From the NCBI GenBank assembly GCA_903813345.2, contig CAIIXF020000006.1, positions 40,372,848 to 40,436,847 on the forward strand: a stretch of 64,000 nucleotides of DNA, written 5' to 3'. The notes below the pieces were generated by a model that ran no database searches, was not told the DNA's origin, and worked only from the letters and a program-made list of their open reading frames with translations. This document shows, piece by piece, positions 1 to 64,000 of this stretch. Source of the stretch: Owenia fusiformis. Taxonomy: Eukaryota; Annelida; Polychaeta; Sabellida; Oweniidae. Numbering within the stretch: position 1 is the first letter of the stretch; every line of letters starts with the position of its first letter. A program made the translations under genes and the position numbers.

Positions 1-500
1 AATAACTATAGTATTGTAGATCTAAGGAGTTCATGCTTGTAAGAACAAGTAAGAAAATGCATGGTCGACTGAAATTTTTGTTTTCTCATTTGATTTTTTT
101 GACATTTTCTTTTCGACTTCGTTTTCTCTGGTTCAAGGGTTGCTCGGACTCCCGGGGGGTTGCTTCTCAGCAGAGGTTCTTTACACAGGCTAGAAAGAAG
201 ATTTAAAAGAAATACATTATACAGTGAGTGGGGTGGATTTAAACATGGACCTGCTATCTATCTATCTCAAGGTCCATGATTTAAATCTTCTTCCTGTGCC
301 CTATACCCCTACCCCCCTCCCCTGGATCCGCCAGTACTTCCCAACACAACCTCAGACTCTTAGGCCCACAGTGAGCATCATCAATCTTCATTATTCATTG
401 TAGATAGATGGTGCTGACTGTGCTTAGGCCCCTCTCCTTTAAACAAGATGGTATCGAAAAAGTTGTCCGCTGTGATGAAGCGTCCTATTTTGCATAGAAA
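1..500. repeat. Tail of duplicated block, non-coding
   Basis: No gene is seen. Bases 13-180 match 41232-41360 with small indels, and bases 300-450 match 44411-44480, in the same order and spacing class. The window therefore appears to start inside one unit of a larger duplication. Bases 236-287 form an imperfect hairpin: arms of about 17 bases around a CTAT-repeat loop. The 300-330 stretch contains the GGATCCGCCAGT terminus of a MITE family found several times further on. Confidence 0.6.
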
Positions 501-504
501 CTAG

Positions 505-955
505 TGTTGTCGCGATGTGCCATTATCGTACATCGATGCATCGGCAATTTTCAGTAGTAAACATTGATGCACATCGCGATGTACATCGAGAAAAAGTCAG
601 AGAAAAGTGCACTGAAATACCGAATTCTAATGCACTAAAATACCGAACAGAACAAATTAATAAGAGTACGCTGGTACATCCGGGAACTTTTGGTAACGGT
701 GAAATGAAAGTATAGTAAATTTTTTAGATTAATGGTTCATTTCGACTAGATAAAACAGTTTTAAAGCGAAAGAATACCAGAAAACATTGGAAAATGAAAT
801 AAGACACGAGAAAGGTAAGCGATTTGCGTCAAAATAAGATAAGAAAGGGTAATTTTTAGCAAATTAAATTTTTTTTAAATGACATTGATGTTTTGTTTCA
901 GACATCAGTGCATCGCCAGAATCAGCTTTGGCGATGTATATCGCGATGTATCGAT
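505..955. repeat. CGATG/CATCG-rich segment, possible hAT-type MITE
   Basis: Both ends carry clustered, partly palindromic CGATGTACATCG-like words, at about 512-590 and 905-955, with AT-rich sequence between. The left side starts TAGTGTTGTCGCGATG, which resembles hAT termini. A clear matching inverted terminus and target duplication are not visible, so the class is a guess. The short open frames here show no recognisable protein. Confidence 0.3.
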
Positions 956-1449
956 TAATCACATTAACCACACAATTAATTTTTTACTCATATGTTTCGC
1001 TATACTAAAGAAAATTACTTACTCCATGCAATGGATATATCATTTGCGGGTAACTTTAATTTCTGTTTGAATTTGAAGTCCAACAACGCTAAGAGTAAAC
1101 GCTATTGAAAATGGCGCCCTGAGTATCATACTCCGAAATGTACCATTTATTTTATTTCTTTTTAATGGTACAATATAATGACACGATAATATTTACATTT
1201 GTTTTACATGTTGCTGTTATTCATAGTTATAGTCTCAAACTTTTTGTGAACTGTGTTTGGCACTCAGATTCTGCGGTTGGTGCAAGTGGTGAAATTTTGC
1301 ATGTTAATGCATTCTTGTATTTTCCGTAACATTACACGGCACTGCACATAGGATATTTGTTACAATAAGTGCTGTAAAAATACTCCTTAATTCTTTCAGA
1401 ACAACAATAAGAAAGAATAAAGAAGTCATTCATAATTTCATAAATCACC

Positions 1450-2540
1450 ATGCCACGAGTGCCCCAACCAAAGAGAACAGCAGCTCATCAGAAACTAGCT
1501 GAAGAGAATGAGAAGTCAGGGCCTTCAGTATATGACATGGATGAACCCTTGATAACCTCCCCAGTCTCACCAAGCAGAAGTAAGTGTAGTAGAACCTGCA
1601 TATTTGAAACCTCTGTCATGTATGTATTGGGAACGTTCTAATATGAACACCTATCAGTTTTAATCATTGACTCGTTCATTAAAGATTTTGAAACATTAAC
1701 ACCTGCAATTCCAAACAAAAGTGTCTGGTCCAAGATTGCATTCAAATGAGACATGTTTTACTGAATTACTGTGTTATGAAATCTACCCAATATTGTTTTC
1801 AATTTCAAGTTTCTGTTGTTAAAGGAATATTCCTTGCCAAACCATTTCTCTCCTCATATGGTAGCTATAACCATATGTATGCTTGCCATGTTTAGCAAAA
1901 CACGCAAAAATGTTTTGATATGGTCAAATTTGATCACTTAGAAATGTGATGCTCAATTCCAGTAAGCAGCCATCTTTTAAAATTTCACACAGGAAGTGAT
2001 GTCATCGACTCTCAACTTTGCATATAGCATTAGGTGAGGAGCTATAAAGAATTACAAAACCAGCTAAATATTCTTTTTCAACTTTGTATCTTATTTAATC
2101 CTTTTGAAAATCTCTTCTTTTATTCTAAGTTGACAAGCCCTGAAAATATTTTTGCACAGAGAGTAATGATCACATGTCTAGAAGTGATTTTGTGCTACTT
2201 TCCTATCTGTTATGGGCAAGGTTATAGAAGTTGAGAGTTGATGACATCACTTCCTGCAAGAAATCTTAAAAGATGGCAGCTCACTGGAAATAAGCACTAG
2301 ATTTTTAAATGATCAATATTGACCATATTAAAACATTTTCCCATGTTTTGCTAAATATGGAAACTATATATATGATTATAGCTACCATATCAAGAGAGAA
2401 AGGGTCTGGCAAGGAATATTCCTTTAAGGTAACCTTAATAGTATATGTTTTTAATTTTTTCAAGGCAACGAGACACCAATCATTCCGAAGAATAAGAAAA
2501 GAGTATACGAACAGGATGAGGAAGGGAAACAGGACTTTGG
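1450..2540 (+). pseudogene. Truncated SYCP3 copy (exons 1-2 only)
   Basis: Two exons nearly identical to the first two coding exons of the complete SYCP3 gene at 46824. Exon 1 is 1450-1579, from ATG, 43 codons plus one base, ending at donor GTAAGT. Exon 2 is 2465-2540, after a T-rich tract and CAAG, ending at donor GTAGGT. The frame is open across the junction. Exon 1 lacks one Glu codon present in the other copy (MDEP versus MEDEP), and exon 2 has Glu for Gly after Val-Tyr. Exons 3-8, which encode the coiled-coil core and the C-terminal assembly motif, are absent nearby. It is therefore most simply a 5' gene fragment. It could still act as a distal alternative 5' end for the complete gene, because its donors are closer to consensus. 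A possible 5'UTR splice acceptor lies at 1398-1399. Confidence 0.8.
1823..2423. mobile_element. TTAA-flanked piggyBac-type MITE with 194-bp arms
   Basis: The insertion is flanked by TTAA at 1819-1822 and 2424-2427 and begins and ends with AGGAATATTCCTTGCCA in inverted orientation. The inverted arms are 1823-2016 and 2230-2423, about 194 bases each and imperfect, with a 213-base centre. The homologous intron at about 47450 has a single TTAA and no element, so the insertion is precise. TTAA target duplication is characteristic of piggyBac (and Kolobok). No transposase frame is present, so it is non-autonomous. Confidence 0.85.
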
Positions 2541-2861
2541 GTAGGTATCCTCTCTTATCAATAGTTTCATTATTAGAGTATCTCTAAAGGCTGGGATAGT
2601 TCATCAATTTTGATATAGATTTTTGATTTGATTTGAATATGGTAGTATAGCATATGACAGGAATTTTAATAGTTAATGTTGTTAACATTCCCTCTGTTCT
2701 TTTTTATCTGTCTTTTGTAATGAAAAAAATCAAAAATTATTTTGCAAATTATTTAGAATCCCATCTGTCAGCAGTTTTTCTAAGCCCACGCCCCCTTGTG
2801 ACCTTGAACTAGGAAGTATAGGGACCCAAGAGGGCTCAACATTGATGGTATGCATTATGCC

Positions 2862-3394
2862 ATAGGAGACAGGTTACCTGAAAAGAAAGATAGATATCAT
2901 TATCTCTTATCTAAACAAGGACTGTCACTGAGGCAAGTCTACCCTGGCTGAAATCAGCTCTGAAATAACAATTACTGCATGTCAAGCCGTCATTTAATGC
3001 TGATTTTGTAGAAAACAGATCTGTCCATCCTTCTACATGTGAGTTTTTCCCATAAAGATGCTTGATTAAGTAGAAATTCATCAAATTATACCCCTAGAAT
3101 ATCAAAGTTCAACTGTACATCAATCGCGTGAGGAAAATAAACAAATCCATTCTTCACCTTCTGTTCACAAACCCTTCTTCTTCTTCTTGGAAAAGTTGTC
3201 CCTCATTTGACTAACAGCAAATGTGTATGTTTATGTAGCAATATATGTTAGTTTAGAAAATGATTAATTACAATCTTACCTGTACTTCACAGAAACATCC
3301 TAAGTATGAAAATATTTCACTAAAATACATGCTTCCATTTTGTCACATGTTCATAATAATTTACATATTGACCATGTGATGTTGACAGGGCACT
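2862..3394. other. Intergenic, nothing recognised
   Basis: AT-rich sequence without a credible open frame, tandem repeat or terminal inverted repeat that I could see. It starts exactly where homology with SYCP3 intron 2 stops. Confidence 0.5.
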
Positions 3395-4160
3395 TAAAAA
3401 GTGCTAAAAATGGTGACAAACGACATGCTTTTGAAAGTCTTTTTGTCTTCGGAGCCGAGCATATTCCACTGAACCATTAAGAGTGTTATACATCCTTCCA
3501 GATCGGGTCTCGAATTGAATTACCCGTTGAGAAAAATGGGCTTTATAATGAAAAACAAAAACAGTTATCTGGGACATTACTAGGAGTCTGACAGGAAAGG
3601 CCAAAAATCTCCAGATTTAAAGGCTAGTAAGAGGAAATGGGAGCCCCGACTCTCGAGTCTCCACTACAAAAAATGAATATGACAATGCCAATGAAAATTG
3701 AAATATTGTTAAATAGATTTAGAGCTGGTCTGATTCTAAAATCACATCTATATGCCCATAACTTTGCGACAGTAAATTACCCATTTTGTACATGTGGTGC
3801 TAAACATCAAACAACACATCATTTTTTAAACTGCCCTATGCTGCCACAAGAAAGATGCACTCTCCTAGCAGGACTAAAAACCTTAGAATTTCTCAGCAGT
3901 TTCCAAAACTTAAACTTATTATTTGGAGACAGAAATCTTACAGTAACGGAGAATGAACAAATTATTCAAATAGTTAGCCATTACATCTCTTTAGCTCTTC
4001 ATATTTTAGAATAAACACTCCTCCCCCCGAAGTCCCCTAACATTTTTCACCATCTATATTATGGACCTAATCTATTGTATTTCCATTATTTCCAGTTTGA
4101 TATGTTTTGTATATTGCCGACAATGTTGAAAAACAAAGGCAATAATATTGTATTGTATTT
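3395..4160 (+). mobile_element. Non-LTR retrotransposon (LINE) 3' fragment
   Basis: The open frame at 3637-4014 (125 residues, start not meaningful) ends like the C-terminus of many Jockey/I/CR1-type reverse transcriptase polyproteins. A leucine-rich 'LLNRFRAG' segment is followed by a cysteine-histidine cluster of C-x-C, then HH, then C-P (residues about 50-67). After the stop comes a 3' untranslated segment ending in TATTGTATTGTATT-like short repeats, typical of LINE tails. The reverse transcriptase core is missing. A shorter relative of 3395-3980, with an internal deletion, lies at 25285-25565. Confidence 0.6.
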
Positions 4161-4480
4161 TTATATATAAGAATAAATGAGAAATAAAAAATCCAATCTT
4201 AACCAAATGTCTTCATCTTGGTTGGTGTTTCCCCCTGGGATTTTTCCCTCTTTTCCATGCTTACACCCCCAAAATGCAATCTGATTTTCGACACCGTTTC
4301 GGTACCAAATTTCGGTGCCGAAACGGCACCAAATAGACTGACTAGTCCGGTAGCAAATTTTGGTGTCGAAAGGTTTCGGTGCCGAAACGGTGTCGAAACG
4401 GTGCCGGAACAGCGCCGAATTTTTTCGATGCCGAAACGGTGCCGAATTATATAAGTACATGTTTTGCACATCCGTTGTTA
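4161..4480. repeat. Cluster of CGGTGCCGAAACGG palindromic motifs
   Basis: Between about 4288 and 4450 the words TTTCGGTGCCGAAAC and CGGTGCCGAAACGGTG occur repeatedly in both orientations, giving a dense self-complementary patch. Overlapping frames on both strands are an effect of this symmetry. It is probably the core of a degenerate palindromic repeat; no target duplication was found. Confidence 0.6.
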
Positions 4481-4685
4481 AAAATACATTTAAATATCTA
4501 CATTTGAGAATCTCATCTCATCCAAATATACAAAATAACTTCAGCATATTGAGCATGTATATCCCATTGGATCATTTACATTTAGTGTTATATTCGTTGC
4601 TTCTTAATGACCTGTATCGGGGGTATTTTAAGCCGGATTCCAATATATAATGTACATTACATTAATCGAATAGTCCTGAGCAATA

Positions 4686-5150
4686 TAAAGCAACATCTGT
4701 ACACCTGTCTGATCCGAACACACCTCGGTGTGTACATTTTTGGTCCAATTTTAAAAAAAACCTGTACACCTGTCTGATCCGAACACCCCTCGGTGAGTGC
4801 ACTTTTGATCCAATTTTTCTAAACCTGTAAACCTGTCTGATCCGAACACACCTCGGTGTGTACATTTTTGGTCCAATTTTTCAAAACCCGTACATATGTC
4901 TGATCAGAACACCCCTCAGTGTGTACACTTTTGGTCCAATTTTTCAAAACCTGTACACCTGTCTGATCCGAACACACCTGGGTGTGTACATTTTTGGTCC
5001 AATTTTTCAAAATCTGTACACCTGTCTGATCCGAACACACCTCGGTGTGTACATTTTTGGTCAAAATTTTCAAAACCTGTACACCTGTCTGATCCGAACA
5101 CCTCTCAGTGTGTACATTTTTGATCCAATTTTTCAAAACATGTACACTTA
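4686..5150. repeat. 64-bp minisatellite, about 7 copies
   Basis: Tandem units of about 61-64 bases contain CTGTCTGATCCGAACAC, CTCGGTGTGTACATTTTTGG and TCCAATTTTTCAAAACC. The open frames on both strands here are translations of the array. Related wording (TCTAATCTGAACACCCCTC) recurs singly at about 50116 in SYCP3 intron 4, which suggests the unit derives from a dispersed repeat. Confidence 0.9.
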
Positions 5151-6436
5151 TAATAAACAATATAATATTCGATTGTTCACGATACAGTTAACAGGTTCGG
5201 TTCAAATTTCATAGAAAACAATGTTCATATTTTTTGTCCGCTGTGGGGAGCACTTTCAAATGTGAAATACACCAAGAGTCTTTCAAAACTTCACGAAAGA
5301 GAGAATGTGTCAAACCCATTCCCTGGATTGAAACGTATGACGAAATGTATTGAACCATGAGTCGTTCTTCCTCGTTTTTTCAGTTTTGTTATTTTCTTGA
5401 CCGGTTTTTAAAAGGCGAGACACAAAAACGGCAACATTTGCGATGCAATGATTTATTTCTAGTTTTGCTAAGCAAATCGATCGACATGGTTGAAACAATT
5501 AAAGTGGTTATTGTGAAGAACATGATAAAATGGAAAAATTAGAAATTCGTTTCATAGTAAATGCATTTGTCGCATAGGACTGAACACATACTGTTATCTA
5601 CCTTTGTTGAAGGCGTAATATGAAGTCAATGAAATAAATTTATCCACGTGCGATTCTGCGAACGTGACCACCCGGCAATTGCCTTTTCCTTGCTTCATGG
5701 TGAGAAAATACGCAATGAAAAGCCACCACACGAGCTCGTTCATCTGGGCAATGCTCTATGCCATGCAGAGTATTAGTTGAGGTATTTCCTCTCTTAAAAG
5801 AGGAGGGAAAACCTAAAGTTCAGAGAACCTCAACTTTAATAGATCACTGTGTAGATATGACCCTCTCATCGCTGATTGGTCAAACTACATACTAGCAATA
5901 AACGGAATCAAAAGGGCGGATTCAAAAGGTTGTAGAAACGTTTCGAATGGTAATGTTCACTTTGAGCGTATTAACCAATATTATAAATTCACTCACTTGA
6001 TAAAGAAAGATGTATGGAATATGTGGTATTAAGAAACTAAGTGGTAAAATTTTGTAACAAACAGAAGTTGTAAGCAAGATAAAGTTAAAAATCAGTCATG
6101 GATTTCCTTCATCTTTTACATCATCTTGTGATCTTCTTTGGATTGTGGTTTATTGTAACAGCGAAAACTGGTGAAACAATCATATTACAAAGTTTAATTA
6201 ATTGTTTCTATATGATCAGTTTTCCTTCTATACGTTTTTTTTCAAACTTGTTACATACAAAGCAATACAAAAATGTATTTCTGTTGGTTCATTATTCTGT
6301 TATACCATGGGCTTTCAATTCTAGTTGAAAGCCCATGGTTATACACAGCCCCTCCTTTTGGCAGTGTTTCGGTCCGCATTTGTAAGAAGCGCTTCTCAAC
6401 AAGTTTGAAGAAAAACGGTGCAGTATGAGACTCACA
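5151..6436. other. Intergenic; one strong hairpin at 6304-6339
   Basis: No gene is recognised. Bases 6304-6318 (ACCATGGGCTTTCAA) are perfectly complementary to 6325-6339, with a 6-base loop. The stem resembles the CCATGG-containing terminus of a dispersed repeat at 8764-8788 and may be a collapsed MITE. Small open frames at 5357-5542 and 6098-6328 have no recognisable features. Confidence 0.5.
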
Positions 6437-7255
6437 TTCCTTGTCTTTCAAACGTCTGGTAGGCCTAAGATTCAAATTAACGGTTTTTTCTTGGATAGTT
6501 GGACCCGCGTGATTTTATTTCATATCTGCAAATTGATTGGATAGCGTATCGACTGATTTACATAATCTTCATGAATAATCAATTAGTAGCAAATATCGGC
6601 AAATAATATATTCGAGGTAATTATTTCTTCTCCTTCCATCTCAAAGATCTGCAAATATTTAGAGAACATCCGGAACCCAGATGACAATTAAGGCAAGACC
6701 TCGACATGCCTCGCTGTTATTACGAGTACACCATATCCTCTCAGTGATGTGGTGAAAAAGCAATCAAAAATGTCATCGACCAGATTTAAAGCACCAAACA
6801 TCACCATATCAAACCACAGGGATCACTGAGAGAGGATGTCTACATTGATCGATCATGTCATTCGAAGTATCATCCTAGGTAACTTAGGTAAATGACCCGA
6901 TATATCTTAGGCTGCAGATCACTGAATGATAACAAGATAACCTTATTCAAACGTTTAGTTGAATAGTGCCCTGGATTCTTTGAGAAAACTTTTTTCCTCA
7001 ACTTACTCATTAAACTGACTAATACGCTCCAAATTAAACGCTATTACAGTTAAATTAGTAGTTTCAAAGAATAAATACAAATGTCTCTTTGACAGGTACT
7101 AAGGTTAAGTGAGAGAGATTGCTGTTTTTTATTAAACGCTAAACGGTGCACTCACGTACCAATGGATAGAGCAGCCCGTCATTAGAATTCACACAAAGCA
7201 CCCGAGTTCCGTCAAATAACTGTGACATGGAGCTGGCCCTTTTACAAATATACAC

Positions 7256-7660
7256 CATCGTCCATAAATTTAGCAAATGGGAGTCCCGTTTTGGATCGCT
7301 TATCCAAAGCCTCTTTGTGTTCGGCGACTTTAAAACGTCCAATTTGTCATTTCCAGAACTATTTTAAATAGGAACAGTTTTGATTCGAACATTAACAGGC
7401 GTATAGTGGTATGTTATCCAATCGAGACTTCCGCTTGACAAACTTGTGGAGGGGGGTGTAACTGCCAAACTTATGAAGGGGAGTGAAACTGCCAAACTTA
7501 TGAAGGGGAGTGTAACTGCCAAACTTATGAAGGGGAGTGAAACTGCCAAACTTATGGGGGAGTGTAAGTGTAAAATTATGGAGGGGAGTGTAACTGCCAA
7601 ACTTATGGAGGGGAGTGTATCTGCCAAACTTATGGAGGGGAGTGTAATTGTTTGCTGCTG
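7256..7660. repeat. MITE body with 27-bp terminal minisatellite (about 8 copies)
   Basis: A short element body (7256-7440, containing GTTTTGGATCGCTTAT) is followed by units of about 27 bases reading AACTGCCAAACTTATGGAG plus GGGAGTGT. The unit is the terminus of a MITE family seen once per end elsewhere (16170, 17031). Open frames over it (7364-7726 minus, 7446-7661 plus) are repeat translations. The counterpart at 32672-33322 is about three times longer. Confidence 0.8.
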
Positions 7661-10600
7661 ATTCGCGTTGAAAAAAAGTAATAGACTATTTCCCCATTTG
7701 ATCATGAGTATTACATTTAATTTCACCCCCCCCCCCCATGTTGGAAAAAAGTAAAAACACTAGCCATAATAAATGCGTTATAGATATAAACTACAAATAA
7801 TGGGGTTTTGACAACGGATGTATCTCTTTTGTGGTGCAACCTAGAAGTCTTTAAGGAGCTACTTTTTAACCATCGGAAGTCCCTGATGAACATTGGAGTA
7901 ATTATTTACATGAATAACTCATTTTAAAACAATTTAGAAAAGAATGTAAATATGCGGCAATTCCCTTCGGAATCTACCTTTACGTAACTACAGTAAAACC
8001 TATAACCCTCTCAAATCCGAGAGATTTTGCTTTGTATATTAGTCACGATGGAAATATGATTTGATATTATTCCATATATTTTTAGTTATTTTATATTCAT
8101 ATTTCTTGTTTTGAAATAAGCCTCATTAGTAGTTTTTTCATTTCCAAAATTCCAATCAAAAAGTACCATGCTTGACAATTTTAAAACAATTCCGTAGGTG
8201 ATTACTTACGTCAATGGAAATTCAGGGCTCAAACATTAATTTAGCAAAGACGCTGAATGTCTGAATAAGCCTCAAACCACAACTATATTGTTCAGCAAAT
8301 GAAAAGAGAATCGTTATATGAATTTTCAAAGAGGCTCTCTTAAGAAAGGCACAATCAAGACACTCTAGATATTTTTGGATATTACGTTTTACCACAGATT
8401 CAGTATTCACCTCTACAGTATATAAACTGATCGAATTACTTTCGCCAAAACTAATTTAATCTGGAATTTGGATATACTGTCCATAATCCATATGCTATCT
8501 GATTGGTCGTTCAATTTGTTAATCTGAACGTGATTGGCTGCCTGGTTTAAGGGGTCATGTGCGAGCGCCTGTCACTCGACGGGGATTCCCGTCAAAGGCC
8601 GCGGAATCAATTGTGTTCAATTCTGACAGTTTGTTGTTCTGTTGATTATTTCAATATAAAACGACAATAATACCTTGATAACTTGATCTCAAAATATGCT
8701 TAAGGTATGTGAGATTATACCGTAAGTAGTTATAGTGGGACATCATTGTTTTTCCAGGGGAAACCCATGGTATAATGCATCTTTAAAGATCGATTAAAAA
8801 TCGGATACACAACTGAAAAAACACAATGTTAATGTCAATGTCCTTTAGCTTACTATTTTAATCTATCTCTTTTACGACGTCCGTTTGTCGTTATATCAGT
8901 TGTTAACAATGCTTATTAGTTTCTATTCATTGATGATGGGTGATAACATTCCTTTCTTGTATTAGCACGCATCTTATATAATCAATCATTTTTCTGGCTG
9001 ACCAATAAGAAATACGTTCGGTAATCCGCTGTAACAAACAGATTTAGACAGCTTTAATGCGATAAAATGGCAATGATCTGTTCACGATACCGGTCACCTT
9101 GAAAATCATTTCATTGAACCTTTCTACACACGTGCTGACATCACCAGTGGGACCTGACATCATTCTGTCTTTAATAACATAAGATTTAGTAACCGTAAGC
9201 CAATAACCTAGGCAACTGGTTAAGTCACCCTTCAAGATCGGGCCTCGCTGAGCTTAGAGAAGATGTCATGATTAAATTACGTTGTATTATTTGTAAAATA
9301 CATGTATCATAATTTACCTTATCTATATAAGTAAGTAACATACGTGTCTAGGACCGTGAATAATGTCATACATAGGGATGTTACACATTTACTTTCCGCT
9401 ACAATAGTTGAGGTTTTGTCACTTAAAACTATATAGCACACAAGAAGTTTGCAAATGAAATTATACAAACATTGTTCCCAAAATTCAAGATGGCCGCCAT
9501 ACCATGAATAGTTCTATTTTTCGTATTTGGATGAAACTAAATGAATCGAAACTTCAGGATCTACTACATGTAGGATTGTAGGTAATTATTTTCCAAGCAT
9601 CATATGATGTGAAAATCAGAACTATCATCTACAAGTTATCATTCAATAATTTCCAACATAATGACAAAATAAGACTCACAATGTTAAAACCCGATGAATT
9701 TTAAAATCGATTCACAAAATGTGACCGATCAATTTGTACATGTCATTTGGGTCCTCTAAATGGATCTGAAGTCAATTTGAACCTAGGTAATTCGGTCAAA
9801 TACCAAATACTGATTTCGGAAAATTGTATTATTTCACTGACAGGGGAACAAAAAGCCTGAGGCATTCCTAACTCATCAGACAGTGGAAGATGAGAATCAG
9901 ATGAGCATTCAAGATCACCCATGGTCATAGCGACATAATAACTAATGGATGGATATTTTCTCATATGACTTTTGGCAACCCAATCATTTCCCAGAAGGCG
10001 CTCTTTGACGCCAGAGAAGCCCTTCTCACAATATAAGGTAAATTATGATACTGTAGGAAAATTAATATGTTGATACATATATCTTTCAACTTCAGACATA
10101 TTGTTTATTTCTTCACTCGATGTTGTCATGATTAGTTTGGTTCAACAACACCATTTATCAATATATTCTTAAACTCTGGGGAAGAGAGGTGCCTAGTAAA
10201 AAAGTAAATTAGAAATTACCGAGCAACACATTGCGAAATGCTATACATTTTTTTATGTCGTTTATAGAGAAATAAATGAATATAGAAAACAAACAATAAA
10301 TTACACCATCTGCTTTGTATATTCACCAGGTACATAACTATGTTAACAGTATAATTACTGCATGTTCTTCAAGGAAGTGGAAATAAAATAGAAAAATATA
10401 CAATACATTACACCATTGGCATAAAAAAGGTGTATTGATCAGACGTATCACAAGTCCGTATATTGACGTGGAGACCCCCTTGGCCTTTGATAACTGAGAA
10501 AACGATTGTATTTTAACTTATTCATTAAGCTGACTAGTATGTTACAAATTAAACGCTTTTACAATTAAATGAGTAGTTCCCGAGAATTGATATAAATACC

Positions 10601-11220
10601 TCTTGACAGGCACTTAGGTAAAATGATAGCAAAATTGGTTTACTAAACGTTACATCCTAATATATACCGAGTGGGTATTACTTTAGATTAAAGAACGTAC
10701 TCCTTTGAACGCATACGTGATGCGACCTGATTCTCGTTTTATATATTGACCTCAAGTATTGATATCATGACGAAGTAGAGAATATACCCAAGAAATCAGG
10801 ATCATAGGAATTCTGGGTGTTTCCCCCTTTTAACATGATGGGAGGGAGACTTGCCGTTTTGGATAGACGAGGAGAATAATTTTAAATCAGAGAAAATTGC
10901 AGCATTATCAGCGAGATTAATTGTTTATCTAAAATAACTGGGTCTTGAGGTGAGCGCAACTTAATGAATGGAATTCCAATCAGCAACGCATTGTTCTTTA
11001 TTATATCATCTTTGACTTTGACATTGACTTGTATCGTCATCTTATATTTTAAGTCGTGATCATTTATGATAAAAGCGGCAGAAAAGACTAGCGAATGCAA
11101 AATGTAAAAAGAAACTTGCCAATGTTTTTCTTACAATTCTAATTTTGCAAATTTGATATTAATCAAATATCTCATGAAATGCAGAAGTTAATTAAAAAAT
11201 AATGAAAATTAATTTAAGAT
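7661..11220. other. Non-coding part of duplication copy A
   Basis: No gene is seen. About 8445-8790 is a dispersed repeat, also present at 34070-34412 (direct) and 44757-45115 (inverted), with terminus CCATGGTATAATGCATCTTT. The segment 10326-10612 occurs a third time at 24361-24626. Bases 10867-11220 have no counterpart in copy B. Confidence 0.6.
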
Positions 11221-11783
11221 ACTGCCATATCCAATTACATTAGAATTAAAAAGGGGGGCACCCTGTATATAACGATCTGTACCAAGCGTAGAATTGACCT
11301 AGAAATGCGATTAACCCTAATGTGGATAGGGGGGATCTTCAGATCTAGGAAAGGTATTTTACCCACGTTTTTTGTCCTAAAAAGGCTGGTCGCATATACA
11401 TATTTCACATGTATTACCCTTTCCTGGCTAACAAAATATAACATTTTGTTTTTTTTAAGTAAAAATGCACCAAAAAGTCTCCCCTGCTTTTGACCTAATT
11501 TGACCTACTTTTTGCGATTCTAAAACACCATCCTCAAGAGTTTTGAATTACCTATAATATGGTACCTTAAATTTTACTATACCTCTTCAACTTTGAAAAC
11601 GCCAGAGGGGTCATCCCCCCTCTATCCATTAGTGTTATAAAAATGCATTATATACAGTAAACTATTGGTTCAAATACAAAGAACTCTTGAAAATATTCTG
11701 AAACTAGCATTTTTTTTAAATTATTTCTTTATATTAAAGTCAGAATAGGGGGTGACAAATAAATATAAATGTATATAATAATA

Positions 11784-12852
11784 TACAGGGCGTTCAGTAA
11801 GTAAAGCTAATTTTGCTCTCAAACTTTTATTTCTTGTCTATCATCGTTCAAATTTTCAGTGGAGAAGCATCAGACACTTTTCTAACTATCCTGAAAAAAT
11901 GATCAAGATATAATGAATAACAGCAAAATGGTGGTTGTCATAGTAACGCGAATACGGGTTCTGCGGAGCAATTTTATAAGTTCACAGCATAGTAGATTTT
12001 GTTAACGTTAGTTTCTGTCCTGTCTATATTTCAACCATAGTTCTGTGGCTACTCCACATTTCTACTTTCAAGTTAGCATTCTATTTCATGTTCAAAGTAG
12101 TTCCCCTAAGCTTTCACACACAGCTGATGTCGTTCTATCCACTTCTGATATATCCTGTGGAAGCCATCTGGAAAGTTCTTTGTCAGCGAAAGTTGAACGG
12201 CATTCTGAAGCTCATGGATATTTGCGTGGATCTTATCATCACTTGTTGTTTTTCTTCCCTTTTGGAATTTCTGATACCATTTGTAGATTGTGTACTTAGG
12301 CACACTGTCCCCATATGCTTTTTGGATATCCCTAATGGTATCCTGCTTGGATTTCCCTAGCAACACATTGTATCTGATGCTACTTCTCAATTGTTGTTTC
12401 ATTTCATTGTTCATTTTGCTTCCATTGGCAATCCTGGCAGCCATGATTTTGATGATGTCATGGAGCAGTGTCTGATGGATCATTCTGGATCATTCCATCT
12501 GTTGTATCATCTGTCTGTGTTGTCATAGACTACTGTTGCCATGGTATCATATTTGTGTATGTTGTTGTTATGTTTGTCGTGACTTTCAGCCATAGCAAAC
12601 AAAGACATATGCATTAATCTTAATCAATTTCATTGCATTATAACATTTTTATTAAAGTAAGAAATTGCTCCGCAGAACCCGTATTCACGTTACCATGACA
12701 ACCATTGTTTTGCTATTATTCATCATATCTTATTTAATTTTTCAGGGTAGTTAGAAAAATGTCAAATGCTTCTTCACTGAAAATTTGAAAGATAAATGAC
12801 AAAAAATAAAAGTTTAAGAGCAAAATTAGCTTTACTTACTGAACGCCCTGTA
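11784..12852 (-). mobile_element. Internally deleted mariner-like element
   Basis: A 1.07-kb element flanked by TA, with matching inverted ends (TACAGGGCGTTCAGTAAGTA) and arms extending roughly 200 bases inward, including CTGCGGAGCAATTT near the inner edge. A minus-strand frame (12483-12106, 125 residues) starts with a mariner/Mos1-type helix-turn-helix region ('GKSKQDTIRDIQKAYGD', about residues 43-59). It then passes directly into sequence like the mariner C-terminus. The central catalytic DD(E/D) domain is missing, and a TAG interrupts the C-terminal part at 12106. It is non-autonomous and is present only in duplication copy A. Confidence 0.8.
12106..12483 (-). pseudogene. Mariner transposase remnant (HTH joined to C-terminus)
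   Basis: 125-residue frame. About residues 30-80 resemble the paired-like DNA-binding helix-turn-helix of mariner transposases ('TIYKWYQKFQKGRKT'). About residues 92-125 resemble the extreme C-terminus (Asn-Phe-Pro-Asp-Gly, then a WIERHQLCVKA tail). Known mariner transposases are about 340-350 residues, so more than 200 residues with the catalytic triad are gone. Past the TAG the expected C-terminal residues continue in frame (GNYFEHE), so the stop is a nonsense change. It could at most make a DNA-binding fragment. Confidence 0.7.
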
Positions 12853-12854
12853 TA

Positions 12855-13469
12855 TACAGGGTGTCAAATAAGTCCCGTCCCCCCCTCTACAGCCAAAACC
12901 AAGATATTTGGTACCAAGTGTGATATATCATTGGAAAGGTCTTCCAAAGTTACGTTGATTGGCATATATCTGACACATGTCAATCAATCTCACAAATTTT
13001 TACATTGTATCAATTGAGGTGACCATATGCCTAGAAACATGGCAATTTGGCATATTTGGCAGGATTTTGAGAATCGGGTATAAGAAAGGTCAAGGGACCA
13101 AAAGATGACTAAATATGTTTATGGCAATGAATTTAACCAATTTCTGGATAGGTTTAGATGTGTAGAAAATAGAGGGGCAAGGAAAGTGCTGAAAACCATT
13201 TTGTAACAAGTGGAATGCGAAAAAGATCAACTTTTTGACGTATTTCTGAGGTCATATCCTTGTCATTTTGAAGCAAAAAAGCTACTTAAAGGAGGGCACG
13301 TAAACTATAAAAGACATCATAAAAATATAGGTAAATTTCATCCAAAATACTTGAGAGTTGGTGAGTTAACATAACTTTGGATGATCTTTCCAATGGTATA
13401 TCACACTAGGTACCGTCTGTTAAGGCTTTAGCTGTAGCAGGGGGGACGGGACTTATTTGACACCCTGTA
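12855..13469. mobile_element. TA-flanked MITE (615 bp)
   Basis: The inverted ends read TACAGGGTGTCAAATAAGTC on both sides, and complementarity continues with mismatches for about 120 bases inward. It sits two bases from the mariner derivative at 11784-12852, both using TA. No transposase frame. The ends and TA target suggest the Tc1/mariner superfamily. Confidence 0.85.
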
Positions 13470-13870
13470 TAAATTTGTGACGTTATGAAGGATTCAAAGT
13501 GGAAAATTTGGGGTAAATGTTTAAATCTCCCTAATAATTTAAGATGGTAAGTTGGTAACCATAAAAATAGAAAAAATATTGCATTATTGCAAAAATCGTT
13601 GGTTTTCCTGAAGTTAATTAAGTATGCACTTTTATGAATATTTAGTATCTCGGACACTCTGTACATGGCGACCAACTTTCTTGACACCATTTCACACCTA
13701 AACTTGACACCATTTCTCCCCTAAACTTGACACTTGACATATTTCCATTAGCGCAGGATTTGATTATTCAGCGCCTTAAGAGGAAATGCCATTTTTAGAT
13801 CTTTAAATATTGACACATATCTCTTATCAAACCATCAGAATATTTGTTCCTATCGTTTTACGTGATAGGA

Positions 13871-16165
13871 GCTTCAAGTGCCATAATTGATCCCTCCAAG
13901 TGCATCATAGGGAAGTAGACCATTATTCCGTACAAATGAGATATCCGGTTAGTGTAACATTTCTGAAACGCCACGTTGAATTATAGACTTAGCCTCTAAT
14001 TTTGGTTTGACACGGTTTAATTGCAATTAAAAGTAATAAGGCTATTTTGGGAAGAATTATTTAAGCCTAATGCGGGCAACGTATTTTTCATAACACTAAC
14101 GGGCACGGAGGGTCAGATGACCCCCTCCCCTGGCGTTTCCAAAGTTTAGGGGCTACAATAAAAATTATAGGTCATTCAAAACTCTCGAGGAAGGAATATT
14201 TAAATCTCAAAAAAGAAGGTCACACGGGGTCAAAAATAGGTCAAAGTAACACAGGGGTGAGCCTTTTAGGTATATTTTTTACTTTTTCAATAAAAAAACA
14301 ACATATGATATTTTGATTACCAGAAAATGGTGACAAATGTGATAGATGTATATAAGATCTACCCTTTTAGGACAAAAAACGTGATTATATACCTTTTCTA
14401 GATCTTGAGACGGGTAATTTGGTCGAATATTTGAACAAATTAAATGTCGAAAAATAGGGGGAGAGGAGTTTAGGACCTACAATACTGACTAGATACTTAT
14501 TTTGCACATTGAACATCCTAGAAAATACCCAAGGCTATAATACACTATAAAAAATTGGACATTGGTTGAATGTTGGCAGAGAAAATGACATTTTAGTGCA
14601 TCTCGGCCAGCGAACTCGCGACTCGCCACGACTCGAAAATAAGCGTATCTGAGCCAGAAATCGCAGCGTTGACCAATTTTCATGATTTATTTTGCTTGTA
14701 ATTACAGATGCCATATGAATCTATTGGTACATATCAAAATATTACATAGAATTGCATTTCGAAATATATAAAGCCAACCAAAGTAGCACAACATTTTTTT
14801 CTCAAAAACTATCTATTGTATTGAAATTTACTCTCAACTCTTTTTATACATACGTCAAAGTATTCTGTAATATTTTGATGAATATAAAATATTGAAAAAA
14901 TAAAAAAATTAGAGAGATATTATGAGAACTTAAAGACCAACCCTCGTATATTCAGTATTTTTGTTGCATGCATATTTAGATAAGAAAATGGCTACAAATA
15001 GCAGCGGAATTGAAAAATCTTGAGAAAGGGGAGACAAATAAAATCATTTCTATAAAACTAAAAAGATAAGGTGATATAGTTTTGCAGACATCTTTGAGAC
15101 ATGTTAAAAACCTTCCAAAAAATGTTCCTGAATATATGACCTCTGCTTTTTGGAAAATCATTTTTTACTCAAACGTTTTGGATCAAAACGCGGGTCGCGG
15201 ATGAATTGTGCGCCACAGTATGATACTGAAAACATTGTATCTCAGTCAATAAAGGTCTAATTACCTTGTTATAGGTCTTGTATGAAAGTACATTCACTAT
15301 ACTATAATGTCTATACTAGTATTCAAAAGGAAGTAAATAAAACCAGCTTATAGTTTTATTCTATGAAAATACAGAGATGGTGTGATTTTCAAGCAATTTC
15401 AGAAATTAAAACAAAATTCCTACCATCCTAACTCAGCCAATATACCCCTTATCACCTCGATTTTTGGACCAAATTGGTCTTTTATCTGTAGCTATAGCTA
15501 CTATGATTACAATTTTTTCACGGTAGAAAAATTTGGAGAAATATTCCGAAAGGGGGTCATGCCCCCCCCCCCGCCCGCAATAGGGTTAAAACCGATCGAT
15601 GTAGGCAAGGCCTATTGGCGAAAACTGAATGATGGATTTGTAAATATATTGTAATATCAAAATTTCTGAAATGAATGATCTCCACAATGATTGATGTCGT
15701 GTACACGTCTGTTGTTTTTGATGAATACTGTGGATTTAGACCAAAAGTTGACCTAAAATCAATATGACCAAGGAATTAATCATTGACATTATCATTGACA
15801 GATTGATAACTTGAACAGTTTCAGGATTACAATAAAAAAAGTAAAAATAGGCCTGATGAATTTGACGGCCGGTGTAAAAGGGTAGGTGGTCCTATCAAAT
15901 TTTGGTCCTACTCTCTATTGATTTATATGGTGACCTAATAACAATTATTTTCCTTATAATTTATACACGGTCAGGGCCAGTAAGGGCCGTGAGGAAAGGG
16001 GACCATAATCCCCAGGGGACCATTATTTCTTTTACTCCTGTAATCTACAAAAGCACAGTAAAATGGTTTTATATAATTAAATTAAACATTTCAAGGCCAA
16101 AAAGCTATGATCAAATGTTGAATAGTCTTTTCAAAAACCCGATTGATTCTCATTTATGACTTACA
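13871..16165. other. Intergenic, absent from copy B
   Basis: Apart from the inverted arm at 14100-14420, no feature is recognised. A C-run lies at 15562-15572. Short frames at 14976-15161, 15382-15654 and 15902-16159 look fortuitous. The stretch 13870-19260 has no counterpart in copy B. Confidence 0.5.
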
Positions 16166-16169
16166 ACAT

Positions 16170-17031
16170 GCACTCCCCTTCATAAGTTTGGCAACCTTTT
16201 TTCCCCATTGAACTACGTGTTAAAGTCTCTATACCTTTGAATTTTTATTTACTTAACCGGCGATGAAATAACTTATAATATTAATGAAAACGTAACTTTA
16301 CTTTATTTCCAATACCTCCAAATTTTCTCAATTTTTTTCCTCAATTACAATAGGTCAAAAATTGATGATAAACTTGATGAATTTTTGAAAATCGTCATTC
16401 CCATGTAATCCAATGGGAAATGGAGGGTTCGGGGCAAATCAGAAATCGGGATATCTTATCAGTAAAAGATTCAGCAAAAAATAGTTTTATATGGAAAATT
16501 GAATCGTCTAACTTTTTTGAACACTAAGTGTTTAGTTTATTTGATGAATATTAAAGTTACAGCGCTTCAAAGTCATTTTTGAAAATAATTTTTCGCCTCC
16601 TGTGTTATTTCAATGGGAGAGTTTTTTTTGAAAAACAACTTTAACTTTAAAGCCCTATAATTTTGTTGAACCTGAAGAAACATATCAATTTTTTGTTAAA
16701 TAAAGTTAGCAAATTCAATTGCCTGCCTAACTCGTATTTATTTCAAGGACTCGGATGGATGGATATTCTGTCATATGACTTGCGGCAAACCTACCATTTC
16801 CCATTGGTTAACATGAGAATGTCGGTTTTCAAAAATTTATCAAATTTATCATCAATTTTCGAGAAAATTGAGAAAATTTGGAGGTATTGGAATTAAAGTC
16901 AAATTACGTTTCCATCAATAGTATAAGTATTTTCATCGCAGGTTAAGTAAATAAAAATTCAAAGGTAAAGAGGCTTCAACACGTAGTTAAATGGGGGAAA
17001 AAGGTTGCCAAACTTATGGAGGGGAGTGTAG
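16170..17031. mobile_element. MITE with about 230-bp inverted arms (CACTCCCC family)
   Basis: The ends read CACTCCCCTTCATAAGTTTG (left) and, inverted, CACTCCCCTCCATAAGTTTG (right). The arms stay similar for about 230 bases, through a TTGAATTTTTATTTACTTAA stretch and a CTCCAAATTTTCTCAATTTT stretch. No coding capacity. Its terminal motif is the same as the minisatellite unit at 7446-7660 and 32672-33322. A partial relative lies at 42548-42720. Confidence 0.85.
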
Positions 17032-17284
17032 TCTAAACGCAACATAGAAAGCATTCATTCAAAACAAAAAAACTGTTCGGATGCAAGGTTCATTACTTCT
17101 CAATAGAGAAGCAAGTCATGAACCTTATAGTGTATCATAAATCTATATATTTCATTTATGATGTGGCATGACCAAGTCATTAAGCATATATCACCTGAGA
17201 TTTTACTAAAGGAAATCATAAATAGAATAAATAAAATACCAAAGCATTTGCCAAATTGTTTTTAGAATGTGTGTGCAGTTGAAC

Positions 17285-17490
17285 ACATACCTGTCAAGTA
17301 AAGAAAATAAAAATCGGGGAAAGTCGGAATTTTTTAAAGAAAAATCGGGAGAAAATCTGTATTTTTATAAAAAGTCGGAAGAAAATCGGGATTGATTAGG
17401 ATAATCGGGAGTTCACAATGACAATCGGGAGGAAATCGGGGTTTACAAAAATAATCGGGAGAATAATCGGGAGAAAATCGGGGTCAACAT
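17285..17490. repeat. Degenerate AATCGGGAGAAA tandem repeat
   Basis: About ten irregular occurrences of AATCGGGAG or AATCGGGG separated by A-rich runs. It looks like a decaying simple repeat and has no coding signal. Confidence 0.75.
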
Positions 17491-17650
17491 AGGCAAATTG
17501 ATAAATACGTTTTCGAATTGCATTTGGGCTGTTTACTATCTTTGTTTATTAATTTATCCAATGGTTACAAGGATATATCGATAGATCGATTATCAGGTGA
17601 AGATATATTTGATATGTGGATCAAGATATCATATTTTAGCAAAAAAAAAC

Positions 17651-17736
17651 AAACCATCGAATCACTTCTCAAACTATCGAATATCACTTCTCAAAAAGTG
17701 ATCTTCGATGGTTTCAAAAGTGATATTCGATGGTTT
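17651..17736. repeat. 86-bp palindrome built on AAACCATCGAA and AAGTGAT
   Basis: The left part (AAACCATCGAATCACTTCTC, then a second copy) is complementary to the right part ending in ATATTCGATGGTTT. Both arms contain two copies of a CATCGA / CACTTCTC module, so several foldings are possible. Its origin is unknown. Confidence 0.75.
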
Positions 17737-17739
17737 AGA

Positions 17740-19260
17740 TTTTTTCAATAATTTTTTGTCAAATTTTTTCAAAAATGTTTTCCTTCAAATTCTTTTTGAA
17801 GGAAATTGTATGTGTAGTTAGCAACTGTATTTTGTTTTATCACAAAACCTGTCGTATACTTTCGTTTTTGGCAAGGGCATCTCATTAACAAATCTCGAGC
17901 TTTGAACGAAAATCGGGAGGGTACCATTTAAAAATCTGATTTGGTGAACTAAATTGAAACCATTTTCTCTAAAAGCAGTTTTCGAAAAATATAGAAAATA
18001 CAAATCATCTGTGCAATAATGATCAACTAATTAATTTTGAAATAAAAAATTTATATTGTTTTTATAATTTTTAAAAAGCTTCCCGACAAGCTTTCTTTTG
18101 TTCTTGCTACCATATATTTGTAATGAAATGAAACATATATCAAATCTTCGTTGGAACAAAATGACATACACAATGTAATAAGGTCTCTTAACCGTAGTTA
18201 AACAAGGAAAAGTGATTTAAAATGAGGATGTTGAAACTAAAATAATAGGTTATTTTACGTTTATTTTCTAGTTTTTTTTTGTTTTGTTTTAAGATACTTC
18301 TTAGTAGGAGTTAAGAATTAAAGATGTTGCATATAACATTTGGTTAACGTAATTATTTTGTACAATGACTTAATTTGCTAAGATTGAAAACGTTGGGTAT
18401 TAGTTTAGTTGGAACAGAGGAATTTCACAAGCACACTAAATGTGTCGATTGATGCCTGGTTTGCTGTTATAAAAGTATCGGTCATTTTGAAATTTGAGCT
18501 ATATTTTGCCGCATCTTATAGATAATATTGATAACCTGAAAAGTACTTCACCTGTACTATTTCAAGTAAATTGATTACACTCTTAAAAATGAATTACTTG
18601 AGTATTTCCCAAGTATTTCCCAAGTATAGAAATTACTTAAAGTTAAATACTTAGTTTTACTTAGGTTTAACTTATATTGTCATTTTGAGTTTTTTAATTG
18701 CTTAATTATGTAAATGAGTATTACAATTACTACAGTAAGTATTTCAATTTCTCTCCTTGCATTAGTAAATTCACAATAAATTAATTACTTAAAAATTACT
18801 TAAAAATTATTCAGTAGTTCAAGATTATTTAAGTAATTTTTTACTTAAAATTTTAGATACTTGTGGAGTTATGAAAAAAGAGCTGAAAGCTGTATTTTTG
18901 CACAATAAAAGTTGCGATCACTCCGAATCTTTGCAACATATTTTCGTCGAAAATTATTATTGAGAATCTAGAAATTATGGTACGTGTACAACTTGAAGCA
19001 AACTGATGGAATACTTATAGAGTTATGACCAGAAACGAGTTGAAAACCTGATTTTCCGCAATAAAAGTGGCGGACATTTGAATCTCTCTGACTTGTAGAC
19101 ATAGTCGAAATAGATAAATTATAAATTAAGGTACCTGTACAATGTCAAGTGTATTGTAGAAACTTACACGTGTGGAGTTAAAACAGACGGATGGACAAAC
19201 AAATGGCAAGATAAGTGAGCGATAACAATATCTAACCCGTGTCAGCTAAAAAGGACCTCT
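17740..19260. other. Intergenic AT-rich
   Basis: No gene is recognised. Bases 18570-18860 are rich in ACTTAAGTAATT-like words in both orientations, possibly a degenerate MITE. Nothing else was supported. Confidence 0.45.
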
Positions 19261-19597
19261 TTGCAAAGAAGAATGAAAATATTGACATAAAATCAAATTT
19301 CATTATTTTTATGAAGATATCTGTATTGAAAAAGCTCTGTATTGTGTTTAGACATGATATATCAAGTATTATTGTAATTTGTACACTTGCTTGTTCTGCC
19401 CAATTTTTGATAACGAGACACTGATACTGATTTGCTTTGGGTACATAATGTCTGATGTGTAATATTATGAAATAAACTTTAAACTATAACTATGAACTAT
19501 TTTAAATGTTCATATTTATGACTGAATATATTGCAGGTATTTCGAGCAGTCAAGTATGGAAGTTAAGCTCTTCAAACATTGTCCTTATAACATCTGA

Positions 19598-20406
19598 AAC
19601 TCTTTAATTGGTCCCCAAAACAGGTTATCGTTTTCTTCAGTGTTCGAAAAATGGTCAAAACCCGCATCGACAAACTCCTGACATGATATTATGCCATCTT
19701 TATCCTCATCAATGTAGTCAAACTGGCGCTTCATATAATTGGGGTCAAGGTCATGGGCATCCCAGAAAAGTTGGTAGCTGTGCGGAAATACGATGGATTA
19801 CCTTCACAATAGAACTTGCGAACCTCTTCAGCTTTGGCTCCTTTGAGATTACCTGATATGCAAAATTAAAGGAAATAGATTCCTGATTGAAAACTGGTTA
19901 CGCCGCTGAGATCGGACTGGGATGAGATGTTTACAATACTTTTGCTTACATCATTCCATGTCATGTCTAAAACGACAGACTGATCTGATTATATTTCAGG
20001 ATAATTCTTCGATTTTTATAAAAAATCGTCGATAACTTTACATCATCTAATGGTGATTCCTCCTTTGCAAATGTGCATAAGTAGATCAAAGTCATGTTGG
20101 GGATCACGGTGTTATGTGTCCCAGATATTAATTCATAATCAATTTCGTTTATTATTTCATTACAACTTTTTTATTAAAGAATATAAATACTTGTAAATCT
20201 TGAAACACATCATTGAAAATATGAAAAAATCTCATATTCACCTATCTTTATAATTTTCTCAGCAGTAATCTTGCTGTCCTCTAAATCCCATACCCCATTC
20301 TTGTTAAAGTCATTCATCATCACCTTGGTAACTGTCTTCTTCAGCCAGTTGAGTATATGTCGGCTTCCTTAAAATGCTTCATATCTACTGTATAAAGTGA
20401 CGACAT
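19598..20406 (-). pseudogene. EF-hand (sarcoplasmic calcium-binding-like) pseudogene
   Basis: Damaged copy of the two-exon EF-hand gene at 37722-39973, same strand. The exon 1 relic is 20406-20242: ATG and first codons intact, but 165 bases long against 160. A 5-base insertion after Asp-Ile shifts the frame to a TGA, although the EF1 loop (DFNKNGVWDLED) is still legible in the other frame. The exon 2 relic is 19852-19598, with acceptor CAG preserved. About 145 bases are missing, removing the third EF-hand and shifting frame. Flanks on both sides also match the intact locus (20407-20650 with 39974-40215; 19280-19597 with 37385-37721), so it arose by DNA duplication, not retrotransposition. Confidence 0.85.
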
Positions 20407-20664
20407 GTTTAGGCTATGAATGATTTCCTTCCCAAGTTTACTCCCTTTCAAACAAAAATACCGAACTACTTACTCCCATGCGCTGTCATTTCTTAGTTTT
20501 GACTGATAACATGATCTAGAACTAGGGCTGCGTAGCATAATAAACAACCTTTAAAACTTAATAGTGTCAAACCCTAACACTAAATATTCTTCAAACAAGT
20601 AGCAGCGCAGATAAATTCAACGTGTATTCACATACTGATTATTTAGGTTTTGATAAATGCCTAC

Positions 20665-22010
20665 AGTCACGCCTAATCATCGACAACGTACAGTGACAAA
20701 ATATGCCGTCGCACACTTTAGGTTAACTGATTTGAAGCGAAAACTATGATTTAGTTTTGATGTCGGTTTTCAAAAATAAATTTGAGGAATACATGAAGGA
20801 ATTCATGTTTGATTTCGTGTGTGTTCGATTTGGAAGACATTAACCTTTCTAATTTCGTTAAGAGATTTTCGAGTAGTGCTCGATTTTTTTCGTTGTTAAT
20901 CTACTCATGTAATTGGTCGGTTGGAAAATTGTGTTTTTTACACATTTTCTCTGATCGTTTTCTCCCCTGTCGTCTAAGAGTGCCGAATATTTTTTTATGA
21001 AAATATGTTTCTCTAAAGTACACATGTACAATTTAAGACGGTCGAAGGTTTAATAAATATTCATGAATTTGGTATAATAAATGAAAAATATACGTTGTCA
21101 TCTCCAATGTACGTTGTCCTAGTAATTGAAATGCATGAGATATAACATTGGACAATGCAATGATTTAATTTCAAAACACATTAGTTATGTTTTATTGCAC
21201 TTTAATGGATTTTAATAATCTTAAGGAGTTCATGGATAGATCTTTACTAGCTAATCGAAGATGACTTTCAAAATCCAGTTTATGGTACATCTGGAAACTG
21301 CTTAAGTTCAAAGGTTCTGGGTTAAATAAAGTTGAAGTAATACTGGCATTGTTCAGTTCCAATTTGAAATGATGAATGATTTAATTTGTCTACATAAGAG
21401 TTAAATATGAATTTAGATATGTAAGTTAAATGGGACAACGTACATCGAGATGACAACGTACACTTATGGTTTTTAATTATTTTAGCAAAAACGTGATTAT
21501 ATATTAAATCTTCAACCAACCTTAATTATGTAACTTAGGGAAACATATTCTAATAAAAAAAATTGACACTCTAAGGCGACAGGGGAAAGATGACCGAAGA
21601 AAATGTGAAAAAAACAACATTTTCCAACCTTTTCTAACACACGAAATTAAACATGAAATCCTTTAAGTATGCCTCAGATTAATTTTCAAAACCTAAATCA
21701 CCCAAACGTCATCAAGCCTAACTATCGACAACGTACAGTTACAAAATATACTGTCGTACACTTTAGATGTACGGTGTCACTATTCTAATTGATATGAAGC
21801 AAAAACGATGACGTGGGTGTGGTGTGGTATAGATTTGAAAAATTAATCTAAGGAATACTTAAGGGATTTTATGTTTAATTTCGTGTGTATTCGATTTGGA
21901 AGACATTTACCTTTCTAATTCCGTGAAAGGATTTTCGGGCAGTGCTCGAGTTTTTTCGGAGTAAATCTACCCACCAACAATGATCGGTTAGAAAATGTTG
22001 TTTTCTTTGG
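20665..22010. repeat. Direct and inverted repeat cluster with ACAACGTAC motif
   Basis: Sequence 20665-20990 recurs in direct orientation at about 21715-22000 and, in part, inverted at 21556-21720. The word ACAACGTAC or its complement GTACGTTGT occurs at least five times. The inverted pair could bound a MITE of about 1 kb (20690-21720), with the direct copy being another half-element. No coding signal. Confidence 0.65.
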
Positions 22011-22700
22011 GCCCCTAAAACCAAAAAAGTGGGCCCAAATTTTGAGGCCCAATTTCTTCAAAATTTGGCCTAAAACTAAGCTTAAGAAGACCAATTTATG
22101 ACCAAAAACGCCCACTTTTTGGGGCCTTAAGACCTTTTAACTTAAGACCAAAGGTTTGGCCCAAATTTTGAAAATGTAAGCCCCATTTTTGATAATTTGG
22201 CCTTTAAAGGCCTAATATGGCCAAATTATGCCCCAAGGCCCATTTTTGAGGCCCTATAAAATTTTGGGCTCAATGTCCCTCCCCCGCCAGTGCCTACTGT
22301 GCAACTAGTGTGTGTTGGTGGTGCACTTACGGATTCAGAAGCTAACGAGAGGTGAATGGCACATTTCAAGAGAACAAAACTGAATTCTGGCCAATTTAAG
22401 GCCGAAAGGCCAAATAATACCAAAAAAGGCTCACTAACTTAAGCTTAATAGAACGGAGGGGAGATTTCTGCATAAATTCAACAGAAAACTTACAACTAAA
22501 TTGCTAAATAAATAAATACTACTATATGCCTCTCCCTTCCTTGGATCTGCCAGTGGTATGGATCAGGGGCGGATCTGGGAACCAACAAGGGAGGGGCCCA
22601 AACTTCTGGTGTTGAGCAAGCGCGAAAAAAAATTTCGGCCCCTAAAACCAAAAAGTGGGCCCAAATTTTGATATTTTGAGGCCCACCACTTGGAGCACAT
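22006..22700. repeat. GGATCCGCCAGTG-family MITEs
   Basis: Two stretches of GGCCCCTAAAACCAAAAAGT and related text (22009-22060 and 22637-22680). In between is an element from about 22320 (ACTTACGGATTCAGAAGC) to 22553 (GGATCTGCCAGTGG) with matching inverted ends. The junction at 22270-22390 aligns with 40650-40760, which extends duplication copy A to about 22.5 kb. Relatives are at 40579-40760, 41455-41640 and 53456-53640. Confidence 0.65.
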
Positions 22701-22737
22701 GCTGAGGAGATATTTAATACCTTTGATTTTCCGCCTC

Positions 22738-24360
22738 CCCAGGTCCCAGTCGGTGATGAAGCAGCAGCGCAGCTTCCGGTAGGGCCAGATTTCATTGATG
22801 TTCGGGCCAAATTCGACAATCATTTCATTGCTCGCCGTAATATTGTCTATGAACGATCACAATTTAACAATAGGAAACAACTAGAAGGGGAAAATGTCGA
22901 ACAATTTACCACTTCCCTCTACGGACTGGCAGAGAATTGTAATTATGGACAATTCAAAGAGTAATTCATCAGAGACCGTATTGTGGCAGGAATAAGGGAC
23001 AAAAAAGTCCAAGACAAGCTACAATTAAATAGTGAATTGACACTTGAGAAAGCTATAAACACTGCTTGATTGAACGAGCAAGTAAAGCGACGACAACTAA
23101 ATACTGAGGATAGGAAGGAGCCAGCTGGAATCGACCTTCTTTCTTCACGCCAAGACAAAAAGAAAACAACATCCACATCAGAATGTTTCCGGTATGGAAA
23201 TGGCCCACATCACAAGAAAAAGAACAGCAAGACAGTGTAATTCCTGTGGAGTCCTCGGCCACTGGGACAAAATTCTGCAACTCCAAAGGAACACAGAAGG
23301 GGTCATCTCATGTAAAATATGTTTCAAGTGGAAGTCCTGACTCTGACTCAGACACGTGTACAGAATCTGATCACAAATCTGAGTTAACAACAAATATGAA
23401 TTACACATTTATAGGTAAAGTGAGTTGTGCTGAGTCAAAGTCAGATTCAACCTGTGAGTGTTAATAAGAAGCCTATAGAATTTACTATAGATACAGGGGA
23501 TACTGATGTTGCTATTTTACCTAAAATATGTATATGATGACCTCAACTTGAAAATCCAACTTGAAAAACCAGAAAGAGTGTTGAATGGTGCAAATCAGTC
23601 TAAAATTGAGTGTGTTGGGCAGTTTACTGCCAAGGTCCGCTCTCACCAGGCAAAAACTGAGCAGAAAGTGTATGTTGTAAAAATTTTTAAATATGCTTTG
23701 CTTGGTAGGCCGGCCATAAAGGCCCTCGATGTGGTAAAAATTGTTTACAATGTCCAGGTAAATAAAAAGCACCCAAAATTGTTCTCGGTTCTAGGTGTTA
23801 TGCAGGGGAAGTATAATATTAAACATGATGTCAATGCTTAGCCGTATGCTGTAAATTCTCCTAGAAGAGTTACATCAGTTTCACTGTTTAAAATGATTAA
23901 AAACAAATTAGAGGGATTAGAAAAGGACGATGTGATCTTCAGGGTGAATGAACCAAGTGAATGGTGTGCACCAATGGTTCCAGTGCCCAAATACAATAAA
24001 GATGGCACTGTGAAAGATGTCAGAATATGTGTAGATTATACAAAACTCAACAAGTGGGTGAAATCTGAGAAATATATGATTCCAAGTGTTAATAAAATAC
24101 TAAGGAGACTGGCAGAAGCCAAGATTTTCACGAAACTTGATGCCAATTCTTGGTTTCACCAAATCCCTCTCACACAGTCCTCTCAACTCCTCACAACATT
24201 CATCACTCCATTTGGAAGGTGGGCTTATAAGAGGATGCCTTTCGGCATCGGCCCCAGAACATGCTCAAAAGCGCCTTTGTCAGGTGCTTGATGATCTGGA
24301 TGGGGTTGAAGTTTTCATGGATGATATTTTGGTTTATGCTTCAAATCATGAGTTGCATGT
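22738..24360 (+). mobile_element. Decayed Ty3/gypsy retrotransposon fragment (gag-protease-RT)
   Basis: The order of remnants is that of a Ty3/gypsy element. A gag-like segment (about 22760-23100) has an in-frame TAA at about 22963 and a TGA at about 23068. A degenerate zinc-knuckle region follows at about 23185-23280, with a frameshift and the last Cys missing. A protease motif Asp-Thr-Gly lies within FTIDTGDTDVAILP near 23480-23520. The reverse transcriptase runs from 23893, with KLDANSWFHQIPL near 24130-24170 and, after a frameshift near 24250, FMDDILVYA at about 24317-24343. No LTRs, RNase H or integrase are visible. The fragment stops abruptly at about 24360, where a segment shared with 10326 and 35905 begins. 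It is not functional. Confidence 0.85.
23893..24291 (+). pseudogene. Gypsy reverse transcriptase, frameshifted
   Basis: A 132-residue frame covers the N-terminal half of a Ty3/gypsy reverse transcriptase: variable-region start, then VRICVDYTKLN (about residues 44-54), KLDANSWFHQIPL (about 79-91) and TPFGRWAYKRMPFGI (about 104-118). The polymerase active-site segment (FMDDIL) continues in another frame (24137-24541), so a frameshift near 24250 separates them. It belongs to the retrotransposon fragment around it. Confidence 0.85.
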
Positions 24361-24626
24361 TCACCAGGTACATAACAATGTTAACTGTATGTTCTACACT
24401 CTACAAGGAAGTGGAAATAAAATAGAAAAATACCAATACATTGCACCATCGGCTAAAAGTTGTATTGATCAGACGTATCACAAGTCCATATATATTGACG
24501 AAGAGACCCCTTTGATAACTGAGAAAACGATTGTATTTTAACTTATTCATTAGCTGACTAGTGTTACAAATTAAACGCTTTTCTTAAATGAGTAGTTCCC
24601 GAGAATTGATATAAATACCTCTTGAC
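24361..24626. repeat. Third copy of a duplicated segment
   Basis: Starts at TCACCAGGTACATAACAATG directly after the reverse transcriptase remnant and matches 10326-10612 and 35905-36184, ending at ATACCTCTTGAC. The gypsy reading frame runs on into it by chance, producing a chimeric frame. Confidence 0.8.
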
Positions 24627-25043
24627 GATATCATTGGTTCAAAATGTTTATCTCTGCATTCTGCACACTTGGTACATTTGTATACAACATCGGCAATTTG
24701 TTGGAATCTTTATGGATCTAGAAGGTTATTAAGGTTTATATGGTACTGACATTGATACCAGTTCTGATAAAAACTAGGTTTGATTTTGTGTCACTCTTTT
24801 CCTCAAAGCTACTGAATCTGATTTCACATCGTGAAAGATCACAGATTTGATTCCTGTCTAGTTGAAAAGTAGAAACACGCTACGATTATCCAGGCCATTT
24901 AAGTCAGCTTTTGCAAAGAGGGGTTCACATAAGATTCAAGATTTTATGGCAAACACTTGGTTTCCTCACAAAATCAATTACAAGACATTTACATATAATT
25001 ATACAGTTAAAAAAACAACAACATGCATTGTTTCACAAATACC
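24627..25043. other. Intergenic, nothing recognised
   Basis: No repeat partner, terminal repeat or protein similarity was seen. The 69-residue frame at 24862-25071 has no recognisable features. Confidence 0.45.
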
Positions 25044-25253
25044 ATCATACAATCTTTCCTTTTTCAAATAGCTCCCGACGCTGATTAAAAAGTTTATTTA
25101 TAAAATGTATCAATTCGTTAACAATTTCAAAATCATCAGAAGTCATCAAAAAGTTATATTTTTCTTCATCCGACATATTATCAAATGTGTCAATAAAACT
25201 TAGTTTATTAAAAAATTCAAATCTACATTTTTTATAGCCATCACAGGGTCTGG
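25044..25253 (-). pseudogene. Probable LINE polyprotein C-terminal fragment
   Basis: A minus-strand frame without its own Met encodes about 65 residues and ends at TGA (25044-25046). The pattern FDNMSDEEKYNFLM followed by a helix and NKLFNQRRELF resembles the extreme C-terminus of endonuclease/reverse transcriptase polyproteins of Jockey-type LINEs ('D..S..EKF.FLM ... FI...F..R'). It lies next to, and opposite in strand to, the LINE scrap at 25285-25565. The family call is by pattern only. Confidence 0.4.
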
Positions 25254-25284
25254 CTAAATTTTATAATTTAGGGCACTAAAATGT

Positions 25285-25565
25285 GCTCAAAATGGTGACA
25301 ACCGACATGCTTTTGAAAGTCTTTTTTTGTCTTCGGAGGCATATTCCACTAAACCATCAAGATCGGGTCTCGAATTGAATTACCGTTGAGTAAAAATGGG
25401 CTTTATAATGAAAAACAAAATTACAAAAACAGTTATCTAGGACATTACTAGGAGTCTGACAGGAAAGGCCAACCAATCTCAAGATTTAAAGGCTAGTAAG
25501 AGGAAATGGGAGCCCCGACTCTCTTACAGTAATGGAGAATGGACAAATTATTCAAATAGTTAGCC
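25285..25565 (+). mobile_element. LINE fragment, relative of 3395-3980
   Basis: Matches 3395-3650 and then jumps to the sequence of 3938-3985 (ACAGTAATGGAGAATGGACA), so about 290 bases including the Cys-His cluster are deleted. No open frame survives. Confidence 0.75.
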
Positions 25566-26589
25566 ATTACTCCTTGACTCCTTGGCTTTCAAACATCTAG
25601 TAGGCCTAAAGTTTAAATTAACGTACGTTTTTTTCTTGGATAGTTGGACCCGCGTAACCTTATTTTAAATCTGCAAATCGATTGGACAGCGAATCGACTG
25701 ATTTACATAATACTCATGAATTATCAATTAGTAGCAAATATCGGCAAATAATATATTCGAGGTAATTATTTCTTCTCCTTCCATCTCAAAGATCAGCAAA
25801 TATTTGGAGAACACCCGGAATCCATGGCTGATGACAATAAAGGCAAGAACTCGACTTGCCTCGCTGTCATTACGATAACGCGTACCATATCCTCTCGGTG
25901 GTATGGTGAAAAAGCAATCAAAAAATGTCATCGACCAGATTTAATGCACCAAACATCACCATATCAAACACAGGGACCACTGAGAGAAGATGTCTACATT
26001 GATGAACAGCATGTCATTCGAAGCATCATCCTATACTAAGGTGAATGACCCGAGATATCTTAGGCTGCAGATCACTGAATGATGACAAGATAACCTGATT
26101 CAAACATTTAGTTGAATAGTGCCCTGGATTTTTTGAGAAAACTATCACTGTGAAAAAAGCCAAATATAGTTTGTACTATAGCAAACTATTTTTTAGAATA
26201 TCCCCCATATAGTTTGAATATCACCTAAAATATGGGCGAGAATAGTTTCTCCCATATTCCTAAAAACGGAACACTTTAATATAAGTCCTGATATACTCTC
26301 CCATACGCCCATATAAACTGAAATAAGCTGCATATATCATTGCAGAGTGTATATCTTTACTGAACTATTTTCCACTTATACGCCTCAAAGTAGGAATCAA
26401 ACCTACTATATGCGGTGAAAAACAACTAATATTTAATTAAAACAGACTATATCAAACTATACTTGGCTGATTCTTCTCTTATTCTACCTCAAAACAAACT
26501 ATACGCGTCTTATACGCGATATTACGTAATAGCTTCAGTTCCCGAGTTTGTTGTTTTAACAGATTAAAAGCAAAGTCCAGCATCGAATG

Positions 26590-29480
26590 TATTTTGTTTT
26601 TAATGCTAATTAATGCGCTTGATCAGTTTAATCTGGTCATTTCTACAACTGAGGGTTCTAATTTCCATCAAAAAGTCATTTATAAATTAAGCTTTTTACT
26701 TTTACTAAATTGGGCAATGGCAGTCGAATTATAATTAACACCGTGTTAAATTTTGGATTCATTTCATTAAGTCTGTGAAAAGTTACATTTTTCAATTAAC
26801 TTGGTATTGAAGTAAAAATAATATAGAATAAAATGTTTAATATAGTTGCAATAAGAGGGAATCGTAGAGAATATTTTTTCCTGTACAGTAGGCAGTTATT
26901 TCCTGTATTATTGCGGAATAAGATATAATAACTATTTTTAAAAACTAATTTTTCTTTAATGATATTATTCGTGTATTATTTGAAGGGAACAACATATATT
27001 GCCATATAATATAGAATAATATTCTAGTCAGGAGCAAATGATATGTTGGCATTTGCAATCAAAACCGGATTAGGCCTATATGAGTTTATTTTTGAGCCGT
27101 TAATCCCTAAGTATTCCATTCCTATGAAATGAGTTTCATTCACACTAATTAATCCGTTTATTAGGATTAATTTCTCCAGCTGATGGTTCTTATTTCTCAA
27201 AAAGATTATTTGCAAATAAAGTTTTTACATATTTATTTGATTGTATAATGTCCATCGAGTTATGATTAAGATTGTGTTAAATTTGGAATTCAATCGATCA
27301 ATCCATTGGAAAGTTAATTTTTTATTCTAAATTGATGAGTTTTCCTCACATTTTTACTGTATTGTTTCTCTGTCACATCAGGTTTACAACAAACAAAATT
27401 TAAATCCCCCGGCCTCTTACACAGGTACGAACAACCATCTGTACTATTCACTTTGCCAACCAAAAAAACAGTGATGACACAAACTGCTCAATATTCAATT
27501 AATATATTACGCATTTTATACAAGCCCGTACCTAAGGACCCCCTTTCCATGGCCAACAATTTCTTAAAAGAGATGCAGTTTTTCATCATTCACATACATG
27601 TATTGACATGTCAGAGCAATGTAATTAGTAAAACTTTAATCCCTAAGTATTCAATTTCTATGAATTGAATTTTGTTCACCCTAATAAATAATCTGTTTGT
27701 TAGAGTTAATGGATTAATCTCTACAGTCTATGTTTCTAATTTCCACAAAAATAAATTACAAATTAAGTTTTTCATATTTATTTGATTGTATAGTATACCT
27801 CGTGCTATGATTAACAATGTGTTCAAATTTGGATTCAATCGATTAACTCATTGGGAATTAATTTTTTGATTTTTATTTTGATTGTGGGGTTTCCTCACAA
27901 TTTAACTCCATTGTTTCTCTGTAACAAACAACATTTAAAGCCCTCTCTTACACAGACACAAACAAACACCACTATTCACTTCGCAAACCACACAAAACTG
28001 CAAAAATATTCAGCTCAATACATTACACATTTGATACAGGTCTGTGGCCATGGGGGGAGGGTCGTTGGGTTCATGTGAATCCCCCACCCCTTTGCCAAGA
28101 TTCTTTCAAAATCATTGGTATGTTTTGAAAATTGACCCCCTGGGCTCAAACTTATTACGAGCCTGTAATATACCAGAAATATTGATTCCATCTGACAAAT
28201 CACTTATAATAAATTAAGAAATAACATGCATTATGTAACTGATACAAGTTCATGTAGTATTAAGCCATATTAGAACAAAGTCAAAACTTATATTCTTTCC
28301 CATTTCACAATTCATGCGGTTTCTGTTATCCATATGATATCTGAGATAAACACCCGTGAAAAACAACAGAGATTAGCCTTTGCAATACAATTGTTTCTAT
28401 TAGAATCGGACCATTTCTGTTTATTACAGCTGGTTTTATTAATCATTCTTTGTTTTCCGTTTCAATATATACATATACAAAGCAAGATTCGGTATGTTTA
28501 GTTGATAATGTGATAATGCAACTAAAGAAACGGGCGCATTTTACATTTATTGCAAATGTTTCATCTGACAAATCGATGATTATGTTTTGAGCAAATTGGT
28601 GCATGGAAGAACAAACTGTTCCAAATAACATACGGTATGGACATACAGCTATGTCAGAGCAATATGATAAGTAAGACTTTAATCCCTAATTATTCAATTT
28701 CTATAAAATGAGTTTCGTTAACACTGATAACTAATCTGTTTGTTAGAGTCAATGGATTAATTTCCTACAGCCAACGATTCTAAGTTCAACAAAAATAATT
28801 TGCAAATTAAGTTTTTTATATTTATTTGATTGTATATTATCCCCCATGTTATGATTAACATTGTGTTAAAATTTGGATTCAATCGATCAATTCATTGGAA
28901 AAATATTTGTTTAATTCTTAATTAATAAGTTTTCCTCACATGTTTACTCTATTGTTTCTCTGTCACTTCAAGGTTACAATAAACGACATTTAAATCCCCC
29001 TCTTATATTACAAAGGCACAGCCACCTGTATTCACTTTTAGCCACAAAAACAAACAGTCTTGACACAGAAATGCTCAATATTCAGCTAAATACATTACGC
29101 ATTTTATACAGGCCCATACCTAGCGACCCCCTCCCCTTGGCCAACAATTCTTTCAAGATCATGCAGTTTTTCACCATCTCGTACATGTATTGACATGTCA
29201 GAGCAATATAAATAAAACTTTAATCCCCAAGTATTTAATTTCTATGACATGAGTTTTGTTCACTGATAACTAATCCGTTTGTTATGAATTAAAGGATTAA
29301 TATCTACAGGCGATGGTTTTGATTTCCACAGACAAATAATTTGCAAATTAAGTTTTTCTAATTTATTCGATTCTGTAGTGTCCCTCTTGCTATGATTAAT
29401 ATTGTGTTAAAATTTGGAATTAATCGATTAACTCATTGAAAAGTTAATTTTTTGATATTTAATAAATGACTTTTCTTCAC
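26590..29480. repeat. About 540-bp repeat, 4-5 diverged copies
   Basis: A module containing TTAATCCCTAAGTATTCAAT, a TTTCCACAAAAATAA stretch, GTGTTAAAATTTGGATTCAA and TTTTCCTCACATTTTTACTC recurs with the first motif at 27102, 27640, 28681 and 29220. An older partial copy starts at about 26590. Spacing is about 540, 1040 and 540 bases, so one unit holds an extra 500 bases. It lies wholly inside the CACTA-like element. Confidence 0.75.
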
Positions 29481-29520
29481 CTTTAATCCACAGTTATTAC
29501 CCAAAAGTTGAAAGAAACAG

Positions 29521-30985
29521 TGAAAGGTTAAACTAGGCTCATGAGTATGTTTCAATTTGAGGCATAGTATGTGATGTGCTCCAGGTACATCAGTATATTA
29601 AAAATTTAATTTGGCGCATTAGTATAGTTCAATTTGGCGCATTATTTATGATGTTCAAAGTACATCCTTACAGTGAAAGATTAAACTTGGCTCATGAGTA
29701 TGTTTCAATTTGGGGCATAGTATGTCATGTGCTCCAAGTACATCAGTATTTCAAAAAGTTCAATTTGGCGCGTTAGTATAGACCAATTTGGCGCGCTATT
29801 TATTATGTTCAAATTTCATCCTTGTATTGAAAGGTTAAACTTGGCTTATGAGTATGTTTCAATTTGGGAATAGTCTGTGACATGCTCTAAGTTCATCAGT
29901 ATATTAAAAAGTTCAATTTGGCGCATAACCATAGTTCAATTTGGCGCATTATTTATGATGTTCAAAGTACATCCTTACATTGAAAGGTTAAACTTGGCTC
30001 ATGAGTATGTTTCGATGAGACATAGTATGTGATGTGCTCCAAGTTCATCAGTATATTAAAAAGTTCAATTTGGCGCATTATCATAGTTCAATTTGGCGCG
30101 TTATTTATGATGTTCAAAGTACATCCGTAACATTAAAAGGTTAAACTTGGCTCATGGATATGTTTCAATTTGGGACATAGTATGTGATGTGCTGTAAGTT
30201 CATCAGTATATTAAAAAGTTCAATTTGGCGCATTATCATAGTTCAATTTGGCGCGTTATTTATGTTGTTCAAAGTACATCCTTACATTGAAAGGTTAAAC
30301 TTAGCTCATGAGTATGTTTCAATGGGACATAGTATGTGATGTGCTCCAAGTTCATCAGTATATTAAAAAGTTCAATTTGGCGCATTATCATAGTTCAATT
30401 TGGTGTGTTATTTATGATGTTCAAAGTACATCCTTACATTGAAAGGTTAAACTTGGCTCATGAGTATGTTTCAATGTGGGACATAGTATGTGATGTGCTG
30501 TAAGTTCATCAGTATATTAAAAAGTTCAATTTGGCGCATTAGTATAGTTCAATTTGGCGCATTATTTATGATGTTCAAAGTACATCCTTACATTGTAAGG
30601 TTAAACTTGGCTCATGAGTATGTTTCAATTTGGGACATAGTATGTGATGTGCTCCAAGTACATCAGTATATTAAAAAGTTCAATTTGGCGCATTAGTATA
30701 GTTCAATTTGGCGCATTATTTATGATGTTCAAAGTACATCCTTACAATGAAAGGTTAAACTTGGCTCATTAGTATGTTTCAATTTGGGATATATTATGTG
30801 ATGTGCTTCAAGTACATCAGTATATTAAAGTTCAATTTGGCGCATTAGTATCATTCAATTTGGCGCATTATTTATGATGTTCAAAGTACATCCTTACATT
30901 GAAAGGTTAAACTTGGCTCATGAGTATGTTTCAATTTGGGACATAGTATGTGATGTGCTCTAACTTCATCAATATATCAAAAAGC
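29521..30985. repeat. 153-bp satellite array, about 9.5 copies
   Basis: The motif GGTTAAACTTGGCTCATGAG recurs every 152-154 bases (29526, 29680, 29832, 29986, 30139, 30293, 30444, 30599, 30752, 30905). Each unit also has two TTCAATTTGGCGCATTA segments and ATGTTCAAAGTACATCCTTA. The small frames here are repeat translations. Copies are close in sequence, so the array is fairly young or homogenised. Confidence 0.9.
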
Positions 30986-31110
30986 TATATATCAAAATTG
31001 AACTATACTATAATGCGCCAAATTGAACCTTTTAATATACTGATGAACTTACAGCACATCACATATTAGGTCTCAAATTGAATTAAACATACTCATGCGC
31101 GGAGTTTAAC
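30986..31110. repeat. Inverted partial satellite unit
   Basis: The sequence (AATGCGCCAAATTGAACC ... ACTGATGAACTTACAGCACA) is the reverse complement of the preceding 153-bp unit. The array thus ends in a head-to-head junction that can fold back on the last unit. Confidence 0.85.
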
Positions 31111-31441
31111 CCTTTTAACCATTTTATTCATGAAATTGTAAAATATAATGTACTCTGTAATTACTGCATGCTATGTAATTGACAAATATATTGAAATATA
31201 TGCATATTTTATACTTAAACTTTGTGTTTTGTTCTGTATCGTTTTGTGACACTTGTTGATAAGGTTGATCCGTACTATTATATATGTTATAGATTGTACA
31301 TGTAACCTAATGATTTGCATACAAAAATAAGTTTTCGTTCAGCGCAATCCCTCATCCTTCACAATATTTAATCCCTGGGATTTTATACGATTCCTTATTT
31401 CATACATTTGAATATTGTTTTCTTTTTAAAATTTAAAAATG

Positions 31442-31473
<32 letters not shown>

Positions 31474-31476
31474 ACT
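31442..31476. repeat. (ATC)n microsatellite
   Basis: About 11 uninterrupted CAT/ATC triplets inside the CACTA-like element. Confidence 0.95.
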
Positions 31477-32514
31477 TCTGCCTTATAATTATACAACAAT
31501 TAATTTTCCAATCCTCCAGATGGCTTCACTCTAAACCTCCGAACCCCCTCCCTGACTAGGGGTATAATTTGTCATAGGAAAGTCAGGATTGTCTCAATTT
31601 AAAACTAACAAAGAAATCAAGATACGCTTTCCCTCATTTTAATTTTAATTTTAACTACACCGAAATTGCTGCTGATTTTTGGTAAGACTAAAAACAAACT
31701 TCAAATTAATATGCGCTTATCTTACTCAAAATGGAGAATAAATAATTTACCGATTTACCCAAATTTTTCATTCCACTTTTTATATTGACTTACATTTTTA
31801 AAATGCATTTAAATTCATTTGAAATCATATACTTCAACATCATAAAATTTTTAATGAGATCTCAGACATTAAGTTTGATTAAGCTTTCTTAAGTGAAATG
31901 CATGATTTTATTTGTTTACATTAGCGCTTAATTGAAAAATAAAATAGGATTAACTCCAAGCAAATTAAGGCACATCAAAGAATATATAGCCTCGCGTATA
32001 AGAGGCGTATAGTTTGTTTTTGGATTACGTAATACATACTATACTCATCTTTTCTATGTACTTATATCCTACTATTCCTGGCTCTTAAGAATAATCGGAG
32101 AATAGTTCAAACGATATTTAGTATCGTAGAGTATATACCACCAATACTAAATGTTCCGCTTCTGAGGCAAGAATAGTTTGTTTCCCATACCAAATACAAT
32201 ATAGTGAGGACATACTGAACTATATTCACAAATAGTTTGCCACTTATACGCTACTATATTTGGCTTTTTGCACAGTGTATTTTCCTCAACTAACTCATTA
32301 AACTGACTAATGCGCTCCAAATGAAACGCTATTACGGTTTTAGTAGTTTCAAAGAATAAATACAAATGCCTCTATGACAGGTACTAAGGTTAAGTGAGAG
32401 CGATTGTTGTTTTTTATTAAACGCTAACTGTGCACTAACTTACCAATGGATAGAGCAGTCCGTCGTTAGAATTCACACAAAGCACCCGAGTTCCGTCAAA
32501 TATTTGTGTATTTG

Positions 32515-33322
32515 GCAGCTGGGAGTCCCGTTTTGGATCGCTTATGAAAAGCCTCTTTGTGTTCGGCGACTTTAAAACGTCCAATTTGTCAATTTCAGAA
32601 CTGTTTTAATTAAGGAACAGTTGTCAAACATCAACAGGGGTAGTATGTTATCCAATCGAGACTTCCGCAAAACTTATGGAGGGGAGTGAAACTGCCAAAC
32701 TTATGGGGGAGTGTAACTGCCAAACTTATGAAGGGGAGTATAACTGCCAAACTTATGAGGGAGTGTAACTGCCAAACTTATGAAGGGGAGTGTAACTGCC
32801 AAACTTATGGAGGGGAGTGTAACTGCCAAACTTATGGAGGGGAGTGTAACTGCCAAACTTATGAAGGGGAGTATAACTGCCTAACTTATGGGGGAGTGTA
32901 ACTGCCAACTTTATGAGGGAGTGTAACTGCCAAACTTATGAGGGAGTGTAACTGCCAAACTTATGAAGGGGAGTGTAACTGCAAAACTTATGGAGGGGAT
33001 TGTAACTGCCAAACTTATGGGGGAGTGTAACTGCCAAACTTATGGAGGGGAGTGTAACTGCCAAAATGGAGGGGAGTGTAACTGCCAAACTTATGGAGGG
33101 GAGTGTAACTGCCAAAATGGAGGGGAGTGCAACTGCCAAACTTATGGGGGGTGTAACTGCCAAATTTATGGAGGGGAGTGTAACTGCCAATCTTACGGAG
33201 GGGAGTGTAACTGCCAAATTTATGGAGGGGAGTGTAACTGCCAAATTTATGGGGGAGTGTAACTGCCAAATTTATGGTGGGGAGTGTAACTGCCAAACTT
33301 ATGGAGGGGAGTGTAACTGTAG
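32515..33322. repeat. MITE body with expanded 27-bp minisatellite (about 24 copies)
   Basis: Copy-B counterpart of 7256-7660. The body segment (GTTTTGGATCGCTTAT, 32532-32547) is followed from about 32672 by roughly 24 units of CCAAACTTATGGAGGGGAGT with length variants, some lacking ACTTATG. Open frames rich in Cys-Asn-Cys-Gln (plus strand) or Ser-Leu-Ala-Val-Thr (minus strand) are translations of this array, not genes. Confidence 0.85.
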
Positions 33323-36300
33323 AGCTGCTAATTCGCGTTGAAATAAAGTAAGAGACTATTTTCATGAGTATTACAATTAATTTTATCCCTCATGTTGGAA
33401 AAAGTAAAAACGTTGTAGCAATAATAGATGCGTTATAGATATAAATTACGAATAATGAGATTTTGACAGCGGATGTATCTCTTTTGTGGTGCAACCTAGA
33501 AGTGTTTAAGGAGCTACTTTTTAACCACCGGAAATCCCTGATGAACATGGGAGTAATCATTTACATGAATAACTCATTTTAAAACAATTTAGAAAAGAAT
33601 GTAAATATGCGGCAATTCCCTCCGGAATCTACCTTTACGTAACTACCGTACAACCTGTAACCCTCTCAAAGTCAAGAGATTAACAATTACTTTATATTTT
33701 AGTCACTGTTGGAAATATGATTTGATATTATTTCATATATTTTTAGTAATTCTTTATTCATATTTCTTGTTTTGAAATAAGCCTCGTTAGTAGTTTTTTT
33801 AATGTCCAAAACCTGAGAGTACCTTGCTTGACAATTATAAAACAATGCCTCGGTAAACACTGGCGTCAATCGAAATTCAGGACTCAATCATTCATTTAGC
33901 AAAGAGGCCGAGTGTCTGGATAAGCTTCAAACTATAACTATATTGTTCAACAAATGAAAAGAGAACTGCTATATGAATTTTCAAAGAAGCTCTCTTAAAA
34001 GAGACTCTACATGTAGATATTTTTGCATATTATTTTTGCCACCGATTCAGTATTCACCTATATACAGTATCTACCAATCGAATTACTTTCGCCGAAACTA
34101 ATTAAATCTGGAATTTGAATGTACTGTCCATAATCCATGTGCTATCTGATTGGTTGTTCAATTTGTTAATCTGAACGTGATTGGGTGCCTGGTTTAAGGC
34201 ACATGCGAGCGCCTGTCACTCGGCGGGGATTCGCGAAATCGCGGAATCAATTGTGTTCAATTCTAGTTTATTGTTCTGTTGATTATTTCAACATAGCGAC
34301 AACGATACTTAGATAACTCGGTCTCAAAATATGCTTAAGGTATTTGAGCTTATAAGTAATTATAGTAGGACATCATTGTTTGTCCAGGAGAAACCCATGG
34401 TATAATGCATCTTTAAAGATCGATTAAAAATCGGATACACAACTGAAAAAAACACAATGTTAATGTCAATACACTTTAGCTTACTATTTTAATCTATCTC
34501 TTTTACGACGTCCCTTTGTCGTTTTATCAGTTGTTAACAATGCTTATTAGTTTTTATTCATTGATGATGGGTGATAACATTCCTTTCTTGTATTAGCACG
34601 CATCTTGTGTAATCAATCATTTTTCTGGCTGACCAATAAGAAATACGTTCGGTAATCCGCTGTTACAAACAGATTTAGACAGCTTTAATGCGATAAAATG
34701 GCAATGATCTGTTCACGACACCGGTCACCTTGAAAATCATTTCATTGAACCTTTCTACACACGCGCTGGCATACCCAGTGGGACCTGACACCATTCTGTC
34801 TTTAATAACATATGATTTAGTAACCGTAAGCCAATAACCTAGGCAACTGGTTAAGTCATCCTACAAGATCGGGCCTCGATGAGCTCAGAGAAGATGTAAA
34901 CAAATTACGTTGTATTATTTGTAAAATACATGTATCATAATTTATATATTTATTTATAATTTATATAGGTAAATAACATCTAAGACCATAAATAAATACA
35001 TTCCGCGACAATAGTTGAGGTTTTGTCACTTGAAACTAGCAGAAGCATAAGAAGTTTGCAAATGTATTTATTCAAACAAAATTGCAGATTGTTCCCAAAA
35101 TTCAAGATGGCCGCCATACCATGAATAGCTTTTTTCGAATTAAGATGAAACTTAGTGAATCGAAACTTCAGGATTTAGGTAGCCTAATTATTTTCCAAGC
35201 ATCATACGATGTGGAAATCAGAACTATCATCTGAAACTATCAATTAGGCTCACAAATGTTAAAACCCGATGAATTTTAAAATCGATACACAAAATGTCAC
35301 CGATCAATCATGTCATTTTGGTCCTCTGCACGGATCTGAAATCAATTTGAACCTAGGTAATTCGGTCAAATACCAAATACTGATTTCGGAAACTTGTATT
35401 ATTTCACTGACAGGGGAACAAAAAGCCTGAGGCATTCCTAACTTATCAGACAGTGGAAGATGAGAATCAGATGAGCATTAAAGATCACCCATGGTCATAG
35501 CGACATAATAACTAATGGATGGATATTTTCTCATATGACTTTTGGCAACCCAATCATTTCCCAGAAGGCGCTCTTTGACGCCAGAGAAGCCCTTCTCACA
35601 ATATAAGGTAAATTATGATAGGAAAATTAGTATGTTGATACATATATCTTTCAACTTCAGACATATTGTTTATTTCTACACTCGATGCTGTTAGGATTAG
35701 TTTGGTTCAACAAAACCATTTATCAATATATTCTTAAACTCTGGGGAAGAGAGGTGCCTAGTAAAAAAGTAAATTAGAAATTACCGAGCAACACATTGCG
35801 AAATGCTATACGTTTCGTTTTGTTGTTTTGTTTTTTATGTCGTTCATAGAGAAATAAATGAATATAGAAACAAACAATAAATTACACCATCGGCTTTGTA
35901 TATTCACCAGGTAAATAACAATGTTAACAGTATAGTTCCTGCATGTTCTTCAAGGAAGTAGAAATAAAATAGAAAAATATGCAATACATTACACCATCGG
36001 CTAAAAGTTGTATTGATCAGACGTACCACAAGTCCGTATATTGACGTGGAGACCCCCTTGGCCTTTGATAACTGAGAAAACGATTGTATTTTAACTTATT
36101 CATTAAGCTGACTAGTATGTTACAAATTAAACGCTTGTACAATTAAATGAGTAGTTCCCGAGAATTGATATAAATACCTCTTGACAGGCACTTAGGTAAA
36201 ATGATAGCAAAATTGGTTTACTAAACGTTACATCCTAATATATACCGAGTGGGTATTACTTTAGATTAAAGAACTAAAGAACGTACTCCTTTGAACGCAT

Positions 36301-37384
36301 ACGTGATGCGACCTGATTCTTGTTTTATATATTGACCTCAAGTATTGATATCATGAAGAAGTAGAGAATATACCCAAGAAATCAGGATCATAGGAATTCT
36401 GGGTGTTTCCCCCTTTTAACATGATGGGAGGGAGACTTGCGGCAGAAAAGACAAGAATGTAAAATGAAACATGCCAATGTTTTTTTTTACAATCCCAATT
36501 TCGCTTTAAGATACTGCCATATCCAATTACATTAGAATTAAAAAGGGGGGCACCCTGTGCATAACGATCTGTACCAAGCGTAGAATTGACCTAGAAATGC
36601 GATTAACCCTAATGTGGATAGGGGGGATCTTCAGATCTAGGAAAGGTATTTTACCCACGTTTTTTGTCCTAAAAAGGCTGATGCCATATACATATTTCAC
36701 ATGTATTACCCTTTCCTGGCTAACAAAATATAACATGTTGTTTTTTAAAGTAAAAATGCACCAAAAAGTCTCCCCTGCTTTTGACCTAATTTGACCTACT
36801 TTTTGCGATTCTAAAACACCATCCTCAAGAGTTTTGAATTACCTATAATATGGTACCTTAGTTTTTACTATACCTCTTTGAAAACGCCAGAAATTTGGGG
36901 TAAATGTTTAAATCTCCCTAATAATTTAAGATGGTAAGTTGGTAACCATAAAAATAGAAAAAATAATGCATTATTGCAAAAATCGTTGGTTTTCCTGAAG
37001 TTAATTAAGTATGCACTTTTATGAATATTTAGTTTCTCGGACACTCTGTACATGGCGACCAACTTTTTTGACACCATTTCCCACCTAAACTTGACACCAT
37101 TTCTCCCCTAAACTTGACGCTTGACATATTTCCATTAGCGCAGGATTTGATTATTCAGCGCCTTAAGAGGAAATGCCATTTTTAGATCTTTAAATATTGA
37201 CACATATCTCTTAACAAACCATCAGAATATTTGTTCCTATCGTTTTAAGTGATAGGAGCTTCAAATAAAAAAGCAGGAGGAAAAGCAGGGGTTGAAAATC
37301 AGGACAACATTTAAGGAAATGATGTGGGTGGGTTGTTTGGATCTTCCCTGTCTCAAAGTCCAAATTATTCGTTCGTCACGGGAA
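33323..37384. other. Non-coding part of duplication copy B
   Basis: Aligns with 7661-11607 and 13505-13866 with small indels. No gene is seen. Homology with copy A ends at about 37262 (GATAGGAGCTTCAA) and resumes at about 37385 opposite 19280. The junction at about 36890 fuses sequence equivalent to 11606 directly with that of 13505. Confidence 0.6.
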
Positions 37385-37721
37385 TTGAAATATTACATAA
37401 ATTCAGATTTCATTATTTCCATGAAGAGTAAGTTCTGTGTTGTAAAATTTCTGTATTGAATTGTTACATGCTAGGTAAAATATTATTTTAAAATTCAATA
37501 CTTGGTTGCACAATATTTGATGTAGGCACTTATACGCCACCTTGGGGTATCACATGTATCATGTGCAATTGTATTGTAATGTCCAATGTGTAATGTTATA
37601 ATATTATATATTAAAATATGAGCTACTATACTTCTATAACTATTTTGAATATTTGTAGATATTGCCGCATTTATAGCAGGTATTTTCAGCGTGGCAGCCA
37701 TGCTGACCCCAAACTGTTTTT

Positions 37722-38128
37722 TTAAATCACTTGAAAATGTTGAATAAGTCCGTAAAACAGGTTATCATTTTCCTTAGTGCTGTAATAATAGTCAAAGCCT
37801 GCATCGACAAACTCCTGACATGATATTATGCCATCTTTATCCTCATCAATGTAGTCAAACTGGCGCTTCATATAATTGGGGTCAAGGTCATAGGCATCCC
37901 AGAAAACATTGAATTCTTTCTGATCTATGACGCCATCTCCATCCAAATCCAGGACTCTGAACCATTTTGCAAAGTACTCATAAACAATGGGTCGGCTGTT
38001 CGGATCATTTCTAAAATTGATGTCGCCAATGAGCGATTCTGTTGTGTTGGTCGCGGTGTGGAAATAGGGCGGGGCACTTTCACGATAAAACGTGTAGACC
38101 TCTTCAGCCTTGGCTCCTTTAAGATTTC
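37722..38128 (-). CDS. EF-hand gene exon 2
   Basis: Encodes residues 54-188, with EF-hands three and four and a Tyr-rich tail (FDYYYS). An open frame runs upstream into the intron to 38261, but the conserved acceptor shared with the duplicate locus (19853-19854 there) marks the real exon edge at 38128. Confidence 0.8.
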
Positions 38129-39973
38129 CTGAAAGCACAATTAAAGTAAATTGATAAATAGAATTGTTTTCAATACTTAATTTTGCTAAAGGCATTCCAT
38201 GCCATATGCCTATAATCTTAAACGTCAAACAACTATATCCTTTTTTCAGGACAATCCTCATAACCTTCCTTCGGTTGTTTAATGTTTAATCCTCAATAAC
38301 TTTACACCGTCTGATGTCTATCCTTTCTATGTAACTCAATGTTGTCGCATGAATAGGCCAATCACTGTCTACTCCACTAGATTACACTTTCGGTAACAGA
38401 ATGTCGGAACTCAAAGGTTGGATTTTTCCTTTTCCTTATTCCACGCGTTGTAGCATGGGCTTATGGTTGTAGGTAGAATGTCCACGCCTTATTCATGTTT
38501 ACGTAACAAAAGCATGACCGTCAGATGGAGGGGTGCTATTGGTGCGGCCGCATCCCCTCAGGCATCTGAAATAGCACCTTTAAAAAGTAAAATATATTAG
38601 AGAGATTGTGCCTTCTCTTGCTTTCATCCTGGCATCGCCCTTAAAAAAATTAAGTCAATTGATTCATAGCCTACACTTTGAAAGTAAGTGCCAGGAAATC
38701 ACCAAGTAGCTTCTCAAAATTGTAAAATTTTCTAGATGGATTAGACTACCTCTCACGTACCTCGAAAACAATTGAAAAACTTCTAAATTAATTTTGCTCC
38801 CCCTCTGCTCCCCCTCCTCCAAAAACACAAATGAAAAAAATGTTTTGTTTATTCTCACTCTTGGAAATTTTGAAAATGAAATTTAGAAAAGACACATTTT
38901 TCAATTTTCTTTGTTAACTGACTCATACACTGTAAAAGTTCTCAGAAATCACCACATAGCTTCTTAAAATTGTAAAATTTTATAGAGGGAGAAAACCACA
39001 CCTCGCCTCGTAAATTCTGAATTCGTTTTATTAATGATATTGCCTCAGACACTATAAAAGTACCCGGATATGATCAAATAGCATCTTGAAAATAGTAAAA
39101 TGTTTTGGAGGGAGGAGAGTGTCCCTTGCCCCCCCCCCCCTCTGGCACACCCTCCCCAAAAATGTTATATTTTTTCTCAGTTTTATTTATTGTCTTAGCC
39201 TACACTTTAAAACTGTCCAGAAACGCACACAAAAAAGAGAAATATTTTTAGAATGATTTTAGGAATTGTATTTACTAATCTAATTTGGACTCACTTTTTG
39301 AGACCAGTCCCTATCACTGGATTTGGAGCCCAGAATTCCCCAAATGCCATACTGAAATCATAAAAATGTCTGACATCCCATCCATTCCCTTCTCTCACAC
39401 CCTCCCCCTATTCTAATGTTTCTCCTAATTGCTCTCACAAAATGTAAAACCAATTATACTAAAATACTACAAAATAGGCTGAGTGTGTACACTTTAGGGG
39501 TAACAGAACACCCCCTGGACTCATGTCTACCGTTGACCTATGCGGCGAGAAACTGACCAGTTTATTTATTTTCTAAAAACGGCACCCTTTGAAGAAAAGT
39601 GCCTTAAGGGGCCTGTGAACAGTGAGGAATTAAATCGATGATTCTGTTGCGTAATCAAGTGGAGTACCAGTGCTGTCGAAGTTCATGATGTTAATTGTCC
39701 CTAATATTAATGTTAATCAAACTAATCTTTTTATCAATTTATTTTATAAAAGGGATATTTACATGTATAAATCTAAAAACATGTGTAATGGAACGAAAAA
39801 ATCTTATATTCACCTATTTTGATAATCTTCTCAGCTACAGTCTTACAGTCCTCTAAATCCCACACCCCATTCTTGTTGAAATCAGCCACCATTAACTTGG
39901 TTATATTCTTCCTAAGCCAGAATATGTCGGCCTTCTTGAATTTCTTCATATCTACTGCATAAAGTGACGACAT
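37722..39973 (-). CDS. EF-hand protein, sarcoplasmic calcium-binding-like (2 exons)
   Basis: Exon 1 is 39973-39814 (53 codons plus one base; donor GTGAAT). Exon 2 is 38128-37722 (acceptor TTTCAG; stop TAA at 37724-37722). The join is phase 1 and gives 188 residues. Three canonical 12-residue EF-hand loops are visible: residues 31-42 (DFNKNGVWDLED), 114-125 (DLDGDGVIDQKE) and 148-159 (DEDKDGIISCQE), all with acidic residues at positions 1 and 12. The second-hand region (about residues 82-100) has lost a recognisable loop. Length, four-hand spacing and the aromatic helix before hand three (YEYFAKWFRVL) fit invertebrate sarcoplasmic calcium-binding proteins or calexcitin-like proteins, which buffer or sense cytosolic calcium. 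No signal peptide or membrane segment. The ATG has A at -3. The exact family is inferred. A damaged duplicate lies at 19598-20406. Confidence 0.85.
38660..39260. repeat. Degenerate tandem repeat in EF-hand intron
   Basis: About four irregular copies of a 120-250 base module containing CAGAAATCACCACATAGCTT, TAAAATTGTAAAATTTT and a GGAGGGAG or CCCCTCC-rich segment (38690, 38940, 39062, 39205). The open frame at 38664-38858 is not supported. Confidence 0.6.
39814..39973 (-). CDS. EF-hand gene exon 1
   Basis: Encodes residues 1-53 and the first base of codon 54, including the first calcium-binding loop. It ends ...AAAATAG before donor GTGAAT. Upstream sequence to about 40215 is shared with the pseudogene locus, so the promoter was probably duplicated too. 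Confidence 0.8.
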
Positions 39974-40215
39974 GTTTAGGCTATGAATGATTTCCTTCCC
40001 AAGTTTAACTCCCTTTCAAACAAAAATACCGAACTACTTACTCCCATGCGCTGTCATTTCTTAGTTTTGACTGATAACATGATCTAGACCTAGGGCTGCG
40101 TAGCCTAATAAACAACCTTTAAAACTTAATAGTGTCAAACCCTAACACTAAAATATTCTTCAAACAAGTAGCAGCGCAGATAAATTCAACGTGTATTCAC
40201 ATTCTGATTATTTAG

Positions 40216-41230
40216 GTTTTGATAGGCTAAATGCCTACAGTATGTGACAGGATTTTTGTACTCCATGTTCAATGGGAAATAAAGAGATATAGGCTTAATA
40301 AACTTTCGACGCACCTGTTTCGGAAATACTCGCAGCACTTAGTGGTGACATTAACGAATGACGATATTTTCCAGATTTGCAGATAAAAATACACGTATAG
40401 CCGACTGTATTTTGCTAATGTTCTACTCCAAATGTTTGTTTGCAATACATGTAGAGTTTCATGTAATAAATTCCATGTATAAGTTTTGATATTATTTTTA
40501 TGGTAAAAATAGGCCTAGCTAAGTGTGTACCCATATTCAGATAGACAGCCCTGAGATGGAGGTTTTCTGAAAATATTGAGCCCCTAAAACCAAAAGTTCG
40601 GCCCAAACTTTTTTTTTAATTTGGCCTTTTTTGAGGCCCTACAAAAAGCCCCCTCTCCCTGGATCCGCCAGTGTTGTGCTATCCACTACTGTGTTTGTTG
40701 GTGGTGCACTGGCGGATCCAGAAGTTAGCGAGAGGGGAATGGCACATTTCAAGTTGAGAACAAAACTGAATTTTGGCAAAAAGAAAATTCAACAAACTGA
40801 CTGGAAATAAAAGTATGAAGAGATAGAGCCCGGGAATTCTACAGGTATTTTCGTGCATCGTAAAAGTATGAAACTTTTAAATTTACCGCCAAAATTATTA
40901 AATTAATGCGCCTAATGTCAAATTGATAAAAGACAAACGTAATTTAAGCTTTATATCTACAGTATACTAAAAACATTTTACAAACATTTAAATCATACGA
41001 GCAGTTTTAAAGAATTTCAACCTAAGTAATAAATGTAAATGAGAATCTTATCTCCGAGTGTCCGCGGAAGACTTTTGTTCGTCTGCAACTAAAGGTGAAA
41101 TTTGGCTCGCAGTTCGAAAAATATTTTGGCTGATGCGACTTATTATTTGATGCTGTTTGGTGAGTCTGTAAGCGTACATTCCATCGAGTTTGAATAATGA
41201 ATATATGAGTGTAAGCTTAACCAAATAACT
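40216..41230. other. Intergenic with back-to-back MITE ends at 40579-40760
   Basis: A GGCCCAAACTTTTT-type MITE arm ends at GGATCCGCCAGTG (about 40662-40674). About 34 bases on, another begins at CACTGGCGGATCCAGAAG (about 40708), so two family members face away from each other. Otherwise no feature; small minus-strand frames near 41048-41364 are unsupported. Confidence 0.55.
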
Positions 41231-41454
41231 TGTAGATCTAAGGAGTTCATCCAAAGGAAGTGCAGGTCGACTGAAATTTTTGTTTTCTCATTTGATTTTT
41301 TGACATTTTCTTTTCGACTTCGTTTTTTCTGGTTCACGCGTTGCTTTTCAGCAGAGGTTCTCAACTTTTTTTTACAATTTACATTTACATTACATTACAT
41401 TTACTAGTCTAGTCTCTTTACCAGCATTTCACCTTACCTAGGGAGCACCTGTAA

Positions 41455-41680
41455 CACTGGCAGATCCAGAAGCTAACTAGGGGGAGGGGGGGGGGGGCAA
41501 ATTTGAAATCTGAGAAAAAGTTTTTGAAAATTGAGGCCCATTTTTTCAATTTGGCTTAGAATGCCCAATATGTCCAAATATGACCCAAAAGGCCCACTAG
41601 CCTAATTTAGTCCCTAGTCTTCAAAATTTCTGGGCCACAGAGACATAAAATACAGTGGCGTAGCCAGCAAATGGTGACCA
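41455..41680. repeat. GGATCC-family MITE and second MITE terminus
   Basis: Starts ACTGGCAGATCCAGAAGCTA followed by a G-run (41480-41495) and the TTGAGGCCCATTTTTTCAAT body. At 41653 CAGTGGCGTAGCCAGC begins, a widely seen invertebrate MITE-type terminus. No right partner was identified with certainty (44320-44390 holds a GGGGTTCG-rich candidate). Confidence 0.5.
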
Positions 41681-41689
41681 GGGGTTCGA

Positions 41690-43040
41690 TTTTCTATGTA
41701 TCCACAAATCTTCCCCTTCTTCGGTGTACCTCACAAAAAAGCAGTTTTTGTATTTGTCATACATACAATGTACACCGTACCCCTCCAAAAGTTTGGCAAC
41801 AATTTGATTTTCTATGTTGAAATAGTTTTTGGTGAATCTTTTACTGAAAAGATATTGAAATCTGGTAGCAAAATCATACATTTAAATTTTACTGCACTTG
41901 TTTAATTGTTCAATGGAATCCAAATCAAGGGTTAGCATACATTGAGCCAACTTTTGTTAAGGGAAAATTATAACATATCTCTAAGGAACATGTTTTTGAC
42001 GAGCTACCGTAGATAAATCGTCATTCCCAATTCATGCTTTAGAGTTCATTCAAAGATATTCAGACACATGCTATTTTCCCACACTTTTAAATGATTTTTG
42101 AAAAGAATCCAAATCAAAAGAATTTTATTTTATTTCATTTTGTAAGACCTCATGAACTTACAGTTATTTACTGAAAACTAGTATATTCATAGCAAATATT
42201 TTTTAAGAATGTAGTACTTATTTAATCATGGCGCACAATAAAAGTCGTAATGGCTGCACGGATACTCTCAATTGGTACTGACGATAAAAGTCACAGATGA
42301 CAAATATTATTGTATTACATATGAAATGAAACATTCTATCACCGTCCCGCTGTTTTTATCATTAATGACGAGAATCATGAATGTTTTGAGAAATGAAAAC
42401 ATTTTAGATGAACTTGTGAATCATTATAGACTTTGATTTGTTTTTGAGAAATTAACGTTTTATTATTTTATTCAAGAATGCTGCCAAATCTTTTTAGACA
42501 CACGATTTGAAACTTGTGGTAGGCCAATCCTCTGTCTTTCTGGCAAGTACACTCCCCTCCAAAAGCTTGGCAACCTAAGCTCCCTGCCTCCTCTTTATAT
42601 TTGAATTTTTATTTACATAACCTGCGGGGAAAATACTTATAATATTGATTAAAATGTAATTTGATTTCACTTCCAATGCCTCCAAATTTTCCCATTTTTT
42701 TACCTCTTTTGATGAATTTTTTAATCCGCTGATTATCAGTGGATCAGTTTTTTAGAAAATAAAAAGTGATTATCAGGAAGCAATGCATATTGGTACACCA
42801 TGTGATTTTTTAATATTTTTTATTATGAACTTTTTCCCTTAACTGTGAGAATGTAATACTCATTTGAAATAATAAATCTAGACTTATTTGATATAATCCT
42901 CCTTACGCCTTTGCTTTCCTCAGCAAAAGATGACTGCATCTGGCCTTTTTATTGGACAGAACTTTCCACTGCACGTAATGTGTGTACCTTTTACACTTGT
43001 ATCTAGTAACACAGACATACTCACCTAATTGCCTCCCTTA
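41690..43040. other. Intergenic; partial CACTCCCC-family MITE at 42548-42720
   Basis: Bases 42548-42720 match one arm of the element at 16170-17031 (ACACTCCCCTCCAAAAGCTT, then TTGAATTTTTATTTAC). No second arm is nearby. An inverted relic of the terminus at 44220-44245 could be the partner, with later insertions in between. No genes are seen. Confidence 0.5.
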
Positions 43041-43047
43041 ATCCATT

Positions 43048-43519
43048 TACTGTAGATTGGGTTAATTTGGCGCCCGCTTTAATTTGGCGAATTTGGCGAA
43101 ATTGAAAAATTCGCCAATATAAATCTTCGCCAAAATTTAGAATGAATCCCCGGGAATTATCTAGGGTATTTCGTCCAGTGTATTTAGGTCACTTCCGGTT
43201 TAGTTTTTTTCCAAAAATATGAAAAAATGTCTCATAAATTGGCTCAGAACTGGTCAGTCACTCATTAATACTCAGGGAAAAACTAGAAAGGAAAAGCGCA
43301 GTATAGTAGCAGCATCGATCGAGGTGCAAAATGTAAAGGATGATCTCACAAAATTGTACAAACATGGTGAATATCGCCAGTGGTCCTCAAAAGAAAAAAA
43401 ATGAACATAGCCAAACATGCCCAATTTTTTGCATATTCGCCAAATCAAATAGCCGCCAATATGCCAAAAATGGCAAAATTGCCAAATTAAGTAGAGCCAA
43501 ATTAACCCAATCTACAGTA
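43048..43519. mobile_element. TA-flanked MITE (472 bp)
   Basis: Perfect inverted ends of about 24 bases start TACTGTAGATTGGGTTAATT. The interior is full of GGCGAATTTGGCGAAATT and complementary GCCAAATTAAG words. Interior words are shared with the smaller element at 56240-56382 in SYCP3 intron 6. The 61-residue open frame inside is not supported as a gene. Confidence 0.85.
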
Positions 43520-43533
43520 TTTGCTAAACATAT

Positions 43534-43715
43534 TACAGTAAAACTTGTGTATAGTGAACATTTTTTTGCCAAGAAAAAACGTTCACTGTAGGTAGGTGTT
43601 CACTAGAGAGAGGGTAATTTATACAGATGTCAGTGGACTATGTGCGTAGGAAGGGTGTCCACTAGGGACAGGTGTTCACTAGAGAGAGGTGTTCACTAAG
43701 ACAGGTTTTACTGTA
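43534..43715. mobile_element. TA-flanked MITE (182 bp)
   Basis: Ends TACAGTAAAACTTG and, inverted, TACAGTAAAACCTG. The interior has four GTTCACTAGAGAGAGG-like words. It lies 14 bases beyond the 472-bp MITE. Confidence 0.8.
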
Positions 43716-43719
43716 TAAT

Positions 43720-44756
43720 TAATGTCATAAACGCGATCCACTAAAGTTTGATATTCTTGAAAATAGAGTAAATACTTAATACACTGAAACAGCAACATTT
43801 TAATCTTAAAATGATCACCGAGATGAACGTGCATCTGAAAAAGCAAAACTGATTTTTTCGCAATCGATTTATTTTTCCTTAAAAAGTGATGGATAATAAA
43901 TACCCATTCGATCAAATACTTGTGTTTATAAATGATACATATGCTTTTAATAATAACTAATTTCAAAATGTTTCTATTATTTAATATTTGCTTTTGAGGA
44001 CTTGTCAGACCCGGGGACTTAGCAAGATTTTTTTTGTTTGAAATAAAACAAAACGGAGGGGCACAGATTTGAAAGAAAATGTGTTTTCATCAGTATTAAG
44101 ACAATTTGTTTATTTCACTGTAGATGGAGCAGCTTTTTATTGATATTTTTTCTTTGCATAATGTCATAATGCTCCGGGGTCTTCCCAAAATTAAACAATC
44201 CCACCCCGTGCCTGAGGTTGCCAATCTTTTGGAGAGAAGTGTAAATTTACTATTTTTATCTACTAGTCATATAAATTGAATATATGTTATTGGTTATTGC
44301 AATGAATTTTCCACAAATATTTTTGAGGGGGAATCCCGACCGGGGGTTCGTCCGAACCCATCGAACCCCCGGTCCCTACGGCTATGCAATACAAGGGAGG
44401 CATCCTATGCTCCCCCCCCCCCTCTGGATCCGTCAGTGCTTCCCAACACAACCTCAGACTCTTAGACCCCTCTCCTTTAACATGACTAGCCTATCAGTAT
44501 GAAAACAACAGAATGGAAATCATGAATTTAACATGGAAAAGTTGAGTCCCTAAAACAACAGGCGGTTTTGTGAAAACAACTGGTGAAAATGACCTGTAGC
44601 CTGCTGCTAATGAAACCCCTGCTATTGTCGTCATGGTATGGAATATTCAGACACAACTAATCTCAGACTTATTTTCCCAATATACATGTATAGGAGCCTG
44701 GAGGCCTAGGAAGCTTAACTTGAAATTTGAATTCAGCAGTAACTAGCCTACCATAA
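43720..44756. other. Intergenic
   Basis: No gene. Bases 44400-44480 match 300-450 (duplication tail). Bases 44320-44395 contain GC-rich GGGGTTCG / CGAACCCC complementary words. Confidence 0.5.
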
Positions 44757-45996
44757 CTTAAAGATGCATTATGCCATAGGTGTCTCCCCCAGACAATCAA
44801 TGATGTCCTATTATTATTGCTCATATAATATCTCACATACCATGGATATATCTTGAGAATAACTTTTGGGTATATTATTGCCGAAATATCGAAAACAATC
44901 AACAGAACAACCAAACTCCAGAATTAAACACAATTGATTCCTCGACTAGCGAGGGGAATCCCCATTGAGTCACACAAGTGCCTTGAAACAGGCAGCCAAT
45001 CAAATTTATGATAAACAAATTCAACGACCAATCAGATAACAGAAGGACTTTCCCGGTATATTCAAACTTCAGATTGAATTAATTTCTTCGAAAATAATTA
45101 GATCGGCCAGCACAATTGCAAAATTAACACTGAAAGAGGGGGATTTGGGACTTCTTCTGGTAAGTAGACGCAGGGCTCTCACCAGGAAATATTTAGGGTG
45201 TGGTGCTAACATCTTCAGAATAATCGTTCAATCGTGATAAATCATATTTATGTTATATTTTATCCTTTTTACATGCTATTATTGTACATTCAGTCAAGTT
45301 TAGACTGTGGAAACAGTCATGATTTGCCAATAGGGTGTGGAGGGAGCTAAATAGAGGGTGGTGCTGCGCCACAGTCCAAAAGCCTGGCGAGAGCCCCGAG
45401 ACGGGTATATATGTCACTGCCCCCAGGATTCCGTGTTTGCAGAGCGCGGACGGAATTTGCCTCTGCCCGCGGAATTGCAGAATCAACTATTTTGGTCAAT
45501 TTCCGCGGAATTTTCCGCAGAATCCATATATTTTCCAAAAGTTTAAAAAGTCAGTCTTACCTGTAACAATTTGACACGTTTTCAGTCTAATCCCTTGCAG
45601 AAATAACCCAAATTATGCGAAGTGAAAATTCTAAACGCCATTGTTTGATTTCTGCCGTTAGATGGCAGCATGTATGTAGTGACTGACTACCTGACTATCA
45701 CGATATTTTCCCGTTTACTGGTTCGAAAACCATTAGTTTTTCTTTCGGTTCTCGTCAGAAAGTTAAACAAAGACATAAATTAATAACAGTTATTTATATT
45801 ATATAAAAAAATGCCGCGAATATCAGCGGAATTTCTGCAGAATTAGCCCTTTCTTCTTGCAGAAATCAATAATTTCACTTGCAGAATTGAGCATTTTAAC
45901 TTGCAGAAAACTGGGGGGAGTGTATATGTGGTGAAACTCAACATGCAAAAAAGTCCAGAGGGGTCTTGATTCCCTATGGCATAGTGCCTCTTTAAG
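44757..45996. mobile_element. 1.24-kb MITE-like element upstream of SYCP3
   Basis: The ends are CTTAAAGATGCATTATGCCA and, inverted, CTTAAAGAGGCACTATGCCA. Bases 44757-45115 are an inverted relative of 8445-8790 and 34070-34412. The interior also has GCGGAATT / TTCCGC and TTGCAGAA clusters (45440-45535, 45820-45915). No coding capacity is recognised. Confidence 0.65.
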
Positions 45997-46823
45997 CCAA
46001 GGGAAATGCAGGCTAGTATTAGCTCAATTTAGAAAGTTGACTTTCCAGATTGAGCTTAATACTAAGTGGGGGAGTTGCCCCATTATTGGTTCGATTTCCA
46101 TTGGTCCAAATCCCAATCATCTAAATCCTGTTCAACCAAATCCCGTTTGTCTGAATCCTATTTGTCCGAAGGCCAATTGTTCGAAACCTAATTGTCCAAA
46201 TCCCATTGGTCATAATCTGGACAAGTAATGTAATTGTAATATATCAATATAAAGGTGCAAGAAATATGTGAATGTGGAATGATCATTGAATAAAATCGAC
46301 AACACGTTTAGTCATGTTTATTGGAAATATTACGTTTGTACACATATTCTTTGCTGTCAAGTCAACCGAAGGATTCTTTGAATGAAATGCCCATTGAAGC
46401 AAAAATGTTAGACAAAACCCACCATTTTGAATACTACGGAGATGCTTTTCGATATCTCGATAAAAGCCCGGGGATAAAAAGTTGTAATTCATTTTAATGT
46501 TTCTCACCACAATTGCTGTTATTCACAGTTACAGTTTCAAACTTTTTGTGAACTGTGTTTTGCACTCAGATTCTGCCATTGGTGCAGCTGTAACAAATGG
46601 CAGGTGGTGACATTTCGCATGTTAATGCATTGTTGTGTTTTCCGTAACATTACATGGCACCGCAGTGCACATAGGAACATTTAACATGCTTCTTGATATT
46701 AAATGCAAGCTGTGAGAAGATATTTGTTACAATTAAGTGCTGAAAAAACACTTCTTTATACTTTCAGAGCAACAATATCTTAAAGAAAGAATAAAGACAT
46801 CATTTATAATTTCATAAATCACC
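45997..46823 (+). promoter_or_regulatory. SYCP3 upstream region with possible 5'UTR acceptor
   Basis: From 46510 on it is shared with 1207-1449. Both copies have a T-rich tract ending in CTTTCAG about 56 bases before ATG (46766-46767 here; 1398-1399 in the duplicate), so a non-coding first exon may be spliced to the coding exon. Bases 46090-46205 hold five to six copies of a short AATCCCATTGGTC-like degenerate repeat. No TATA box was assigned. Confidence 0.4.
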
Positions 46824-46956
46824 ATGCCACGAGTGCCCCAACCAAAGAGGACAGCAGCTCATCAGAAACTAGCTGAAGAGAATGAGAAGTCAGGGCCTTC
46901 AGTATATGACATGGAGGATGAACCCTTGATAACCTCCCCAGTCTCACCAAGCAGAA
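46824..46956 (+). CDS. SYCP3: SYCP3 exon 1
   Basis: Codons 1-44 plus one base, from ATGCCACGAGTGCCC; the context CACC before ATG is good. The donor is GTTAGT, weaker than the GTAAGT of the duplicate at 1580. Confidence 0.9.
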
Positions 46957-49900
46957 GTTAGTGCATAACAAATAAGAAATATTAACACCTCCAATTCCAA
47001 ACAAAAGTGGCTGGTCCAAGATTGCATTCAAATAAGACATATTAACACCTGCAATACCAAACAAAAATGGCTGGTCCAAGATTGCATTCAAATAAGACAT
47101 ATTAACACCTGCAATTCCAAACAAAAGTGGCTGGTCCAAGATTGCATTCAAATAAGACATTAACACCTGCAATTCCAAACAATGGCTGGTCCAAGATTGC
47201 ATTCAAAGAAGACATATTAACACCTGCAATTCTAAACAATGGCTGGTCCAAGATTGCATTCAAATATGACATATTAACACCTGCAATTCCAAACAAAAGT
47301 GGCTGGTCCAAGATTGCATTTAAATAAGACATATTAACACCTGCAATTCCAAATAATAGTGGCTGGTCCAAGATTGCATTCAAATTAGACATGTTTTACT
47401 GTGTTATGAAATCTAGCCAATATTGTTTTCAATTTCAAGTTTTTTTGTTAAGGATTACCTAATAGTGTGTTTTTTTAATTTTTTCAAGGCAACGAGACAC
47501 CAATCATTCCAAAGAATAAGAAAAGAGTATATGGACAGGATGAGGAAGGGAAACAGGATTTTGGGTAGTTATCCTCTCTTATCAATAGTTACATTATTTT
47601 TACAGTATCTTAGGGCTGGGATAGTTCATCAATTTTAATATAGATTTTTGATTCGATTTGAATATGGTAGCATAGCATATGACAAGTATTTTAATAATTA
47701 ATGTTGTTAACATTGCCTCTGTTCTTTTTTATCTCTCTTTTGTAATGAAAAAATCAAAAATTATTTTGCAAATTATTTAGAATCCCATCTGTCAGCAGTT
47801 TTTTCTAAGCCCAAGTCCCCTTGTGACCTCGAACTGGGAAGTATAGGGACCCAAGAGGGCCAACATTGATGGTATGCATTATGCATCTCTTCAAATTAAA
47901 GATTATTATTCTATTTTCAGCTCTGAAGTTCAAGATCTTCTTAAATGTTTTGGAGGTAAAAATCTGAATTTATACTATATTTTTATCTCTTGCTTTAGCC
48001 ATGTTACTTATATAGAACAAATGTTTGTGGAGTCCAAAGTTATATTTAGTTTTTTAGAAACGTTGTTGTAATTGGCATATAAACTAGGGGTCAGATGGTT
48101 GACTGAAACTGTGGAGGTCATGGCCATTGTTCCAGAATAAAATTTGAAATAAAGATTTTGACTGCGCTGTAATTTTAGGTTACTTGATTTTGAAGTAAAT
48201 ATCTTTGATATGTAAACATCAACAAATTTTATTCTTCAGCGGACATAAGCAAGACTGTAATGGCAAAGCGCAAAAGACTTGAGACATTTACAAATGCTTC
48301 ACTGAAGGCAAGCAATAAGAAAGTGGATGAAATATGGAAAGAGCAGCATACAGAGAGGTACATGAAAAAGGAGGCAAAATGGTCATTTCTGTAAGGTTTT
48401 ATGCTACTGACCAACATTCACTTATTAGGTAGCATGTCACATGTGTATCTTGCACATGTGACTTAATTAAGTTAAGGTTTACCTCTGTCCAATTTATCTT
48501 CTGTCCACGTCAATCAGTGAAATACTAAAAATATATTACTAATAGAAACTAATTATGTCAACATATATACTGGTTACGAAACATTTGGTCTGATGGTTAC
48601 AAAACAAATCCTTTGACAGTTACAAAATAAAGACTTTATTGGCAGTTACAAAACAAAACCTTTGATAGTTACCAAACATTTAGCTATTGATGGTTACAAA
48701 ACAAAACCTTAACTCTAAGATGACATCATGGTTCAGATTGCACAGAAAATATAATGCAATTGAAGTAGCAAAAGGAAAGAAGTTAAAGGGTCCATGTGAG
48801 GTATTGCAAGCAATTTTATACTGTCATATCTTTCACTTGCAATACTGCACATAGCCCTTTTAGAAAAAAGTCAGAAAGTGAGATAATTATATTTCACTGA
48901 GATGACAAGATGATTTTTAGACTTATAATTACACATGTGGCAAAAACACAAGAATAAAGTGTCAATATTTACCAATTTTATACAAGATTTAATTCATTTT
49001 GAAACCCGATAAGTGGTATAATTCAAAGTACGAGGGTTGTCCCAGAAGTAATGCACTATATGCTCTAACTTTATCAATAATTGATCTTTTTCCATGAAAT
49101 TTTCAGTAAATGTTCCTTAGAGACATTTTGATTGCTCTAAAAATTTTCATGTTGACTGATAAAACTATATTGATGTTATAATAAAATCAAGTTGGTGAGT
49201 TTGGGTAGGGCGGGGCAGGTTATACAATCACGTCAAAAGGAATAAAAAATTGATAATATGAAATAATTAATCAACAAATACCATTTTGTGTAGCTATAAG
49301 AGGTATGCTCAAAAATACATTTTAAGATACTAAATTACTATGAGCACATCCTAGAATTAATGGATGTATATTGCACAGTGCCACATTTCACATTTTCTTA
49401 AAATATTGCCCTTTGCATGTTATGTACTTTTGATGCCTGTCAGGTCAAACATTCTTGGCAATTTCTTCCACTGTGACTTGTGGAGTTTTTGCCTCCCATG
49501 TTTGGAGTTGTCATCCAGGGTCAAATCGTCTCTTTTAAATCTCTTCTGCCACCCCATAATTGTAGTTCTATCTGGTATATACTCCTTATATACTTTCTTC
49601 ATGGTAGCATTGTTTTGCGTGGCTGTGAGTCCAAGTGAAGTATGAAATTAGGCCACCAAACGCAAGGCCTTCTGTTATCAGGTGAGAATTGCAGCCATTT
49701 TTGCAATTTCTTGACTGTGACTGTATTTGAATTCTTGATTATTGAAATGTGGTATTATGACATCACAGTGCTAAATGTCATTATTTGTACTTGGTTAACA
49801 TCATGCTGAATAAATTTAACAATTTCGCAAACATTTTGACCATTTAAAGGAAAGAAATATTAATAAAATAACACTTTGGAACTTTTCATAATTAGAAAAA

Positions 49901-52900
49901 TTGGTACCTGCCCCGCCCACCCCTACCCCCATGTTGTTATAGCAACCATATTAAGACTTGATATTAATGCTTGATGCTGAAACTTCAGGATATAATAGAT
50001 AAAACTTCAACTGTTATATACACAAAATTTCAGCTGAATTGAAGAATATTAAAGAAAGTTAGAGTATATAGTGCATTACTTCTGGGACAACCCTCGTATT
50101 ACAGCATTTACTGAACAATTCTCTAATCTGAACACCCCTCAATGTGAATGGTTTTCTTCAGTCTAATTTCCATAATCGCCATTGACTTTTGTGTTAATCC
50201 CCCTTTAAATTTGAACACCTATCAATTTGAACAGTTTTGGCTGGTTCCAGATGTTCAGACCAGACTCAGTTTTATACAAGTCTTTCCTTTTCAGGAATAA
50301 GTTGAACAATGAGTAAAGATCCCATTCAGAATTCGGATCAGACAGGTTTTTCTGTATAATTTTACGTTTTGCAGGAATAAGTTGAACGATGAGTACAAAC
50401 GCCAGTTGAGCTCTGTGTTGGCCCAGTGGGATTCAGACCTGGATAAATCAAAGGAACAAGAAGAGAAATTACAGGTGAAATAAATAGATTCATCATTATT
50501 ATCTTAAGTAGAATCTAGCTCCTTTAGAAGACGTTTATTAGTCTATGACATTGGAAATCATTATCCTTTTACTTGCAATTGATTGATATTTAATTACTTA
50601 AAGATTGAAGTGTAATTAGAAAAGTAATATTTAGTTTTTGTTTTAGTGGCATTGATCTTCATTCATCAATAAAAAATCTCATGAGACCAGTTAATTGCAG
50701 AATCATTCGTATTTGCAAATATTGATTACTGTAAAACGGGTAATTTTAGCGATTTTTCAATTTTAGGGGGTTTTAGCGCGGGAAATTTTAGCGAAATGAA
50801 GATTAATCTTTAAAAAATCAAATAAGCGAGATGCATTAGAAATTTTATCATTTATGGCAGAAGAATGAATAACGGACATGACAGATCAAAATGTAAGACT
50901 TCTAACGCACATGGTATTGGTCCAAACTACTGTAATCTCATCTGACTAATCACAAAATCACGGTAGCATTAAAATCGTTGATATTTCGGTCCAAGCACTG
51001 AATGAAAAGCTCCTTAAATACTAGTATTCATGTAGTTTCCCGGGAATTTGCAAATTTTAGCGCCCGGTTTATTTTAGCGAATTGAATTTTTAGCGAAAAT
51101 ATAGCTATCGCTAACAATCGCTAACAATTACTCCTCGCTAACAATACCCGTTTTACAGTAAATGGGTTTTACAGAAATTTCAAGTGTGCACAATTTGGTC
51201 TCCTATCAAGGTCAATGTTAATACTTCACTCCTGATTTTATGATAATGACATACTTATGGAAAATTGTAAAAATAAAAATGATAATTCTCCACTTAAAAT
51301 ATAGTCAGTAACTCTCTATTATACATTATTTAATGAATATTTGATATCATTTATTTAATAAAGGTCATCATTAATGCTTTTTATGATCATGACCTACTTC
51401 TTTTGAAATGGTGTGTCAATAAAGATGGCAGATTTTCAAGTGAAAGTAGTCAAATAAAGTCAGTAGTCCTTTTAAAACCAAATCAATTATATCACAGATT
51501 GTTTTCGTATGGCTTCATAAATATGATTTAACTCGGCACTGTTTTATTTCCATGAAACCAGGTCCAAGCTTAAATCTTAATTATAACAAAAACAGTGATT
51601 TCATTTGCACTTTATTTTAAACTGTTGTTATGGTGACATCATCAGTGATTAAATACAATTCCCGAGTCTGACATTACAAGGATATCATACATTTAGTAAA
51701 CATTCAGTATTTGATAGCACAGTGACAGCTAAATATTATTTACTGAGAAAAAAATAGTTAAAAAATATCCGGGAAAAGAATATTTTGTTTGTTAACGTAT
51801 AACAAAATATGATGAATTGATGTTAATTTAACTTCCCTGCGCCTGATATCTCAATCAGCAAATTCTGTTATGCCACCACCAAAAAATGATGACATATTTT
51901 TGTTCTCAGTTTTTTGTGACGATGGTTGGTGAAGTTCAAATTTAACTTTAGATACGAGAGTTGACCTTCGATGACCTTCTGAAGGTAAAAAAAGTCAGAA
52001 AGGTATCTTTCAACTTGGTTCAAATTGATCAATTTTTTTCAAAATCATCTACAAGTTCTCAGAAATACAAATCTGACTGATTTAAGATTTGACCTTCTCA
52101 AGGTAAAAAAGATCAAAAGGGTATTTTTCAACTTGCTTCAAATTAATTTTTTTTTTTTTTAAATCATCTTCAAGTTCTCAGAAGTTCAAATTCAACTTTA
52201 AATTTGAGATTTGATCTTCATTGACCTTCTATAGGTAAAAAAAATGTCAAAAAGGTATTTTCAACTTGGTTTAAATTGACCAATGTACTCAAAATCATTT
52301 ACAAGTTCTCAGAAGTTCATCTGACTAAAATTGAACTCAATATTGTGAGCAACTAGGTGTTGACATTTTGTCATGTTAATGCCTTGTTCTATTACTATTG
52401 CAATTGCATCCTTGGTATAGTTTATTATATATTCATGAAATTAACAATATGAATTATGAAGGTTTAACCAGCTAATCAACGGATCTACCTAATTGCTAGC
52501 AATGTAATTAGTGAAAAAGTGCCCATAGTTTAATTCCACCTTGTAAGTAGACAATCGTTATGTAATATGAAATCTGTCTGCGGAAATGAAAAGACTGTGA
52601 GGAGTTAGTTATTATTAATTAAACCAGCTATTATGTAGCATAGGAATGTCAATGTCCATCAGTGGTTCACCAGCATGAATGCTTTCTTAGTATAGTCTAG
52701 TAGCCAAGCATGGGGCTTTTAAACCCATGGTCTTTTGCAAATATTTTTTGTGCACTCATGCACTGTTCTATAACAACTCAGCATGATGTGATAAAATTTA
52801 TTTTCCTCACAAGAGTTATTTAGTAGTGTACAATGTGATGCTTTTAATGGGAATATGCTCTCGAGGGAACTTGTCTGTCTCCAACCCTTACTAGTTGTAG

Positions 52901-55900
52901 TTGAGGCTCGGTCAAAGTGGTTACAAAGTGATTATAAGTCTGTTAAAATATATAATGTAATTTGCTGAATGAAGTAGGCAATTTATCAAAGTAGGACATC
53001 AGTAATAGAGCCAGTCAGCCATATTATAAATCTAGCATCCACTTATCAATGATGATACAATCAAACCATGCATGCTACATTAAAACTAAACTGTGATCTT
53101 CCCAGCATCTTCTTTCATGATGTAGTGCCCGCTTCAACTGAAAACTCCATGTTTGTGCCACACATAGACAGTCTGCTTTTTTATGGATGATGTTTGGCAG
53201 TCACTCTGTAACAAATGGCAGGTGGTGATATTTTGCATGTTAATGCCAATTAAATCATTAAGAAGTTAGCTATTTCTGTCCCATGATGAACGCAGCCAAG
53301 GTAATAATGCTCAAATGAAAATTAATTCAGGCTATTAACTATGTTTGCAGAATCTGTTTCGTCAACAACAGAAGATGTTCCAACAAGCCAGAGTTGTACA
53401 AAACCAACGTTTGAAGACGATCCGGCAGCTACATGAACAATATATGAAGGTGAGATACCACTGGGGGATCCAGAAGCTAACAAGGAGGGGGGGGGCAAAT
53501 TCGGAGTCAGAAGGAAAAGATTTTGGGCCCCTAAAACCAAACCAAATTTTGAAAATTGAAGGCCTATTTTTCGATAATTAAGCCTAAAAAGCCAAATTAT
53601 GTCCAAAAAGTACTGCTAAAATATTATCAGGGGAAAACAATGTCTTCAATTGGAGGGGCTCTGTTTGGGATTTCTTTAAACACTGTCCACATCTTCTAGT
53701 TTGATTCTTGTAAGATCCTTGCTAAAAATATTTGTTTTATTATCATTTATATTATAGTAAAAATATGCTCTTACTCCATTTTGATGTTACAAAAAGACGG
53801 TATTGGCAAGAAAAAATGAAGAAAAGATTTTTGACTTCTGATATATTGTTAATGCGCATTTATTAGAATGGTCTGAAGGATGTATTTTCAATTTTCTAAA
53901 TGCCCCAGGCGCTAATTACACAGAATACTGTCTGTGGTTTAAAACAAAACAGAGATGATTTTCTTGATATATAACAGAGATTATGGGTCACCTTGACAAC
54001 ATCATTACTTTAGTCCCAATTATCCTCTCTCTTAAATTGCTAATATCCAAAGTGCTTGTAATGTCTACTGAAGGTCAAGAAATCCACAGAAAAAAACCAC
54101 CAGAAGTTTTAAAACAACATTCCATGAAAATGTCTATTTTGGGATAAAGGGAAGTGTCCATGTCCATGCTAATATCAAAAGTGCTTGTAATGTCTACTGT
54201 AGGTCAAGAAATCCACAGAAAAGAACCACCAGAAGTTTTAAAACAACATTCCATGAAAATATCCATTTTGGGATAAAGGGAAGTGTCCATGTCCATGCTA
54301 ATATCCAAAGTGCTTGTAATGTTTACTGAAGGTCAAGAAATCCACAGAATAAAGAACCACCAGAAGTTTTAAAACAACATTCCATGAAAATGTCCATTTT
54401 GGGATAAAGGGAAGTGTCCATGTCCATGCTAATATCCAAAGTGCTTGTAATGTTTACTGAAGGTCAAGAAATCCACAGAATAAAGAACCACCAGAAGTTT
54501 TAAAACAACATTCCATGAAAATGTCCATTTTGGGATAAAGGGAAGTGTCCATGTCCATGCTAATATCCAAAGTGCTTGTAATGTTTACTGAAGGTCAAGA
54601 AATCCACAGAATAAAGAACCACCAGAAGTTTTAAAACAACATTCCATGAAAATGTCCATTTTGGGATAAAGGGAAGTGTCCATGCTAATATCCAAAGTGC
54701 TTGTAATGTCTACTGAAGGTCAAGAAAGCAACAGAATAAAGAACCACCAGAAGTTTCAAAACAACATTCCATGAAAATGTCCATTTTGGGATAAAGGGAA
54801 GTGTCCATGTGCCAATAACTTTTTTCAACAAGTTTCAGCTCTTTCAGAAAATCTCTCGTATTTTTTAAGTCACAGTTAATGTATAATAGTAACAACGTAT
54901 AAAATGCTTCATAAAACTCTCAAGGTCTTAGTTTTAATAATAAGATTCTTATACATTCGAAAATGTTCATAACATAGATTTGCATTTGCAAACACTCATG
55001 TTAATGTTCCAATTAAAATTGTGTTCAAGGCTTAAACCTGAAATCTATATAATTTTTATTGTTATTCAACTGGCGATGGACTTTGAAGAACTTGATAGGT
55101 ATGTGCCAATGAACTGTACCAAGTTTCACAAAGATTGGTTTAGTAGTATTGAAATGGCAACATCTTTGACATTATTTCTGGATCATTCTGTATTTGTTTA
55201 TACTTGGTCATTCTTCCATATTACTTGAACTTTATGAAGTGCTTATATTAGAGAGTGAGCACTAATTACAGAGAATACGAGAGTTGATTAAGCCTTACTG
55301 GTAAATGTCTCCAGATTATATACAGGGTTCTCAATAAAGGTGCCACTGTAATTTTCTTGACTAAAACCCATCACAAGATAACTAGATTGAGGAGTCTTAT
55401 AGATCTGTTTCATTGGTTTGTGTTTTACCCTTTCCTCTTTAAAAAGTGTGCGCTCATTAGAGAGAATACGGTAAATTCATGAAAACTAAAATGTCTTTTC
55501 TTGTGCAGATAAATACATTTTGTTCTTTTATTAAACATATTGTAGATGGCAAATGGTTTTATTATCAAACTCTTAAAGGTTAGTTGAAAGTTGAATTCAA
55601 TGTGTCTCATTTGTAATCCTCCATGACAATTCAAATGGTTTCACTTTCAAAATGCCTCTATAGTTTTCAACTGTCCCATATGTGGCATCTTAAAAGCTCA
55701 CCTCATTTCAAAAATGGTGGCCATTTTATTAGCCAAAAATGGGGCTTTCGGCATTTTTATTGTGTGATCTCCATACCCTTGGAACTCTTATTTTAATAAT
55801 TTTTTCAAGTCTTATGTGTGTCATGTATTACTCTAAACATTATAGTCACATGGTACTGGAGTGTGATGGAGATGAAACACGTAGATATACTGGATAAAAT

Positions 55901-58900
55901 AATCAAAATTATCTTGTATAAATCAACTTAATTGTGGCACTTTCATTGGCTCTAATCATCATACTTAATACAAATGTCTTCTAGGTGGATAATAATAGGT
56001 ATTTAATATAGCATAAAATATCTTATCTGTCTGCAAGTAGGGGCAATAGATACAGAGAAATTATAAGACATGGTGTCAAATTTTCAGCAGTGGAGAAAGA
56101 CTGAAGTTGATTTTGTGGAATACTGCAAGATAATCTTACGAACTGTGGGTGTAAACCACAAATTGGCTTTGTTTTCCACAACTTTTCATAGTTCCACAGT
56201 CACACAATCCCTAATTGTCTATGAAGTTCATAAGATTATACTGTACTTCTACTTAACTTGCCGGCCATTTTAATTAAGGGGATCCGCCAAATTGTCCAAC
56301 TCCGCCAAATTAAGTAGCCGCCAAATGCTCAAAACGGCAAATCCGGCAAAATAAGTTGTGCCAGATTAAGTTGAAGTACAGTTTATAAAATGAGAGATGT
56401 ACTTTCATACTTGCATCATACAAACTACAAAAACATAAAATTGAATGTTTTCTTTCATTCATCTGAGAAAAGAATACATTGTATTAACGAATTGATAATT
56501 GAAAGTACCATCGAACAAACACTTGCTAGCAGGATATAACCTGCAATAAAATTGCAATCAATATAAAGAATCACCCTGAAGTAGTTCTTAATTTATAGAC
56601 TGAATAGCAGCTTCTATTTCCACTGAAATATTTAAAGCTTTTTGTCAAGGTGCACTTTGAGGAAGAAGGGCAGACTAGACTAAGCTTCAATGTGATTTGA
56701 ATGACACAAAATCATGCATCATTGCCATGGCAGGCACTAAGTTATTCACCCAGCGTTAGAAGTGAAGCTCTCTGTCAGTCAGCCAGTCAGTCTGTCTGTC
56801 TGTGTCATTTGCAAATAATCAATACAGTACCAGTGAACCTTTTCTTTCAGTTGGTAAAACAATTTGACTTGCAATGCTGTCTTTTAAAATGGTCACCACT
56901 TCAAATGACCTCTAAAATTTTGATCTGTGTTAATTTTGAGATCCTCTGAGTTCTTTTGTGATATTCAAAATCTGCCCATGAACATATTGGTGGCTATTTG
57001 TTATCTTCAATGACAATTTAAATGGTTTAACAGATGGTTCCACATGCTTTTCAGGGTGTGGATGAACTGGGCAAATGCCACGACAACCAACACTCCAATG
57101 TACAACAAGAGCTTAAGAAAGAAATGGCACTACTTCAGAAGAAAATTCTCATGGATACGGTAAGTCGATCTTATTTCATGTTGTGAGTCATAGTGTAATT
57201 ATGTCATCACCAAAAAGTGGTGACATATCAGTGCGCGAAATAGACGTCCGACATCGGCCATTGGCCTGACAAAATTATAGATGGCTTGTTTTGATAAAAA
57301 CACCCAGACATTTTGGCCTGCCAGACATTTGTGGCATTCGTTAGATTGCCCATGAATAGAACCCACATTTCAGTCCGGAAATCCTCCGAATTCCCCGCGA
57401 TTTCGGCTTATTCCATGACTTTTGTTGAAGATTTAAAAAAATTTCAAATATTTTTGTTTTCATACTGAAGCCCAAGATATAACGTGACTTTTGATTGGCT
57501 GTTGTTGTTTGTTGAAATTACGGTGATTTTGATTGGCTATGGATGACTCATTTCTTCATCGTCGTTCGCAAATCGAGTGCATTATCAGTATGCCGGATGT
57601 AGAAAAGAAATTGAAAAATCGAGCCGGCATCTAAGTCCAAAAAGTCGGCAGTTTGGAAGTATTTTGGGACTCCGATATCACAAGGTAAACGAATTGGTGA
57701 TAGTTCACCATGCAGACTATGTGAAATGCCGATCACATTCACGGCAGATGCTTTATATTCGATTTTAATCGACGTATTTCTGAATATGATTTTGAAAAGT
57801 GAAACTGAAAGTGAAACTGTCATCATCAGACATTGTATCATTTTTAATGTTCTGTCCCGTCCTGTCTCGAAAGTATCGTGTCCCGAGACCATTTGTACCG
57901 TTCCGTACCGTAACGAAATTTATTTGGACCGTGACACCTCTAATATATACCTCGAATTTTAGTCTGTTAGTGGAGTCTGTGTACATAGTATGTGTTTTTG
58001 AATACCTTGAAGCTTCTGAGAGCAATTCTAAACCGACCAAAATCAGTACAATTTAGTTTGATCAATATGTACATGTTCCTCATGTTTTTGTAAGGTGAAT
58101 CTAGGGGGGAATCAACACACCCAGGCTGTTGGTTAAGTCATCAAGTAGTGAATGATACATGACATGCAATGGAATTAGTTTTACTTTGTTAATATTGTAC
58201 TAAACTAAATCTCATTTTAGAGTGGTTGTGGAGAAATATGGAAAATGAAATTTTTGGCCAGAGAAGTAAGAAATAGGCTGCAAAAAATTGGCCTGAGAAA
58301 AAATGATATGGCTGGTTAAAATCTGGCTGGCCTGCCAAAATGTCTAGGTTAAAAAAATCCTTATTTCACGCACTGCATATTGTTATGGTCTCCGTTTTTT
58401 GTGAAGGCGGTTGGTGGTTGGCGTCTGTAACAAATTCTTAACTTGCAATAACTTAACAAATACTGTTTACACTGACTTCACCTTTTCAAGGTCAAAAAAA
58501 GGTTTACGATTGGCGGGTGGCGTTTTTAACAAATTCTTACAACTTCCAATAACATGACAAATACTGTTTCGACTGACTACATTTTTTTTAAAAATCATCT
58601 ATAAGTTTTCAGAAGTTCAAAGCTGATTTAAGATTTGACCTTCAATGAGCTTTAGAAGGTCAAAAAGGTCTTTTTTCAACTTGCTTCAAATTGATAAAAA
58701 AAAAATTCAAAATCATCTATGAGTTGACCTTCAATGACCTTCTCAAGTTAAAAAGGTCAAAAAGTTCTACAGATTAAAAAAGGTCAAAATGGTCTTTTTT
58801 CAACTTGCTTCAAATTAATTAAATTCTTTCTTCAAAATCATATACGAGTTCTTAGAAGTTCAAATCTGACTATAGATTTGAGATTTGACCTTCCCAAGGT

Positions 58901-60620
58901 CAAAAAAGGTCAAAAAGGTATTTTTCAACTTGCGAGAAATTGGCTTAATCTTTTTTTCAAAATCATCTACAAGTTCTCAGAAATTCAAATCTGACTTTAG
59001 ATTTGAGACTTGACCTTGCAAAAAGGTCAAAAAGGTAATTTTCAACTTGCTTCAAATTGATTAAATTTTCTAGGCTCTAGGCTGTGGTGACATTTTGTCA
59101 TGTTAATGCCTTGTATTATTAGTATTACTAAAAAGTAATTACACATATGAATAATAGTTAATAACATGTGCATGTCATGAATCTCTTCTTATATATCAGA
59201 TTCAGCTATTTTTTACTCCCTAAAGATCCATTCATCTTTATTCTTTAACCCATCTGCAGTCAATATGCGTCATAACCTGCACATAATTTGGGTAGCTCTA
59301 TCATACAGCATTTCAGGTGACACCTTGAGAACCTTTACCTAATTATTTAAATTAGAATTAAAATTCTGGTGAAATAGAGAATCTTCAAAAAGTTATCATT
59401 GATTTGATAGGCTCAAAAATTTCAAAGCTTTGGGTGGTAAATTCAAAAGTTTAAAAGTGTTATATTATTTGCTATTTTATAGTTTGTAGGTGATAAATTC
59501 AAAATTTTTTAAGTTTTTAGTTTAATTTAAACAACCCAAGTTGTCCTCAAAGAAGCTGAGATGCAGATTTCTTACATTTTCAGACTCAAGTTAGATTTTG
59601 ATTGTGAGTGCGAGAACCATAAAATAATCATAACTATAACATTTAAGTATGGCATTGTTTGACAAATAAGATGAGAACATCATTATTAAAACACACAGAG
59701 GATATTATCAGATTTTATTATTAAAAACTTCACTTTGGCCAACAGTTTTTCACTCAATTATTTCAATTTTCTATTCAACAAGTTCACCGGCAATAACATT
59801 TTTTCTAATTCTTTATGATGTAACATCGCTATATTTCAGCACGTGCATTTAATTGTCCAGTTTGTCCTCTTGGGATTACACCCCCCTACATAAGTTTGGT
59901 ACAAGTTTGTCCTCTTGGGATTACACCCCCCTACATAAGTTTGGTACAAGTTTGTCCTCTTGGGATTACACTCCCCTACATAAGTTTGGTACAAGTTTGT
60001 CCTCTTGGGATTACACCCCCCTACATAAGTTTGGTACAAGTTTGTCCTCTTGGGATTACACCCCCCTACATAAGTTTGGTACAAGTTTGTCCTCTTGGGA
60101 TTACACCCCCCTACATAAGTTTGGTACAAGTTTGTCCTCTTGGGATTACACCCCCCTACATAAGTTTGGTAACAGGTCCCCTTTTGGATCACTTATATCA
60201 AAGCCTGTTTGTATTTAATAATTTAAAATTAATCAAATTTGTTAAGAATTTCAAAACAATTGTTATTAAAAGGCAGAATCAGATCTACATAAGTAAACCT
60301 CACAATCCATTCCTTACTAATATTTGTTAAGTTTACTTGATAGATCTGATTCTCCCTCTAAGGAACAATATTGACAGGTTTTGATGAAAATTTTTAGATT
60401 ACACCCCCCTACATAAGTTTGGTAACAGGTCCCCTTATACATTAACAATATTGATATTCAAACATTGACCAGCGTTGATGTACTAATTCAATGAAAACTT
60501 TAGTTGCCAGGGAGGGGAGTGTAGCTTATCAAAAAGTCTCAAACATGTAATTATTATTTCTTACAGCAACAACAGGAGATGGCAAATGTAAGGAAGTCAC
60601 TTCACTCAATGCTGTTCTGA
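46824..60620 (+). CDS. SYCP3: SYCP3, synaptonemal complex protein 3 (8 coding exons)
   Basis: Joining 46824-46956, 47489-47564, 47921-47955, 48240-48357, 50375-50474, 53351-53449, 57055-57159 and 60567-60620 gives one open frame of 239 residues with phases agreeing at every junction and GT-AG at every intron. From about residue 70 to the end it reads as the Cor1/Xlr/Xmr domain: [14 protein letters not shown] (about 88-95), NKLNDEY, a long helical coiled-coil stretch (about 90-222), and the C-terminal [15 protein letters not shown], nearly that of vertebrate SYCP3 (about 236 residues). In vertebrates SYCP3 forms the axial and lateral elements that organise meiotic chromosome loops; its basic N-terminal patch binds DNA and its C-terminus drives filament assembly. 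The same role is inferred here. The variable first 69 residues are acidic/basic mixed, with KNKKR at about 54-58. Introns are large and filled with transposons. Confidence 0.95.
46980..47395. repeat. 54-60-bp minisatellite in SYCP3 intron 1, 7 copies
   Basis: Seven units of ATTAACACCTGCAATTCCAA followed by GTGGCTGGTCCAAGATTGCA and TTCAAATAAGACAT; two units lack about 6 bases. The duplicate intron (1695-1755) has a single unit, so the array expanded after the duplication or contracted there. Open frames over it are artefacts. Confidence 0.95.
47489..47564 (+). CDS. SYCP3: SYCP3 exon 2
   Basis: Completes codon 45 and runs to two bases of codon 70, encoding [20 protein letters not shown]. The acceptor is TTTTCAAG and the donor GTAGTT (duplicate: GTAGGT). 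Confidence 0.9.
47921..47955 (+). CDS. SYCP3: SYCP3 exon 3 (35-base microexon)
   Basis: Encodes [12 protein letters not shown] between acceptor CTATTTTCAG and donor GTAAAA. It is short but required for the frame, and matches the EVQDML-type segment that precedes the conserved core in vertebrates. Confidence 0.9.
48240..48357 (+). CDS. SYCP3: SYCP3 exon 4
   Basis: Encodes about residues 82-120: [20 protein letters not shown] and onward to KEQHTE, the start of the conserved helical core. Acceptor ATTCTTCAG, donor GTACAT. Confidence 0.95.
48425..49028. other. SYCP3 intron 4, first part
   Basis: A short hairpin at 48436-48462 (GTCACATGTG / CACATGTGAC). At 48560-48720 there are about five irregular repeats of GGTTACAAAACAAAACCTTT. 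Nothing else is seen. Confidence 0.6.
49029..50098 (-). mobile_element. Mariner-like element in SYCP3 intron 4
   Basis: Inverted ends TACGAGGGTTGTCCCAGAAG, about 45 bases or more, with TA at both edges; total about 1070 bases. A 60-residue minus-strand frame (49602-49420) contains [20 protein letters not shown], like the helix-turn-helix N-terminal region of Tc1/mariner-related transposases. The catalytic domain is absent. A second copy lies inverted at 63117-64000. Confidence 0.8.
50291..50320 (+). pseudogene. Decoy duplicate of SYCP3 exon 5 start
   Basis: TTTTCAG followed by GAATAAGTTGAACAATGAGT repeats the acceptor and first bases of exon 5 eighty bases upstream. In the SYCP3 frame it reads Asn-Lys-Leu-Asn-Asn-Glu then TAA. 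No donor follows closely. Confidence 0.8.
50375..50474 (+). CDS. SYCP3: SYCP3 exon 5
   Basis: Encodes about residues 121-154, beginning [19 protein letters not shown] and ending EEKLQ. Acceptor GTTTTGCAG, donor GTGAAA. A partial duplicate of its first 23 bases lies 80 bases upstream. Confidence 0.95.
50727..51160. mobile_element. TA-flanked MITE in SYCP3 intron 5 (434 bp)
   Basis: Ends TACTGTAAAACGGGTA and, inverted, the same. The interior is rich in TTTTAGCG / CGCTAA words. Confidence 0.85.
51161..53340. repeat. SYCP3 intron 5 remainder with 130-bp tandem repeat
   Basis: Bases 51940-52330 hold about three units of a 130-base repeat (TTGACCTTC, AGGTAAAAAAGTC, TTTTTCAACTTGGTTCAAAT, AAAATCATCTACAAGTTCTC). 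The block is flanked by AATGATGACATATTTTTGTT on the left and GACATTTTGTCATGTTAATG on the right. The same structure with more units is at 58460-59120. The rest (52400-53340) shows no feature. Confidence 0.75.
53351..53449 (+). CDS. SYCP3: SYCP3 exon 6
   Basis: Thirty-three whole codons, residues 155-187: [20 protein letters not shown] and onward to EQYMK, the most conserved part of the family. Donor GTGAGA, with a MITE inserted within about 10 bases of it. Confidence 0.95.
53456..53640. mobile_element. GGATCC-family MITE next to exon 6 donor
   Basis: Starts CCACTGGGGGATCCAGAAGC six to ten bases after the exon 6 donor and continues with GGGCCCCTAAAACCAAACCA. The right end is unclear. An open frame reads from exon 6 through it (53345-53581), which would matter only if the intron were retained. 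Confidence 0.7.
54040..54812. repeat. 122-131-bp minisatellite in SYCP3 intron 6, about 6.5 copies
   Basis: The motif GCTAATATCCAAAGTGCTTG recurs about every 122-132 bases (about 54043, 54167, 54297, 54427, 54559, 54683), with AAACAACATTCCATGAAAAT and TTTTGGGATAAAGGGAAGTG in each unit. Confidence 0.9.
54813..57054. other. SYCP3 intron 6 remainder
   Basis: Contains one small MITE (56240-56382) but otherwise no recognisable feature. Frames at 54980-55228, 56070-56273 and 56701-56949 show no known motif. Confidence 0.5.
56240..56382. mobile_element. Small MITE in SYCP3 intron 6
   Basis: Inverted ends ACTGTACTTCTACTTAA / ACTGTACTTCAACTTAA. The interior (AAGTAGCCGCCAAATGC) resembles that of the MITE at 43048-43519. 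Confidence 0.75.
57055..57159 (+). CDS. SYCP3: SYCP3 exon 7
   Basis: Thirty-five whole codons, residues 188-222, ending in [15 protein letters not shown]. Acceptor CTTTTCAG, donor GTAAGT. Confidence 0.95.
57229..58375. mobile_element. 1.15-kb element with CAGTGCG termini in SYCP3 intron 7
   Basis: Ends CAGTGCGCGAAATA and, inverted, CAGTGCGTGAAATA. CATAT flanks both sides (57224-57228, 58376-58380), a probable 5-base target duplication. Subterminal GACATTTTGGC words are also inverted. It splits a dispersed repeat whose uninterrupted form is at 51880. Overlapping frames at 57548-58056 have no recognised domain; superfamily unknown. Confidence 0.75.
58376..59865. repeat. 130-bp tandem repeat block and plain intron 7 sequence
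   Basis: Bases 58470-59075 hold about five irregular units of the TTGACCTTC / AAAAAGGTCAAAAAGGT / TTTTTCAACTTGCTTCAAAT repeat, ending at GACATTTTGTCATGTTAATG. Bases 59120-59865 show nothing recognisable. Confidence 0.75.
59866..60172. repeat. 45-bp minisatellite in SYCP3 intron 7, 7 copies
   Basis: Near-perfect 45-base units: AGTTTGTCCTCTTGGGATTA then CACCCCCCTACATAAGTTTG and GTACA. Part of the unit is the terminus of the CACTCCCC MITE family. Three open frames over it are translations of the array. Confidence 0.95.
60173..60530. mobile_element. MITE body following the 45-bp array
   Basis: AACAGGTCCCCTTTTGGATC and onward resembles the bodies at 7270 and 32525. The terminus motif recurs at 60400-60425, and an inverted-type end (GGGAGGGGAGTGTAG) lies at about 60510-60525, 37 bases before exon 8. 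Confidence 0.65.
60567..60620 (+). CDS. SYCP3: SYCP3 exon 8
   Basis: Residues 223-239 ([17 protein letters not shown]) and TGA. This is the short C-terminal motif needed for fibre assembly in vertebrate SYCP3. Confidence 0.95.
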   Translation, partial: QQQEMANVRKSLHSMLF

Positions 60621-60826
60621 TATTTTTACTTACTCCCCCTGAAAGAGGACAAACCACTTCATCCAATGCTATTCTGATCTCTTTACATTCCCCCTGAAAG
60701 AGGAGATTTGTGCAGATCTGTCTTTGCTGAGTAAAGGACTGAACAATGCGTTAGTTAGGACTACAGAACTGTGCTTTAAGATATGTTTAAGATACCACCG
60801 TCGCCATAGGTTTGAACACTAAAATC

Positions 60827-60832
60827 AATAAA
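60827..60832 (+). terminator. Probable SYCP3 polyadenylation signal
   Basis: AATAAA about 207 bases after the SYCP3 stop codon; the first canonical hexamer seen downstream. Confidence 0.6.
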
Positions 60833-60849
60833 GTAAGGGCAGATTCAGT

Positions 60850-61215
60850 GCACGTAAAATGAACCAACAGGAGGCACCAAACAATTAGATCCCAGGGAGA
60901 TGTCAGCAGTTACATGTATACCTGTATACCGACCCAATTTTTAACTAGATCAAATGACTTCAATTTTCTTTTGATATTACTTAGCTTAGTAACTTAAATA
61001 TTACACGTTTACAAAAGCGAAAGCCTTTGATGTCACTTTGAAGTATAACAAGTGACATCGAGGTGTTCATCACTCATTGTTATCTAAGAGTGGATGTTAT
61101 AAGACACAAGTGCCACATTGACACTTTCATTATCAAAGAGATGATTCTTTCCTCGACAAAGATTTTATTTCTAAGCGAAGTAATTATTAAAAAGACAGGC
61201 ATGATATCAGATTTA
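60850..61215. other. Downstream of SYCP3, nothing recognised
   Basis: AT-rich; the frame at 61063-61248 runs into the following repeat and is not supported. Confidence 0.5.
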
Positions 61216-61216
61216 T

Positions 61217-62250
61217 TATCCCATCGAACAAAGTTCGGAGGGATATAGGGAACGCCTCCGTCCGTCCGTCCGTACGTCCGTCCGTCCGGGCAATAACTCA
61301 AATACCTTTGGCCCGATTTTGTTCATATTTTGTACACATATACCCTATGAGGGTAGAAGTTCTGCTCGAAAGCCAATTTTCAAAATGGCCGCTCATTTAA
61401 AAATGGCGGCCATTTTAGTGCCGATTTTACAGTAATTTAGGTGCAATATGTAAAACTGTAATAGCAATATGTTTTAAATGTAAAAAAATAATATAGGACA
61501 TTGATAAAGCTAGAAATGAAGATATTAAAGACGCACATGGCAGCCATCTTGAAAAATGGCGGTCTTTACTCGTTATTTTACGATTTTTGCTGTAACTCAA
61601 GAAGTAGTGGAGCGATTTTGTTCAGATTTGGTATGTGAATACTATAAGCATGGCTCACTGTCTAATGACATTTTTGGTAGGAGGCGGCCATTTTGAAAAA
61701 TGGCCACCATTTTGAAAAATGGCCGCCATTTAACATATTTTACAATAACTCAAAAAGTTGTGGAGCGATTTTGTTCATATTTGGTATGTAAATAATATAA
61801 GCATGGCACACCGTCTAATGACACTTTTGGTAGAAGGTGGCCATTTTGAAAAATGGCCGCCATTTAAACGTATTTTACTCTGCCTTTACTCGTTATTTTA
61901 CGATTTTTGCTGTAACTTGAAAAGTAGTTGAGCGATTTTGTTCATATTTGGTATGTGAATACTATAAGCATGGCACACTGTCCAATGACACTATTGGTAT
62001 AAGGCGGCCATTATGAAAATTGGCCACCATTTTAAAGTATTTTTCTATAACTCGAAAAGTGGTGGAGCGATTTTGTTCATATTTGGTATGTGAATACTAT
62101 TAAAAAAAAGCATATTACTTCTTCTGATGACAACTTGGCTAGTGAGCAACCATTTTGAAAATTGTGGCCTTTCTTATGTGTGTTATTTTATGATATTTGC
62201 TATATATTTCGTTTGTAAAAATGCCAGCCATTTCTGTTCGATGGGATTCG
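61217..62250. mobile_element. CCCATCGAACA-ended repeat element with CGTCC run and 180-bp repeats
   Basis: Left end TCCCATCGAACAAAG, right end the inverted TCTGTTCGATGGGA. Inside are a CGTCCGTCCGTC run (61258-61288) and about four tandem units of roughly 160-180 bases with GGAGCGATTTTGTTCATATT, GGTATGTGAATACTATAAGC and AAAATGGCCGCCATTT. No coding capacity. Confidence 0.75.
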
Positions 62251-62544
62251 CTACGCTTTGGCGTTGCCGTTGTTCTGGTTTGAGTATTGAGATAGATGCA
62301 AAACATAACTCATTGATGTATGTAAGACAAGCATGGCTCCGACATCAATTACAATTGTGTATTCGATTTGGTTATTATTTATGATGTTACTATGACATTC
62401 TGCTGCAAAACTGAATAAAACGATTGAATGTCTTGAAGTCTGAGGCAGCTTATTGCCTGATACTTATAGATCTTATTGTATACCTGTAGAATTTCTGTAA
62501 GTGGTCCATGCCTGTTATACACAAGGATATATGAACACATGTTA

Positions 62545-62880
62545 TTGTACAGATTGAGTTCATGTCATTGTACAGACTGGTAATATATTATTGTACACAA
62601 ATTATTGTAGACTGGGCACATATAACATTATAAGTGTTAAGACTGGCCATATATTATTGTACAGATTGAGTTCATGTCATTGTACAGACTGGTAATATAT
62701 TATTGTACACAAATTATTGTAGACTGGGCACATATAACATTATAAGTGTTAAGACTGGCCATATGTTATTGTACAGATTGAGTTCATGTCATTGTACAGA
62801 CTGGTAATATATTATTGTACTCAAATTATTGTAGACTGGGCACATATACTTGATAAGACTGGGCATATGTTGTTCTAGGT
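62545..62880. repeat. 114-bp tandem repeat, about 3 copies
   Basis: TGTACAGATTGAGTTCATGT begins units at about 62548, 62660 and 62773, each with GTAGACTGGGCACATATAAC. It is followed to 63020 by shorter, looser TTATTGTACAGACTGGACAC repeats. Confidence 0.85.
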
Positions 62881-63116
62881 TCGCGTTATAGATTAGGCAC
62901 ATGTTATTTTAAAGATTGGGTACATGTTATTGTATATACTGGACACTTGTTATTGTACAGATTGGAGACATGTGATCGTACAGACTGGACACATGTAATT
63001 GTACAGAAAGGACACATATTTTTGTTCAACTTCAACTTATTATGATCTATTCAACCTAAATATACCTTGATACAGCCCTTCTTTCCTAATCCAAACTGCA
63101 TTGGTGCATTGGAGTG

Positions 63117-64000
63117 TACGAGGGTTGTCCCAGAAGTAATGCACTATATGCTCTAACTTTCTTTAATATTCATCAATTCAGCTGAAATTTTGTGTATATA
63201 ACAATTGAAGTTTTATCTATTATATCCTGAAGTTTCAGCATCCGACATTAATATTAATTCTTAATATGGTTGCTATAACAACATGGGGGTAGGGGTGGGC
63301 GGGGCAGGTACCAATTTTTCTAATTATGAAAAGATCTAAAGTGTTATTTTATTAATATTTTTTTCTCCTTCAAATGGTCAAAATGTTTGGGATATTGTTA
63401 AATTTATTCAGCATGATGTTAACCAAGTATGAATAATGACATTTAGCACTGTGATGTCATAATACCACATTTCAATAGTCACGATTTCAAATACAGTCAC
63501 AGTCAAGAAATTGCAAAACTGGCTGCAATTCTTTCCTGATAACAGAAGGCCTTGCGTTTGGTGGCCTAATTTCATACTTCACTTGGACTCACAGCCAGGC
63601 AAAACTGATGCTACCATGAAGAAAGTACAAAAGGAGTATATACCAGATAGAAATACAATTATAGGGTGGCAGAAGAGATTTAAAAGAGACGATTTGACCC
63701 TGTATGACAACTCCAAACATGGGAGGCAAAAACTCCACAAGTCACAGTGGAAGAAATTGCCGAGAGTGTTTGACCTGACAGGCATCAAAAGTACATAACA
63801 TTCAAAGGGCAATATTTTAAGAAAATGTGAAATGCGACACTGTGCAATATACATCCATTAAATCTAGGATGTGCTCATAGTAATTTAGTATCTTAAAATG
63901 TATTTTTGAGCATACTTCTTATAGCTACACCAAATGGTATTTGTTGATTAATTATTTCATATTTTCAATTTTTCATTCCTTTTGACGTGACTGTATAACC
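63117..64000 (+). mobile_element. Mariner-like element, second copy, cut by window end
   Basis: Starts TACGAGGGTTGTCCCAGAAG and is the reverse complement of 49029-50098 with few differences; about 190 bases fall outside the window. The plus-strand frame 63511-63798 (95 residues) has the same [12 protein letters not shown] helix-turn-helix region (about residues 53-64) and the same truncated end. Confidence 0.85.

What the first reader, a model, noticed from the sequence alone, without database searches (positions are those of the whole stretch)
26146..32277. 6.1-kb CACTA-like element carrying its own satellite, with a visible empty site
The ends (CACTGTG, about 25 bases, one mismatch) and flanking TAT are seen directly, and copy A at about 6990 reads through without the insertion. 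CACTA/EnSpm elements are known for CACT(A/G) ends, 3-base target duplications and subterminal repeats; the ATAGTTT clusters fit. Unusually, no transposase is seen and the interior is mostly a 540-bp repeat and a 153-bp satellite. The inference is a large non-autonomous element that spreads satellite DNA.
Basis: partly seen in the sequence, partly recalled or inferred. Interest (0 to 1): 0.75.

Follow-up and report, generated by a model that had tools for sequence, protein, structure and literature searches.

The report
Jumping DNA that carries satellite arrays
This is one copy of a family of mobile DNA elements with no protein gene found in them that carry, in the same place, an array of 153-base repeats whose length differs between copies, which shows in one genome how satellite DNA can be spread by jumping.

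Summary
Window 26146-32277 is a 6,132-bp insertion with 25-bp CACTGTG inverted ends (one mismatch), a TAT target duplication and an empty site at 6990-6992 in a diverged duplicate. In its own genome (498 Mb) the terminus occurs 85 times with at most one mismatch, never with two, twice with three; the reversed control finds none. All 32 left/right pairs found have a perfect 3-bp target duplication (22 different trinucleotides). All 16 copies read in full carry the 153-bp array in the same place (7-22 monomers). The 150 satellite monomers listed (of 534) form 36 clusters, 33 near such a terminus. No copy read in full encodes a transposase, and none of 14 Transposase_21 hits lies inside a pair. 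Best reading: a non-autonomous EnSpm/CACTA-type cut-and-paste family, moved recently (closest copies 0.5-0.7% apart) by an unidentified transposase, with the satellite as passenger; arrays change by whole monomers. Correction: the 540-bp repeat is not private but shared with another, abundant family with a different end. Satellite-carrying elements are known (oyster Helentrons, plant CACTA Jozin), so this is a new variant of a known kind. Superfamily membership rests on ends and target duplications, not on a transposase.

The parts
26143..26145 (.). left copy of the 3-bp target duplication, TAT
   Evidence: 32 of 32 pairs of this family have a perfect 3-bp duplication
26146..32277 (+). whole non-autonomous element, 6,132 bp
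   Evidence: empty site in copy A
26146..26170 (+). left terminal inverted repeat CACTGTGAAAAAAGCCAAATATAGT
   Evidence: genome counts
26146..26545 (+). left subterminal region with 6 ATAGTTT/AAACTAT motifs, among the least diverged parts between copies
27100..29484 (+). ~540-bp repeat module (units near 27100-27635, 27636-28038, 28679-29214, 29220-29484; the second and fourth partial)
   Evidence: shared with the CACTTGGTG family at about 77%
29517..30984 (+). satellite array, 9.6 x 154 bp (153-bp consensus)
30995..31118 (-). inverted satellite monomer closing the array (124 bp)
   Evidence: longer inverted monomers (130 or more model positions) were extracted at the end of the array in 5 of 16 copies
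31878..32277 (+). right subterminal region with 3 ATAGTTT motifs
32253..32277 (-). right terminal inverted repeat CACTGTGCAAAAAGCCAAATATAGT
32278..32280 (.). right copy of the target duplication, TAT
6990..6992 (.). empty target site in the diverged duplicate (copy A), TTT for TAT

Best explanation
It is a member of a non-autonomous cut-and-paste DNA transposon family of EnSpm/CACTA type (CACTG ends, 3-bp target duplication, subterminal repeats). A transposase made elsewhere (not identified; inferred) recognises the roughly 400-bp ends, cuts the element out and inserts it at 3-bp targets of little or no sequence preference. The 153-bp array sits between the 540-bp module and the right end and travels as a passenger, so each jump plants a new array. 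The array also gains and loses whole monomers, singly or in blocks, by slippage, unequal exchange or gap repair. Shown: unit structure, end pairing, target duplications, close copies at different loci, shared array content between loci, block changes. Inferred: which transposase, and the cut-and-paste step itself.
For: Terminus: 85 genome matches with at most 1 mismatch, 0 with 2, 2 with 3; control 0; 64 of the 85 belong to the 32 pairs. 32 of 32 L/R pairs have perfect 3-bp duplications, 22 different trinucleotides, including a 38.6-kb pair. 16 of 16 copies read in full hold the array in the same place, 7-22 monomers. The nearest relative of a monomer is in another copy for 179 of 202, as when arrays move whole: the 14 monomers of L007 match those of the C3 17-kb copy in order, and L001, L002 and L004 also match in order. 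Closest copies, on different contigs, differ by 0.49-0.69% in their ends. Diversity is about 1% in the outermost 50 bp and mostly 4-9% from 0.45 kb inward on the left, 6-22% on the right (not strictly rising), as expected if the ends are what a transposase must recognise. Block changes: four consecutive monomers of L011 recur, identical, 766 bp (five monomers) further on; two monomers are missing in L001 against L002 and L004; 9, 22 and 16 monomers in three copies 1.0-1.5% apart.
Against: No transposase is encoded in the copies read and none could be assigned: 14 Transposase_21 hits and 41 matches to an EnSpm-type transposase lie outside all 32 pairs, the nearest 99 kb from a terminus. Published animal relatives (SmTRC1 type) have CCC ends and 2-bp duplications (PMC1636069, passages), unlike this. 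Distance of the ends and distance of the arrays correlate only weakly (Mantel 0.34, 68 of 2000 permutations as high), so exchange between arrays of different copies is not excluded. Nearest monomers in the same copy (23 of 202) are somewhat more than the shuffled mean (13, maximum 26), so some local amplification occurs.
Confidence: 0.85

Rival explanations
1. The element belongs to a different superfamily with CAC-type ends (not EnSpm/CACTA), for instance an undescribed animal group, and is moved by that group's transposase.
For: No Transposase_21 protein lies inside any of the 32 pairs. In one Transposase_21 family of this genome the homology of two copies stops at CGCCGGGG, i.e. an apparent end CCCCGGCG, not CACTG, like the CCC-ended animal elements of PMC1636069 (passages).
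Against: CACTA or CACTG ends, short inverted repeats and 3-bp duplications are given as typical for (plant) CACTA elements (PMC10741241, passage), and 3-bp duplications are seen in 32 of 32 pairs. A locus with a Transposase_21 frame and a nearby frame with a DUF4218 match, below that family's cut-off (25.1 against 27 bits), exists here (L015).
Confidence: 0.12
2. It is a rolling-circle element (Helitron/Helentron) with central satellite repeats, as in oysters.
For: Helentron derivatives carry central arrays of 140-180-bp monomers (PMC7492417, abstract and passages); layout flank-array-flank is similar.
Against: Oyster elements lack target duplications and prefer oligo-T (PMC7492417); here 32 of 32 have 3-bp duplications and the ends are inverted repeats.
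Confidence: 0.01
3. The arrays were captured or amplified anew in separate copies rather than carried by transposition.
For: Array size differs strongly even between close copies; adjacent monomers are somewhat more alike than distant ones in a copy (0.089 against 0.102).
Against: Same place and orientation in 16 of 16 copies read in full. Only 23 of 202 monomers have their nearest relative in the same copy (shuffled mean 13, maximum 26). Mean distance within and between copies is equal (0.102 and 0.102).
Confidence: 0.03

Closest known systems
CACTA-like element Jozin of Chenopodium with captured satDNA (PMC8978399, passages and section 10 read)
   Same: CACTA type, element of several kb, one satellite array (171-bp monomers, 32.5 copies in the copy described) close to the 3' end, reported in four elements of C. 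quinoa
   Different: The Jozin copies described have a Transposase_21 domain; here no copy read encodes a transposase, and all 16 read in full carry the array; different sequence and, by inference only, an animal genome
Cg_HINE, non-autonomous Helentrons of the Pacific oyster (PMC7492417, abstract and passages)
   Same: non-autonomous dispersed elements whose centre is an array of satellite-like monomers, mostly 140-180 bp
   Different: Helentron type, no target duplication; arrays mostly up to 5 monomers (longest 29.3)
SmTRC1 and other animal TRC elements (PMC1636069, passages)
   Same: animal CACTA superfamily; a region with tandem repeats is drawn in SmTRC1 (legend seen, not the figure)
   Different: CCC ends, 2-bp duplications (7 of 14 copies there), encodes Transposase_21. 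The L013 family of this genome resembles it more
Satellite-bearing MITEs, e.g. miDNA4 of Xenopus (cited in PMC9659126, passages)
   Same: satellite carried inside a non-autonomous DNA transposon
   Different: listed there as a MITE of Tc1-mariner type; MITEs are given as about 400 bp

Membership tests
EnSpm/CACTA superfamily | CACTA or CACTG ends | tested here: met
EnSpm/CACTA superfamily | 3-bp target duplication | tested here: met
   32 of 32 pairs
EnSpm/CACTA superfamily | short terminal inverted repeats, mostly under 50 bp | tested here: met
   25 bp, one mismatch; weaker match (81%) to about 56 bp
EnSpm/CACTA superfamily | subterminal direct and inverted repeats | tested here: met
   ATAGTTT/AAACTAT 6 and 3 per 400-bp end in 16 of 16 copies
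EnSpm/CACTA superfamily | Transposase_21 (Tnp2) encoded between the ends by at least one autonomous member | tested here: inconclusive
   none seen in 16 copies read in full; 0 of 14 Pfam hits and 0 of 41 protein matches lie inside the 32 pairs. The genome search is not exhaustive, 16 pairs were not read in full, and a non-autonomous element need not encode it
Helentron/Helitron | no target duplication (as stated for oyster Helentrons) | tested here: not met
   3-bp duplications in 32 of 32 pairs
PIF/Harbinger | 3-bp duplication TAA or TTA | tested here: not met
   22 different trinucleotides in 32 pairs; TAA or TTA in 5
Animal TRC (SmTRC1 type) | CCC ends and 2-bp duplications | tested here: not met
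   CACTG ends, 3-bp duplications
EnSpm/CACTA superfamily | mobilised by an EnSpm transposase | not testable with these tools
   needs an excision assay

The most novel reading that the evidence does not exclude
The array is not only a passenger: its monomers share short motifs with the transposon ends and act as extra transposase-binding or spacing sequence, and its length is reset by gap repair after each excision. Satellite amplification would then be a direct by-product of cut-and-paste transposition, and would explain why no array-free copy was seen among the 16 read in full.
Probability: 0.12. Interest if true: 0.7.

Novelty: new variant of a known kind. Interest (0 to 1): 0.45.

Why it matters
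How satellite DNA gets dispersed through chromosomes is an old question. Here one family in one assembly gives 32 end-paired, target-duplicated insertions, 16 of them read in full with arrays of 7 to 22 monomers and measured divergence, so array gain and loss can be set against divergence directly. It also shows a CACTG-type carrier in what I take (by inference only) for an animal genome, where the described carriers that my searches listed are mainly Helentrons and MITEs, next to plant CACTA/EnSpm cases.

Tried and rejected
Autonomous partner: (1) Transposase_21 (PF02992) genome-wide, 14 hits, none inside the 32 pairs. Four loci were fetched around hits, and no CACT-ended pair (10 of 14 end bases alike with a 3-bp duplication, or 13 of 14 without) was found in these 9.9-kb stretches; a larger element would have been missed. 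(2) Long copies of 13.1, 16.6 and 17.4 kb: the extra length is nested insertions without stop-free frames of 150 codons. The 38.6-kb copy was read only in part (19.8 kb): it holds two inverted repeats of another element around a 1.6-kb piece of this family. (3) Two unpaired left ends on C8 with a different interior looked like an autonomous form. They proved to be a 196-bp stub of this family lodged in CACGGGTAG-ended elements, which have 5-bp duplications. The stub is followed by a repeat of about 36 bp of its left flank, one base different, which fits interrupted repair after excision, but that reading is mine. (4) The CACTTGGTG family shares the 540 module but has a different end; among its 93 listed ends only one inverted pair lies within 50 kb, 45 kb apart.

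Chance ORF: a 135-codon frame open in 6 of the 13 copies scanned (shortened in two others) has no Pfam match and is stopped in the window copy. Motif sharing between satellite and ends is weak: 39 shared 7-mers against 23.1 in shuffles, 8 of 500 as high; 17 shared 8-mers against 7.2, 5 of 500; for 9-mers 54 of 500; no 10-mer is shared. One CACTTGGTG match inside a copy (L078) I took for chance.

Limits: the genome search scores only the best candidates (40 of 50 for each end, 40 of 55 for the satellite, 40 of 407 for the 540 unit, 40 of 1,276 for the L070 query), so copy numbers are lower bounds, and first-look candidates are not confirmed matches. The satellite table listed 150 of 534 matches. 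21 of 85 termini remain unpaired.
Full report
Observation. The window holds a 6,132-bp insertion at 26146-32277. Its ends are 25-bp inverted repeats with one mismatch, flanked by TAT on both sides. A diverged duplicate of the surrounding DNA (pieces of window 6438-10854 against 25579-36440) lacks it. With one TAT removed, the joined flanks match copy A at 92.6% over 474 aligned bases, and the target reads TTT there. So this is a real insertion next to a real empty site.

Anatomy. From left to right: a left end of about 400 bp with six ATAGTTT/AAACTAT motifs; a module of about 540-bp units, 73-83% alike in pairwise matches (27100-29484); an array of 9.6 monomers of 154 bp (29517-30984); an inverted monomer (30995-31118); about 1.1 kb of right-hand DNA whose last 400 bp hold three more motifs. 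No stop-free frame of 110 codons exists.

Genome-wide ends. The pattern CACTGTGNAAAAAGCCAAATATAGT was found 85 times at up to one mismatch and 87 times at up to three: 76 exact, 9 with one, none with two, 2 with three. The reversed control gave none in either search. A shortened 16-base pattern found 82 places, which by eye belong to the same set (three of the 85 have a change inside the 16 bases), so I saw no wider family with the same tip but other subterminal DNA.

Pairing. Searches with each 155-bp end (40 of 50 candidates scored in each) gave 31 left/right pairs of 4.7-38.6 kb, median 6,563 bp. One further pair, C12:8901427-8908559, came. These 32 pairs use 64 of the 85 termini; 21 are unpaired. 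In all 32 pairs the left end is CACTGTGA, the right end CACTGTGC, and the 3 bases outside match exactly; 22 different trinucleotides occur. That includes the copies with large nested insertions.

Interiors. Thirteen copies and three long ones were read in full, 16 of the 32 pairs. All 16 have the same order of parts, including the satellite array, with some pieces shortened or missing in individual copies. The three long copies, L009 and L010 owe much of their extra length to inserted DNA. In L009 the insert holds a frame with a DDE_3 match, Tc1/mariner-like by my reading. At 19 unpaired or unmatched ends a 0.75-1.1-kb interior stretch was fetched: 8 are family sequence throughout, 7 in part, 4 hardly at all. 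So some ends are stubs or truncated copies.

Satellite outside the ends. The search with one monomer listed 150 of 534 matches, from 40 of 55 candidates. I grouped these into 36 clusters. 29 have a terminus on both sides (within 36 kb to the left and 20 kb to the right) and 4 on one side. One of the 29, C2:3383732, has its left neighbour 26 kb away in another element and should count as one-sided; the C3 17-kb element counts twice and one C10 cluster joins two elements. Of the 3 clusters without a listed terminus, C61 has a slightly altered left end 14 kb away, C456 lies near the start of its contig, and C11:868-871 kb has two tandem 2.5-kb blocks with the satellite and no match to the family's left or right parts in the 8.4 kb read. 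The satellite is therefore nearly private to these elements in what was listed.

The 540-bp module is different. Its search had 407 first-look candidates, of which 40 were scored; beyond this family, seven loci at 82-83% appeared. A stub next to such DNA (L070) led to another family (40 of 1,276 first-look candidates scored; the query also held other DNA, so 1,276 is not its copy number) whose right end reads CACTTGGTG when turned round. It shares about 1.6 kb with this element at 77%, has no satellite match or tandem array in the 2.1 kb read, and its end occurs 93 times within two mismatches. Six of the seven loci at 82-83% lie 2.7-8.3 kb from such an end (coordinates). So the element is a mosaic: private ends and satellite, shared middle.

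Recent movement. In 16 copies the ends differ by 3.4% on average (substitutions, 1.4 kb of end sequence); the closest pairs, on different contigs, differ by 0.49-0.69%. Diversity is 0.7-1.2% in the outermost 50 bp, about 1-4% to 0.4 kb, and reaches 5-9% (left, 0.7-0.95 kb in) and 6-22% (right, 0.45-0.6 kb in) (the rightmost figures probably include alignment noise where copies differ by indels). This gradient fits ends kept by transposition while interiors drift.

How the array behaves. 202 monomers were extracted from the 16 copies, those covering at least 130 model positions; shorter ones were dropped. Mean distance is the same within and between copies (0.102 both). The nearest relative lies in another copy for 179 of 202. 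L007 and the C3 17-kb copy match monomer by monomer in order, although an 11-kb insert splits the latter. L001, L002 and L004 match in order, with two monomers missing from L001. In L011 four consecutive monomers recur, identical, five monomers further on. The window copy, L008 and L012, 1.0-1.5% apart in their ends, have 9, 22 and 16 monomers. Thus arrays are inherited largely whole at transposition and change by whole monomers. Against a strict passenger model, array distance and end distance correlate only weakly (Mantel r 0.34, 68 of 2000 permutations at least as high).

Transposase. Transposase_21 gives 14 genomic hits, nine of them the same 608-codon frame. The 397-codon Transposase_21 frame of L015, whose neighbour frame has a sub-threshold DUF4218 match, finds 41 matches. 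None of either set lies inside the 32 pairs; the nearest is 99 kb from a terminus. Two copies of the 608-codon family are 99.99% identical over 8.2 kb, and their homology stops at an apparent end CCCCGGCG, so by that end they are not the partner. Partner unknown.

A hint of excision. Two C8 loci hold the same 196-bp left stub inside copies of a CACGGGTAG-ended element, followed by about 36 bp that repeat the DNA left of the stub. Interrupted gap repair after excision would leave this; a deletion plus local duplication would too. The two loci may descend from one event.

Comparison. CACTA or CACTG ends with 3-bp duplications are the stated marks of plant CACTA elements (PMC10741241, passages); subterminal repeats too (PMC8978399, passages). 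Satellite arrays inside CACTA elements are in print for Chenopodium Jozin, near the 3' end as here, but in copies with a Transposase_21 domain (PMC8978399 section 10). In animals, oyster Helentrons carry such arrays (PMC7492417, abstract and passages). SmTRC1 has a tandem-repeat region, CCC ends and 2-bp duplications (PMC1636069, passages). A 2022 review table lists CACTA/EnSpm cases only for plants in the rows I saw (PMC9659126, passages). A 2025 review has no mention of CACTA or EnSpm (PMC12628747, term search), nor has an oyster satellitome paper (PMC11136912, term search). The listings named no animal CACTG element with a satellite in the titles and abstract starts shown; most subscription papers are not held.

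Verdict. It is a well-documented example of a known kind of process with a new carrier type, useful because many intact, recent copies with different array sizes are present.

Noticed in passing
L013 (C1:24237900-24247800) 6994-8152; L063: A different Transposase_21 family (9 genomic hits with the same 608-codon frame) has an apparent end CCCCGGCG and carries its own 6.2 x 152-bp array beside it; two copies are 99.99% identical over 8.2 kb. Perhaps SmTRC1-like.
   Followed up: partly
L065/L066 (C7:39552400-39572200): Two inverted copies of another large element, 99.985% identical over at least 6.7 kb, flank a 1.6-kb piece of this family inside the 38.6-kb copy.
   Followed up: partly
L102 1-2126; 93 genomic ends: Abundant family with right end CACTTGGTG shares the 540-bp module at about 77%; its other end is unknown, and only one inverted pair of the known end lies within 50 kb.
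   Followed up: partly
L089, L090, L093-L100: CACGGGTAG-ended elements: 280 terminus matches within 3 mismatches; 5-bp target duplications in 5 of 6 copies checked, 6 bp in the other (read).
   Followed up: partly
L061/L062, inside the C3 17-kb copy: The 11-kb nested insert has two other tandem arrays near its ends (15.8 x 190 bp and 14.9 x 119 bp): perhaps another satellite-carrying element.
   Followed up: no
L055 (C12:8987633-8988262): Two right ends of this family lie 155 bp apart in the same orientation, perhaps a repair product.
   Followed up: no
window 7439-7647 and 32670-33319: A 27-bp minisatellite has 7.9 copies in duplicate A and 24.9 in duplicate B, beside the insertion.
   Followed up: no
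G000 C3:235657-1736687: 14 of the 41 EnSpm-type transposase matches cluster in the first 1.8 Mb of contig C3.
   Followed up: no
window 23893-24291: Frame that looks like a retrotransposon reverse transcriptase fragment (by eye).
   Followed up: no
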